Source of the DNA: Lasiosphaeris hirsuta
Lineage: Eukaryota > Ascomycota > Sordariomycetes > Sordariales > Lasiosphaeriaceae
DNA: 64,000 bases
Assembly (NCBI GenBank): GCA_030549175.1
Contig: JAUKUA010000002.1
Coordinates: 6,572,001 to 6,636,000, forward strand
Direction of reading: 5' to 3'
Every line of letters starts with the position of its first letter. The stretch's first letter is position 1. Shown piece after piece: positions 1-64,000 of this stretch. Position numbers and translations under genes: made by a program. The notes under the pieces are model-generated. The model did not search any database and had not been told where the DNA came from. It saw only the letters and a program-made list of their open reading frames with translations.

Positions 1-275
1 GCCTTCACGAAGCGATATTCCAGCTAATTCACCAAAACTTACGGATCTAGAGGAGTATACAATTATTTAGTATATAAATAAGTTATTTATACGCGCTTTT
101 CCTGCTCGGCTTCTTTTTGTGGAAGATACGGCTAATCGACTGCTACGCGAACGCGGCGTGTCCTCTATCGGTAAGTTTTAGGCTCATCATAACTTCGTTA
201 AACGCTAATTGGAACTCTAGACGCGTTTTACGCATAGATACGGCTATTAGAGAACTAAATACAAATATCTAGCGA
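1..275. other. AT-rich intergenic, no gene seen
   Basis: The stretch is AT-rich with many TTA/TAT steps and no convincing open frame. It resembles the mutated transposon debris elsewhere in the window, but no family can be named. Confidence 0.4.
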
Positions 276-797
276 TTATTTATTAATGGTTTGTCTCTTG
301 ACAACTTTCCTTGATTCATGTAAGAACTTACTAAAATACCCGTACTGGTCTCCCGGGGTAGCAATCACATTCCTCGGTTTAAGTTTCGACAGGGTACTCT
401 CTGTAACCTTGTCCTCGTCCTTCAGGTTCTCACCAGGGGAGCCGTGGTAGTGGAGCTTTATAAATTCGACAGGAAGTGAAGGAAGGAATGGCTCGGGCTC
501 GTTCTTTTTATGCTTCATATCCCTCGCCGATGTGGCTTCCTCCAGAAAATTGGTCACAATGTCGTGCTCGGTAGCGGGGTTCCCGTCTCCGCCGGTAAAG
601 TACGAGGTTTTCTCAGTGGCGGGCCAGCAGACGAGGGCTAGAATGGATATTTCGTTTGGAGTACGATTTTTGTTCTTGCGCACGTGGCCAATCTCGAACC
701 CGTTAGTCCCTACGACGCGAAAGTGAGGCCAGCCCCGGTCACTGGGTTGTAAATCTGCAAAGGGAACTATGTGGAGATTGCCATCTCTGACCTTCAA
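276..797 (-). CDS. Unknown protein fragment, no ATG start
   Basis: An open minus-strand frame of about 173 codons that I do not recognise. It is hydrophilic and ends in VVKRQTINK. The frame stays open upstream to a TGA near 868, yet contains no ATG before an internal Met (MKHKKNEPEP), so 797 is a non-ATG codon. It is therefore either an internal or last exon whose first exon lies upstream, or a remnant. An acceptor-like CCAG near 852 would suit an exon start. No neighbour suggests a function. Base composition is less AT-rich than the flanks, which argues for a real coding origin. Confidence 0.3.
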   Translation of the reverse strand: MKVRDGNLHIVPFADLQPSDRGWPHFRVVGTNGFEIGHVRKNKNRTPNEISILALVCWPATEKTSYFTGGDGNPATEHDIVTNFLEEATSARDMKHKKNEPEPFLPSLPVEFIKLHYHGSPGENLKDEDKVTESTLSKLKPRNVIATPGDQYGYFSKFLHESRKVVKRQTINK

Positions 798-1719
798 ATT
801 CAGGTTTTGCTTTGTGGTGGCGGTGGAGCTCAGTCCTGCTCTGGTAATCCGAGCCGTCGTTGAGGTCGATCAAATCTGCCACGCCTTGGTAATGATATTT
901 ATCTCAGTGTGTGACCACCCAGGCATCAAGACGCCAAATTATACCGATTTTATCGCCAATGACCTCGAGCGCGTACTTGATTTGTTTTGGTACACAAAAT
1001 CAGACCTGGTGTTCTTGCCGCCATGTATGATGAACGTGCTGACAACACGTTGCACGGGGCCTGGGTTCTGGATCAGCAGGTGAATTGAGCAGTTTCCTAT
1101 CGGCACAGGGATCTACCAGTTGTCAACCCTCCAGCCAGAGTTTGGCACGCCTTTGTTGTGAGTTTTCGAATTTGACCACATTATGATGATAAGTTGCAAC
1201 ACTGGCAATGATGGTGGTTCTCGCACTGCTGGAAACAAGTTGCTCGCAATGAATGCTAACCAGAAGTTCCAATCTAGTAGGCTGCGAAGCACATCCAGAC
1301 GGGAGCCAGCTCGGAGCAGTCACTTCGTCTGCGAGAGTCTTGCGTAATGTAAGTGCCGAGTGGCTTGCTCGCTTTTGGAAAGGATGGTTAGCTGTGGCTT
1401 GGGCCTGAACTTCGACTTTGCATGCGAGTTGGCTCCTTCAGCACACTCCGAAACCTCGTATGCCGAGTGCCATTATTAACCCAAATTTACTACCTATTGG
1501 GTTTTACACATGGCAATCGAAACACGTTCGCTCTGAACAAGTGGGTAGTCTCATGGACACTTTAGCAGTCACACGGCCACCTCCCAATTACAGCTCCGGT
1601 CGAAGAATAGTATTAGTCGTCTAGGCTTCCTCGTTGATGGCAATCCATAGCATATTACCCTATATAAGGACAAGCATGTCATCCCGCAGCTTGACCTCCC
1701 TGGGTTTCCCCAGCATACA
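798..1719. other. Intergenic, only short frames
   Basis: About 0.9 kb with short open frames of fewer than 105 codons on either strand, none with recognisable motifs or splice structure. The part near 1,640-1,700 has a TATATAAGG box-like element but no gene follows on the plus strand. Confidence 0.35.
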
Positions 1720-3663
1720 TCACTGTACATAGCAACTGCCTACGAATCGATATCCCATCCCTAGGTTCTGGATTCCTTCTTCGGACCGACGTAACACAGA
1801 CAAATTGCACGCCCCCCACAAGGCAGCAATTTCCTCACCCACCCTCGCTCCAGCAGGAACCACTCCAAGGCGTCCAGCCAGCGTGCGGCAGAGGCGACTA
1901 TTCCCCATCATTCTCCCGACTGCGTAAAGAATCTTTCCGACGTTCTCCCGATCCTCTGGGTCGAGTTCATCATCCATAACCACACTGTCAGTCGTGTGCA
2001 ACTTGCAAAATGTTGCACGTAGCTTCGGCAGACTGTGGCCAGCAATGAGCTCACAAGCATCTCCGGTGACGGTTCTCCAAAGCAGCTCTTCGTAGTCCTC
2101 GTATGGATATAGGTCCATAGAGGATCCTTTTGCCAGCTTAAGGGACTCTCGCACGAGGGCGAGTATTTGTTGGAAGGACTTTTCCGGGCGGGCTAACAAC
2201 TGGTCGCGTTGGATGGTTTCGATCCGCCAGATCTGTCCGAGTTGGGCGATTTTGCCGGTGATGGTCCCGCGAACAGAAATAAGGTCTTCATCGTTCTGTA
2301 GTCTGCAGATGGAGCTTTTCAAATGGGTAGCTGCACGGAAGGATAACCCGTCGTTTGACGCCCCTCGAGTGGGTTGCAGAGAGGCAAACAAGTCCGGGCA
2401 CCACGATGGAAGTTTCAACTCGTCTGCCTCCAGAGACCTGTCGACGCACCCGGCAAGATCGATTAGGGAAATATCCCCGTCAACAAGAGCATTCTTTGCT
2501 GCGTTGAGAATAACCGATCGGTCGGTCGTAGATTCCGTGTAGTCGATTTCCGCCTGTGGGAATGACTTGGCAAGAAGTCCACTCAGAGCGTAAACCTTGT
2601 CCTTGAGGAAAGTGGCTTCAAAGCGTGTACATGACCTCAGTAGAAATCCTGGCGATAGTCCACCGGTGACCTTGAATGAATGGCGGATCGTCTCCATCTC
2701 GTGAATGTTTGAAAACCCCCTGATAACAGAACGGTCAAAGCCTCCGGGCAAAACACTAGCGGTGCCAATGAACAAGCAGGACCTGATAGACGGTTCCTGT
2801 TGATAGACCTTGTTGACCACCTCGACCAAGGTATCCCAGTCGCATTGCTCCTCCCCATGTCGGAGCACCAGCCTCTTCCCACACGCCACTTCCTGGACCA
2901 TCCACACCCGGCAGAACCACTTGTTTCGCAGAAGATTCGTGACAGCGCGCCATTTCGAGCCGCGTAGACTGAAGTTGGTTGACTTGGGATCCAAACTCAA
3001 AAGCCGCTCTGACTCCACTACAGCAATGGCCGGAAGTCCAACGAGCTGCGATAACGCTCCGCGGGACTCTCTACCCCGGCCAAGCCACCCAATGACGGTG
3101 GCTGCTCCCCCGAATATGTCTTTCATCAGCCCGATTTGCCATGCCTTTTCCGTCTGGTCGTCCTGGCGAATGCATATCGAGTCGATCCAGAGGTATCTCT
3201 CTTGATCTGGCAACTGGAGCGTCTGTAAGGCGTCCTTGACATTTGACATGACCCAGAGTCGACGGCCGCCAATGAGGATGGGGTACTGAATGCTGCCTTT
3301 GGTCCAGCGGTAGGATAGAGCGTCGAAACCGAGTCTCGCCGCTGAGTCTAATGGCTTGGAGATGAGCTCCCCGTGGATGATCCCCGAAGGGTGTTTTGGA
3401 TACAGCTTCAGCAATCTGATGTCGCGACTGTTTTCGTTCAGTTGGCGCTCGGAGCTGTAATCGTAATCATGCAGCCAACATGTTATCACAAAATGCCAAC
3501 CGTATGAAGCACGCGCTTGAAAGTAAGAGAGGATGTGCGAATAGAGCGAAGTAACAGTGTTGAGGGCCGAGTTGGAGAAGGTCCAAAACATCTCCGCTAC
3601 AATGACTTTAAACGTGAGAATCGGGAATAAAAGCAAGCCCAGGATGATATGAAGCCAAGTCAT
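1720..3663 (-). CDS. HET-domain protein with N-terminal membrane segment
   Basis: Single-exon 647-aa protein of the heterokaryon incompatibility (HET, PF06985) family. Seen: FDALSYRW at residues 113-120, LWIDSICIRQDD at 158-169, then the ATVIGWLG stretch at 188-195, the usual three HET blocks, followed by a WFCRVWMVQE-type segment. HET domains trigger cell death when incompatible fungal cells fuse; the role here is inferred from family. Residues 1-27 are strongly hydrophobic, suggesting a membrane anchor, which is unusual for HET proteins. The C-terminal half (about 300-647) has no domain I can name. The frame is continuous upstream into the small membrane ORF at 3682-4110, interrupted by a single TAG, so the true N-terminus may lie there. 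Confidence 0.85.
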   Translation of the reverse strand: MTWLHIILGLLLFPILTFKVIVAEMFWTFSNSALNTVTSLYSHILSYFQARASYGWHFVITCWLHDYDYSSERQLNENSRDIRLLKLYPKHPSGIIHGELISKPLDSAARLGFDALSYRWTKGSIQYPILIGGRRLWVMSNVKDALQTLQLPDQERYLWIDSICIRQDDQTEKAWQIGLMKDIFGGAATVIGWLGRGRESRGALSQLVGLPAIAVVESERLLSLDPKSTNFSLRGSKWRAVTNLLRNKWFCRVWMVQEVACGKRLVLRHGEEQCDWDTLVEVVNKVYQQEPSIRSCLFIGTASVLPGGFDRSVIRGFSNIHEMETIRHSFKVTGGLSPGFLLRSCTRFEATFLKDKVYALSGLLAKSFPQAEIDYTESTTDRSVILNAAKNALVDGDISLIDLAGCVDRSLEADELKLPSWCPDLFASLQPTRGASNDGLSFRAATHLKSSICRLQNDEDLISVRGTITGKIAQLGQIWRIETIQRDQLLARPEKSFQQILALVRESLKLAKGSSMDLYPYEDYEELLWRTVTGDACELIAGHSLPKLRATFCKLHTTDSVVMDDELDPEDRENVGKILYAVGRMMGNSRLCRTLAGRLGVVPAGARVGEEIAALWGACNLSVLRRSEEGIQNLGMGYRFVGSCYVQ

Positions 3664-3681
3664 CTCTATCTTCGGTAGAAG

Positions 3682-4110
3682 CTAGGCTGTGGTGGCCTGG
3701 GCTACGGCTGGAACAACGTCGCGGAGTATGCCGGCAAACTCATCGTCGTGAATCGCATACCATATGTTGGTTCCGACGTCACTGCTATGAGCCCCTACCC
3801 ACATCCGTAAGCGTCTTATGATGCTCCCACTGACTATGTCGATGGTAAAAATGATATTCCATCCACCCCGGCAATAGAGTTGCTGTCCCATGAAACGATA
3901 TGCCAGCAAGGCCGACACGACGCAAACCCATTCTCGCATCGCGAGGTAATTAACGATATGGGTGACGAGTAAGAGATTGATGACATTTTTGGAGTGGCCA
4001 AAGGTGCCCTCGATACCGAAGATAGCGAATGCCTGGAGGAAGGAGAATGCAATGCCATGATTAAGGGGTAATGAAGCCGGGTCAATTTCGCGGGGTAGCG
4101 GTGAGGCCAT
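3682..4110 (-). CDS. Small multi-pass membrane ORF, possible N-terminus of HET gene
   Basis: A 142-aa ORF with an ATG at 4110 and several hydrophobic stretches (around residues 20-35, 42-75 and 80-95), so probably multi-pass membrane. It ends in TAG at 3684-3682 and lies in the same frame as the HET ORF, with only six codons between that stop and the HET ATG. I tested obvious intron solutions (the GTATGC donor in this ORF with nearby AG acceptors) and none restored the frame. It could be a separate short gene, the 5' part of a HET gene split by one nonsense mutation, or a readthrough product. No function is assigned. Confidence 0.45.
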   Translation of the reverse strand: MASPLPREIDPASLPLNHGIAFSFLQAFAIFGIEGTFGHSKNVINLLLVTHIVNYLAMREWVCVVSALLAYRFMGQQLYCRGGWNIIFTIDIVSGSIIRRLRMWVGAHSSDVGTNIWYAIHDDEFAGILRDVVPAVAQATTA

Positions 4111-5459
4111 GATTACTATGGCTGAGCGGTTCTTGTACTTTCGACGGACTTATTGTGGTTGAATTGATCGGCTGACTGTAGTTTGCATGAAATGCCATGG
4201 CATGAGTAATATTATAAGGTAGGTAAGCTCAAGGGGTATTTTTTAGCTCCCAAGTCAATGTGAAACAGGGATGAAGCGCCTTGTTGTCTAGCCTCACAGC
4301 CACGGCGCTTAATCTCCAAATCACGTATGAAGGTTCGAGATTGCGTTTCTGTTCGCTAAGTCTTTCACTTTATACCCTCCCTGACAAAGCTGGTGGGCGT
4401 TTCCATGGCATAGAATAGGCAAATACCGTCTCAAAGTACATAAACATACGGGTCAAGCTTACCCACGAATTCCAACAATGGCTTGGAGTCCAGCGAGCTG
4501 AACCACACGCAGCATAGTTAGCTGCCCACAGCCCAACAATCACCATCTCCCTCGTAGGAATTCTAACCGTTTTATCGGCTCCGAATACTCTCGTCAAATC
4601 CCCATTTAGGCTCCAAACACCGCTTTTCTCTGCCGCTCTTACTCAATTCGCCACCTCACCGAGTTACCAGTTCAAATGCTTTGTATCATACTTATACGAA
4701 ATTTCCCCCATATTAAGAGGTACCAACCCGAGCGCAACTGCCATCCATCATCCGATATCGCTGGTGAGGGCGATGAGATCTGGGGATTTGGCGTTTTCTT
4801 CCATCTTGGGGGTGTGGATTGTTATAGCGCGTAGGTATGAATAGGTAGGTAGGTGTTTGTTGCCAGTGATGATTTGAGGTAAGTGGCAAGTGCACGAGTT
4901 GAGAAAACTTAAAAGAGAATACGGCAAGGTCGAGGTTTTGAGGTGTGCGATGTGCCAAGTCCACCTCCCAAGTCCGCTGTCGATACGCACTTGGCCAAGG
5001 CGGCGAATGAGCCATTCGACTTACGTGGGTGGCGCCGCTATATAGTAAATTGTACACTTCTCCGAGTTCAGATAGCACTGTATGACTGCTTGAGAAAGGC
5101 CTCGCCTCTGGCCTTAGGTCACTCGGGTTACGATCTTGTAGAAGACAGACGGTACGCTTGGAATTCTACGTAGAAAAAGAAGATACGGGGAAAATAAAGC
5201 CAAGCACGACGGGAAAGGCGCCAACTGTTTGTAAAAAAGAATACCATAAAGAAGTTGATCCCTCCAAAACAATTCATATCCTGGCGAAGGAAAATCCAAA
5301 ACCGTCGATTGTAACCGTTTCACGCCGAATTCCAGTCCTGAATAAGTGCCCGCTACGACACAACAATATCCACATCAAGAAACATCCTCGCAGACCGCTT
5401 ATTCACCACCCAGACCAGAGGTGATATATCCTTTCTAATGCGGCTCTCACACACACTTG
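4111..5459. other. Intergenic, no supported gene
   Basis: About 1.35 kb without a convincing gene. Overlapping short frames at 4.7-5.1 kb on the minus strand include a peptide starting MEENAKSPDLIALTSDIG that stops at once; it may be a gene remnant but nothing supports it further. Short TAGGTAGGTAGG-like tracts occur near 4,838. Confidence 0.35.
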
Positions 5460-6089
5460 CTACCCCCCCATGACAGCAGCGGCTACCGCCCATTCCTCGT
5501 TTGTCCTCCTCTTCCTCTCCATCTCGGCCACCAGCGTGACAAAGAGTTCTTCAAACTGGGCGTCGGTCAGCCCCATGGCCCTTAGTTCCAGTCTCCCCTC
5601 CAACAAGTTCGTCGCGCCGCCCAAGCCAATGGCGTCTTTTGGGACGAAGCGCGCAAGGATGGGGCCGGTCTCGTCGTCGGGTGTGAGCATCAGCTCGCCG
5701 TTGCTGACATCCCACAGCATCTTCTTCCAGGGCGCGGCTGACAGTCCCGTCTGGCTTTCAAATCGCTTTTTGAAATGGTAGTAGCGCTCTGAAAACCATG
5801 CGTCCACCTTTTCGGTGGTGAAGCTATGGAATGCGGCGCGTCCCACTGTGCTGCCATCGCGGAGAATGCTGAGGTTCCGTGATTTGGACCAGGACCAGGA
5901 CCAGGTGTCGGGATATAGCACGGTAAAGAGGGCGCGAGTGCGGTCCGGGGTGAAGAGCGTCATTTGGAGTTTGCCTGTCAGGATGTATGGGTAGTCGATT
6001 GTGACCGGGGCTTGTATTGAGGCTGGGCTTGGCTGGGCAGGAGGCATGACAGGCGGGGAGGACCCTGGAAGATTCTGCAGGTACGACAT
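5460..6089 (-). CDS. Unknown 209-aa protein
   Basis: Start chosen at the ATG at 6089 (MSYLQNLPGSS), because the upstream 31 codons from 6182 are low-complexity and lie in a promoter-like stretch. The N-terminus is Pro-rich (residues 10-25). The rest alternates short hydrophobic strands with polar turns (SWSWSKSRNLSILRD, RYYHFKKRFE, GPILARFVPKD), then ends in a helix (LTDAQFEELFVTLVAEMERKRR). The layout resembles small beta-rich fungal proteins of unknown function, possibly tubby-like/LURP-type, but that is a guess. No signal peptide or membrane span is seen. It is intact and well coded, so probably a real gene. Confidence 0.6.
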   Translation of the reverse strand: MSYLQNLPGSSPPVMPPAQPSPASIQAPVTIDYPYILTGKLQMTLFTPDRTRALFTVLYPDTWSWSWSKSRNLSILRDGSTVGRAAFHSFTTEKVDAWFSERYYHFKKRFESQTGLSAAPWKKMLWDVSNGELMLTPDDETGPILARFVPKDAIGLGGATNLLEGRLELRAMGLTDAQFEELFVTLVAEMERKRRTNEEWAVAAAVMGG

Positions 6090-7146
6090 AGTCCCTTGTG
6101 TATGTTGAAAAGTATATGATGATTGATGGCGATGAGTTCGGCCTTCCTTTGGATCTTTCGATGGATGGTGCGATTGGGCCAAGGGCGGGGTTAACCTGGG
6201 AGAGCCTCTCTCTGGTTGCTTCAGCTCGGGCTGGGCATCGTCGCAAAATGGAGGCGGGGCTCATGCAATTCCGCACGTGCATCTGCGTTGTTACTCTGTG
6301 GCGGTCTCATCCATGTACACGCTATTAAGATACTGGGTTTAATCATGACTTCGGCTAGGCACGACTTTCATAACCGCAAGAGACACTTCCGACCTTTCAA
6401 CTCATCTTCGGCCCCTATATTGGCACCCTCGTTCTGTTCGACACGACCTTCGCCTTTTGCTTTCAGGACCCGGTGACGGGCGAGATATCGACGCAGCCAA
6501 GGGGCCCTCTGCAAAACGGATTCAACACAAGCACTCGCCAGCTGGGACGCAACCTGTGACCAGGCACCCCAAGCTGGGTTTGGTCAAGCCTGCCACTTGC
6601 ATGCAGAGGGATTGGTGGGCGCACAAGTTAATCACCATCCGATCCAAAGACATGAAATCCAAAGACAGAGTACTTTAGCAGTTTCCTCACACGTGATTGC
6701 TCATTGATCGCTCCGTCTTTGAGGGTCTTGCCTGGCAGACTTCCCCAAATCTTCTCTTTGACCCACGGGTCATTGCTTGTTGTCCAGTCACGATTTGTTT
6801 GCCTTGTTTTGTTTGCCGCTTTCTCTGCGCACAGAAAATTTTGGGCAGCAACCGAAACCTTCCATGTAGCTCTTCGAAGTTCCTCCGGACTCCCCTCAAG
6901 TAGTATTAAATCGGCCAGCCTGCCCTCGATGCTTCCGACAAAACTATTTTCCATCCACAACTCATCTCTTCTCCGTTCCCTGCCTACGTGACAAGACGGC
7001 CGGACGAACTGAGTATTGCTGGCCCGGGCCGGACTTCTGCTTCTATCGCCTCCTCCCCACCTCCGACTCCGTCAAACAAACGGGAGGTGACGCGACCACA
7101 CACGGTCTTCCGAACCCGCGAAGCATCCCCAAGAAGTACGAGACAT
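6090..7146. other. Intergenic, no supported gene
   Basis: About 1 kb. Short frames on both strands around 6.6-7.2 kb overlap one another and carry no recognisable motif. The last part (from about 7,000) grades into the transposon relic: just before the repeat arm the plus strand reads ATVVAIDV, similar to a reverse-transcriptase core strand. Confidence 0.3.
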
Positions 7147-7238
7147 ACGATGTGGCAACCGTTGTGGCTATCGATGTGGACCCTGGTCAAGGAGGTGATA
7201 TACCCCGTTGACCTTAGGTGAGCTCAGCAGTGTGACAC
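7147..7238 (+). repeat. Left arm of an inverted repeat around LINE debris
   Basis: This 92-bp arm closely matches the reverse complement of 8117-8207; only scattered mismatches separate them, and both share GTTGTGGCTATC and GTTGACCTTAGGTGAG. The arm itself reads as part of a reverse-transcriptase relic. Confidence 0.75.
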
Positions 7239-7246
7239 TATAGTAA

Positions 7247-8000
7247 AGAAGGACCTATTAGACTATATCCATTACTACGCTGATGATGTCATAGTCTTAG
7301 CTTTTGGGAAAACAGAAGAATCTATGTGGGCTAAGCTTATAGCTAGGCTAAGAGAGCTCTTGATATAGAGAAAGGATAATGGGATGCTCGATAACGTAAA
7401 AAGTAAGTATATCCTCTTTACGCCAAAAAAAAGGCCTGAAGCTAGATATCTTAATATAGGAAGTCGTAGTACCGCATAAGGAAGCCTTACAATAACTAAA
7501 GATATAGTTCGACCCCCTCCTCTACTTTAGGGCCTACGCTAAGCCAATAGCGGGTAGAGGTAAACCTATAAACATACTCTTAAAGCGGATTTTAACAAGG
7601 TTAAGGAGCTAGTCCTAAGACTTATAGTTTAAGTAGTTAAGACTATTCTCTTACCTATACTCCTATATGTAGTCAAGACTTAGTACGGCTAGTATAGAAA
7701 ATATTTCATTAGCGATATACTTGATGTAGTAGTTAATAACAGCCTCTAAGTAGCCTTACTAGCTTAGTTGACTACTTGGATCTTGGTATTATATCTGGAA
7801 TCTAGTGGTCTTACCGCTTAATACCTAATTGAAGAAAGGAAGAACACCTTTGCAAGGTAGCTTATCTAGCTAGGCGATGCTTACTCCGTAGTCTATAAGC
7901 TATATAAGCTCCATATTTTTAGTAAGAAAAAAGATATCTTCCTAAAGAAGGTTACTTACTACGACGGTAAGGCCCCGCCTCTATATGATAACTTCCTATA
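7247..8000 (+). mobile_element. Degraded non-LTR (LINE) reverse transcriptase
   Basis: The plus strand reads YIHYYADDVIVLAFGKTEES, containing the YADD catalytic box of a reverse transcriptase with the following hydrophobic strand. Downstream blocks (SKYILFTPKK, then after stops VVKTILLPILLYVVKT) match the order expected in fungal Tad1/I-type LINE proteins. Several TAG/TAA stops and strong AT bias fit decay by RIP-like C-to-T change. No intact ORF remains. Confidence 0.65.
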
Positions 8001-8116
8001 AACTAAAGGCATAGGGAAAGATACCCCAATAAAAGACTTAGCTTCGGCCGCTACCTAAGAAAGTAAGTAGAGGGACTGCCATAAGATGGAAAGGAAGCGC
8101 CGGCTATAGTAATACT

Positions 8117-8207
8117 GTGTCACACTGGTGGACTCACCTAAGGTCAACAGGGTGGATCACCTCCTGACCTGGGTCCACCGTGATAGCCACAACGACGGCC
8201 ACATCGT
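8117..8207 (-). repeat. Right arm of the inverted repeat
   Basis: Reverse-complement partner of 7147-7238, separated from it by about 880 bp of LINE debris. The two arms could fold into one long hairpin if transcribed. Confidence 0.75.
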
Positions 8208-10289
8208 GGCTCAACCTGTGGGACACGCACACACACCACAATCGAGGGCTGCATTAGCCAGCCAAGAGACCTACACGATGTTTCAGCAGGACTTTCAATG
8301 ACAGGCCTCCTAGTTATCCCAGCGGTTCCAGTGGACAACCTGAACCCCGACGTTCTCCGGAGTCTAGCCTCAGTGGTGACAGGTGGCTGTAGTCAAACCT
8401 AACTGGGCCCTAAGGAGTCATAAAGGGAACCGTCGTCATTCGACGTAAGTACCAAGGACGTGAAGGAACCTCCGTGGTCGTGGGTACCATACCATCGGAG
8501 TTAGTACTAATACCGGCCGTGGACTACCGAAGGATAGGTCAGTAACACTTGGCAGGAACCCTGATTGATAGGACGTGAGAGACGGGCGGCTAAGGCCCCG
8601 GGCCGGTGAAGCGGCTAAGGAAGGATCTTTATGTATCTTGGTATCCTTGTATATTATATATAGCCTCCATAAAAGAGACGAGGGCCCTACGATGGATCCT
8701 CGAGAGGAAGAAGCTCCCCAGGCCTTTTTGGAAACAGCCTAGAAAGATTATCAGCTGAACTTCAGTGAAGCTGAGGGGTAAGACAACCTTGTGAACCCTA
8801 CTGTTTCTCATTGACTTACAACTACGAAGCATCGTCTACTATCTTCTTTGTAATCGTTCCATCTCCCTACATCTACGTTCTCCCTCACAACTACCAGGAC
8901 TTTGGGTTACAAAGATCATCTCCCTCACCTAGTGTGAAAGCTCTGAATCAGACCAGCACCATTGCCGGCCTGGAGTGGACGGTTGAGTTGATCTAGATCA
9001 TAGCTCTACAGTTCGGTCATACCGATGGTGACATACCTTGTGATTGCCACACCCCAGTCTCGGTGACTGGCCTGTGTCACATACTGGTAGGACGAAATTC
9101 CTAAGAACTACCGGTTCTGAAAGATCTGCTAGAAAGATAAGTTACCCGAATTGGCCTTATCTCACAAGGCCTACGTAGCTTTGTTAGCAAAGAGAACCGG
9201 CCATAGAGACATTAAGGAGTACTATAAGTAATTTAACCACGACCTAGAGACCTAGGGGCCCTGTGACTACGATACCTATAAAAACTAAAGATATATACTT
9301 ACGTGCCCTTAGAACGCAAAGCTGTTACCTACTTATAACGCGAGCCTGTCAGAAGCACTGTACTTTTGATGGGGGTTGGAATTGTGTGATTGTATTGCTA
9401 CTTATAGTTACATCTTTGTTGTAGAACAGCATCTTTCTGGCTGAGGCACTCTTTAATAGCTTTGATTTTGCTAGCTCAATTAACTGCTTACAAATTGATT
9501 CTATATTGAATACGAAGAAATTTGGCCTATAATTGAAGGAGTTGTGGTCGATTGAAGTTGGGGGTGATGGAAATGGCTGTGTGGGGTGCCAATTCGGGAA
9601 TGGGGTTAATTCCATAACTGGGTTAACGCGTCTAAAGGTACGTCGGGCGAAGACTGTTAAGGGCTTTTTTAGGTTTATGGTACTTGAGACGTTTTTGTGG
9701 ATTCGGGAGAACTCGAGGACGAAGTTAGGGGATTTGGATATTAATACGGATAGTCTGTTGGAGGTTGGGTTTGTCAAGAAGATTTAGTGGTGGTTTTGGG
9801 TGGTGGTGGTGCTTGGAGTCGCTCATTTAGCCCAATCTGGAAGAGATATCAAAGCCGTCGCTTCAGAGGGATGCAGCTTGAATGACACATTCTGTTATTG
9901 TTGTAGACGGTATCACCCTACATGTATTGAGACACGGCTCAACGACCAGAACTGGAGGTGGCAAAAAAGGACTCGAGTTTGTGGAGCTGGTTGCTCGCTC
10001 TAAATGGTGGAGAAGAAGATGCGTTATAAGGCTATCGCCAGTCCTGTATTTGGTTATTTTCAATCCTTAATCAAATCATAGATCTGGGACTACAGTAATG
10101 TAATTCGAGCCCTTTCCCCCAGTTGCAATTCCATAACCTCGACGTGGTAAAGCTTCCAGACCGGTTCGCCCCCTTGCGGCTTGAGAAAAACCACTCAAAG
10201 CCAGAGAACAGACATGTTTCGGCTACATCAGTATCGACTTGGACATTGAGAGAAGCCAGCTGGTATCATGCCCCTGAAGTCTCATCTCC
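8208..10289. other. Transposon-like debris, no intact gene
   Basis: About 2.1 kb. A TATA-like box (TATTATATATAGC) near 8,650 followed by a pyrimidine-rich stretch to about 8,935 has the look of a retrotransposon LTR promoter, but I could not define its ends. TGTGTCACA-type words recur at 8,113 and 9,071. Frames at 9.35-9.79 kb (142 codons minus, 84 codons plus) and at 9.80-10.07 kb have no motifs I can name. Confidence 0.35.
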
Positions 10290-10979
10290 CTATGTGAGCG
10301 AATAAGGTGGCGGAGGGTCGTTCCGATCTGTCAGGAAATACCTCTCGTGTCCGACATTTGGTCCTCTACGCCCTCGGGACCTTGATCGACGTTGGCTACT
10401 TGATCGGCCGAAACAACAGGCCCACACCGTGGCGAGGAGCGTTGGGAGTCCGATTCCAATACCGACTCCGAGAGCGATCTGGTCACTGAGACCGAACGCT
10501 CCCGACTGGCTACCTCCGGTCGCCACTCCTGGCGTCGCTGTCGGCAACTGAGTCGACTCGGCTGATGTTGGGGTTGTCGTCGTCGTCGTCGTCGTCGCTG
10601 AGGGTCTGCTGGAGGCTACGGGGAGGTGACATGTGAAGCCGGCGGACGCGAGCCCGGTCCCGAGCGGTATCGCCAGGCACTCCTCCAGCTCCGCCGTCAG
10701 GGCTCTCGGGAAAAATGAAGGCGGCGCACAGCCCTTCATGTCGGAGATCTCCAGAACGGCTTGCCCAGAGTCACAAGTCGGGAACGACAGAGCCTTTGCG
10801 CCGTAGTGTCGTAACACGTCGGAGTCTTGACAAACGTCTCGAGCTACTATGATGGGCTCTCCGGAGATGTTTGAGCAAGACGGGTCGCTAAAGAACTGGA
10901 CCGTGCCCTCGTTAGCCGCGTGCGAATCGCCGAGCATTAATGCGATAGCTTGCCACCAACGCTTGCGCGCGCGACTCAT
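10290..10979 (-). CDS. Single-pass membrane/cell-surface protein, unknown
   Basis: 229 aa from the ATG at 10979. The layout is typical of fungal type I surface proteins. A weak signal-like start (basic MSRARKRWWQ, then AIALMLG, then DSHAA) leads into an ectodomain of about 100 residues with six cysteines (EGTVQFFSDPSCS onward). A Ser/Thr-rich linker with a run of eight Thr follows (about residues 124-150), then a transmembrane span (about 166-188, IALGVGIGIGLPTLLATV) and a basic cytosolic tail ending PPPPYSLT. The PPPPY motif could bind WW domains of Rsp5-type ligases (inference). The signal peptide is short, so an unseen upstream exon is possible. The ectodomain pattern resembles that of the protein at 11985-12599. 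Confidence 0.65.
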   Translation of the reverse strand: MSRARKRWWQAIALMLGDSHAANEGTVQFFSDPSCSNISGEPIIVARDVCQDSDVLRHYGAKALSFPTCDSGQAVLEISDMKGCAPPSFFPRALTAELEECLAIPLGTGLASAGFTCHLPVASSRPSATTTTTTTTPTSAESTQLPTATPGVATGGSQSGAFGLSDQIALGVGIGIGLPTLLATVWACCFGRSSSQRRSRSRGRRGPNVGHERYFLTDRNDPPPPYSLT

Positions 10980-11984
10980 CGTGAGGTTGAGAGCGAAAGA
11001 CGGTGTTGGCGAAACGCTTAAGACGAGGAGATAGGCGTGCTAGGTATTCAGGGGCGCCCCCAAGGAAAATCCAAAAGGCAGAAAGCTTTTTTGGCAATTT
11101 CGCAAACTGCAGGAGGATAGCCCCGGAGTAGCCCGAGAATTGTCTCATCCTGAGGCAGACTTTGCCTTGGGGGAAACGGCATGTGACCTGACGAGAGATT
11201 CATTCTTCGCTTGATAACGCCCGGTGGCACGTCCAAGCACGCAGTCGAGCCGAAGAGGCAGATTGGCGGGCAGGCTTCGCCAGCTGCAGCTTTCGGTGAT
11301 CCCGTCGCCATGTGCATAAGTGTCAGGCTCTCCCAGCTCGAGTCAATTCCCTCGGTCTTTGAGGCAGACTAATCAAGCCAGCAACCGCTCAGCCCCGCGT
11401 GGCCGGTCCTGCAGTTTGTCACAGCGGTAGCGTGCAAGGCAACCATGCCTTGCCTTGGCTTGACCCTTGCGATGCCCTGCCGAAGCCGTGAGGGCGTTTT
11501 TCTTCCTTTTTCGCGTTTACCACTCCACCTACCTAGAAAAGGCAAGGATGAAGAGATGTTGGAGCAAGGGCCGGATCGTGTTGTACGTAGGCCGCTATCC
11601 TTGGGGACGATGACAAACTTTTTCTTGCCACAGGACCGATGCAATGGGAGCAGGATAGGGAGAAGATTTCACGAGGAAATCCTAGAAGAATTAGAGCTAC
11701 CAACTGGGTCTCACCCTGACAGCCTCATGCTTCATACTGCGACTCGGTCACAAATTCGCGCACTGCAGGTGGTTCCGTATGATCAGGCTGTTAACTGTTG
11801 TGTCGTGGGCTGGAGCCTACCTAAAGGGTCCGTGCCTGCAATCCCCATCACAGCAATTCTCTTTCCCTCCGTGGCAGCTGAAAGATCCCCGGTTCTCCCC
11901 CCTCCTGATGCTATCCAGGTGCCCAGGTTGATCCTTCCATCTCGAAACCTACCCTCCTCCCTTCTCACACCGCCCAGACGCAAG
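10980..11984. other. Intergenic between two surface-type genes
   Basis: About 1 kb holding the divergent 5' regions of the flanking genes. The plus-strand frame of the downstream gene is open from 11445, but its first 180 codons look non-coding (no domain, promoter-like composition), so this part is treated as upstream region. Confidence 0.4.
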
Positions 11985-12599
11985 ATGGCAGCTTCTTCGA
12001 CCAGTCTCAAACATTCCAAACGTCTCAAAAGAACGACTCTCATCACCTCGGTCCTTTTTGGCGGCCAGCCCACCGACCTGCCGACGGTTTCGCAGGGCTC
12101 CATTTTTCACTACAAAGACAGCGCCTGCTCGTGGTCCCAACGGCTCACCGAGAACGCCGCCCCGCTCCTCCTCCCGGACTCGTGCAAGCCGATCCCGAGC
12201 TCCGACATTTTGAGCGTGTCCATCAACAGCCTCCCCGAGTGTCCTCAATACGGCCAGCCGCTCCTCGTCCTCTACGACGGGCCTGACTGCCGGAGCGTGA
12301 ACGCGGGCCCAGCTGAAGTAGGCGTCGTGGGGGTATGCCAGACGTTGGAAAATAAAAGGGATAATAGCAACAGCAACAGCAGCAGCGGCGTCAGTACGGC
12401 GGTCAACATCAGAAGCGCACAGTGGATATGTACGCCCAGAGGGGTGGAGAGCGTGCCCGGCACCGAGACCGAGACCATGATGTACACGAATCAGCCAACG
12501 GCCAACACGGTGAACACGGCTGCGTCGGGGGGTAGCAGTAGTGCTTGCTGTGAATGCTGCTGCAACGGGTGTTGCAAGTGCGGCTGTGTTGTGATGTGA
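11985..12599 (+). CDS. Cys-rich-tailed protein with C-terminal CaaX box
   Basis: 204 aa. The ATG at 11985 (MAASSTSLKHS) is preferred over the in-frame ATG at 11445 because similarity-like content begins there and the context (CAAGATGG) is good. The central region (about 35-150) contains a GSIFHYKDSACSW start, LPECP and GPDCRS elements, echoing the ectodomain of the 10290-10979 protein. The end is striking: eleven cysteines lie in the last 18 residues (CCECCCNGCCKCGCVVM). The final CVVM fits a CaaX prenylation motif, with X = Met favouring farnesyl transferase, and the upstream cysteines could be palmitoylated. No clear signal peptide is seen, so inner-membrane anchoring is plausible but inferred. 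Alternatively the tail is simply a Cys-rich extracellular region. Confidence 0.6.
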   Translation: MAASSTSLKHSKRLKRTTLITSVLFGGQPTDLPTVSQGSIFHYKDSACSWSQRLTENAAPLLLPDSCKPIPSSDILSVSINSLPECPQYGQPLLVLYDGPDCRSVNAGPAEVGVVGVCQTLENKRDNSNSNSSSGVSTAVNIRSAQWICTPRGVESVPGTETETMMYTNQPTANTVNTAASGGSSSACCECCCNGCCKCGCVVM

Positions 12600-12717
12600 T
12601 TGCGCAGCGCACATCTACCTTGAAAAAATTAAAACTGCTCGAAATCGGATGGTTCATCTATGGCCGTGTGCTCCAAGCTTGCTGCAAGCCTACTGCAAGC
12701 CTACCTACCTATGTACC

Positions 12718-13671
12718 CTAAGTGTTGCTGCTCCTCGAGCGACCCGGAAGCTGCTCAGGCTCTTCGTACTCCACCCACTTTGGGTCAATATACACTGCAT
12801 TGCCTTCCTCATCCCGGATGATGCCGACCTGACCAGATCCCTCCAGCTCGTCAAGCTCATCATTGTAATCCTCAAGCGTGTCGCCGCGACTATCGAGCCC
12901 AACGAGATATGACTCTTCAACCACCATATCCCCTCCGGTATCCTGACCGCCACGAAAGTCAGGGAGTGTCTTGATTACCGTCTTGTCCTTGGGTACTTCC
13001 CCAGAAACACCCTGTTCGTACTTCTCTATCACGACCTTGCGGAACTCAATGGAAAAGATCCGCTCGCCGCTCACCATGAACCTTTCGATCCCGCCTCCGG
13101 TCCTCGTCCTAGTCCAACCTCCACCAATATCACCAGCATCGCCAATATCGCCAGCGGGAATTCCGGCCGCCGCCAAGGCGATTTTTCCAGCTGGGACTTC
13201 GGCGTCAATTTTCCACTCTGTTCCCTTGCCATTCTCGACCTCGACGGTGGAATCAACAAAGGTCCTTGTCGCCGTGACGAACCAGGCATCGCCCTGTTTG
13301 TAGACCCCCGACAGAAAGGTCGAAGCCGCACCCTTAGTCTCGTCTTTGGTCAACATATCCTCCCAGAACTTCTCTGGATTTTTGAGCCAGTTCTCTTTCC
13401 CCTGCTCGGCGGTTACATGCAAGGAAACGTTCCGCGATTTGTCTCGTGAGAGGTGCAGCAGCCGGGTGAGCTGAGCAAAGAAACCGCTCGCAACCTCGGA
13501 TTTGAGCACTCCATCAAAGCCGTCTTGGTCGCTGGATTTGGAATCATCTGGATGGGCTGGTTTGATGACCTCGACACTGCGATGGGGCCGGAGTATGTCG
13601 GTGACTAGACTACCCAGGGGGACTTCGTTCAGAGCAAATGGGATCGGGGTGAAGACGAGAGTTTTTGCCAT
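12718..13671 (-). CDS. Gasdermin-like pore-forming cell-death protein (predicted)
   Basis: 317 aa, single exon, ATG at 13671 in good context. I read it as a fungal gasdermin-like protein (relatives: Neurospora RCD-1, Podospora HET-Q1). The N-terminus is TLVFTPIPFAL then VPLGSLVTD (residues 4-25). A middle strand follows (GDAWFVTATRTF, 127-138), then GERIFSIEFRKVVIE (202-216), the beta-hairpin pattern of gasdermin N-domains. The tail from about 235 is acidic and may be the inhibitory segment removed on activation. Size is a little above the 250-300 aa usual for fungal members. Fungal gasdermin genes commonly lie beside a protease gene, and here the divergent neighbour encodes a CHAT protease, which supports the call. 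Expected role: membrane permeabilisation after cleavage. A structure-based search is needed to confirm. Confidence 0.6.
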   Translation of the reverse strand: MAKTLVFTPIPFALNEVPLGSLVTDILRPHRSVEVIKPAHPDDSKSSDQDGFDGVLKSEVASGFFAQLTRLLHLSRDKSRNVSLHVTAEQGKENWLKNPEKFWEDMLTKDETKGAASTFLSGVYKQGDAWFVTATRTFVDSTVEVENGKGTEWKIDAEVPAGKIALAAAGIPAGDIGDAGDIGGGWTRTRTGGGIERFMVSGERIFSIEFRKVVIEKYEQGVSGEVPKDKTVIKTLPDFRGGQDTGGDMVVEESYLVGLDSRGDTLEDYNDELDELEGSGQVGIIRDEEGNAVYIDPKWVEYEEPEQLPGRSRSSNT

Positions 13672-14408
13672 TGTTTGCTTTCCGGTGATTGATGACGAGC
13701 TCTGATTAAAATAGAGAACAAAGCCTGCAGGGCTGAAACGTTAATGCAAGTTGCAAAGCGAAATGTCGACCTAGATTGCTTGGGTTGAGGATTGGTGAGT
13801 TCGCGGACATAAATGCAACTCCAACCGTATCCAACAATGGAATGGCTTTTGAGGTTCTTTCAGCTAGAGTGCTATCGCCAGACAGGTCATGCAGAGGTCA
13901 TACATCAAAAACGCCATTATGCAAAAATCACGTTATATTGCAAAGCGCGTCCACTCGCAGGAATGAAGCTGAGGGCTCCGCCTTGGATATAGGATGTGCC
14001 ATCGACTCGTTCGGGACTGTTTTGACTTATCATTGACAGAATGTCACGCTAGAATATGTTGTGCAACCATTTGCAGCCTGTTGTCAGTCGGTGGCGTTGA
14101 AGAGCTTGTGGCGCCCACATCTCGACCACCAACTATCGCTCAGCAACGTCCAGATATCGTGATGGTGGTCTGATCGACTTGGAAATGTGGGGCGTATCGA
14201 GACTCTTCAATCTTGGCTCTATTTTCACCGTGTCTGTGCAGCTCTAATAAATTCCCGTGGTTGGGAAGACTTTACCGTTGCATTCATTCAATATTTTGGA
14301 TCGCGGGGGCAACGACTTCTTCATTCGCATTCCTCCCCCCTTAAGTCACTAGTCATTGTCATTGCCCCTTACGTGACAGCTAGCAACCACTCGACCGACA
14401 AATCCACA
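13672..14408. promoter_or_regulatory. Shared divergent promoter region of gasdermin-like and CHAT genes
   Basis: The two start codons face away from each other across 737 bp, so both genes probably draw on this region. No discrete operator was identified. The CHAT frame is open from an upstream ATG at 14187, but the 14409 start is preferred. Confidence 0.4.
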
Positions 14409-17400
14409 ATGGAAAGCGGAAGCGGGGGCAGCAGAGAAGCATCCGAGAAGAGCTCGTCATATCTTCAAGCATGGTTTCAAACTCACAAAGACAATGACCT
14501 CGAGAGAGCACTGCACTATGCGATGCAAGCCCTCGACTCTTGCTTAAAGGGCAACTTAGAGTACGGGTTAGCCCTGCTGCGAGTTGCTGCGACAGAGTAC
14601 TTTTCAGCAAGGAAGTTGCCAGCCATGCTACCCAAGGCTGTGATGGACTTCATGGAGGGAATGAAGCTGGTCCCCAAGTCTGCGCCGGAGAGGGTCGAGT
14701 ACGCCAATGTGTTTCTTCAAGCAATCAAATCCAAGCTTGCAACCTCAGTTTCGGTGGCTGACCTCGAGGCGGGAATCGACACGGCCAACTTCCTCGTCAC
14801 TCACTCCCCCGAAACATACGGCACTTGGGAGGTCTGGCACGATTTGTTAACTCTTTACACCAAAAGGCTCGAAATCACGGATGATCGGTCAGTATCGCTC
14901 GTGGATGCGGCCATCGCCGCAGGAGAAGCCTGCCTCAAAGACACCGCTTTGCCGCCCACTCTTCGCAGACGCTGCCACTACGACCTTTGCAACGTCTTTT
15001 TTACCAGGTTCAGTCTGAGGGACAAGAGCATCGAGTCAGATATCATCAGCGCCGTCGAGCATGGAAAGAGACTCATAGAAGATGCTCCACCCAATGACGA
15101 GAAACTTGCGCGGTGGTACGTGGCTTTGAGCCGGGCATTGGCTGCTCGCTATTCTGCGACGAGAGAGCCCCAAGATCTGCGCGACGCGGTTGAATGTGCC
15201 GAAAGCGCCAAGGCGTATTTCGACGATGGTTTCAACAAAGGAGTCGACAAGGCCACGGTCCTCAACAACCTCAGCAATAGACTGGGCGATCGGTACGCAG
15301 CAAGCGGCAGCTCTCAGGATCCAAGGCACGCGATCGAACTGGCCAGAGAAGTGCTGGAATTGGCACATGGCGCCCCGGATCTGCGCGTCTACAAGCAGAA
15401 CCTCATCGACCTGCTCAACACAAGCTTCAACGATTCGGGCAACGAAAAGCATCTCGAAGAAGCTATCTCACTCGGTCGAGAGTTAATCCAAGGCGAGGAG
15501 AGAAAACCGGACCGTGGCCGGCCGGCCAATCTCACCGTTCTAGCTTCGTCGTTGAGTTACCGATACAGTTTGAGACATTCGCTGGATGACGTCCGCGAGG
15601 CCATCAAGCTCGTGCGAGAGGCCATTCGCCTAACAGATGCCTCCCATCTCACATACAATGTTATGCGGTCGAATCTCTCCAAGTTTCTGAAGCTGCTCTA
15701 CGCCCGAACGAAGAACTCGGAAATCATGAGGGAGGTCCTGGAAATTCAGGAGGCCGTCTACCACTCTAACAACCCCGACCGCTCCGAAATGCCTCGGTAC
15801 ATGGATCTTCTGGCAAGCTCCTACGATGACCTGTTTCTTCAGACAGACAATGTCAAATACAGTGATAAGGCTTTGGAGCTGGGACAATCCGTAATAGCTA
15901 TGAGGGACCCCCCTGATCCATCGAGAGCAGTTGCCTACACCAACCAGAGCGCCAGGTATTGGAGTCGATGGACACATCGACGAGACTCCGCGGCACTCGA
16001 CCAGTCAATTGACCATGGCTGGCATGGTCTAGGATGCTATGCAGAGACTCAACCCGACAGAGCTCTCGCCTGCAACAATCTTGGGACCATGCTCAATGCG
16101 CGATACAATGTCAGCGGACAGGCTGGGGATAGGGCTGAGGCAATTCGGGTCTTCTTCGACGCCTTCAGACAGGAGAATGCCCTACCAATCATCCGAATCG
16201 AAGCCGGACGGGCCGCAGGGATCTTGTATGGCGAGGACCAGCGGTGGCAGGACTCTTGCGAGACTCTGGAGGGGTGCGTGAGGATGTTTCCAAGACTCAC
16301 ACCCCGGTCGGTATCACGGGGGGATCAACAGGACAATCTTGCTCACTTGTCCGGCATCTCGAGCCTCGCTTGTTCGGCCGCTATCATGGCGGGAAAGACG
16401 CCAGCAAGCTGCCTAGAGATCCTAGAAACCGGCCGCGGCGTCATCTCCGGACTGGCCATGTTTCTGGAAGAGGATATCTCCCGTTTGCAGCGGCTGCATC
16501 CTGAGACCTACGAGCGTTTTCACAAGCTGCGCAATGCTGTCTCAAACGCACTGCCATCTTGGGAGGATTCTCAGGCCCAGAACAACGAGTTTGACGGACT
16601 CCTAGAGCATATTAGGGACCTCGATGGTTTCAAAAGTTTCCTGCTATGCCCTAGTGCAGAAGAGGTCATGTCGCTTTCGAAGCGCGCTCCCATCGTTTGC
16701 CTCAACGTGACCGAACTCGGCAGCCACGCAATCCTGGTTGCGCATGGAGAAATCAGCACCCTGCCGCTCCCTGGTCTTTCCTACGAAAGGCTCGAACAGG
16801 AAGCTGCGACATTTCTTCAAATTCCCAACGTGAGCTCCAACACATATAAAGCAACAAACGCAAAGCTGAGAGCGCTGGCGACTTGGCTGTGGGAAAGGGG
16901 CGTCGGGCCCGTCCTTCAATCTCTCGACGTGCTCCCCCAACAAACACCCCGCACGGGAAAGCTCCCGCTTGTGTACTGGATGCCATGCGGGCTGCTCAGC
17001 CACATGCCCATCCATGCCGCCGGGATATATAAACCGCATTCCAAGGAGAGGGTTGAGGATTACATCGTGTCGTCTTACATCACGACGCTGAAATCCGCCG
17101 TCCGGAATCTCAATGCAGCTTCCAAACAGACGGAATCTGTATGGACACAACCCATGATCGTCTCGATGCCCGAGACCGCGAGGCGGTTGCCTCTTGCCGC
17201 AGCGGAAGAAGCCCGCGCTATTTGCAAGTGTCTCGGCCTCGTGATCCGCTCAACCAGCGGTGATCTGGTCATGACGAATCCGGCCAAGGAGGACGTGAAA
17301 GCACGGCTGAAGGACTGCACACTGGCGCATTTCGTGTGTCACGGCGAGTCCTCAGCCGTCGACCCGTCCCAGAGCAGACTATGCCTCGGGGCATCCGGCG

Positions 17401-17837
17401 CGGCGGAGCCGGAAATGCTGACGATGGAGGAGCTGGCGGCCATGGGCATGGCTTCGGGGCGACACAGACTCGCGTATTTATCTGCGTGCTCGACGGCCGG
17501 GAATGCCTCCAGCCGGCTCCATGACGAAGTCATACACCTTGCGAGTGGCTTCCAGCTCCTTGGGTTTAGCCACGTTATTGCGACGCTGTGGCCGGCGAGC
17601 AACAGGGCTGCTGTTCCCATTGCGGACAGGTTTTATAGCCAGCTTGTGCGGAACTGGGCTGGCATCAAGTCCGGGGATGGTCAGGTTGGGAATAGTGCGA
17701 TCGAGGAGTGTATCGCTGATGCTTTGCATTATGCGGTTAGTGAAGTGCGTCTGCGAGGTATTCCGGGGGAAGCTCCGCCAAAATGGCCGCCGATGGATGT
17801 ACTTGCTTGGGCACCGTTTGTGCATTTAGGGCTGTGA
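14409..17837 (+). CDS. TPR-CHAT caspase-like protease
   Basis: 1142 aa, single exon. The ATG at 14409 (CACAATGG context) is chosen over the in-frame ATG at 14187, whose 74 extra codons look non-coding. Residues from about 60 to 680 are helical tetratricopeptide-type repeats (e.g. LNNLSNRLGDRYAASGSSQD, SSLSYRYSLRHSLDDVREA, NNLGTMLNARYNVSG). From about 690 a CHAT domain (PF12770, clan CD peptidase related to caspases) follows, with the typical VYWMPCGLLSHMPIHAAG block. The catalytic pair is intact: His978 in HFVCHGES and Cys1027 in LSACSTAG. CHAT-TPR proteins act as signal-gated proteases; TPRs are likely the sensor or partner-binding part. Position beside the gasdermin-like gene suggests that protein as substrate (inference). 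Confidence 0.88.
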   Translation: MESGSGGSREASEKSSSYLQAWFQTHKDNDLERALHYAMQALDSCLKGNLEYGLALLRVAATEYFSARKLPAMLPKAVMDFMEGMKLVPKSAPERVEYANVFLQAIKSKLATSVSVADLEAGIDTANFLVTHSPETYGTWEVWHDLLTLYTKRLEITDDRSVSLVDAAIAAGEACLKDTALPPTLRRRCHYDLCNVFFTRFSLRDKSIESDIISAVEHGKRLIEDAPPNDEKLARWYVALSRALAARYSATREPQDLRDAVECAESAKAYFDDGFNKGVDKATVLNNLSNRLGDRYAASGSSQDPRHAIELAREVLELAHGAPDLRVYKQNLIDLLNTSFNDSGNEKHLEEAISLGRELIQGEERKPDRGRPANLTVLASSLSYRYSLRHSLDDVREAIKLVREAIRLTDASHLTYNVMRSNLSKFLKLLYARTKNSEIMREVLEIQEAVYHSNNPDRSEMPRYMDLLASSYDDLFLQTDNVKYSDKALELGQSVIAMRDPPDPSRAVAYTNQSARYWSRWTHRRDSAALDQSIDHGWHGLGCYAETQPDRALACNNLGTMLNARYNVSGQAGDRAEAIRVFFDAFRQENALPIIRIEAGRAAGILYGEDQRWQDSCETLEGCVRMFPRLTPRSVSRGDQQDNLAHLSGISSLACSAAIMAGKTPASCLEILETGRGVISGLAMFLEEDISRLQRLHPETYERFHKLRNAVSNALPSWEDSQAQNNEFDGLLEHIRDLDGFKSFLLCPSAEEVMSLSKRAPIVCLNVTELGSHAILVAHGEISTLPLPGLSYERLEQEAATFLQIPNVSSNTYKATNAKLRALATWLWERGVGPVLQSLDVLPQQTPRTGKLPLVYWMPCGLLSHMPIHAAGIYKPHSKERVEDYIVSSYITTLKSAVRNLNAASKQTESVWTQPMIVSMPETARRLPLAAAEEARAICKCLGLVIRSTSGDLVMTNPAKEDVKARLKDCTLAHFVCHGESSAVDPSQSRLCLGASGAAEPEMLTMEELAAMGMASGRHRLAYLSACSTAGNASSRLHDEVIHLASGFQLLGFSHVIATLWPASNRAAVPIADRFYSQLVRNWAGIKSGDGQVGNSAIEECIADALHYAVSEVRLRGIPGEAPPKWPPMDVLAWAPFVHLGL

Positions 17838-19184
17838 TGCACTTCTGAAGCCGTCTTAGCCGGGTATATTGGGCAAATAACTTGGGTTGGTTCATTAATT
17901 GGCATGGAGTTAGAAACCTCTTTGCCTCTCCTCCAGAGGCTGATGACCAGAGCATATTTTCCGGACACATTCTCTCGACTGAAGCCACATTAGCACGCAT
18001 TTAGAAAGCTGAGTTCAGTTCAACCCAACATCCTCTCATTATTGCACCCACCATTGTCTCATCTCGCCGGATGGAACGTCGGTCTGGAGTTCTGGCCTCT
18101 GCCAAGACACTTTCACGTACCCTCCCCAACAGCAAAAAAACCAGAACGAGTGTAGGCGAGAAAAGGAGCACGGGCACTAAATATAGGCGGGGAATCTCGC
18201 GGCCGTTGTACAGAACGAGCAGCTGAACTCGGTCTTGGGGCGAAGCAACACCGGCCCGGCCCACACCGACGGCGCCGTCCCCCGCACCCAGGAAGGATGC
18301 GACGGTTAAAAATTGAAGCTAATATCCGACCCGGGCCACTGGGAGGTTCGATCTGGAAGCGAGACTAAATCTAGATCTGTCGGGTATCTTTGCGGACGAC
18401 GTCGCCGGGGATGTGGGTGTCGAGCGGGCGTAATCATGCCGATCGTGTTTTTTTCTCCTTTGAAGAGTCTAGTGTTTGACATGTTAAAGTTTAACATGTA
18501 TAAATGTCGGTGACCCGCAACAAACTACATACCAATTCCTATCAGCTTTCATTCATCAATTCAACCCCTTCATATCTTTCCAACTTCTCTTTCATTCGAG
18601 TCCAGGATTATTTCTGTTACGGCCGTTCGTGATGGAAAGGTAGAAAAAGTCGAGGTGGAAACAATACCCGTAGTCGAAGTTTGAACGCCTCTGGTCAGTC
18701 TCATGGAGTAATTTCATACTTCAGCCGGTACCCTTCGAGCAAAGAATCTCAATGGAAGTACCGAGGGGACTTCATGTCAATGGCGTCCAAACTGGTTCGC
18801 CAGCTGCCTCCTGGGGCATCACTGTCCCAAGCTACCTACTCAGCATCAACAGGTAGGAAGTGCCGGATAAGGCGCGGCTTCTTAAACTGATTTACGGGCT
18901 CGATATAGATATACACGTTAAGCACTTCGCTTCCGTATTAATGAGAAACATGCTAACCCCTTTTGTTGAGCTGATATTCCAATATCTCTGAATCAAACGA
19001 ATTGCAACCCCATCAATCCATCGAATCCAGTGTGCAGGGTTTCTAACAAGACTCCCTACCAGCCTTACCACGCTCGCCTACCCTAACCAAACACCTTATC
19101 ACCACGGCAACGGTAATTATAACTCCCCAGAAGTTTTACGACATTCTCAGGGCAATTAATAACGCTATTAATATCAATCACCCT
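17838..19184. other. Intergenic, no intact gene
   Basis: About 1.3 kb. A promoter-like stretch (GTATAAATG near 18,496, followed by a CT-rich leader with AACTACATACC and CATTCATC words) leads only to a short peptide frame (SVTAVRDGKVEKVEVETIP near 18,610-18,680) with no ATG, possibly a gene remnant. The rest grades into transposon debris. Confidence 0.35.
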
Positions 19185-19450
19185 TAAGGCGTGACGTTAA
19201 AAGGCTTCTGATGGCCTTAGGGAAGTCGTTGGACCGGGCTAACGCCTAGAGGGCCGTGTTGGAAGCCGAAAACGCGTGATTACTGGAAGATATAAGGACC
19301 GATAAGCCTCGTACGTAGAAGAAGGTGCAAGAGCCTCCAAATGACAAATTTACACTCTTGGAAGCCATCGCGAAAGCTCAGGAGGCTTCAACAAGGCCAC
19401 AGAAGCGGATGTGACACAGGCGTCAGCGGTGTGACCACGATTTCAAGATC
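19185..19450 (+). mobile_element. Relic of pogo/Fot1-type transposase C-terminus
   Basis: The plus frame, read through three stops, gives LGKSLDRANA*RAVLEAENA then LLEDIRTDKPRT and NDKFTLLEAIAKAQEA. This coil-plus-basic-plus-'DKF...AIAKAQ' pattern is typical of the end of fungal pogo/Fot1 (DDE_1) transposases. The stops sit where CAG or CGA codons would be expected, as after RIP. Confidence 0.5.
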
Positions 19451-19902
19451 GGAGTTGGTAAGTTAAGGTGCAAGGGTGAAGGATCAATTACTCAACGTTG
19501 TACACCGATCGTCTGTTCCACAGGACTGACGAACTGCGCTGGCAGTGCTGTTGGTCAGATTTAGAGCTATTACACGTCGTAGTAGGACAGAACTCCTCGC
19601 CGTTCAGCCAGGGCCAGGATCACCAAGTACTTTTATACGAGAGTAAGGTAACAGGACTACGATCTCAGAAGATAACTCGTAGGGTGGAGGGAGTATGATC
19701 GTTATAACGAAAAGTGGCAGAGAGTCAATCGTACGACAGAAAGACGGAGAAACAACGAGGGTTCGGAGTATCAATTCCAGTCCTCAGCTTCATAGTAAAG
19801 TTCAGCTGATAATTCTTCTAGGGTCTGTGTGTAAAGAATGCAAAGTGTATGAGGAACCTCCTCCCGATGGTCGGTGGCTCGACTCACTCCCTATTTAAGC
19901 TA

Positions 19903-20760
19903 CAGTCAGGGTTCAAAAGTCTGGCCCACCCCACTTCAATTAAACGCACTTCGCGACACGTCGAGCACTACCATCATTCTTCCAACTCCCACAATTCCAG
20001 CCTAACATAATCAATTTAGACAGGGTCGGATCGAAATTAACAGCTGGATGTAAGAAAAACGAGGAGTTATCAGCTTTTACACATACAGCCATTATAGGTA
20101 CCGTTACGGCTGGGGTAAGCCAGTCGGCCGTGGCTCGCGTATTTCGCGTCGACCGCAAGGTAGTCCAGCGAGCTATTCAACGGTTCGAATCTTTAAACAC
20201 TGTTGAATCTAGACCTCGAACTGGTCGGCCGGAGATTCTCGCTCGTCGGGAACAGCGGCATATCATCCAGTTGGCCAAACGGAACCCTCACCTATTAATA
20301 TACCTATTCACAAACATAGTTGATACAAGGGTCTCTCGATCCACGTTACACCGAGTTCTTCGTAATCACCACATGTAAAAATGGCATGTATAGAAGAGAA
20401 TTCCATTGACAAAGGAAGTGGCTATAGCCAGATACGAGTTTACATAGTTTTGGTTAGAAAATATTAAAGTGTTGATATGTGTAAGTAACTTGTAAATTTA
20501 TTAATGAAATTTGTCTTATTGACTACTATAACCCCTAGACTATCTTTACTGATCAATCGACCTACCAGAATAAATTAAGTAACCTAATTACCTAGATCTT
20601 CCGATTTGCTTCTTAAAAATGGAATAAGGAGCTTATTAACCTACAAAACCACGTAAAGGCTGATATTCCAATCATACTATGGGTAGGTATCTAGAATAGA
20701 GGGAGAACTGATATCGTGGTTATGGAACGTAATTATTAACCTCCTTAAAAAGGAGGTTTT
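19903..20760 (+). mobile_element. Degraded Tc1/mariner element
   Basis: The left end looks like a Tc1 terminal repeat (CAGTCAGGGTTCAAAAGTCT from 19903) preceded by a TA. Frame 20130-20378 encodes the paired-type helix-turn-helix (VQRAIQRFE, then SRPRTGRPEIL, then SRSTLHRVLRNH). Beyond two stops the frame continues as KRIPLTKEVAIARYEF, the Tc1 linker before the DDE domain. The rest is AT-rich with many stops. No right terminal repeat was found, so the element is truncated. Confidence 0.65.
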
Positions 20761-22789
20761 AACTTAAGTTTAGCCGGCTTACCATACCCCACTTCGCGAG
20801 GGGAGGGCTTTTAGCTCTATGTGAATGAATATATTAAAAACCCCCCTTTTGTTAGAAGAGAACACACTGGATGCCTTCCAGGGCATCATCAGCACGCTCA
20901 GAGGCGTAAACCCGTTCATTCAAACCCCCTTCGGGATCCCGCTTCGCACCGGGAGACCTTTGAGTGCCTTTCTGAATGAATTGGCATGGACCTTTCTCTA
21001 TGACGATTGGTATCTGGTTAGCGCTAATTATGTTTGGAAAGAAATATCCCGCTTCGCCAACGAAAATTTCCAAGGTGGTCCTAGGTGGATTGGAAAGCCG
21101 CGCACGGCTGGCCCAAGGATCGTGGTTTCTTCAAGAACGCGGAGGGGGATATCTGCTCCCTTACATTGGATAATCTGTGAGTGCTTTCTTTATGACTCAT
21201 GGAAAGTTTTTGTCGCTTGGCGCGTACATGCGTACTGATGAGCAAAGTAACCTGACAAGGAATGGCGGAGCCAAGCAGGTTGGTTGGCCACGTTACCCAA
21301 ACCTCAGACAACCTCGTCAGGGATACAATCCAGAGCACTTACTGGTGACTTGCTGGTTGTGAGGCTGGACCATAGGGCGGCCCTGCAACTGCTGCCCAGT
21401 GACTTCGTAGCGCTGGTCTGCCACTTGATTGGCTCGAGAATCTTGGCAATCAGCCAAACGAATACCGCTTAGATTGTCGCGGCAAAAGGAGCAGGGATAT
21501 GAGTGTCTTGTAGGTGGAGAGTGACGTTGACGGCGGCTGCGCGCCTTCGTTCCGCCGAGGTACAACAAGAGAATCGATACAATAGGCAAGCAAGCAGCCA
21601 AGCGGCCAGGCAGGCAGCGGGGGCAAACTGCCAAGGCTTGGCAAAGAGAGATGGAAGAAAAAAATGACGGCGGCTGTAGCCATTCCCGTTACAATGAAGA
21701 TGCGACACAGGTGTTGATGATGGCAGCCGGGAGGTTGCACCATATCGCCTTGACCCAAAGAAACAGATGCGCATCAATAGAGGGGCTGCCTAGTTTCTAG
21801 GGTGAAGCTTAGAGGAAAGAGAGAAGCATTATTACCGCCCATGGCTACTATCGCCTACATCAGGCTTCAACATCATGACGCGTCGTCGGCGTGATTTAGA
21901 ACCAAAACCGCTGTAGCGTGTGCATAGTGGCTTAATGGCCAGCGAATTTATTACCCCCTGATAACGGTGCCAAGTGTCGCAGAGATATAGTAAGCTATTA
22001 AATTTAAGTTCAGAAAGATACTCTTCTTTTTTAGAGGTTGTGACCGGGAATGTGTTCAAGTGTCGGGCTTCTCCACACTCGGAGACGCCGACAGTCCAGC
22101 TATTGCGTGGCAATGGCCACGGGTAAATTCTCGGGATAGCCAGATTCAAAAGCACTGCGACGGCGCAGCTACTGTGAGAGCCGCTTCCTATAACTCACGG
22201 CAATAGAGGATTATAACTCAAATTCGTTGGTCTCTGGTTAGAGCCACTACCGGAATGGAGCGCTGCTGTGCCCTACAGGTTATTACTGGCCCAAGAAAGC
22301 GGCTCAGCAAGCTTTAGCTGGGACTTGATCCTTGTAGATGAAAGGGTTTCAGCGTCTGCACTAAAGAGAGAATCTTTAGATGGTGACCAATATAGGTTGT
22401 TGAAATTGTAGGGCAGATCCTACCCAGGAAGGTCGAGGCAGGTCTGGTCTATCTGGTTGAAACTAGGCAACGTAAGGTGGTTTCAAACCCTTCCATGCGC
22501 TACGAGCTTCGCAGTCTAGCCGGAAAGGCAACGTTCATGGAGAGACGGGGTTCTTATCTATAGAGGCATTCCTTCAAATCCTGCTCAATTTAAAACATTC
22601 TGTTCCTGCAGACAGTATTTTGAAAAATTGCAATTTTCATTAATTAGGCGGTCCTGCCGTCGCCGGCGCTATGCCGAGTAAGTTTTACCCCACCGATACG
22701 CTCGGTGTTTCTGTCCTTGGTCAAAATATTTCTCATGGAGGTTGCAAAATGCAAGCTGCAGGCTCGTAGACATGTAAACAGGTTCTGAG
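20761..22789. other. Intergenic/relic DNA, no supported gene
   Basis: About 2 kb. A 137-codon plus frame at 20825-21238 has no recognisable motif and abuts the truncated Tc1 element; it could be an exon remnant. CT-rich and GC-skewed short frames at 21.3-21.8 kb look non-coding. Confidence 0.35.
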
Positions 22790-22796
22790 TATAAAG
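22790..22796 (+). promoter_or_regulatory. TATA box of the secreted Cys-rich gene
   Basis: TATAAAG lies 138 bp upstream of the ATG at 22934, followed by a CT/CA-rich leader typical of well-expressed fungal genes. Confidence 0.55.
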
Positions 22797-22933
22797 ACTC
22801 GCACATCTACCACCACTCTCGACAGCTTTCTTCTCATCACTTCATCGGCCTTCAACTTCAAAGAACAAAGTTTACCATTGCTCTATTCATTCCCTCTCCA
22901 GCTCCTACATCGACAACTCTTTATCTATCCAAC

Positions 22934-23227
22934 ATGAAGCTCACTGCCATCTTCGTTGCAACCCTGCTTTCGGCAGTGGTTTCGGCGAGTCCTATCGCAC
23001 CGGTTGATAAGCGCGATCGCTGCCCTAACCCTTTCTCCTCATGCGAGTACGATTCGCCGGATGGATGTATCTTCGGATATAGCGCCTGTATGGAAAAGTT
23101 TGGCTGTGGCAATCGTCCTACTGGGCTTGATTGTGCCGGAACCGCGCTTGGTACGTCGTGCCTAATTATTTCCCTCTCACTCCTACTAATCAAGCTGCTC
23201 TTAGGATGCGCTGTTGCATGCCCCTAA
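22934..23227 (+). CDS. Small secreted 8-cysteine protein, candidate effector
   Basis: Two exons, 22934-23150 and 23205-23227, with a 54-bp intron (GTACGT donor, CTAAT branch, TTAG acceptor). The spliced product is 79 aa. Residues 1-19 form a clear signal peptide (MKLTAIFVATLLSAVVSAS), followed by a short pro-segment ending in the Kex2-type site KR (26-27). The mature part of about 52 residues has eight cysteines (30, 37, 45, 52, 58, 67, 74, 78), allowing four disulphides. Size, secretion and Cys content fit fungal effectors or small antimicrobial-type proteins; no family is recognised. The intron is a multiple of three with no stop, so retention would give a 97-aa form with a hydrophobic insert before the last two cysteines. 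Confidence 0.75.
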   Translation: MKLTAIFVATLLSAVVSASPIAPVDKRDRCPNPFSSCEYDSPDGCIFGYSACMEKFGCGNRPTGLDCAGTALGTSCLIISLSLLLIKLLLGCAVACP

Positions 23228-24833
23228 ACGTGAGAAGCACTACGAGGCTCCTCTCAGCCTCGTTTGGCGGCCAGGACAACTCTAGAATGTCCTATAAGCC
23301 TCATAATACGTCAAAAGGCATAAAGATCAACCGAGAGACGTAGTATAGCCTAGAAAATGATTTGCGGTATTGTTGCATGTTCGGCAGTTCATATCATGGG
23401 TCTGCTAGCGTTCAGGGTCTGATATTAGCTTACCGAAAAGACAAGAAAAGCCCAGCATTACCCTCCATATCGTCTCTGCATCTAAGCCGTGGTTTGTATG
23501 ATCCAAGTGTTCAAAGCTCGAGCACCGCTTGCGAGATTGCTGAGCCTGATGACGTCCAAATCCTGCTTCCCTCCTCGCGTTTCATCTCAGCCAGGCCAGC
23601 TACGTAGCAAGTAGAGCATGTCGCTCTTTGAAATTATCTATAGTAAATAGCTGTAAATAGCTTTGTGGAATTCGCCACACACCAATGAAATCTAACCAAC
23701 AGTAAATTGTGACGACGTGCAGACCGTCAGTAACGTCGGCGCGGCCTAACCTTATTTATCCTGCACCACGAGCACCTTGTTCAACACAGTGTGTAACAAG
23801 TTAGAAGCACTGAGTTACGGTAGCTAGCAAGGAGTTGTTTAGCTACAAGTTGCCTCATCGATAGTTAGTACTGATACCATCATGTACCCTCGACAGAGCG
23901 AGAGGAATAGCATAAATGAGCAATGTATGACTAGCGTGAGGAACCCAGGATCCTCCCGCTCCATTGAAGGTGTGATGATGGTATCTATACTACCTGTTGA
24001 CGGGGTAACTTGTAACTGCTTGTGTCAGAAACACTGCACTCTGAATGTGATGGATTTGAAGGGGTTTCAATTGCTCGATTGTGTTGCATGTGTGTTCTGT
24101 GGCTCTCTGGCAAAGCCAGAGAGTCTCTATTATAGTACTGGATGGTGGCAAAGTTGGTGGCAAACCGTGACCTTGGCTAGCTGAACTGACTACGGTCAGT
24201 TTAGCTCCTATAAGTTTTGTTCAGCTCGGATGGCCACACCTTTCTTTCTAACACTTAGGCGTCCTGCCTTGCAACTTGTGACTTCTCGAGCACAGGTTGT
24301 AACATTGGCGGAAAAAATTAGCTATCATACCTCGCGGTTTCCTATAGCCTGTCTTGTAGGGCGTCACGACTAGGGTCGTGGCAGCGTGTAGTAATTTTAG
24401 ACTATACTAGCTAAACTAGCGGAGCCAGTTCAGCTCCCATGAGCTCTTTTTCAACCTGCAAAACTTTGCTAAGGACCCTCCTATCTAATAGCAATTACCG
24501 TTCTGATAAAAAACCGTTGATATAAAAGGTCTCAAAAACCATGTCACCTGACTGACATGCAGCGTTTCTCTTGATCATGGTTTGACGCTTAGAGTACACT
24601 GTCACGTGAGTAGCTAATAAAGCGTTGCCCAACCCCCAAGTTTGCCCAAGTGGGGTGAAAAGGTATTCTTTTGACGTCGCATTCATTCAGGATTGTCGAA
24701 AAAAGATGTCCAACTTGTTCTATCAGAATTGACAAGATACTTTGAGTTCAGCACGGCGTTCCTATTCGGACTAGCGTACACCGCAAAGCTGGACGAGCAT
24801 TCGACATTGGTCTGTCGACCTTTGGAACGCGCC
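23228..24833. other. Intergenic, repeat-like, no gene
   Basis: About 1.6 kb. At 24,107-24,128 a perfect 9-bp stem (CTCTCTGGC / GCCAGAGAG) with a 3-base loop is visible. GTTAGTACTGATACC and TTGTAACATTGGCGG words near 23,865 and 24,297 resemble retrotransposon junctions, but no element could be bounded. Confidence 0.35.
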
Positions 24834-25700
24834 ATGGATCCCCTCAGCGTCCTAACAATCACCGCCGTTGTGGTTCAGTTCGCGGATATCGGTATGCGCA
24901 TGCTCATCAAAGGCTGGGGGAAAGGGAAACAAGCCCGTAATGTTGTTTGAGGCGCAGAATTCGCCAGCTCGTTTCAGCAAATGTCGTCGCTGAATGCCTC
25001 GCTCCATGCGGCCTTGGATGGTCTACCTGAAGGGAGTGCTCGGGTCAGGTTGCAAGGTACGTGCGACGCGTGCAACGAAGTCTATGATGAGTTCTAGCGA
25101 GTAATGTCTGCTGGGTCGGTCCTGGCATCGGCGGGAATTGGAGCGATGAACGAGAAAGAGTTGGGGTTGACGCACAGGAATTTAGTCGATATCAAGGCCG
25201 ACGTGATGGAGACTGTCCTGTTTCGTCTTTGGTATGGCTCTATCGTGGTGAAGCCTAGTCTTTCTTTGTCTTTGATGCTCACCGTTGAGTTTCACTGAGT
25301 GAAGGGATGAAGCTAAGAAAGCCTGGGGGCGAGATCTGAGCTTTTGGGCTCAGCTCAACGATGCCGCTGCCATCCTTAGGCGAATTGACAAGAGAACGGA
25401 GCAGCGGCAAGTAGGCCAGGCGCTCTCTTCGTCTACGTTCGACTTCGGGATGTCCGATGCCGAGGCACCCGAATTACTGTGCCAGCTACAAATCCGCAGC
25501 GAGCTGCCTGGGAATTACAGACATTCAGACCCTGGAAAAAGTCTGCCGCTCTGCAGATGCTGGCGCAGGCAGGTAACAGCGTCTCGCTTTCAAAAGTGGT
25601 CCAGGAGATCCGATCTTCGCTAGGACACAGCAGCCGATGTAGACTGGACCCGCTGCGGAGCGAAATTGTCAAAAGAAATCCCCCTCAGGCACAGATTCGT
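24834..25700 (+). pseudogene. Broken STAND/NLR N-terminal domain
   Basis: From the ATG at 24834 the frame reads MDPLSVLTITAVVVQFADIG, the typical start of the N-terminal helical domain of fungal STAND (NACHT/NB-ARC-ankyrin) proteins. It hits an in-frame TGA (24948-24950) and TAG (25095-25097) but otherwise continues coherently (FQQMSSLNASLHAALDGL, GAMNEKELGLTHRNL). A later block (FWAQLNDAAAILRRIDKRTE, about 25,340) lies in another frame after a probable intron. No nucleotide-binding domain follows. The TGA fits a CGA-to-TGA change. It is a dead remnant of an immune-receptor-type gene. Confidence 0.6.
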
Positions 25701-25967
25701 ATTGCTTTGAAGTGAAGGTCTGAGTTGTTTCGACCACATATTTCATGCCACTGATTGTCTACGCTGCTATCAATTGTAATTTTGAGACGGCCATCTCGAT
25801 CGGTAGGAGGGGAGGTTCTGGCTGTGTTGTGTCTTTCACTAGTGCAAATGATGCTGATTATGTCCAGGGGGATAGCGAACAACGAGTATAGATATTTGTA
25901 CCTTGGTGTAAGACGTAATGAAGGAAACAAGATGGATAAAGAATATTTGCAACTACCTGAGCCGGCC

Positions 25968-27048
25968 CTATTTGCGTTGTCTAGTTATTTTGTCTTGAGC
26001 TCGCGTTCTTGTCGGCCTGGCCTGGTTTTCTGCTTTGGAGGTAATTATTTGCTGCAACCACCAAGGAAGATATTGCTTATGCTTGGATACTGGCGAGTCC
26101 CTGCGTGGCTGCTTATCCCCGGATGAATGCCTAACCTCGTGTGATACCTCATATGAATACCCATACGCTATATCCTCCCTACATGTTTCGGCCTGACTTT
26201 CCAGCTGCAGCCGGCGCCGCTGCTCTACAAGACCCGCAAGCTGTTGCTCCTTTTGCTGTCTCAGTAGGCGCTGTTCCTCATGCACACACCGGTAGGCGCT
26301 GGTCTGTTCGACAAGCTTGCCGTTGATCATCTCGTCAAACACCTGGAGGGAACGTTCTCGGTCCGACTTCCTGAGCTTGTTGAACTCATTGAAAAAGTGA
26401 TCGAGAACGTCGCCGGCTGAGTCTTGGTCGTCTCGGAGATGGCGGACGACGCCGCCATTCCCCGCAAACATGTCATTCCAGAATTCCCTCTCGAGCTCCT
26501 TGTGTCGCTGATTCGCAGCTCGCCCCCCGTGGGGCGTAAAGTTGGCATCCTCCCACATGGTCGTAGCGAAGACGATCCTGTTGTAGTTCACCTTTCCGCA
26601 AAACTGCTGCAGCATCTTCAACATCCTCAGGGCCGTGCCGGCGAGCCTCGGATTTGTAATGTTGTGCAGATATATGATCCCATGAATTGGGTGATTCTTC
26701 TTTTGCAGCTCGTAGAGCGGCGTGATAATGCTCTGTAGAACGTCTGTATCAGAACGGACCGTGTCATTGAAGCCTGGCGTATCGGCGAGAAGCACCCTTT
26801 GGTTGGGGGTTTTGGGGGCGCATGCCTCATAAACAGCGAGATCGGCCGTCTCTAAGATGGGGTGGGCAAAGAAAAAGCTTCTGGTCAGTCGGGTCACTCT
26901 CGGGTGGTACCTTGAGCACGGTGGGGGGGGAGGGGGGGTTGGGGGTTGCTGACTTACTCGACTCGAGACCGTGGCCGATTTGAACTTGGTTTTCCAAGGT
27001 TTTCAGGTGCGATACGAAGGTGCTCTTCCCGGCCCCCGTCATGCCCAT
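25968..27048 (-). CDS. AIG1/IMAP-like GTPase, damaged or mis-started 5' end
   Basis: Two exons on the minus strand, 27048-26958 and 26851-25968, with a 106-bp intron (GTAAGT donor, CTGAC branch, CTTAG acceptor). The product of about 324 aa is a P-loop GTPase: G1 GMTGAGKS at the very start, G3 DTPGFND, a TTMWED motif in the NKxD position, then a Gln/Arg-rich helix (EEQRLLRQQKEQQ). It is a paralogue of the intact gene at 27919-29427 and divergent from it. The ATG at 27048 starts inside the P-loop and would lose the first strand. Upstream, in the same frame, ESPGVVLLMGMTG is preceded by a TAG (27093-27091) just seven codons after another ATG (27114). So the gene is probably inactivated, or has an unseen first exon. 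Confidence 0.6.
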
Positions 27049-27162
27049 CAGCAGAACAACCCCGGGGCTTTCCCTAAGGAGCGTCTTAGCCTACTTGGCC
27101 AGCTGCGTTGCCATACAATGAGAGATACGAACATGTTCTAGGTCAAGCGGAGAGAGATGCGA

Positions 27163-27228
27163 GAAAAGCCTCGTGGTGGACGTAGAAAAGCTTCGTGGTG
27201 GACGCAGAAAAGCTTCGTGGTGGACGCA
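27163..27228. repeat. 22-bp tandem repeat, three copies
   Basis: The unit GAAAAGCTTCGTGGTGGACG plus two bases occurs three times in a row, the first copy with two changes. It lies in the gap between the two divergent GTPase genes. Confidence 0.8.
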
Positions 27229-27918
27229 AGTAGAGTGTCGTGGTAAATGGCGCCTGCTGCGGCGGGCGGTGACTTGGGTAATCGACTCGACCCCCTTGTC
27301 ACAGTATCATGGGCAAATACAGGACGATGTGTAGGTTTTTGGACTTGTCCCTCAAGGGGACCGCTTCAACGGCTTTGCACGGGTTTGCCGCCCGTTTCCG
27401 CCAAACCCCGGACTTTTCACATGCTCTGCAGCGAGGGCGTCGCAGAAGCAGCCTGATGGTTGGGTAGAAATCTCGCGGCGCCCAAGGCAGCCAGCGGCGA
27501 ACCACTAGCCGGCCCGCACGTCTGCCACGCCATCAGAAAGCCTCAAAAATGCCAATTACTGAAACAACGTGTCATTTTGTTGTTCATGCTGGGACTGACA
27601 ACACGAAGGGCGACGAAGCGAACCGAAGCACGAGAAGGCAACAGCCCTACCACCTTGTGAGGCTAACCCCAGGAAATGCCCAACTGTGCACTGTTTCGCT
27701 GTAATTGCGATGGCCAATTAGTCTGTCAGTTAGCCCCATCCAAGCAAGACACATGGAAAAAAAAGTGAGGCGAGAGTAGTCTGATTCTTACCGTGGTTCG
27801 CCTGCCTACCTGAGAGTTGCCCAAATAAAACAAGCGCTTCTAGCAAGCTGCCAGCCCCTCACTCTTCCTCTTCATTGCACTTCGTTGTGGATTTTTGGAC
27901 ACACATCAATCGTCCACA
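27229..27918. other. Intergenic upstream of the CaaX GTPase
   Basis: Nearly 700 bp with no gene. The last 100 bp are CT-rich (CACTCTTCCTCTTCATTGC), as is usual for a fungal 5' leader. Confidence 0.4.
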
Positions 27919-29427
27919 ATGGCTGAGAACGCATTGACTAGACGCTCAACTTTTCAGAGGCTCCGTTCCCAGATCAGCCCAAAACCTAGACCTCTCAAGG
28001 AAGGACCCGATGACAGTCCGCCCCCGGTCTCGCTGCCCAGTATCAGGTGCGTCGACCTCTCTCTCAAACGTTGCGGGCTACGCCAAGCACCGGCCCTGCG
28101 CTAACAAATATCGACGGCCTAGACCAGATGACATTGTGATTGCGGTCATGGGCGTCACTGGGGTAGGAAAGAGCAAGTTCATCTCCCACCTCTCCAAGAC
28201 GGCAGAGGTTGGTGACGGCGTCAAGTCATGTAAGGCAACCCCCCGTTCTCCTCGCCCCATCCCCGTTCAAAGCGGCCCGCAAAAAGCTGCAGCCCACTAA
28301 CAAGATCAAACTTAGGCACCACTGCCATTAGCATCCATGCCGCCTTCCTCGAGGGCCGCAACATCTATCTGATCGACACGCCTGGGTTCGACGACACGAC
28401 TCGCACCGACACGGAAATACTCGGCGAGATCGCTGCCTGGCTCAAGAAATCCTACGACGACAAGGTTCAGCTGGCGGGGATCGTGTATCTGCACCACATC
28501 TCGGACAACCGCGTCGGCGGCTCGGGCGTCACAAACATCCGCCTCTTCAAGGAGCTGTGCGGGGAGCAGGCCCTGTCGTGCGTCGTGCTCGCCACGACCA
28601 TGTGGGACCTGATGCCCCGCGACAAAGCCGAGCGGCGGGAGCAGGAGCTCATATGCAAGGAGCAGTTCTGGGGAGGACTACTGCAGCACGGCTGCCGGGC
28701 GATGCGCCAGGACGACGGATCGGTTTCCGCGACGAGAATCATACGGCACATCCTGGCCCAGAAGTCGCCCCGGTCGTTCCAAATCCAGGACGAGATGGCC
28801 AACGGCACACCCCTCATCGAGACGAGGGTCGGCATGGTGCTGGAAGAGAAGATCGATGCGCAGGCCCGCCAGATCAACGAGCAGATCAAGAAGCTGGAGG
28901 AGGAAATCGCCCGCCTCAAGACCGAGAAGGAGGAACGGGACAAACGAGAAGAAGAGGAGAGACAGAGGCGGGCAGAGGAAGAAGCCAAGAGGCTTGAGAA
29001 GGAGGCCCAAAATGAAAAGAAGAAGCAGGAGCGCGAGGCCCAAATAGAAAAAGAGAAGCTCGAGAAGGAGGCTCAGAAAGAAAAGGAGAAATTCGAGAGG
29101 GAGGCTCAGAAGGAAGAGGAGAAGCTCGAGAGGGAGGCTCAGAAAGAAAAGGAGAAGCTCAAGAGGGAGGCTCAGAAAGAAAAGGAGAAACTTGAGAGGG
29201 AGGCTCAGAAAGAAAAAGAGAGGCAGGAGTGGGAGGCCCAAAAAGAAAGAGAGAGGCAAGAGTGGGAGGCCGAGGAAAGTAGGGAAAGGGAGCGAAGGGA
29301 TACAGAGATGGAGGATAGGCTGAAGAAGCTCGAGGAGAAGTTTGCATCAGCGAAGGAGCAGAACGAGCGCAATGAGAAGGAGAGAGAGGAACTCAAGAAG
29401 CCGCGGTGGCATTGCGCCGTCATGTAG
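27919..29427 (+). CDS. AIG1-like GTPase with 11-residue-repeat coiled coil and CaaX box
   Basis: Three exons: 27919-28046, 28123-28229 and 28316-29427, with introns of 76 and 86 bp whose signals (GTGCGT...CTAAC...TAG; GTAAGG...CTAAC...TTAG) restore one frame of 448 aa. Seen: P-loop GVTGVGKS (53-60), SCTTA switch I, DTPGFDDT from residue 99, ATTMWD in the NKxD place. From about 260 to 440 the protein is a charged helix, with REAQKEKEKLE-type 11-residue units at about 305-400. It ends WHCAVM, so the last four residues CAVM form a CaaX box (Met favours farnesylation). Family members (AIG1, IMAP/GIMAP) are membrane-associated immune GTPases. Here prenylation would anchor a long helical stalk bearing a GTPase head; that picture is inference. 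Confidence 0.8.
29020..29280 (+). repeat. 33-bp coding minisatellite (hendecad repeats)
   Basis: About eight imperfect 33-bp units (core GAGAGGGAGGCTCAGAAAGA) encode the 11-residue coiled-coil units of the GTPase. The last units drift to WEAQKERERQE. Confidence 0.8.
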
Positions 29428-30097
29428 AATAGAGAGGAGGGAGGGAATGAGCGCATCAGTAATTTAGAAAATTGGTCCACTCATTTGATATGCATGCTGC
29501 TGCTGCATGGCCAAGCCCCTCTTTGTCATCTGCTCTCATGGTCCTCATCGTGCTCTTCCTCAACCTTGGGATGCCCGAGCCACTTGGGCGTATATATAGA
29601 CTTCTTTTTCCTGGAACGGGTCCTTGCGGACCCGATCGCCGGGTCCATCATCACTGGGTCCCGTGCTCCATGGACCCGATCACCAGGTCCTACCCGACCG
29701 GGTCCTGCCTCATTGGCTGCTTCCTTCCTGGGGCTGCAGGAGGATCGGCTCCGTTCAGGCCGTGATACGTGATACGTGCGCCTACGAAGCGCTGAAGCTA
29801 TTCCGGGATTGGCCAAGCCCAGGAGCTTGGTCCACCTGGCAGATAGTAGTTGGATACCGCGTCCTCGAGTGTCGGCACGAACGGAATGGTTGGCGCCTGT
29901 CTCTCATTCGGCTGCATGGATGAAATTGTTACCTCATTGTAGTTAACATACGAAAAAGTAAGCGACGGATTATTTGACTGAAGTGGGCTACGCAAGATTA
30001 ACTGCTTTACTTGGTTTGGGCCGTCCCTTGGGGTACCGAGCCGGGGTCCCTCGCTATTACTGCCAACCAAAGACTTTGGAAGACAGATCATGACTGC
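29428..30097. other. Intergenic with clustered GGGTCC/GGACCC words
   Basis: Between about 29,618 and 29,706 GGGTCC or GGACCC occurs repeatedly in both orientations, able to form small hairpins such as GGGTCCTTGCGGACCC. No gene is supported. Confidence 0.4.
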
Positions 30098-30265
30098 TTC
30101 CAAAATGGGACTAATTCTGGGCCCATTCCGCTAGAGTTAAAGAGATTCAGCATGCTGTGGCGCAGCCTGCCGGAAATGGTAATTAGGGTAAGCAACCTAA
30201 GCAAATCCTAAGTAGAGACTGAGCCGAGCCTAAGCTAGGGTGAGCAATGTCAGGTGGATGAGGTA
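30098..30265 (+). repeat. Dispersed repeat, copy 1
   Basis: This stretch matches the reverse complement of 40360-40510 over most of its length (shared CAGCATGCTGTGGCG, AATTAGGGTAAGCAA, GACTGAGCCGA). A third, weaker copy lies near 48.9 kb. The copies are non-coding. Confidence 0.7.
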
Positions 30266-31503
30266 TGAAAAAAGAAAGTTCGTGTCGCATAACTGCAGTG
30301 GGTGTGGCACACGCCTTAGCCACAGCTGTGGCAAGGAGCCTAGCTCCTTGGCACAGCTCTCTCTTTTGTATATATTCGGCGCTCACGCGCCTTGCTCTCT
30401 TAGCTGGAGCAGACTCAATTCAATCTTCTTTTCTCTCCATTGCTCAGCTCCAGAAATGTCATAAAAGCACAGTCCGAGACGGGGCATTCCAGCAGCGCCA
30501 TCCTTGAACGAGTTAGCCACGACGATCTAGACTCCCGTCGAGAGATCTCGGGCGATATTGTCGACAGTCATTTTGCCGGTGGCAGCGTTGAAGTGCTGCA
30601 TAGTCCCCGGAAGGTTAGTTGGGGCTTGGAGTGCGACTGGAAGCGCAAGAGCGAGATGTACTATACTTACAATATTGAGCTAGGCTAGTTGCGGAGAACC
30701 GTTGCGAGTGATGTAATGGTGATCGATGCGGTCGACGACGAAGTGATAGTCCTGGGCTTTGGGACTAAATGCGAGGAGATAGTGGAGAGCGGCCATGATA
30801 TGTCCAAGGTGCTGGGGTTTGGGAACGTTGTCGATTGCCTGGGCAGCAATCAGGCTGCTCAAGCTCTCAGTGTAGACTACGGAACTGAGGGGAATCTGCG
30901 TGTGCCTGTCAGCGAGTGGTGCAACACAAACCCATCGCACTCCATGATATCCGGTGTCGCTGCGTACTGCGTGTGCTGCGTGGTCATCAAAGCGGAGATA
31001 AAGAAGAAACTAACCATCTTGGAGTGATTGACCTGCGGTGACATTTTGGAGCTCAAAGACTGAAATCCGGTGTAGTCATGGAACAAAGCTGGGAAAGTTA
31101 GAGATGTTGATCGAGCGTATTATCAGCAGCTGCACATGGTCCAAAAATGTGACCTGCGATTCACTTGCTTACCCACAGGCCGCAGCGTGCGTCTTCTAGC
31201 TTTGTGCCTCAAGTGGCAGCCACGGCACCAACTTGCTCTGCGCCTTGCCCAATAACTGGGGCATGGCCGAAACGCTAGAGGACTTTCGCAAGGCGTCCGC
31301 CAGTATTAACAATGATGTTACTACTATGGGGGGAAAGCTAGTCATTTACCCTGTTTTTGGCATTTGTGCACCCCGTCCCCACAATTTTTATTCTAATGTG
31401 CTTTATTACAGCCCACCCTCCTATGCCGGTTTCAGTTTGAGGTCAGACTTCCAATCACCCTAGCAGAGCTTCCTGATTTGGTCATTCCCAGTACGTTACT
31501 ATC
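30266..31503. other. Possible LTR fragment and unassigned DNA
   Basis: GCCACAGCTGTGGC (perfect palindrome, about 30,321) and AAGGAGC...GCTCCTT precede a TTTTGTATATATTCGG box and the pyrimidine-rich GACTCAATTCAATCTTCTTT, a combination common in Copia-type LTRs. No paired LTR or coding region was found. Frames at 30.7-31.1 kb are short and overlap. Confidence 0.35.
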
Positions 31504-31505
31504 TT

Positions 31506-31559
<54 letters not shown>

Positions 31560-31571
31560 TACACATACATA
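31504..31571. repeat. Microsatellite (TC)n(AC)n(ATAC)n
   Basis: A run of TC dinucleotides passes into AC dinucleotides and then ACAT units, about 68 bp in all. Confidence 0.95.
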
Positions 31572-31819
31572 AAAGAAACTCACAACCTCTGACTCTAGTT
31601 GGACAATACCCTTACGAATCACAGGTTACTAAACGACAGAGCAGAAGTATTGTCCCCACAACCGAACATAATCTACAAATGCACCCCCTTCCATTCAAAT
31701 GTCCAAAACATCTACAACACCAGTAATTTCTATTATACAAAATGCTTACTATATATCCTTGACCTCACAAACACTCTATGGGCTACATACGATCATTTCC
31801 TATGCCTAATTAACGACAG

Positions 31820-32060
31820 GTTATAGATCTTCCGAGGTAGCTACCCTCCTCCGCTTTAGAGGCCTATATGAAACTTCCTAGGCCTTAACAATCTTTCCTA
31901 TTCTTATAAACTTATCATTTCGATCCTTATGAGCCCTCTTACGAGTATGAGGCTTCATACCGTAAAACCCTTTTTTTAAGCATTCTATTTCAGCCTATAA
32001 AATAGCTCTTTCGGGTATTAAATTAATTTCATACCTTCTTAGCTTTTATAAGAAGGCGTT
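31820..32060 (-). mobile_element. Possible pogo/Fot1-type transposase relic
   Basis: The minus strand reads AEIECLKKGFYGMKPHTRKR then NDKFIRIGKIVKA with TAG stops, the same basic-plus-'NDKF...IVKA' pattern as the relic at 19.2 kb. Strong AT bias fits RIP. Confidence 0.35.
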
Positions 32061-32802
32061 TATCGGTATGATAATTAAGGCATATATAGCCTTTTAGCCT
32101 TCTTTAAAGCCTTAAGAATATTTAAAGACTTCTTTAATATTATAAAGATCTCCTCTTCTTAGGTAAGTATAGCTTTAAAGGTTAAGAGCTGTTTAAATGG
32201 AAGAGAAAGGTCTCTTATTAATGCTTAAGAGTTATTTAAAACTTTCCAGTGGTTAAAGGTTATATCTTAACTTTATTAAAGCTACTATATATATTATAGT
32301 CTATATAGTACACAAGGTAAGCTCGATTATAGCTTCGCTTTGTACAGAGATATATAACTACCTATACTCTAGGTTCTGACTTGAAGTTCCTTGCTGTCAT
32401 AGAGGATATTCTTGTAAGCTTTAGAAAGTCTACAGTCAAGTCCGGGCGGTATCTCTTCGACCTAGACCCCAAGAGCCCTACCCTCCAAGTTCAGTCGGGT
32501 TATAAGGAAATTGTTAGGGGCTAAGGCTATCTGGAGGAAATTCCCTGATTCTGCGAGGCCGAAATTAGGTATCCACAGCTCTCTGAGGTCTGAATCATTT
32601 AATAATAGCGGCATACAGTAGCCAGGATACCCCCCGACGGTTCGGGTTTGGGATGGGAGCCGTGTGCTGGGTGCGCATATTCAGGTCCCACATGTGCCCA
32701 AAGATGGGCGCCTATCCAGGCCGGAATCTCAGCCCGGCTCAGGTAAGTTGTTCGCTAATACGTGTAGCTAGCAAAGTGAGCCTTCCATTTCATGGTTCTA
32801 CG
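32061..32802. other. AT-rich relic DNA
   Basis: About 0.7 kb of very AT-rich sequence to about 32,350, then more balanced DNA with no gene. It probably continues the decayed element to its left. Confidence 0.4.
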
Positions 32803-33386
32803 TCATCGGCCAGGCAACTCATCCCACCCAAAGCTCCGAAACAAGTCGGCAACCTCGGGGGCCAGCGGTCCGTTATAAAGTCTGACGACCACCTTGGTCA
32901 GCGAAGGGATAGCCTCCAACTGAGTCTTGACCTCGGCCAACGCCATCTTGGTGCGCGGCGACATGTCCTCCTGGCCCGCCGCGGCAACCAGACCACTGGA
33001 GTTCTCGCGGTGCACACATGTCTCCAGCGTGGCCAAGCCGCGGCACTTCTCTTGGATGAGCCAGATGCCCCGCGTTGACAGGTCCGATCAAGTCCAGAAA
33101 GGCCTGCAAGAGATTGGCTTGGTTCCGCATCGTGTCAATCAGGACAAACTGATGCGACCTGTACAGCGCCACGGCGGCTTCGGCGCGGAGCTGGCGGTTG
33201 GTGTGGAGGAGCGCGAGCCACTGTGGCGGCCGGTCGGGTGCGAAGAGCTCGACTTTCTGGGAACCGCCGTCGGTGAAGAGGTACAGCGGGTTGGGGGACG
33301 GCGGGGACTCGCTGGTAGATCTTGTCGCGGACGTGGCGAGGCAAGCGGGAGAGGCTGAGCCCGTCGTTGCTGGAGGGAGATTCCAT
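32803..33386 (-). pseudogene. 2EXR/F-box-like protein broken by two frameshifts
   Basis: The minus strand encodes a 2EXR-type fungal protein in three successive frames. Frame one reads MESPSSNDGLSLSRLPRHVR then DKIYQRV. Frame two reads PLYLFTDGGSQKVELFAPDR, WLALLHTNRQLRAEAAVALY and RSHQFVLIDTMRN. Frame three reads WLIQEKCRGLATLETCVHRE to WDELPGR and stop. The 'RLP..VRDKIY', 'LLHTNRQLRAEA..ALY' and 'F' blocks are the family signature. The joins near 33,320 and 33,070 each need one base, with no intron signals. Sequencing error could explain one or both; otherwise it is dead. Confidence 0.6.
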
Positions 33387-34539
33387 GGGGCGGGCTAGCT
33401 GTTGGGCCGTGATGGTGTCCGCGCTATTGCTAAGGGCGAGGAGGTTGGTCGGAGGCGAATCGAGGAATGCGTGAATCTTGAGGATTCTTCTGGGGCGCGG
33501 AGTGGGTATGTCGGATTCTAAGATGCTGTTGGTGTTTGCGAGCTAGGGCGACTTACCGCGGACGGCGACGAGCCCGACGCCGGATCGAGAGAGAAGGGCA
33601 AACAAGCGGCGACGGTGGAAGAGGGCACGAGCATGGAGCCATGGTGGAGATGGCGAACACCCTGTACCCGCTTGACGGTGGTGCGGGCGTCGTCACGTGG
33701 AGCGGCATTTGCTAGGACGACGCTAACAGGTAATATTCTCACGGGAATCGCTGCGATATTCTAGAAGTGGATTAATCGCGTTGTTGATGGCATCAGACAC
33801 TGTGCGTGCTGCCAAGCGAGTCAGTCACAGTGGCAGCGCGACAGGATATATCCAACCCGAACTAGACCTAATCGTAGGTACGAAGCCTGGCTCCTATAGG
33901 TCGCATCCTGTCCGTTCCGAACGGAGCCAACCAAAATCTCGCCACCTCCGACCTTTGGAAGTGCGCGTGCGGCTGATAGAAGCCTTGGTAATCGACACGT
34001 GAAAAAAACTCTTTGTTGAGAATATACGGTAGGTATGACTTGGCATTTCCAGGGCATGCCATTTCCAGATGCAGACACCGCGCATCTCCATCTTCCACTC
34101 CATATATAGATAGGTAGGTAGCAATACCGATACCACACATGCATTGCTTTCCTGATGTCTCCGCATGATACAGGCTTCATCGAGGCTTTGCATGCAACTA
34201 AACGGTTAAAAAAAAAAAACCTTTGTTTTCAACGCCATACTCGACATTGTTGAATTTCTTGAAAGAGGCTTTACATTACACCCCGAGCAGCGCAGCCCGA
34301 AAACCGTCATATCTGCTTTCAGATACTCGGCGTAATTAGTGGCTTCCGCTACAGGGTTCGTGAGAGACTCGACTAGCTGCGGCGCCTGTCCCGGAGCTCG
34401 TCAAGGGATGCGAATGAGACGGGCATTCCGCCGCCCCATCCGAGCCGTGATCAAGAAGATGTCGAGAATGACCTCGATGTGTCCGCCAAGTATCCAGTGT
34501 CCTATAAACCTTTGGAGCGCGGCGTACCGTGATGCGGTA
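33387..34539. other. Intergenic, no supported gene
   Basis: About 1.1 kb. A minus-strand peptide frame (ILDIFLITARMGRRNARLIR, about 34,400-34,510) looks like a membrane-protein fragment of unknown origin fused to the amidase relic. A run of 11 A lies near 34,210. Confidence 0.35.
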
Positions 34540-35516
34540 GACAATCTTGGTCTTGCCCACAACCACAACTCCCAGTTCAATGAGTATCTGGACTATCGGT
34601 GCAGAAAGATTCTTAACGGGGTAGAACCTTTTGAAGGCACGGTTTGATGCTCAGTCGGGTACCCAGCAACGTCAATCACATCCTTAACTCCGATACGGAG
34701 TCCAGCGAGGGGCGCATTCTTGGATGGCAGAACATGCAACCGAGATGGAATGGGAACGTATCGACCAAAAAATCCAGATCTAGAGTCGGTAATCAGCCTG
34801 GTTGCTGTGCCCACTCCGCTGCCGCATCCAACACTTACTTTTTTGTACTCTAAGGATACCAAGCCGGTTGAAACAAAGGCTTCTTGGACATCAGGGTAAA
34901 GCTTAAGTGCACGGTATAGACTTCCTCGTGCAAGCAAATACGGCCCGGCTAGTAGATTCGCCGGGTTTGATGTGTGGATGCTGAATATGGAAGCTTTGTG
35001 CGATGACAGCAATTCTTCAGCTTTGGCATCAACGCACAAAGGCGTCTGAGTGTTGGCATTGATGACGATTGTCACGAGAAACGATGGATTCAAGACATCG
35101 TCTCTGCGCAGATAGTCATCAGCTGTAGCCTGTAGCCAAGAAGCTGAGATGCACGACTCAAGTCCTGTGAGCTCGAGGACTGTCGCCGGGACTAGCATGT
35201 CGTCATGGTGGTCGGAGGGGAAGTTGATCTGGGACTTGAACGGCACCTAGTATCATGTTAGAAGGTAGAGATGCCCGAGGGTATACTTAATGCATACAAA
35301 CGTATCTTGTGATGCAGCGAAGATCTGGGAGTCGCCCAGGGTTAGGATAGTTCCAGTCGAGCTCCAGGCCAAACAACCGCTGGGGAGCCCTTGCGTCCCA
35401 ATTGATTCAATCGGAGGGATATTGCGGTTCTGGCCGCCATTGCCTCCAACTTCCTTGGTCGTGGAAAGCGCAATCAGAACGACGGCATTGATAATAGAGA
35501 ACGGCCAACGCAGCAT
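34540..35516 (-). pseudogene. Truncated amidase-signature protein
   Basis: Exon 1 35516-35298 (MLRWPFSIINAVVLIALS signal-like start) joins exon 2 from 35246 through a 51-bp intron (GTATGC donor, CTAAC branch, CTAG acceptor). The N-terminal part runs coherently to PLAGLRIGVKDVIDVAG, the amidase-signature block that carries the catalytic Lys. Near 34,640 the frame shifts and continues as FYPVKNLSAPIVQILIELGV then VVVGKTK, again amidase-like. After that the Gly/Ser-rich block with the catalytic serines is absent. A one-base shift plus loss of the C-terminal two thirds makes it inactive. Confidence 0.6.
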
Positions 35517-36349
35517 GGTCGTCGGTCGGCGAGCTCTCGGTTGTTGTTGGTGGCCGAGGAAGACGGCATCGATGTGAGAGAAGGTTAGGGTTAGGAAGGG
35601 GGCTTGTGGTACGGATACGTGCTGTGAAAACCGGGCCATCTCTCACAGCCACCCAATTGGGCCGACAGGACTTGGGAGTACTTGCATTACGCAGTATACG
35701 ACGCACGGGCCAGTGCCGAAATGCTGCGCTGGTCTCTCCTTGAACACAGAACAAGACTTCGGCGCTCGGGCTCGACACAATCAACAGGACAGGCTTTGTG
35801 GTTATTGATTTGTTTGCTTTTAGGACAAGCAAGCTGTTTCAAGATCACCACTCTAGATCCGCCATGTCTATCTCCCGCCATCAGCAAGCAATCAATCAAT
35901 CAAATGATCTAACCTCTGGGGCCATGATTTTTTGCCGTTGTGTACTTTTTTACCATGGCATCGCTGGCATCTCCAAGAAATTAATTGTAAGAGCCCGAAA
36001 TCCATCGATCGCGACGGCCCGCAAACAAGATCCACGACCCTATTATATGCAGCAGCGACCAACAGCCGCCCCCAACAAGAGGCCCACGACAGCCTGGTGT
36101 CGCCCACTGCTCCGCAATCCCACGCGGCCATTCCAATAATGCCGCCATTGTCGTCCACAGCAACATCAACTTCATAGCCGTCGCTCAGCAATTTATTCCA
36201 CACCCCTCGACCAACTGCAGCGAATGTGTGACTGGGTATTCAGATTGGCGAGGTTCGAGAAGGCGGTGAAGCGGATCGTCAGCGCAAGCTTCGTTCTACG
36301 TACCACTACTTACTAGAATCATTTCGCAGGTACGGAGAGCTGATCCGGA
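35517..36349. other. Intergenic, no supported gene
   Basis: About 0.8 kb with only short overlapping frames. No motif was recognised. Confidence 0.35.
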
Positions 36350-36906
36350 TTTGCCCTTGTACAAGCGAGTCGGTCTAGGGCGTAGGCAGCCGAGCAAGAT
36401 GGCGCATGTTGGTATGTATTAACCCGCCTCCGAGCGGTGCGGCCCCCCGGGGCATAGCATCATCTACCCAAGCTCTGACCACCAGTAGATCAAACATTGG
36501 AATCTGCCGTAAAGAGGGTCAGGTACCACCTGAAGGATGAGGCTGCTGAACTACTCAAGGGACGTTTCCGGATTGTCAAATTAGTAACCTCTCCCTGAAT
36601 CCGAATCGACACGCGCTGAGAATTGAACTTAGTCTGTGGCATCCGCTCTTTGGACCTGTCCAGCAATCTCCTCTTGTGCTCTGCGACTACTTCAACGTTG
36701 ATAAAGATAAAGACCTTCGCGCATCAGATCTCGTCTTTCCTCACTATGTCGGCGAGCAGTGGTACTCGCATTACAACCCTCAGCATAAGTGGTTTTATGT
36801 CAGTGATCAACAACCCCAGGAGTGCTGGCTCTTTAAATGCCACGACTCGGAAGGAGACCCAAAGAAAGCAGCTTGTAAGGGCACCATCGATCATACTGTG
36901 GGGTAA
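36350..36906 (+). pseudogene. C-terminal remnant of a CmcJ/asaB-like hydroxylase/desaturase family protein
   Basis: Three exon pieces can be read. One ends ...RRQPSKMAHV at 36411, with a 74-bp intron (GTATGT...CTGAC..CAG) to 36485. The next is DQTLESAVKRVRYHLKDEAA to FRIV at 36486-36579. The last, 36633-36906, reads LWHPLFGPVQQSPLVLCDYF, SDLVFPHYVGEQWYSHYNPQ, HKWFYVSDQQPQECWLFKCH and stops. These are the closing blocks of the fungal CmcJ/asaB-like family (secondary-metabolite oxygenases). The second intron starts ATTAGT instead of GTTAGT, a G-to-A loss of the donor. The N-terminal half is missing. Confidence 0.55.
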
Positions 36907-38378
36907 ATTATTATACTGACAACAGTTTCTAGTCGCCATCCATAACTCAGTCGACACCCCTGTCCCGGATAGGTTGCCTGCACCGCGCCCTCGCGAGACC
37001 ATCGAATTCCGTTGCCTAGATTTCTACTGACCTCCCCCTTCTGAGCAGGATTGGTCCGGTCTGAGGCTAGGTAACCAGAGCGGGTTTGGCACGACGGTCT
37101 CAGGGATTTTGCACTGCCCAGTGAGAGGGTAATCGTATGTAATGCTAGAGACAATAGAAATATACTCAAGACATTCGACTCAACCGTCACAGTAACCCAA
37201 GGGAACCAGTGAGTTTTGGCATGCCAAGGCCAATCTCTGTGCCTGATCAATGTGTACCGAGAACACTACCCGGTAACCAGAAATGGGCAACCAACGTAAT
37301 GAGAAAGTCTTCACGAAGCTCATCGAGACCTTCTTGACAACGCTGCCAGCTGTTCCTTTGAGTGTCGCTCAATGCTTCCTTCTCCAGGCAAATGCATGAT
37401 GAGGTATTCCCAAGCCTAGGGAATTCTGCAGCCTCAGCAGCCGCAGTTTGTAAATATTCGGTTATTGTAGTAGGTAGGTACCTTTAGTTGGTTGTTATTG
37501 TTTGCTGCTAAGTTGCACTGGTTGATTCACTGACTCCCAGCGCCGAAAGCAACCAAGCAGGTGGATGTGCAAGTTTTAAGATCTGCTCGGCCTCTGACGA
37601 TGATGCTTGCCGGCAGATTCTTACTAGCACTAGCTCCAGCAACACAAAACGTCTGGCTGGTAACTCTTCACTGGGGAGCTATACAAAAAGAGGGTAGGTA
37701 GTAAGGAAAAGATCATAGATTGGTAGAAGTAGCAGGAGAGAGAGGGAGGACAGTAACGGCTCGAGGGTGCTGTAGTAACTTGAAGGGACCCATGTTGGGA
37801 AGATCGCGAAGGACAAGTGGCAGAGACAGAACTTCGTGCCGAAGGTCGGTCACTAAAATGATTGTATCTAGGCTCACCCCATCTCGCACTTCAACTCTTG
37901 CATGCCCACAACAAGTAATTAAATAGTCCATGGACCAAGTCGTATAAGCTTGCATGCAGTGTGGAGTCTTTGTACCTACTAATCGCATTCGCTCTCTTCC
38001 GATGGCGTCAAGCTTGCGGCGGGGCCACCGGGGATGATTACTATTCACGCGGTCGAGCGGCAGCAAATTGGGCTTTAATCTTGGCGTCGGGAACTTCAAG
38101 AGACCGACGATTTTGTTGAGGACCTGGGACTTGTGAAGGAAGTTGGGAAGTCGACAACTTGCTGATGGGTCGATAAGTTGAGGGAAGACAGCTGTTGGGG
38201 AGAGAGGGTAGGGGACGGTGAATAAATAACATGGTCATGTCCGCCTCCATTACCTGCCTCCCACCAAGTCTCTTGAGAAGTCAAGCTTTCAGTGCCACCC
38301 ACAAACTACACCCCAGACTTATCCCATTCTTCCAAATTCACCCCTGACTTATCCCATCCTTCCAAATACACAGCTAAA
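36907..38378. other. Intergenic upstream of tautomerase gene
   Basis: About 1.5 kb. Frames at 37.7-38.3 kb are short and overlap. ACCCCAGACTTATCCCATTC and ACCCCTGACTTATCCCATCC lie in tandem just before the tautomerase start. TAGGTAGGTA-type words occur near 37,471. Confidence 0.4.
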
Positions 38379-38872
38379 ATGCCTCTCTGGCTCGTCTTCC
38401 ACCCCGAAGGCACGTTCAAGACCACCGAGACCAAGCAAGCGCTCGCGGCCGACATCACGACGCTATACACGGGGGGCGGGCTGCCGGCTTTTTATGTTGT
38501 GGTCAACTTCATCACGTTGCCCCACACCAGCATTTTTGTGGGCGGCGAGAATACATCCCCGGACAAGCCGTTCATCCGGTTTATGGTCGACCACCTGGCC
38601 GTCCACTTTGACGCGCCGCAGAAGCTGCGCGTCATCAATAAGCTTGACGCCCTGATCAAGCCCCACGTCGCCGACAAGGGCTACGACTGGGAGTTTCACA
38701 TTGACGAGACGCCGCGGGATCTGTGGAAGATCAACGGCATCGTTCCTCCGCCATGTGAGTTACGGCCGATATCCGCTGGTTGACATGTGCTGACTTTTCG
38801 CCAGTCCAGAGCGAAGCTGAGAAGCTGTGGGCGAAGGAGAATAAGGCGGTGGAGTGGGAGGGCAAGGCCTAA
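38379..38872 (+). CDS. Tautomerase-superfamily protein (cis-CaaD-like)
   Basis: Two exons, 38379-38754 and 38805-38872, with a 50-bp intron (GTGAGT...CTGAC...CCAG), giving 147 aa, close to the about 150 aa of cis-3-chloroacrylic acid dehalogenase-like enzymes. It starts MPLWLVF, so removal of Met leaves the catalytic N-terminal Pro1 of the tautomerase superfamily. A FYVVVNFI strand, the TSIFVGGEN loop and a conserved 'PFIRFMVDH' block follow. The position equal to cis-CaaD His28 appears to be Leu, so dehalogenation is not implied. Fungal members are of unknown physiological role. The exon 2 tail (FQSEAEKLWAKENKAVEWEG) is helical. The gene is intact amid dead neighbours. Confidence 0.8.
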
Positions 38873-38984
38873 GAAGCAAGCAGCTCAGTGTAGGGTAGCG
38901 GTGATGGAACAGGATTAGATTTGGCTAAGAAATCTATGTGAAAAAGAGAAACCTAGATTCCACCTGTTCCCCGTCATCTTGTTG

Positions 38985-40110
38985 GATTTAGAGCTCTTGA
39001 TTTGCCCTAGGTGTAGAGAACGTCCTCCTGGTTATTCAGCTTATCTCGACGACGGTTTTCCTGGTCCGCTTGGTCGGGTGGCAGGGTTCATTCCTTGGAC
39101 TCGCTGCCTCGGCCTTGACCATGCCCCTCTCGGCCTTGATCTCCAAGAAGCACACGGCATGTAGTCCGAGTTGATGAAATACCGTGATGAACGATCGGCG
39201 TTGTTGATAAACGCTCTTCTCGCTATCGGCACCCGAGGCCATGTAGGGGACCAAGATCTCCGAGTGCCAGAAGCGGGAGCTACGGCAGCTGGTTAAGCGT
39301 AGCGACCTGGATGCTCAGTCTCATCTTCGTGTCTAATCTGGGCCCAATCCTCTTTGCCGGAATTCCTCTCAACGTGTTAGCCTGGCAGGGCGAACCAATG
39401 ACGGCTGCCGTTGCCGCCTTTACCTGCATCTAGCTCTTTGGGCTCTTGCAATGCTGAATAGCAACCGTGTCCCCCCTCGCCACGCGCATCACGACGGCTT
39501 GGACGGGCCTCGGGCGACTCGAAGCCCTCTTCTCCGAGCGCGAGGCCCTAGAGATTAAGACAATACCTTCGGAAACAGTGGCTTCCAGCAGCTGCCTGGT
39601 CATGTCCTTGAAATGCTTCTTGTGGGACGTCTTGGGATTGAAAGCCTCGCGACCCTTGTTCGACAGCATGGCCCGAACCGTCTTCGGCGCGCGGCTTCAG
39701 TGGGTTGAGAAGACTTCCAATGAAGAGATTATGACCCGGTCCACGACAGATGTCAATAAGGTTGACGAGCAACTGCCTACTGACATTCATTACATGGTTG
39801 ACTCTATCGCCAGAGTGGGCATTACCCTCCTGGCGAGGGGTACACGACAACAGTGTCATTCAGCGAATAGAACTAATCCATAGGCAGATCATCCATCTCC
39901 CTCCGCGGGGCCTTTTTCGCACTAGGAATCATCTACGCCTACTTCATCACCGGCAGAGGTCTGATGTCTGCGACACGGAGACTGAGAAAGATCAGCGCTA
40001 ACACAAACGCGTCACTGTTCTCACAGCTAACCTCGTTGCGCCTCCCCGACGCAGTCCTTACAGTGCGCACCTACGGCATGTCGAGCCACTTTATGAACTG
40101 CATGTTTTGT
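38985..40110 (+). pseudogene. ABCC (MRP-type) transporter relic
   Basis: Blocks in shifting frames follow the order of an ABCC transporter. WQGSFLGLAASALTMPLSAL comes first, then LMKYRDERSALLINALLAI and ISECQKRELRQLVKR (TMD1 cytosolic part). MTAAVAFTCI..LFGLL and TRITTAWTGLGRLEALFSE end TMD1. LQWVEKTSNEEIMTRSTTDV then NKVDEQLPTDIHYMVDSIA, and SATRRLRKISANTNASLFSQ with AVLTVRTYGM, are from TMD2. The first nucleotide-binding domain that should sit between TMD1 and TMD2 is absent, and the second never appears. Multiple stops and shifts show it is dead. Confidence 0.6.
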
Positions 40111-40359
40111 GAGACGGATCTGTTGGAGGTGCCCCTCCCTACTGGGGAGGTTGCTCCTCCACTAGCGCCCACGGTAAGCGAGGCCACTAGTCAGCCCACC
40201 ATCTGTGCAGGATTTGCAGGGCTTTTTCCTTCTTCTTTCCACACACACAATACACACACTTAATCCAGAGTTTGGCTACCTTGCATGTGTGTGTCACCCC
40301 CAATAGAATCTGAGCTCCCGAAATTTCCATTTTTGTGACCTCGCTCACGTGACATTGCT

Positions 40360-40510
40360 CACCCCGGCTCAGGTTCGGCTCAGTCTTTGCCCAGGATTGG
40401 CTCAGGCTTGCTCACCTTTGCTTACCCTAATTGCCATTTTCGGCAAGCTACGCCACAGCATGCTGAATTGCTTCAACTCTAGCCGAGTGGCCCAGAATTG
40501 GTCCCTATAT
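40360..40510 (-). repeat. Dispersed repeat, copy 2 (inverted)
   Basis: Reverse complement matches 30098-30265; the two copies lie about 10 kb apart in opposite orientation. The flanking sequence to about 40,290 also resembles the copy at 48.9 kb. Confidence 0.7.
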
Positions 40511-40605
40511 ATATGGACGGCCAAAATGGATCCCCATTCTTGAAAATGAACAGTGCTGTTTCGCCTTTACTTTTTCGTGTCGCTTACCTACTTGCTGGAG
40601 ACTTA

Positions 40606-40915
40606 GGCCCTGTTTGGTTCGACTTTGATTGGATTGGGGTACATCAGGAGGAGGATACATTACCAGGCGCAGGCATACCGACTAGGCCCCTTGCGTCAAC
40701 TTTTGTACTTATCCAATCCACCTTAATCCTTCTTTCAAAAGATTGGATTGTGTGGCCACAGTAGGGCTTTTCAGGCCCTTGTACGGTAATCTTCCAGGGG
40801 AGGTACCTGCCAAGGGCGATTAGCAAACTTCTCGCCACCCCGAGGCCGGAGGCGTTGTATCTCTCGATCCAAATCGGCGATTTTGTGTGTGAGAAAAGTC
40901 GAACCAAACAGGACC
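40606..40915. mobile_element. Tourist/PIF-Harbinger-like MITE
   Basis: A 310-bp element begins GGCCCTGTTTGGTTCGACTT and ends with its near-perfect inverse AAGTCGAACCAAACAGGACC; one mismatch in 20. It is flanked by TTA on both sides (40603-40605 and 40916-40918), the 3-bp target duplication typical of PIF/Harbinger elements. It has no coding capacity. Near-identical ends suggest recent insertion compared with the decayed neighbours. Confidence 0.8.
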
Positions 40916-40918
40916 TTA

Positions 40919-41779
40919 AGTTAGCCTCTGCCCTCCAAGTCTCGCGCGCCTACACCTTCTGCAACACACCTACTTTTGTTGTTTAATACCCTGAATTCAT
41001 CACCATCTTCGACAACACACTAATATAAGTCTGGGCGACTTTAGTTGGAAATTAGTTTTCAAAAACAACCGCTGCTTGAGTCCAATAAAGTTAAGCGTGC
41101 GAAACCACAAGCCTTCCAACCCATGAGGAGAGTTTTATGTACGGGGTTAAGACTCGAGGGCGAGTGACCGAACGCTGAACGCATCCATGGGACTAGGCAG
41201 CGGCACGTCTTTGCCAATAATGTGAATTCCCAGATTGTCTCATAACGTCACACAGAAGTAGACAGATCCTCAGCCAATTGCCCACCGCTCGCTTTCAGCA
41301 TGCGCCTCAGCACCCGACTTGTAGTAAAGACGGATTGGAATCGATAGAATGTGCTTGAATTTGACAGGTTTGGTAGGAGTGTAGTATTAGAAGCGGTCTT
41401 ATTACAAGTGTTCAAAGCCGGGGGTGGCATTTTCATAGCCACTAGTCTGATATTATGTACCATCCCAGGTCATGTACTGGTGTATTCAGGGCCATCCAAA
41501 TGCTGCGCCATCCCGAATTCCGATCTGGGATGCAATATACCATCCCATAATTCCAGACTGGGACGTCGTATACCATACCAGGATATGTACTGGGATATTC
41601 TCGGTCCCGATTTCGGGACTTGTTTGGCCTAGAACTCGGGCTATTTTGCACAGTGCGTAAAATACATCGTCTCCTACGCCCGGAGCCAGGGGCGTCCACG
41701 TAATATGTATATCTAGAATTAATTCTTATGGGATATTCATTAGCGGCATTTATGGGCGGCCTACATGATCATTGAATAC
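40919..41779. other. Intergenic with degenerate ACCATCCCA/TACTGGGA repeats
   Basis: Between about 41,458 and 41,612 words such as ACCATCCCA and TACTGG recur four or five times. A related cluster lies at 48,640-48,790. No gene is supported. Confidence 0.4.
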
Positions 41780-42290
41780 GACCCTACAACCCCAGAAAAT
41801 GGAGACGGAGAGAAGAAGAGCAGCTCACAAGCAGCGTTGCCGGACTGGGTAAAGGCGGACCCGAGTAGATCGGCAACAATAGAGTGTAGGAAAGGAGGGA
41901 TCGGCAAAAATTAGATAGCAATACACGAAGCACGTAGGAGAGAATCCCACAGACCGTACTTAGAAGAAGCCGCCGACCTATTTGGCCGTAGCGGGAAAAA
42001 TAAACGGCCCCTCCTCCAAGGAGGTCTCACGAAGACCAAAGCTCCATTCTCACGTAAGAAAGAACCGGAGTAATTGACTAAATGAGTTCCTACACAAGAA
42101 AAGAGTGGAAGACGCTCACACGTTACTCTGCAGCGCCGGGTGCGGTAGAGAGAATTTCCCCCACGTTGTACTGAGATGCGAAAACACGGGAGACACGAGA
42201 CACGAGCTAAATATTGAGGGATTACGAGATGGACCCAGCCTCCTCAAGGCGCTCTCGAGCGGCGCTTGGCAACCGGTGCCGCGAACCCCT
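41780..42290 (+). mobile_element. C-terminal end of a LINE (RNase H tail) relic
   Basis: After stops, the frame from about 42,060 reads LNEFLHKKRVEDAHTLLC then SAGCGRENFPHVVLRCENTG. This is the 'FLhrrrV...C.CG...E...HVl..C' zinc-like tail that closes fungal Tad1/I-type LINE polyproteins. Upstream frames contain many stops. It may belong to the same family as the reverse-transcriptase relic at 7.2 kb. Confidence 0.6.
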
Positions 42291-43829
42291 GGTATGGTGC
42301 ACCCCGAAGATGGGTGGGAGGACATCGGCCGAACCGAACTCGAAAGAGTTAGCAAAACGGAGCAGGAACCTTCGTTTACCGCCATAGTCGACGGTCTGCA
42401 CAGTATTCATGGCCCCTTGGTCGCCACTGAGAATGGCTACTACAGGGTGTTTGACGTAGACCTGGCCCTGCCTACTTCCGTCTCACACACCCTGACTTCC
42501 CACTCACACACAGGCCGTCCTTCAATTGCAGCAGCTGTGTCCCCTGTTCTGCTCTTAGCCATATTTTTTTGCTGGGACCGATGCACGCCAAGCCTCGAGA
42601 TGGTGTCTCTTTTCCACCCGAAGCTTCTTCCACATCGCCGAAGAGTACACCATTTGCCATCTCGACTCGTAACTAGGGTATAACGGTACCTCCAGGCGGC
42701 GTTTTTGATCCACTGCCTCCAGTTCACCATGCAGTGCGATGTCACCCGGCCTCGAGATGGTGTCGAGAGGCTCCCGGTTCTCGTTTCCGCAATTCGAATC
42801 CTTGGATTACTCCCATCTGACATGGTAGCCCATCCGTAGCCGAATAGATGCGGGAGGCTCATAGCGCGGACGAATTCCATGCTGCAATTGCTGCCAACGG
42901 CGGTGAATCGTCACCGTACTGGCAAGGTGGCGCATCGATGCGAGAAGCGATCGAAGCCTTGATGAGTCCTGACTCCTCGTGGCGCGGGATCGACAATTTT
43001 CCACTTCGAACCCCGCCATTCATGACCTGCATCTCCTGATCTTGCATTCCATAGCGTCGTTCGCACCGCAGCACTTATGTCGCTCTTGCCACCTAGCATG
43101 AAAGCGCTCTCGAGTGCGACGCTGCAATGGCAGGATTTCTGGCGGATGGCGGCGGAAAAGCTGGGGTAGGATCAGCTGCGGAGAAGCCGTCCGGCAAGAC
43201 ACAGGCCAGAGTTGTAGCATTTGCCAATCTATCTTGTCAGAAACACTAGCACTACTTATCGAGGTTTGAAAAAGTGATTGATTTCTGTTTGTGTCCCTGG
43301 CTCTCCAGCTTACCGGCGAGCACCATTCTTATAGACCCACTTATAGGATCAAAGGCACGACTTCAGACCCAGACCCGTCTGAAAGAATCCCAGCCTCCCA
43401 TTGGTCAGTTGGCTATTGTGGAAAACATTTCGAGAGGCCCGCCAAGGGGCAACCGTCAGCTCTAGAAAGTTCTAGCCCGTAGGTAAGCTGTGGTGATAGG
43501 GCTGGTGGCATCCTCCTTCATCCATTCCGTTTCTTTGGGGCATGGATACTTCTGCGTGGTGAGAGCCTTGCGCGTTACATCATAATGTACTGCCCCGCCC
43601 CAAGAAAATCTCTGAAACGTACCGAACTGTCAGGTTGCAAAAGCTGGAGAGGATCTCAAAGGCAGCTAACACTAGAAAAAAGTCCCGGCAGGCATTGTGT
43701 AATGAGGTAAGGTAGATGAAAGGTGATTTCAATTAGGTCTGCCATAATGCCAATCCCTGCCTACAATCTCCCTTATTAGGAAGAACCTCCCTTTAAGGCC
43801 AGACTGCCAAGTTATTACCCGGTAGGCAT
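42291..43829. other. Unassigned DNA, no supported gene
   Basis: About 1.5 kb. The plus frame continues from the LINE relic to 42,683 with a coherent but unrecognised peptide (TAIVDGLHSIHG, GYYRVFDVDLALPTSVSH). Shorter frames at 42.8-43.5 kb show no motifs. Confidence 0.3.
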
Positions 43830-44390
43830 TTAGGAGAAGAAAACCTGCGCGGTGCCGGCCGGCGATTGCCAGTTCTGGGCCGGGGGGTTATCGGCAGCAA
43901 GGAAGCCCATGCATGTGCCACCGGCTCCAATGCCGATGCAGAGACTCTTTTTGCGTCAAGTCAGTGGCCTGGTCGCCCAAAAGAGAGAGCGTAGAAAGGA
44001 AATGTGGGTAAGGCAGTCTGGTGCTTACAGTAGCTGCCGACAAGATGGTCGACTCCTGCCAGAGCCAGCATTGGTCGGCTTGGGCGAGTTTCGCCTCGTC
44101 GACGAACCAAAAGAACGTGCCCCTGCGCCAGATTAGTTACTAGCTAGAAACAAAAACAATCTCCGAACGGCCAGCCACTAGGTAGGCTCCTCGGGCAAGT
44201 GAACATACCCAAGACTAGGAAACGTGGATGCGGGAAACTCGCCCGGGGCTTGACCCAGGGCTTTGAGGTTGCTCAAGTTGGAGCATTCGAGCTCGAAGAT
44301 GGCCTGGCTAGATCGGAGAGAGACGGCTGCCTTACCCGGTGCGGAGCCAGCGGCGGTGGACGGGTCGGGAAGTGTAGGCCTGCCTGACAT
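43830..44390 (-). CDS. Putative three-exon gene, unknown 130-aa protein
   Basis: I infer three exons, 44390-44209, 44122-44029 and 43946-43830, joined by introns of 86 and 82 bp with GTATGT and GTAAGC donors and CAG/AAG acceptors. Together they give one frame from MSGRPTLPDPS to the stop. The middle exon reads GTFFWFVDEAKLAQADQCWL and the last contains CIGIGAGGTCMGFLAAD. No domain is recognised and no signal peptide is seen. The agreement of two introns and three short frames is the only support, so chance remains possible. It could also be a truncated remnant of a longer gene. Confidence 0.4.
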
Positions 44391-45521
44391 GTTGGTCAAA
44401 CTTTTGCGACAAACTCTTTGAGGAGTGGTTGGTAGTTTGAGTGACGGGAGTTACGGTCGGCCTAGATGACTTGGTGTTGAGTGATTGCGTAGGTAGGTAG
44501 GCCATGCTACTTGTACTATTTCTCCAGTCGGCTGTCTTCACGGATCGACTGGTGCCTTTGGGTAGACAAAGAAGAGAGGAGAAATGCATCGAAGCGCCTT
44601 CACCGCCTTCCTGTTCTCACTTCGGTAGTTCAGCTGTGACTCTGATGCATATATTGGATAGTTTTGTAGGAGACTGATCATGCCGCCGCGCAATAGAAAC
44701 TTATTGCAGCTTCAGACGGATGTGATTCAGCTGCTATCGCGCCGCGAAATGCGCCTTCTCAGCCAGCCACACAACACCACGCACTGCAGCCGATCTGGCA
44801 CTCAGAGTCGAGACTTGAGCGGAGACGGATTGCACCCCGCGCCTGCGACAGCGAGCCTTGTACGAAGCACTGTAATTTACACGGATAGTTCCGACTTCAC
44901 AGCTCCGCTCCGTACAGGCCATGGGCCAGCCCCCTCCATTACATCAAACTCGGTTAGGCTGCATACAAGCTTCATGCTGTGTCACCATCCCAGTTGAACG
45001 GGTTCGGCCACTGGTTGGATAGCAACCTTTTTGAGGAAATGCGTAGTTGAGCACATGCATCGCTGCATCGCAGAATCTCGACGATGTTGCTGGAATTCTT
45101 GCTACAACTGAACGGCTTGGGAAAAGGTAAAAGCCGTGCAGTTTACGGAGCACTTGTTCCGGCGATCTCTTCTAGATTGCATTTTACTCGGTATCCAGCA
45201 TTTGGCTTTTAGACTACAACAAGATGTACAATATCCTGGTGGTGCATCAGGCAATAGATACTCGGTTGGCTGCGGTACCTAGCTCTTATGTCTGCGTCCC
45301 CTCAGCATATGTACCTGAGGCACCTCTGACCTTAGGTACCTAAGGTACCTACCGAAGTCCAGTCTAGCCGCCAACGGGAAAGGGGACTGGAAGACACGAC
45401 CAAGATAAAAGGGACAGTATCAGCCTCCACCTCAGTCCTCTCCGCGTGAGCAAGAGAGACATAATCATCAACAAAACATCACTATCGCGCACCAAAAAAG
45501 CACCGAACAAAATCTACAGCC
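44391..45521. other. Intergenic upstream of the lipase gene
   Basis: About 1.1 kb with short frames only. At about 45,310-45,352 overlapping palindromes of TAGGTACCTA type are stacked (CTTAGGTACCTAAGGTACCT). A CA/AC-rich leader with GATAAAAGG near 45,404 precedes the lipase ATG. Confidence 0.45.
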
Positions 45522-46866
45522 ATGGCCACACAGGCACAAAAGAACATTGAGCTTGACCATCTCAGGGACCTCTTTGCCAGAGCCAACCTCGAGAGGCTCT
45601 CTAAGTTTGAGCCACCCTCAGAGCCCGAGGACGCGCCAGACTACCCGCTAACCCAATGCAAGATCGCCCTCGGTCTCCTCAAGAAGTGGAGCGCCGACAA
45701 TGCAGACAGTATTACGCAGGCCATGGAGGCTCAGGTCTTTGGGGGCCACGACGACATCAGCTGGCCGACCGCCTTCCTCCCATTCATGGAGAGCACGGCC
45801 ATGTACCTTCGGGACTGGGGCTTGCTCCTCGAGGCCTGGAAGAAGTACCGAGAGTACAAGCGGCAAAACAGCGTGGACGAGGTTGAGCTCGGTGCCATCG
45901 TTGACCTGTACCAGAGCGCCTTTGACCAGATTCGCGAGCTGGCGCAGACGTGGGGGATGGACTTTGTGAACCTCTGCGACCTCGTCACCGAGCATCCGGA
46001 CGGCCACGTCGACTGGGACGGGCCCTACTGCGGCGCCTTCGTCACCACGGCGGCCCAGCAGGAGAAGCCCTTCATCGGCGTGGCCTTCAAGGGCACCAAC
46101 CCCCTGCAGTTCCGCGAGATCGCCGTCGACTACAACTACCAGCTTGTTGCGGCCCAGAAGCCCTTCCTCCGGGGCGTGCGCGTGTCCGAGGGGGTCTACA
46201 CGGGCCTGTTCGGGACCTTCGCGGTGCCAAACGATCCCCCCTACGAGAACATTCTCCTCCAGCTCGAGGCCATCGCGGCGAACCTGCCCAATACCGCCGC
46301 CGGCAACCCCCCCGTCCGGACCCACGTGACGGGTCACTCCCTGGGTGGGTCCTACTCGTCCCTCTGCTACGCGAACATGCTCGTGGACTCGGTGGGGGGT
46401 CTGAAGCTGGGGCATCTGGCCATGGGGGACGAGTACACCTACGGCGCCCCCCGCGTCGGATCCGAGGGCTGGGCCGTTATGAACGACGGCCTCGTCACCG
46501 AGGCGGAGGGGCAGTCGTGGCGGGTGGTGAACGCCGACGACCTCGTGACCCGCGTGCCTCCCACGCTGCTCAAGCCCGACCAGACCGACTTCTACCACAT
46601 CGACAAGGGCATGCGCATCTTCTCCGAGAAGAAACCCGAGCCCATCCCGTCCGAGATCGGGCTGCCCCCACCGCCACCTCTGCCGCTCCATACGATTAAG
46701 GACATCATCGAGGCGGTGATCGGCGCCAAGAACCACGGTAAGTCCAGTCAGGCACATCCACCGTTTGCCTACCTCATAGATAGTCTCCTGGATTAACAAC
46801 GACTGACGAATTGCAGTCCCGAACTTTTATTACGAAGCCCTGGTGTACGCGATCAAGAATACCTAG
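45522..46866 (+). CDS. Class 3 lipase (alpha/beta hydrolase)
   Basis: Two exons, 45522-46737 and 46817-46866, with a 79-bp intron (GTAAGT...CTGAC...GCAG); 421 aa. Fungal lipase class 3 family (PF01764). Seen: FIGVAFKGTN strand (oxyanion side), nucleophile Ser273 in VTGHSLGGSYSS, acid candidates Asp339/Asp340 in VVNADDLVTRVP, and His359 in DFYHIDKGMRIF. No signal peptide is present, so it is probably intracellular, unlike secreted class 3 lipases. The N-terminal about 170 residues are helical and Trp-rich. It acts on ester lipids; the substrate cannot be told from sequence. The last exon adds only VPNFYYEALVYAIKNT. GC-rich third positions indicate a well-kept gene. Confidence 0.85.
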
Positions 46867-47273
46867 CGTAGCTTAGCCTACCCAAGACGAGTGAGCCAGG
46901 AGCGGGGAGCGTGCTGGTAATCTCACATTGTCGCATGCAACTTCGCATACAAACACAACGAGAACAGAAGCAGGTTGCCTCTTTCCTCCTCATCTCTTCT
47001 CCTAGGTACTACCCAAGGTACCAACCAAAGAGTAGGTATTTTAGTACCACCTAGTTGGATCAGTCGTTGGGATATCACAATCTGAAGAGGCACCCAGACC
47101 TGGCCGGGAGGCTATTCGAAGGAAGGACCTCGGATGTCTGGGTTACCTTGCACATGAAGCGGAGTAGTTCCATTTTCGACCAGGATGCCTTCCTAGGCGA
47201 ACTACATTAGTAGAAGCTGGGGTGCTGAATTCGAGAGGTTAGTTCGAAGTGTTAAGACTAGGTAAAGTATCCG
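46867..47273. other. Intergenic, no gene
   Basis: About 400 bp between the lipase stop and the HET pseudogene. It contains several GGTACC/GGTACT words but no coding signal. Confidence 0.4.
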
Positions 47274-48266
47274 CTAAACAACCGTCTCAATAGCTACCGA
47301 TTGTGTTGAGAAGTTATAGTTGATTAGAACCTTCTCGGAGCAAATACCGAGCAAACCGAAAACCCGGTCGACCTTCTCTCTGCAGCGATGTCGATTGTAA
47401 CGCTTCAACGGAGAAATCAGCGGCGATCCTGAGATTCTTTCCGGATTCTCTTTAGTTCCTATTGCGTGCCAGTCATGCCTTGCAGTATCAATGTCGTACA
47501 GGGCTCCTGCATCTGCGAGTTCTGGGAAGGGGACGATCCGATCTGCGGTGGCAAAAGAGACTTGGCGGCCGAGCACGAGCTCTTGGATGATCCACGAACG
47601 GTTTGAATAATCTGAGCCGTTGATAATCTTGGCCACGTTGCCCATAATATGCTTTGGCCAGCCTTTCTTGGCCCACTGCTGTAGGACCTGCATGTTCTTT
47701 TCGGGGACCAGGCCATCGATTTCGCATTGTGTACGTGCGGCTTCAGGCCCGATATGAAAGAAAACGTGGTCGGCGAGACTGTAGATTTTTTTGCTTCAGT
47801 CGGACCTGGTGGTTTCGTTCGTTGGGATCGGACTGGTTGATGCAGATGCTGTCCATCCAGACCCACTCGAGATATCTCCCCTGCAGATCTGTGGAGTTTC
47901 CCCGAGGATATCGTCCGGGCAACACTTTGGAACCCTCCTCCAGTCGACGTCTCTGGTGATTTCGCAGGGTATCTAGGAATAGGAATGCGTTCGGTCGAAT
48001 TTGTGACAGGGATCATCAATACCCCACATGTAAGAAAGCGAGGCAAATGGCGGACAATAGTAGTCGAAGGAGTCGAGACAAAAGACTTTCAGTTCAAGCT
48101 CGAGTTGATCTGGAGAGTCAGGGGAGATGCGGAATGAGCGTATCGACGTTGTGCCGCGTTGGAGAGGGGTGTAGAGCCCGGCGGACTCATCTGGGCTTTC
48201 AACTAGAGGACTCGGAGTCCGTGCCTGTGACGTCACCACCGCTCCAGACATCGCAGGAAGCAGCAT
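47274..48266 (-). pseudogene. HET-domain pseudogene
   Basis: From the ATG at 48266 the minus strand encodes a HET-type start (FASLSYMWGIDDPCHKF) and then an in-frame TAG. It continues in frame as ITRDVDWRRVPKCC, shifts to YLEWVWMDSICINQSDPNER, and shifts again to KKIYSLADHVFFHIGPEAAR, then reads WIIQELVLGRQVSFATADRI and REKVDRVFGLLGI. These are the ordered HET blocks (SYxWG, DSICINQ, QELVLGR, FGLLG). One stop and two shifts, none explained by introns I can see, make it dead. It lacks the long C-terminal half. Confidence 0.65.
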
Positions 48267-49172
48267 GCGCTAGTGATTCGAATGGCCATGACTCAAAAGA
48301 ATTCGGGGGCGAAAAACGGGGTCCATGGCATTATAACGTCGATTGCTGCCCGCCAGCCCCGAACCGCATCGGGCAGTCAGGCATCGACAGTGGCAGCACA
48401 GCCTCATCGGCAGCACACCCGTCGGTGCCCGATGAAATGATGCAAACTCTGCTTAGCCACTGAGGCAGCCACCTTGAGGGGGATCTTAATGTTACGGCAC
48501 TTCAACATTGAACGAGTCAATTTAGGACTGCCAGGACTGGTCAACGCGTATCTACCAAGTTTTGGGCCACGAAGTTAAGCCACCGTGCGGCTGATCCTCG
48601 GCCCCACCAGTTATTTTATATACTAGCATGTTCTGAGTGATAGTCTATTATACCATGCTTTTATAATATACTGGCATATTAAATACTATCCCAGTTTTGG
48701 TACCAAGATACTACGTACTGTCCTAGGAATTATTAGACTAGGATGCCACATACTATCCCACAACATGTACCAGCATATGCTGGAAATGTGGACACCACGG
48801 GTGACATCGAAAGGAAAATTTAGCCGGGGGGACTGAAAACGGGCTTCTGAGGCTGTGTAGCGGTGGTGTATGGAATAATCCTAACGTAAGGAAGAATTAG
48901 GGAAAGCTTAGGACAAATCAGTCACAGCTCACCCCAGCTCAGGGCTGCGAACGAAAAAGGAAATTTTGTGAGCCCAGATTCGTCTCACACAACGTTTTTG
49001 CCAACCCGAAATGGTTCGACTGCCAGAGGTTTTCGGTCAAAAGACATGCCGCTACTGACATGCAAGCTCATTCACCCCGCCCCAAACGTCCGCTCTGTCT
49101 TTCCCCGCTCGCTTGACGCCTTCCAAGAGAACATGTCGGGTTTTGTTTCACTTCTAAAGGCCACTCTCCACC
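48267..49172. other. Intergenic with AT-rich repeat debris
   Basis: About 0.9 kb. AT-rich sequence at 48,600-48,790 shows recurrent ACTATCCCA and TACTGG/CATATTA words related to the cluster at 41.5 kb. No gene is supported. Confidence 0.4.
48880..48990 (+). repeat. Dispersed repeat, weak copy 3
   Basis: CTCACCCCAGCTCAGG and GGAAATTTTGTGAGCCCAGA resemble the reverse complement of 40.29-40.39 kb and the copy at 30.1 kb. Divergence is higher than between copies 1 and 2. Confidence 0.45.
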
Positions 49173-49700
49173 ATGGCCAAGGCTCTTGCAATAGCCGGCG
49201 CTGCTTCGACAGTGCCCTCGGTTCTCGAATTGTGCGTAAAGCAGTACCAAGCTGTCTCTACAACCCTATCTACAATCTGAAATGCCGACAAAGAGCTGGA
49301 GAAGTACTTTGTGTCGTTCGACCTAAGCTTTTCCGAGATGGAGGAATCTTTGGCCGGACTGGGAAGAGTCCGAGAGGCTGACCAGCGGTGTGTGGGAGGA
49401 GGACATTTACCGACACCCCACCTAGTACACAACCGCCTATACTGGGGGAGCCTATACACGACCAAGATAAAGGCTCTTTACCAGAAACTTGCGAGGAGCG
49501 TCATACCGCAGACGGTCGGGGGGGGGGCGCTTTGCTAGCGTGATTGAGACGTGCTTGACGTGCGTGGAGGGGGAGTTTGGCGAAGTTGAGGTGGCGGGAG
49601 TGATGACGGGGCTGACGAAGTTGCCTACCTAGAGAAGGTGGTAGAGTCCCTGGAAGCGATATTTCTTTAGTGACTACACTGGTTTTCTACTCGACGTCTG
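49173..49700 (+). pseudogene. Second STAND-type N-terminal remnant
   Basis: The ATG at 49173 opens MAKALAIAGAASTVPSVLEL and CVKQYQAVSTTLS, similar to the first helices of fungal STAND N-terminal domains. A TGA follows at 49278-49280 (probably from CGA). The frame then continues NADKELEKYFVSFDLSFSEM and loses coherence after about 49,400. A run of 10 G lies near 49,517. No NACHT or NB-ARC domain is seen. Confidence 0.4.
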
Positions 49701-50275
49701 CATTATTGTCAGAAAGAAGGGGTCCCTGGGCGTCTAGATTTTCTCGTCAACTATGGGGCGGGCGGATATCACAGGCGTCCTGGTCCACCTTGAAAAAATC
49801 AATCAAATTCTGCTCTTCAAGGGGCGGGAGGACCTGTAGGATTCACTGAGGCTTGGCGCCATGCTTAGGCATGCCAATGCTTATTGTACTTATGTGGACA
49901 CCTTGCGAGGGGCTGAAAAATCTGTCGTGCAAGGCTGCCGTAAAAGATGTAGCGAGCTAGTTGCCGAGATCGACTTGGCCCGCAGACGAGTGTCGGGCGG
50001 GTGGACGGTGGACGATTAGAGGAGCCACACAGGGTCCAGAAGTCGCCTGTCTCGCGAGGGCGCTTCTATGCCGCCGGAAGGTAGTCATCATGGGCGAGGC
50101 CACCAGCGCTTCTCGAAGCTCGTGTATCACAGTCCGGATCGAGAGGTCTTGGCGGAGACAATCGTGGGATCGAGTTCTCGTTGACAACGAGCTACATTTA
50201 ACCTCGGTATCGATATACAAGCTCAAAATCCAAACTTTTCACCCTCCCCATCCCCAACTCACAACCCCCTAGCCC
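49701..50275. other. Intergenic, no supported gene
   Basis: Short frames only. Some of it may extend the STAND-type remnant, but no block is recognisable. Confidence 0.35.
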
Positions 50276-52518
50276 CTAGACCCGCAACTTAACCGGCTTC
50301 TTCCCCGCCTCAGCGAGGATATCCTCAGTCGCCTTCTGACTCAGAATCATAGTCGGCACGACCGGAAACGCGCCGGGGACAACAGGGAACGCACTCGCAT
50401 CCACGACGCGCAGCCCGGCCACGCCGCGCACGCGGAACTTGGAGTCGAGCACGGCCAGCGGGTCCGCGTCGGCGCCGATTGAGCACGACGACGTCGCGTG
50501 GTGCGAGTACGCCTGCAGCTTAAAGTACTCGGCCTGCGCCGCGTCGGAGCAGCTGCCCGCCGTCGGCTTGCCCAGCTCGCCCGGGCACGGATGCAGCTCC
50601 GTGAAGGGCGCCGTCGTCGTGTTGGCCGCCGCGAGCCACGTCTGCCGCAGCAGGTTGGTCGCCGCCACGAGCTCGGCCAGGTCGGCGGCGCCCTGCTTTT
50701 GGAAGAAGCGGAAGTTGATGTCGGGCGTGTCTTGCGGGTCCGCGGTTACCAGCTTGACCGAGCCTGCGGGGAGTTAGTTAGTTGGTCGCCGGGGGGGGGG
50801 GTGGGGGGGTGGAGGGTTCGGGGTGGAAAGGGGGTTCGGGGTGGGAAAAGAGTTGAAGGGGACATGGGGGACATACCGGCTTGTGACTTGGGGCCGATGT
50901 GGACCATGGCGCACTCCCACTGGTTCGGGCCGTAGTTGGTCGGGAAGCCGGGCCAGAAGCCCTCAAAGGAGAAGGGGCCGCACCAGGTAAAGATGTTGCG
51001 GTTCTTCGTCGCCGCGTTGACGGTCCGGAAGATGGAGGTTGTGAGTCCCGCGTTGAGCGGCTCCTTGCTGATGGCCAGGATGGACGCTTCGTAGTTATCG
51101 CCCAAGTTCTCGCCCACTCCGGGTAGATCCTTGACCACCTTGATGCCGAGCTTCTCCAATTCGGCCCTGGGACCGATGCCACTGAGCTTCAGAATCTGCG
51201 GCGAGTTGAAGGCTCCCCCCGAGATGATGACCTCCTTGGCAAAGTACTGTGACACGGGGCCCTTGGTGCCGGGGATGTGCTTGGGATCGGCCTTGTATAG
51301 GGACGCACCCGCCATCACCTCGACGCCGATGGCGCGGGGCTTGCTCTCGGTGGTGGAGTTGGAAAACAGGATCTTGGTGACCAAGGTGCGCAGCTTTAGG
51401 GTCAAGGGGAATTTGGCGGGGTCGGCGAGCGTCGACTTGACAAAGTCTCCGGGGGTGGAGCGTCGTCCTTTCTGGTATCCCAGTTAGCAAGCTTCTCCCT
51501 CTCTCCCTCTATCTCTCCCGCCCTCTCTCTCTCTCTCTCCCTCTCTCTCCCTCTCTCTCCCCTCCCCCCTCTCTCTTAGGGGTCTCTGGGGACTAGTCAA
51601 GACGTACCGAGTCGGCATGGCTGACCATGTTGAAGAGGGATGACGTCTGGTCCTTGTTGGGCTCATCGCCGAGAATGTCGGGGCTGAACAGGGTGCTCCT
51701 GTCGGACGAGGCGCTGGAGACGCCGATGGACTGGGCAAACTTGTCCAGGATCTTGACCGCCGCCGTGTTGGGCGCCTTTGCCCACCCCAGATCGCCAACC
51801 GAAGTCTTGAGCCACCCTACAGGCCGTGTTAGCGTCGCCGGAAAACATGTGCGCGCGGGGTGAGACTAACCCTTGTAGCCGTGGGCCGCGTTCCCAGCGG
51901 GCAGGTATTCGTTGGCCTCGATTTGGGTAAGATACTTGCGCATCTTGGGGGCCTCCCAGCTGGTGTCCCCGGTCAGGTTGACCACCAGGTTCCACTGGTC
52001 GTCCTCTGGCAGCGAGCAAACGCCAGCGTTGTGCATGGCGCACCCGCCCAGCACGGCCGCGCGCGGGTACTGGATGCCCAGGTGCTGATGCCGACGTCAG
52101 CTTGCGTTGGCCACTCTCACTCATATAACCGAAAAAAAGAAAGAAAAAGACATACCTTGGCGCCCGCAGGGGGGTCATTGCCAATGTAAAAGGTGCCGTC
52201 GCCCGTGTCCCAAGTGTTGTGGTGGAATTTGAGGTCCTGCTGAGCATCGTCCGAGTGCTTCACCCAAAAGTCCCAGCGCGTCGCCTCGTCGTTGGCGGCT
52301 TCGAGGAAGTTGCCCAGCTCAGAGTACGTCGGATTGTCACTCTCATCACCACCGGCTTCAATCAGGAGAGTCGAGTACCCGGCCCGAGCCAGGTTGGAGG
52401 CGAGAGGGCCGCCGCCGGGCCCGCTGCCAACGACGATATAGTCATAGGTAGCCGATTCCGCCGCTGAGATGGCCGGCGCCGCGAGGATGGCCAGCGAGGA
52501 CAGGAGATGGGAGCGCAT
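50276..52518 (-). CDS. Secreted GMC oxidoreductase
   Basis: Five exons (52518-52156, 52084-51871, 51816-51608, 51471-50877, 50763-50276) with introns of 71, 54, 136 and 113 bp; 622 aa, the usual size for FAD-dependent glucose-methanol-choline oxidoreductases. Signal peptide [19 protein letters not shown], then the FAD dinucleotide motif [12 protein letters not shown] (31-37) and [20 protein letters not shown] is the second GMC signature region, and [16 protein letters not shown] the third. Near the C-terminus, [11 protein letters not shown] holds the catalytic His and [13 protein letters not shown] the closing FAD contact. Such enzymes oxidise alcohols or sugars and produce H2O2 outside the cell; the substrate is unknown. 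Intron 3 contains a long GA tract and intron 4 a C-run. Confidence 0.9.
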
Positions 52519-53153
52519 GGTGGATCACGCGTTTTCAGCAGACAGTAATGTTTGGATTGACGGTGGGTCCTACCGAAGAAACCGACGACTCGTCCGATCT
52601 GCGGATGCAGATCTAATTATGTCAATTGCCTTCTCGGACCCATGGTGCCGGTCGGATTCCATGGACCTTGCATCATCTAATCGTACTGGCAATTTACACA
52701 AGTGCGGAGCTGTCGACCGGCAATCCCGTCTTGTACCAGAGCTTATGTAACAGAGTACTCTAGAGCTGTGTCACCGAAGTGGGGATTGACGCTGTTGCCA
52801 TTGGTGCCCGGGATCATAATTTGTTTGTCGACATTATCATAACCTGTTAATTATCATGGCTAAAATTTGGAGACGGCGATATTGTAAAGTGGACGTTGCA
52901 ACGAGTGGTACCCCTCCAGGGTACACGATCCTTCTCGGCACATTAAGCCTGGCATATCCAGTAATTAAGGAACATTGGCTTTGCCGTCCCGGCAGTTCGG
53001 GTGCCGGTAAAAAGGGGGGGGGGGGGGGGGGGAGGTGGCGGCATTGCTGTGCAAAGAGCCGCAGATGCTGTCCTTTCCTCGGGCTCCTGCCGTGCTTTGG
53101 CGGGCCTCGGGCTGCTCATGCGCACACGAAGCTTGCATGAGACCTAGTTTAGA
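52519..53153. other. Intergenic upstream of GMC gene
   Basis: About 0.6 kb with no gene, holding the promoter side of the GMC gene and a poly-G run. Confidence 0.4.
53014..53032. repeat. 19-base G homopolymer
   Basis: An uninterrupted run of 19 G follows four or five A. It is prone to length error and could form a G-quadruplex. Confidence 0.9.
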
Positions 53154-53615
53154 TCAATTGAGTAACATGCAGGCCAAAACTAATCTTTGTTGTTGAGCTT
53201 TTTGTGCAACATCAGAAGTCCGAGTCCACTTGGTGGTGACAGAGTCCACTCGGTGGTGACATGCGAGGGCGGTGGAAGAAAGGTGCTGAGGACTTGGCTT
53301 TGGAATCCACAAGTTGTCTTCCTCCAGCGCTGGAGACGGCTTTATTAGTGGAGATTGGATTTTCTCGATAATTCTGTCAACTAGTACCTCGAGGTGTTCT
53401 TGGAGTCTTACAAAGATACCTTCCAACCTGAACCTGGAAAAACTTGGGAGGTAATCAATGAGCAAACTTGGATCAAAAGCAATCATATTGTTAGGGGATG
53501 CCCGGTTGATGAGACAACAAGCTAGCGCCAGGGCCCGTTCACCAAAAAAATAAAAGGGAACGTGAATCTTGGGGTTGGTTTCAACCTTGACACATTCCCA
53601 ATTGCAATTGCACAT
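53154..53615 (-). CDS. Unknown 153-aa ORF
   Basis: An uninterrupted frame from the ATG at 53615. Parts look protein-like (FRLEGIFVRLQEHLEVLVDR then IIEKIQSPL, an amphipathic helix), but no family is recognised. The 3' region has two near-direct repeats of GTCCACT(T/C)GGTGGTGACA. No intron or promoter signal supports it. It may be a real small gene or a relic exon. Confidence 0.25.
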   Translation of the reverse strand: MCNCNWECVKVETNPKIHVPFYFFGERALALACCLINRASPNNMIAFDPSLLIDYLPSFSRFRLEGIFVRLQEHLEVLVDRIIEKIQSPLIKPSPALEEDNLWIPKPSPQHLSSTALACHHRVDSVTTKWTRTSDVAQKAQQQRLVLACMLLN

Positions 53616-54098
53616 CTGGTATGAGTCGCTCTCTTGAGGGGCGGGTCAAAGCCATGCGTCAACCCGTCCCAACAGGATCTTGGAATCAACAACCACCTCC
53701 ACCACCACCTATCAAAGACAACAATCCGTCATCGGCGCCGACGTTACCAACCATCTACACACGGCGCAGCCGCCGTCGCCAACAACAAGCCAGATTATGG
53801 AATGGAATCTGAGTCCCGTTATCAGGCAAGCCGCGGGGGAGGCCGCTAAAGGGGAGGCAGTGGAGTTGTATCGAGTCGTTGTCATCGGCACTCACCGCTC
53901 CTAACACCTACTCGTCAGGCTTACAAACGCGGTCTGACCACACAATAAGTGATGAAGGCTAGAGAGATTGAACAGCTCAAGACTTTGAATCGCTCAAAAA
54001 TTTGTACATTGGCCCACACCTACTTTACATAGTAACGTGGTAGTCTAGCACTAGTAGTCCGGGGCTCCTGCTTTGACCATAACAACCTATTTGCCGAC
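53616..54098. other. Intergenic, no supported gene
   Basis: Short overlapping plus-strand frames rich in Pro/Thr codons, without motifs. Confidence 0.4.
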
Positions 54099-57000
54099 TT
54101 ACCCCTTAAACTCATTTACTACTGTGATCATTAGATTATCAATGATCCGCCATGAATTTGGTACTTTGTCTTTAGCCACTGGCCGAAGCGGACCCATCTT
54201 GTACAAGTCTTGATGCTTGATGAAAAATTCCAACAACTCCCTGAGCACCCCCCTTGAGCCACCCGACCGGTGAACAGTCTGTTGGGGCACGCCCCTTTCC
54301 CAATTCATATGCTTGCTCAACGACCACTGCTTGGACCTCTCGCTGAGGATCCCGAGTTGTCGGGGATCTGGTTCCTGGTCTAATATTCCTGTCTCAAGGA
54401 CTATGTTTGGATGCCAATCTTCGTATCCATCTCCAAGGAACCGGCGTAATACAGCGACATCGGCACGCACGATCCCAAAGACTAATAGGCGGATGCCAAC
54501 GGGCCACCTCAGAAACTTCTCAGCCTCATCCTGTGGTAGTGTGGGGAGGGTTAGAAGCTCCCAAACGGCGATCCATCTCCCCGCCATAACCGCTCTGCGG
54601 AAGGCTTTCAAGAGAATGTCAAAAACAGGAATTGCCTCGCTAGTGGTCTTTTGGGAGCAGTAGCGCAGTACGCATTGCAGAAGCTCAGTCTGACTTCTAA
54701 TACTAACAAAAGATTCGTAGCACTCCATGATGATGCACTCGAGCGCCGTACTCCCGTTGGTGTCATCAAGGGCTAGGTTCGGCTTCGCTTTGAGCAGTTC
54801 TGTTGCAATGTTGATCAGGAACTGGCGCGAGCTGTCGTCCGCGGAGGAGCGTCCGCCAGCCGCCGTGGCGCAGGACGCGAGGGCGTGCAAAGCTGTGGCA
54901 CCGTCGTGGTCTTGATCGTCCACGCTCATCCCCGCCCTCAGAAGCTCCGAAACCAGCCTCGTTCTGCGCCCTAGTATCGCTGAATGTAAGATTGTTGAGC
55001 CGTTAACCCCCCGGACAGTCAAGTCGAGGGCTTTCAGGAGACGGGGGAATCGGGGGTCTCTGACTAATTCGTCGTCCCATAATGCAAGTGCATGAACCGC
55101 TGTCCAACCTGATTGATCAGTTACGGAGCATGAGGCTCCGCGGGAGAGTAGGAGGTTCGCAACTTCAAAGACAAAGCATGTCTCCTCTTGCACACCGGCT
55201 GGCTGCTGCCAGTGTAAAAACAAGGCATGGAGAGCAGTTTGTGTAGAACCGTTCGTCTCGTTAGCAGGCATACCGAGGTCCACTAGGCACCGAATCATTG
55301 GCAGGTCGAGGTTGCGGGTGGCGAGGTGTAATATTGTATCACCGTCCGGCAATTTCCGAGTAGGGTCGGCTCCAGCACTGATGAGCTCAGCGGTTTCATC
55401 CAGATATTGCAGCCGTACCGCATGGTGAAGAGGAGTCTCTCCCGACTCGTCTGTCGCGTCACGGTCCTTGACAAGCTCTAGAACTTCGGAGAAAGGGATG
55501 AGCCGGGAGAATTGCGCATCGATGATATGGTGCAAGATTCCCTTGCCGTCGCTGTCGACCTCATCAAAATACCGCCCGTCAGTGACCATCATGGAGAACA
55601 GACTATCGTTATGATAGCGAATAGACGCCACGAGTACCTGGAACCCGATCGATGGGGATATGCCGGGAAACGCAAGCTCGCCGAACTTGATATACGCAGT
55701 GGCTCTCCTGGGCGGGACCGTCCCCTCGCAGGCGATTCGCAAGAGAGCGTGGACCAATGTTTCTTTTTCAAGTTCTTGGAGGAGCGAAAAGAGCGGTGCC
55801 CTAATGATCTCGTTGGCACTGCCGATGAGATCATCTGCGGTTTCGAGGCCGTCTAGCTCGATGATTTTCCCTAGCCCGGCCGCAAGCGCCCTCATAAACG
55901 CCTGCTCTGTGTGCACGCCTACGGTTTCAGTATTGCCTTTGTGTGTCGAGACGAGTTCCCAGGCTACACTGGTTAGCGTGGAAACCATCCTCTGCTGGGC
56001 CATCCGGTCGTCTCCTCGGTGATTAATCCATCTTTCAAGGCGAGATTTCACGCAGAGCTTAGCGAAAAGGGGTTCCTTTGAGTCCAAGCACATATCGATG
56101 AGCTGACAACGCCACTTTGGGTTGGACAGGGACGCCCTCCAAAGCCCCTGCAACATGTCACTTTGGTGGTATGAGATAGCCTTCTCGAGCGGACTTTCAT
56201 GAAACAGATTCCTCTGGATATCCTGTTCTGGAGTCCTATTCAACGGATTCGCACCGGCGCAGATCAGAGCTTCAACTGCTAAACTAGAGCCGGCACATAC
56301 TGCAAATCCCAGTGGTGTCCCAGCGAGAAAGAACGGCAGCTGTAGGTCGAGTCGTTGAGTCTCGACGCAGCAAGACTCAAGGATGTGATGTCGGGCTTCG
56401 TGTTTCGGTAGTAGGCACTCCAAGGCTCGATCCAATGATTGTCTCTCTTTGTCGAACATGAAGAGGTAGTGAAGTGGTGTCGGATCAGGGACTGCGCAAT
56501 CGTCTTCCGCACCCGCTTCCTGCTCCTGAGACGATTCTGCGTTGTTGAGCACTGGCAGGAGTGATTTCAGAGCGCCGAGATCCCCAAGCTGGCATGACAA
56601 CTGGATCGCTGCACCGATATCCTCTCTGCTAGGCGCGGAATACTCATCATTGACGGCCAAGCTCTCCCCCAGCAAGGCCACGTCAACCTGGGGAGCGGAA
56701 TGCCGCATCGTACTTCTCCCCCAAGGAGAGAGGAGGCGGTATGAAGACGCAGTTGTGACGCCCAGTGAGGCCCAAATACCAGAGGCAGAAAATACCGAAC
56801 CGGAGGGCCCTGCTGCTCGAGTTTGTGCAGAATGCGGCTGGTCGAGGTCTGGGTGGCGGTCGTTGAGGATCAGGAGCAGCATATCCGCCGGAACGCAACC
56901 CAACGCAGCGCTCTTCCGCACACTCTGCAGTGCAATCGGGATGTCTTGCTCGATTCCGAAGCCGTTGAGAAGGGCAAGGCCGGTCTGCAGGGCCGCTCTG

Positions 57001-58617
57001 GCGGAGTCCTTATCTTGGCCAAGTGCCTCCCGCTTGGCGTCCAGGACCATTTTCGCCTTGACACGGAATGGAATGCGGCTTGCGACCCGTGGGGTGAAAG
57101 TCTGTTGTCATCTCTATCAGCGATAGCCACCAGACCTCTGGGGATAGATCTTGGTACTTCATAAGACCAGCTCTCTTCCGTATTGAGATGGCTATTGATC
57201 GTGGAAGAGGATTCTTCCACATCGTTCCATTCATTCCACCTGTGTGTGGTATGTCAGCCCCTCCAGAAACATGCATGCAGCTCACATCCGGCCGAACGAA
57301 TTGTTATAGACTTACGTGGAGTGTAAACCGCCTCCAAATATGAATGGCAGCTTTGTCAACTCGAAAGGCCGCTTCTGTGGGTCTTCCTGAAGAGTTATCC
57401 GGAGGATAACCTTGATGAACTGTTGTTGTAAGGAGCGGAAGTCGCGGCGGTCAGGGAGCTGGTCAATTGACGTTTCCGCAGCCTTGGCAAGCTTAGGGCA
57501 CAAGTGAAACATGTGGTCCCTTTCAATGGATTGCGTCGAAGATGGGCCGGCAGGACTATCTGCCCTGAAAGGTATGGACTTGACAGCATCCAGATTGTAG
57601 TACTGAGCGCCGTTCCACAGTACTTCCCAGCAGAGAAGACCAAGAGCCCAGACGTCGCAGCGGAGGAATTCAATCTTTCCGAGATTGGACCCATGTTGTA
57701 TTTCGGGGGCAAGGTACCTATGGGCGATTGAAAGGGAAGGTAGTTAGCAGGTGGGTATATGTAGGGGGGCGGTCTCGGCGGCTCTGCTGAAGGGGCTTAC
57801 CAAAGCGTTCCCCTGTAAATCTGAATTCCACCTTCTCTTTGTTCGTCGCTAAATAGGCATGCATGTCCGAAATCCGACTTTGGATATATGTGAGCACTAG
57901 TGTAGACACAATCAAAGACACATTCGTCATGACATACCAACTTGGCAATCACATCGGTCTCGTAGGCTCCCGACTTTGCTCCCGACGGATTGGGAAATAC
58001 CAAGACGTTCTCCAGCTTCAGGTCACCGTGACCAACGCCGGTCCAGTGTAGTCTATTCAGACCACAGGCGACCTGGCTGCATATCGACAGCTTCGATGGC
58101 ATGGAGACGTCGCCAGTCTGTAAGTACTCGCGGAGAGTGCCGAGGGAGGCATAGTCGGTCACGATGAAGGGAATGAGATCACCCCTGCGTAAGCCCCACC
58201 CATACCCTAGCAGGGTCAAGATATTTTCATGCTGGGCAATGGGCGGATGGTGCATAACCTCAATGTCCTTCAAGACACAGTCGACTCGGTTCTGGAAGGC
58301 AAAGTGGTCATTGACGTCGTCAGGAGGCTTTATCTTCTTGACAGCCACGGCTGTGCGCGTCCGGGCGTCTGTGTAACGGAAAACTGTATAAGATGCTCCT
58401 TCGCCCACCTGCTTTGGGGTCCGGAGTGATGCAGCATCGTAAAGGCGGAGATTGAGAGGTTGAATGGTCCAGAGGAGATCGTCTAGCGACCGAATCTCAA
58501 CCCCGCCCTGCCGCGAGAATCTGAGGGAGCAGGAAACAAGCGTGCGCGCAGGCGGCCGAGCGGACCGGACAGAAAAGGACTGGTGATATTTCAAGTCAGT
58601 GTCGTATTTTACCAGAA
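54099..58617 (-). CDS. Protein kinase-ankyrin fusion, 5' end unresolved
   Basis: I assemble exons 58617-57938, 57877-57801, 57717-57316, 57239-57158 and 57101-54099, with introns of 60, 83, 76 and 56 bp; all phases agree, giving at least 1413 aa. The first exon is bounded only by an acceptor (TCTTCAAG); no ATG precedes the kinase, so upstream exons are missing. Kinase: GEGASYTVF loop, VAVKKI lysine, HGDLKLENVL catalytic loop (Asp present, Arg before it replaced by Gly, a non-RD kinase), SDFGHA, YLAPEI, CDVWALG. Then a Sel1-like stretch (ALQTGLALLNGFGIEQDIPI) and several ankyrin repeats (DESGETPLHHAVRLQYLDET, PDGDTILHLATRNLDLPMIR, VNGSTILHSAILGRRTRLVS, DHDGATALHALASC). It is probably a signalling protein; no partner is known. 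It is divergent from the HeLo-pseudokinase gene. Confidence 0.8.
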
Positions 58618-59991
58618 CTTGAAGAGGGATAAGGATGAACCAACCCGGTGACTCATTCCGGGCGATGGGCCCGATCGAGTACCTATGGGGCCTGGTAGGT
58701 ACCGGCCTTCTGGCAGCCACCCTGAGTCTGTATGTGTATGTGTGGGGAAATAACCCGCCGAATCTGGCGAATCTGGCGTTAATAACACCTCTTTTCGCTA
58801 CGTCACAGCTGATAGATAGTGTTGTGTGTGGTGACAGTCGAGCTCGCCGCTGTTTTGGTTTGGAAGTCAAACGCCAATTTGCGACCGCGCTGCTCAATCA
58901 GGTCACGAGTGCCCAGTTTTCAAGAGTTCGTGGGTAGGAGGGTAAGGCTCTATCTCGATCCCAGCCCACTTGGGGTGCAGACCTATGAGGCTCTGGTACC
59001 AGTCACGGTGCGTGGCTATGTCGGCGTCACGGCGGTTGAACCACAGAGGGCCTGCTGAGCCACCTCCCTACCCCGCCAGCATGCTGCTCTAAGAAATCCG
59101 ATAGGTTGTAACACAGCGGGCAGGGTTCCGGGCGGCCAGCCCAATTGATAGATCCAAGCCACTTTTCCGAAGTGCCAAGGCGAACCTATGCAACAGATCG
59201 AACCAACAGGCTAAAAGCCGCAACGCGGCAGGCTTTCCATCCACCCCAAAGGCTTTAAACACGCGATGAAAAAGACGAGGCATTTTACTATCAGACTAGT
59301 ACTAACCAAGTTATGGTTCATGGATTGAAGGGATTATATGCAGTTGTTGTATTTTAAAATAATTTGTGTCGAGCGAGATAGAAACACAAAAGTCTCGGCA
59401 AGCTGCTAGTAAACTAGCAAATATCAGCTTTGTCTAATACCAGTCAGAATTATTAGACACTGGATGATTTACATAATCGATTCATATTACACGCTAAAAC
59501 CCTGTAGGTGTCTCAGAGACCCCCCTCATTTATGAAGCGGTGGTTCACTTGGGTAAGTTTGGTAACTGCTGAGTAGCCCAGAGCCTTATCTCCCAACGGA
59601 GGAGCTGAACCCAGTCTCTGTAGCAGCCCGACTGAAGACGGGGTAAAATCTTGGAATAACAGAGACAACAAAAAAAGTCAAAGTTAGCTGGGCCGGAACC
59701 ACAATGCCAATGAGTGTGATGTATACGATCCTAGATGCGGCCATGCCCAGTTCCCCGAGATTGGATCATGTTGATGTCAAGCTGACTGCGTGTTGTGAGG
59801 AGTGGTAAGTACCTCTTTGTATTTACCCCGCACTCGGAGGACTTATTAAATGTACGGGTGCCAGCGCTCAGGTCTCCTTCGCCTTGATATTCTGCGTGGG
59901 CAGCTCCAAGATTTCAACCCTGGCGAATTTAGGCAACCATTCCTTACCTCTCTCACCTTCCCCGAGTATTCCTTGCCCAGCGCTCTGTGGC
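58618..59991. other. Intergenic between two divergent kinase-type genes
   Basis: About 1.4 kb that probably contains the missing first exon(s) of the kinase-ankyrin gene (minus) and the promoter of the HeLo-pseudokinase gene (plus). I could not place an ATG with a valid donor. Confidence 0.4.
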
Positions 59992-61837
59992 ATGGCGGAA
60001 GTAATCGGCATAGTTGGCTTAGCAATCGCTGTTTTCGACCAGTTTCTCAAGTTGGGCGATAAGACAATTGAAACGATCCAGTGTGTTCGAACATTCGCCG
60101 AGGTGAGGCAATTACGCAGTCGCTCGCGCGCAGGCGTCCGCATTAACATGCACCGCCCCGAAGGACTTGAAAGATGCATCCGAGACAATCCGGCGTGAGC
60201 AGGGCATCGCAAAAGCTCTCAACTATCTATTGTTTGAGAAATCGCCCGTGAGTTAGACCAGATCCGCGAGGGTGTTATGGGGTTCCCGTTCCCACTGATA
60301 CTATAGACTCTGCCGTAGAAATATGGAGGACAGATGCTGTTTGAGCAATACGATGAAGAAGCACAGCGGTTCATCTTGAGTGTAGTCGGAGAGCTTGTCG
60401 ACGCGCTAGAGAGTGCTGCGAAGCTGCTTGACACCAGCCCGCCAAGTCCGCTCCCGGCAGCCGATCTGCAGCGGTCCGGTCTGAGCTCCCATGCAGGCAC
60501 TCTGAGCTCTTCCATTACACTTACCGAGGACAAAACGAACCGGGCTGGTCTCACCTTCTTTGAAAGAACCTCCAGCTCTGCGTCTCTTAGGAGAAAGCTA
60601 CGATGGTCCTTCTATGATAAGAAACGAGCCAAGGACATCATCGACCGATATGCCAAGCTCAACGGCCATCTCTACCGGGTTGTCCAGCTGAACAGTTTTG
60701 CGAGCGGGATCGGGGTCGATCTACAGCATCTCGAGAACATGAAGCAGAGCAGGGCAGCCCAAGAGCTAGGATTCGACGAGACCGCTAGTCTTCAGCTACT
60801 GGCCCGAGAAGCAGCGCTCGGCATGGCGGCGAATTTCGAGGTCTCTGATGGCTGGATGTCTACCATCGAGGATGGCAGGCAGGTGGAAGGTAGATTTGTA
60901 ACATTTGTGAATGAGGGGCGGCCATATCTGCAAGACACCTGCGAGTACAAGCTTCCAAGCATCAGCGATGGTATCGACAACCAAACTCGGTCACGTCTAA
61001 ACGGCCTCGCCGCTCTCCTCCAGCAGCCCAAAGAACAAATATTTAGAATCCCAAAGTGCATCGGATGGAAATACCTGCCGTCGACAAAAGACATTGCCTT
61101 CATTTTTGAGTCGCCCGGCAACCCTCATGCATCACAGCCGCAGAGCCTGTTGCATCTACTGAGCATGCCCGAGTTCAAACCGACATTGCAGGCCAAGTTC
61201 CAACTGGCATACAGTCTGGCGAAGAGCATCTCCCAGCTTCAGATGGTTCAGTGGCTTCACGAGAGTCTACGAAGCGAAAATATCCTGTTCTTTCCACCAC
61301 CACAGGGTGGTTCCCCGGACACAGTGGCGCTCAGTGAGCCATGGGTATTTGGCTTCGACTTCAGCCGTCCCGAGAACTTCTTCTCATATGGGTTTGCAGA
61401 CTCTGAGCCTGAACGGGATATTTATCGACATCCAGAACGACAGGGAAACCCCACGGCCATGTTCAGCAAGTGGCATGATATATATTCACTTGGTGTCATG
61501 CTCCTCGAGATTGGTATGTGGCCCCCCTTCAAGTCGCCACCCTCCATACACTGACCGTGATCGTGTGGCAGGTATCTGGGAGCCCGCAATACAACAGGAA
61601 CATCCCCGCGACCAGTTCAAGAACATGAAAACCCCTGAAGATAGGAAAAACCGACTGGTCAAGGTTGCAAGAAAACGGTTGCCGCCAAAGATGGGGGGAA
61701 AGTATAGCGACTTGGTCGTCCGCTGTTTGACGGGAAACTTTGACGTTGGGGACGACACAAAGGGGGATATCAAACTACAGCAGGCATTCAGATCACAGGT
61801 TATTGAGGCTCTCGGGAGGGTCCTTGAGAGTATTTAG
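59992..61837 (+). CDS. HeLo-like domain plus pseudokinase protein (MLKL-like layout)
   Basis: Four exons (59992-60102, 60164-60247, 60319-61513, 61572-61837) with introns of 61, 71 and 58 bp; 551 aa in one frame. The N-terminal about 120 residues begin MAEVIGIVGLAIAVFDQFLK and include YGGQMLFEQYDEEAQRFILS, the pattern of fungal HeLo/prion-inhibition helical domains. The C-terminal half is kinase-like: HESLRSENILFF in place of HRDxKxxN (catalytic Asp lost), FGFDFSRPE in place of DFG, HDIYSLGVMLLEIGIW in place of DxWSxG, and no clear VAIK lysine. It is therefore a pseudokinase. A four-helix membrane-active domain ahead of a pseudokinase is also the layout of animal MLKL. A cell-death role is inferred from family. 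Confidence 0.75.
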
Positions 61838-62183
61838 GCTACTAAATTTGTTAGAGGCCATTGATGAGCCACACCCGACGTTGTTGAATGTCTTGAGGTT
61901 TCACACATGCGGTCTGGGAAGGACTCATACAAAGCTCAAGAGGGCGAGAAAGCAGGGGTTACCGAACTAGTAGTATTACAACTTCAAATGCGACTTGGCA
62001 CCAATGTTTCTGATCATGGATCAAACTTGAACATGAACAATCCTCTTAGGACTTGCCTTTTCTGCCCGAAATCTCAATGTCTTGTATGCCACACAGCGCA
62101 CGCACATACAATCCCCATCCTCGCCGTGAACCTGGCTCAGAGAGCCGCGGCTTTCCTCCGGCGGCAACATATGAACAAACATC
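61838..62183. other. Convergent 3' gap
   Basis: About 350 bp between the stops of the HeLo-pseudokinase and NmrA-like genes. No gene is seen. Confidence 0.45.
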
Positions 62184-63184
62184 TCAAGACTGGACCAACC
62201 TCGAAAACTGGCTCTCCGTCCTCAGCCAATCACTGAAATCCATCAAGTTGGGATGCATCTTCTTGAGCTCCGCGATATCCGCGCCGTATCCGACTTCATG
62301 AAACCATTTGTACATTAGACCAAGGTCCTTCATCATCCACATGATCAGCAGGCAGACGAACTTGTAGGTGAACTGCAGCTCCCTGCCCGTCTGTCTTTTG
62401 ACCACCGCCGCCAACTGGTCGAAAGTCAATTCATCCCCAGCCAACGAGATGGCCCGCCCGTTGTACTGCTCCGGGTGCAAAAAAGCCTGGGCCCCAAAGA
62501 AGCCAATGTCACTGGTGGCGATGAGCTGCAGCGGCTTGTTCTTGATGACGAGCTTCCAGGTCGTGACAAACACGCGCCCGAAGAAGTTGTCGGTGAAGTT
62601 CTCCATGAAGGCTACCGGGCGGAGTATGGCCCATTCCATCTTGCCCTCGGCCTTTCGGGTGCTCTCGATGAGGTGCTGTTCGATGCCATGCTTGCTGATG
62701 AAGTGCGGGACGTCGGTCGGGTTGTTGGGGGAAGATTCGCCGCCGCGATCGACCGAGGTGTAGACAAAGAACTTGACCCCGGCTGTGATGGAACTGTCGA
62801 CGAGTGCCTTACCCTGCGCGAGCTCGCTGACCCCGCCTTGGTCAGATCCCATTGGCACCTGCACATTTTCTTCTTGTCAGTAATCTCGGGACAGAAAATC
62901 CACGACACCCCCCTTTCGGCCCCCCTTACCTGAACGCTAAAGACGCCCCATATCGGCGATGAGGCGACTTTTTGAGCCGTCTCAAAGAGCGCATCCGGCT
63001 TCGCCAGGTTCCCCTGGACCAGCTTGATCTTTGGCGAGGTTTCCGATAGCTTTCGGGCGGATGCTGAGCTGGCGTCGCGGGTGACGGCGAGGATCTCGAA
63101 GTCGGCCTTTTCCGCCAGCAGCCTCCGGATGACAGAGCCGCCCTGTTTTCCGGTTGCGCCGCAGATGAGAACCGTGCGTGACAT
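62184..63184 (-). CDS. NmrA-like NAD(P)-binding protein
   Basis: Two exons, 63184-62930 and 62858-62184, with a 71-bp intron (GTAAGG...CTGAC...GCAG); 309 aa. NmrA-like family of the extended short-chain dehydrogenase fold. The Rossmann motif GATGKQG is at residues 9-15 after a TVLIC strand. Then come ILAVTRD (cofactor specificity strand) and VKFFVYTSVDRGG. The usual catalytic YxxxK Tyr seems to be replaced (HFISKHGIEQHL), as in NmrA redox sensors that bind but do not reduce. WAILRPVAFMENFTDNFF is a family hallmark. The role may be redox or nitrogen-signal sensing, or a pathway reductase; it cannot be fixed here. A second NmrA-like gene starts 570 bp away, divergently. Confidence 0.85.
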
Positions 63185-63753
63185 GGTCGGATATTAGTTG
63201 TTCGAGAGGCTCGCAAGTAAGGACGAGATTATCCCAAGGTAATTGTGTGATCTCTGCTAGATTTTGAGAGACGGTATAAAAGGCTCCCAGATACCTATAT
63301 AAGTATCAAAATCTGCCTCGGCGGATACATGTATTACAAATTCGGATCCCCAACCATGCCGAGTAGTTTCCATTGTTGTGATGACTCGCCATGGGTTCGC
63401 AACACTTCGCGACGCCGATATCTGGATCCTTCCCGCCCGTCCAATCAGCGCCGCAGCGGCCTCCGTCGAACACCGAAAGTGGGTCTGTCGTCAGCCGATA
63501 CACCACACCAGCGATCTCAGCAGGTCAATGTCCACGTTAATCCATCCGCATTGGCTATCGGCAGCATTCTCTCTTCACCGGTCCTCCAGGCGGCGGAGAG
63601 CGACTGGGCCCGGTTGCTGACCAATTCGAAGGACTGTCGGTCTTGGCCTCGTTCCTGAATCCCTGATTTATAGCCACAGCCATGGCCTAGTAATAGGCCA
63701 CTCGTATCCAGCACTATCGAGACTCCAGCACACACCACTGCAAGTTACCGACC
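63185..63753. other. Divergent promoter region of two NmrA-like genes
   Basis: 570 bp between the two start codons, with a TATAAAAGG box near 63,275 on the plus strand. Short overlapping frames here are not supported as genes. Confidence 0.45.
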
Positions 63754-64000
63754 ATGAATACCGCAACACCTAGTACCACGGTGGGGCTGGCCGGCATCAC
63801 GGGCAGGTTCGGCCGCCTCCTCGCCGCCCATCTCCTGAAAGACCCGACCGTGACGCTCCACGGTTACAGCCGAGACCCGAGCCGGGTCATCGCCGCCCTC
63901 TCCTCCTCTCCTCGGGTGCGCCTGTTCCAAGGCGGCGCCCACGACCGGGACAAGATACAGGCCTTCGTCAAGGGCTGCGACGTCGTCGTCTGCGCGTACC
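63754..64000 (+). CDS. NmrA/NAD(P)-binding protein, cut by window edge
   Basis: The frame opens at the ATG at 63754 and runs off the window (82 codons visible). VGLAGITGRFGRLLAAHLLK carries a GxxGxxG Rossmann motif. GYSRDPSRV follows as cofactor strand, then VRLFQGGAHDRDKIQAFVKG and CDVVVCAY, the order seen in NmrA-like and isoflavone-reductase-like proteins. Only the N-terminal cofactor half is present, so activity cannot be judged. Confidence 0.75.
   Translation, partial: MNTATPSTTVGLAGITGRFGRLLAAHLLKDPTVTLHGYSRDPSRVIAALSSSPRVRLFQGGAHDRDKIQAFVKGCDVVVCAY

Follow-up and report, generated by a model that had tools for sequence, protein, structure and literature searches.

The DNA analysed here, referred to as the window, is a stretch of 64 kb from the genome of Lasiosphaeris hirsuta. 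It contains two genes placed head to head, one coding for a fungal gasdermin-like protein of 317 aa and the other for a TPR-CHAT protein of 1142 aa, with 737 bp from start codon to start codon, which bears out the divergent arrangement proposed in a preliminary description of this DNA. Their features are listed in Table 1.

Table 1. Features of the gasdermin-like/TPR-CHAT gene pair, with positions in the window.
Feature	Positions	Strand	Basis
Fungal gasdermin-like gene, 317 aa, single open frame	12718..13671	-	
Acidic C-terminal tail, residues 243-317, putative inhibitory segment	12721..12945	-	net charge
Residues 236-250, putative cleavage linker, start of acidic tail	12922..12966	-	conserved F239, R240, G242, G246
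Region between both start codons, presumed shared promoter region	13672..14408	.	
TPR-CHAT protease gene, 1142 aa, single open frame	14409..17837	+	PF12770; TPR_10 below cut-off; homologues
C-terminal CHAT (caspase-like) domain	16872..17828	+	residues 896-1214 of the 1216-aa frame
His978 codon, presumed catalytic histidine	17340..17342	+	invariant in alignment A2
Cys1027 codon, presumed catalytic cysteine	17487..17489	+	invariant in alignment A2

The 317-aa frame contains the blocks VPLGSLVTD and GERIFSIEFRKV, and its net charge is -16 in the tail (residues 243-317) versus -4 in residues 1-242; the gasdermin-type blocks and the acidic tail described previously were thus confirmed. Six other database proteins of the protein collection matched the 317-aa protein with E 1.1e-70 or better. 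The block F239-R240-x-G242 is placed at the beginning of the acidic tail. F239, R240, G242, and G246 were invariant in all seven close members of the gasdermin alignment, and in the ten-row alignment G246 remained invariant and F239 and G242 were kept at 90% or more. HET-Q1 is reported to be cut at F238, with the loss of 40 C-terminal residues (PMC10989679). On account of this precedent and of the conserved F239/G242 block before the tail, the cleavage linker was put at residues 236-250, a likely assignment on the basis of sequence conservation. The block also fits the cut after about residue 235 that had been suggested in the preliminary description.

The open reading frame enclosing the CHAT gene (14187-17837, forward strand) codes for 1216 aa if read from an upstream GTG; from the in-frame ATG at 14409 it codes for 1142 aa. 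This ATG is supported as the start since the homologues P0009 and P0010 begin at the matching position in alignment A2, composed of six rows (the window frame, P0008, and P0009-P0012); P0008, the copy of this gene held in the protein collection, has 1104 aa and starts 38 residues downstream. P0009 and P0010 are 70% and 64% identical to the CHAT protein, respectively, over its full length, and these matches, together with the six database matches of the 317-aa protein, indicate that both frames are more than chance. The CHAT domain was recognized by Pfam (PF12770, E 6.1e-31, 108 bits vs a cut-off of 24). H978 lies in the context HFVCHGE and C1027 in YLSACST, both residues are invariant in the six rows of A2, and the 1142 codons have no internal stop, so that the TPR-CHAT protein with intact His978 and Cys1027 stands as it had been claimed, a predicted protease with a His/Cys dyad. 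The TPR_10 match of this protein was under the cut-off (E 1.1e-4, 22.6 bits vs 27.5); the best-scoring other match to it in the genome, on contig C1 (36% over residues 541-1079), carries a strong TPR_10 (E 4e-38). No solved chain matched the TPR-CHAT protein at E ≤ 0.01. A weak match was obtained with Csx29 of type III-E CRISPR systems, named TPR-CHAT in NCBIfam (E 7.2e-6), with 25 bits vs a cut-off of 300, and a CRISPR context is not expected in a fungus.

With the 317-aa protein as query, no family match was found in Pfam, and neither the PADLOC models nor NCBIfam named a gasdermin. The gasdermin family PF04598, which may not cover fungal members, had no match anywhere in this genome (E ≤ 10). 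When solved structures were searched by sequence or profile, neither the 317-aa protein nor two of its alignments nor two paralogues retrieved a gasdermin or any other convincing match. The predicted fold matched the Neurospora RCD-1 pore (Foldseek E 2.6e-5), RCD-1 chains being the best structural matches; the six Foldseek matches at or below E 0.001 were all gasdermins, as were rows 1-21 of 50 in VIA-align, with bacterial gasdermins among the top matches. MACPF/CDC proteins also appear in these lists, and the structure model is of modest confidence, with a pLDDT of 49 and low TM-scores. According to this model, the 317-aa protein has a gasdermin-like predicted fold corresponding to the gasdermin N-terminal domain, as proposed before, and it resembles fungal gasdermins in size, in its acidic tail, and in being paired with a protease gene.

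The assembly of L. hirsuta (44.4 Mb, 14 contigs; about 39 kb of contig C7 follow the window) was searched with four protein queries. Six gasdermin-like places were detected, four of them strong and with open gasdermin frames: the window itself on C7, one each on C12 and C11, and a second one on C7. Five of the six, including all four strong places, are located less than 5 kb from a CHAT match (the genome gave 14, of which one is a separase, Peptidase C50), and all five pairs are head to head. Such pairing has a probability of about 2e-12 under random gene placement, but whole pairs may have been duplicated long ago, in which case they are not independent events. Identity among the four open gasdermins is 24-29% over the best local pieces, and one piece spans only 39 residues. 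The tails of the three other open paralogues have net charges from -11 to -15, with tail starts set by the analyst, and the spacing of these three pairs is 295-389 bp by first ATG. P0035 is the species' own C12 paralogue (311 of 311 residues identical to the C12 protein) and was all that alignment A3, used as a profile against the protein collection, added.

His-Gly and Ala-Cys dyad motifs are present in all five CHAT partners, which are of two designs. The CHAT domain is C-terminal in the window gene and in the C11 partner (a 1642-aa frame with TPR matches below the cut-off), and N-terminal, followed by a long body, in the partners on C12, at the second C7 place, and on C13 (split). The second C7 partner has an AAA match above the cut-off and NACHT/NB-ARC matches below it. 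The CHAT genes of C12 and the second C7 place have one presumed intron each, with splice signs plausible by eye. The C13 place is weak (E 0.97; 6.7e-5 for one piece in a later profile search) and was counted as paired. At this place (C13:830500-839500), the gasdermin-like gene extends over two frames at about 1290-2134 (reverse strand) and the N-terminal-CHAT gene over several, at about 2196-3438 (forward strand), so that the pair is apparently broken, with introns as the alternative. The sixth place, C9:623692, is doubtful (E 0.46 and 0.16) and was kept in the denominator of six; it consists of a gasdermin-like stretch in a 153-aa frame (C9:618800-628799, positions 4752-5210, forward strand) with no CHAT match nearby.

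Around the nine other CHAT places of the genome (L039-L047), no gasdermin was found below E 1 with a family profile built without the window protein, in frames of at least 40 codons within 10 kb each; the profile matches at L039 (E 1.9) and L046 (E 4.4) were taken as noise. At L039 (C1:478000-487999), a TPR-CHAT frame (1770-5180, reverse strand) and a 692-aa frame carrying a caspase domain (Peptidase_C14; 6581-8656, forward strand) lie head to head about 1.4 kb apart, with no gasdermin detected there, possibly a different CHAT-centred pair. At L041 (C7:433500-443499), an 822-aa CHAT frame is paired head to head with a 298-aa frame (6691-7584, forward strand) that matches neither the gasdermin profile nor Pfam.

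In other genomes, co-occurrence was evaluated with a protein collection that lacks gene context, in which linkage is seen from equal longest-contig values and the order and direction of homologous pairs are not readable. Leaving out the window's own gene, two of the six gasdermin homologues are linked in this way to a CHAT homologue: P0002 (gasdermin, 63% identity) and P0009 share the value 19440 (lgn), and P0004 (gasdermin, 58%) and P0010 the value 17433 (ena). P0003, P0005, and P0007 are on contigs no longer than 2187 bases, too short to tell linkage, and for P0006, from Cosmosporella sp. VM-42 (contig of 4129826), none of the 27 CHAT matches listed lies on the same contig. Within these limits, and with the five same-genome pairs, the homologues of both genes travel together where this is visible, in agreement with the preliminary description.

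About 80% of fungal gasdermin genes are reported to be clustered with protease genes, 63% with S8 proteases and 19% near CHAT (PMC10197012), and CHAT is contained in about 17% of partner proteases (PMC10989679); the window gene likewise clusters with a protease gene. Dozens of NLR-like proteins carrying CHAT are also described (PMC10197012). The closest description is that of a two-gene cluster of Podospora anserina, in which a TPR-CHAT protease activates the neighbouring gasdermin (Clave et al. 2022, as cited by PMC12881547); as in the window, the genes of a TPR-bearing CHAT protease and of a fungal gasdermin are neighbours (PMC12881547, PMC10197012). The two are likened by description, and activation is reported in P. 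anserina whereas we infer it in L. hirsuta. Both species belong to the order Sordariales. Two papers name L. hirsuta and, judged by their titles, deal with a genus description and a taxonomic re-evaluation.

Other systems are less similar. In HET-Q1/HET-Q2, as is predicted for the window pair, one locus encodes both the gasdermin and the protease that controls it. HET-Q2 is a 388-aa S8 protease (PMC10989679) and het-Q1 and het-Q2 are alternative idiomorphs at one locus (PMC12881547), whereas the window has no S8 partner at alternative idiomorphs but a 1142-aa CHAT protein, with both genes coexisting in one haplotype. Bacterial gasdermins, found among the top structural matches, are also pore formers encoded beside a protease (PMC12881547, PMC10197012); they are antiphage systems, whereas the 317-aa protein lacks a PADLOC match.

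The locus is very probably a two-gene, pyroptosis-like module of fungi, formed by a TPR-CHAT sensor and caspase-like protease and a latent gasdermin. The open frames, the dyad residues, the gasdermin-type predicted fold, and the recurrent pairing are observed. Beyond these, we infer a trigger, a cleavage and its site, pore formation, and cell death, in the following sequence. The putative TPR array of the 1142-aa protein would sense the trigger, perhaps a non-self or stress signal, and the Cys/His dyad of the CHAT domain would be activated. Once active, this domain would sever the gasdermin near residues 236-250; freed of its acidic tail, the N-terminal domain would oligomerise into membrane pores and kill the hyphal compartment. 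Proteolytic activation is considered the most likely mode, given that the genes are paired, that the tail is present, and that a precedent has been published. The activators of such sensors are a major open question according to a 2025 review (PMC12881547).

It is also conceivable, although rather unlikely, that the pair serves as a heterokaryon-incompatibility (het) locus with alleles differing between strains, like het-Q1/het-Q2, so that death would follow the fusion of unlike strains and not infection. A HET-domain frame about 9 kb from the pair and the CHAT gene that constitutes the incompatibility locus hetB of Aspergillus fumigatus (PMC11138114) are in line with this reading; against it, both genes are present in one haplotype of one strain, whereas het-Q1 and het-Q2 are alternative genes. 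It is, in any case, compatible with the two-gene module and does not exclude it. An activation without cleavage, in which the gasdermin would respond to a divergent allele after hyphal fusion and the CHAT neighbour would have another role or only prime it, appears improbable: RCD-1 of Neurospora crassa, whose chains are the best structural matches, acts when two alleles coexist and needs no proteolysis, but RCD-1-1 and RCD-1-2 have only 257 and 244 aa in all (PMC12881547), shorter than the 317-aa protein with its acidic stretch of 75 aa beyond residue 242, and a CHAT neighbour is present at all four strong gasdermin places of this genome. That the 317-aa protein is instead another member of the MACPF/CDC superfamily or an unrelated beta protein, its CHAT neighbour processing a different substrate, is very improbable; the MACPF/CDC proteins in the structural lists, the lack of a sequence family match, and the modest model confidence would allow it, but gasdermins fill the upper part of both structural lists and the size, tail, and pairing are those of fungal gasdermins.

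As a putative proteolytically activated gasdermin module, the locus represents a kind of system already published, to which L. hirsuta adds a further TPR-CHAT/gasdermin pair. The preliminary description had mentioned only the subtilisin pair HET-Q1/HET-Q2, and the novelty of the pairing is lower than it implied, since reviews describe a TPR-CHAT/gasdermin pair directly. Less ordinary is the number of CHAT/gasdermin pairs, with two sensor designs, in a single genome. A tentative reading, held with less than even confidence, is that the four open cassettes and the fifth, split one constitute a repertoire: a gasdermin that diverges fast would be coupled to different sensors, which would act as modular inflammasome-like receptors, each with a pore former of its own that fits its protease. 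The sensors of this repertoire would be, equally tentatively, of two kinds, one with the CHAT domain at the C-terminus after a TPR-like array and one with the CHAT domain at the N-terminus and a long receptor-like body after it, once with P-loop NTPase matches. The window pair and the three further open pairs permit a direct test of whether each protease is specific to its own gasdermin.

The preliminary description took the surroundings to be largely dead and saw in the two intact genes a hint of selection. Other long open frames of the window gave HET, lipase, and ankyrin matches. By dinucleotide ratios, the RIP-like cut-off was reached by only 2 of 127 overlapping 1-kb segments, both within 7001-8500. 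The HET-domain (heterokaryon incompatibility) gene is located at 1720-3663 on the reverse strand (647-aa frame, E 2.8e-28). A 406-aa frame at 60334-61554 (forward strand), whose matches to HeLo and DUF7580 are weak and below the cut-off, may be another gene of fungal cell-death type. At 54099-58897, on the reverse strand, an ankyrin-repeat frame (983 aa) is found beside a partial protein-kinase-domain frame (366 aa) on the same strand.
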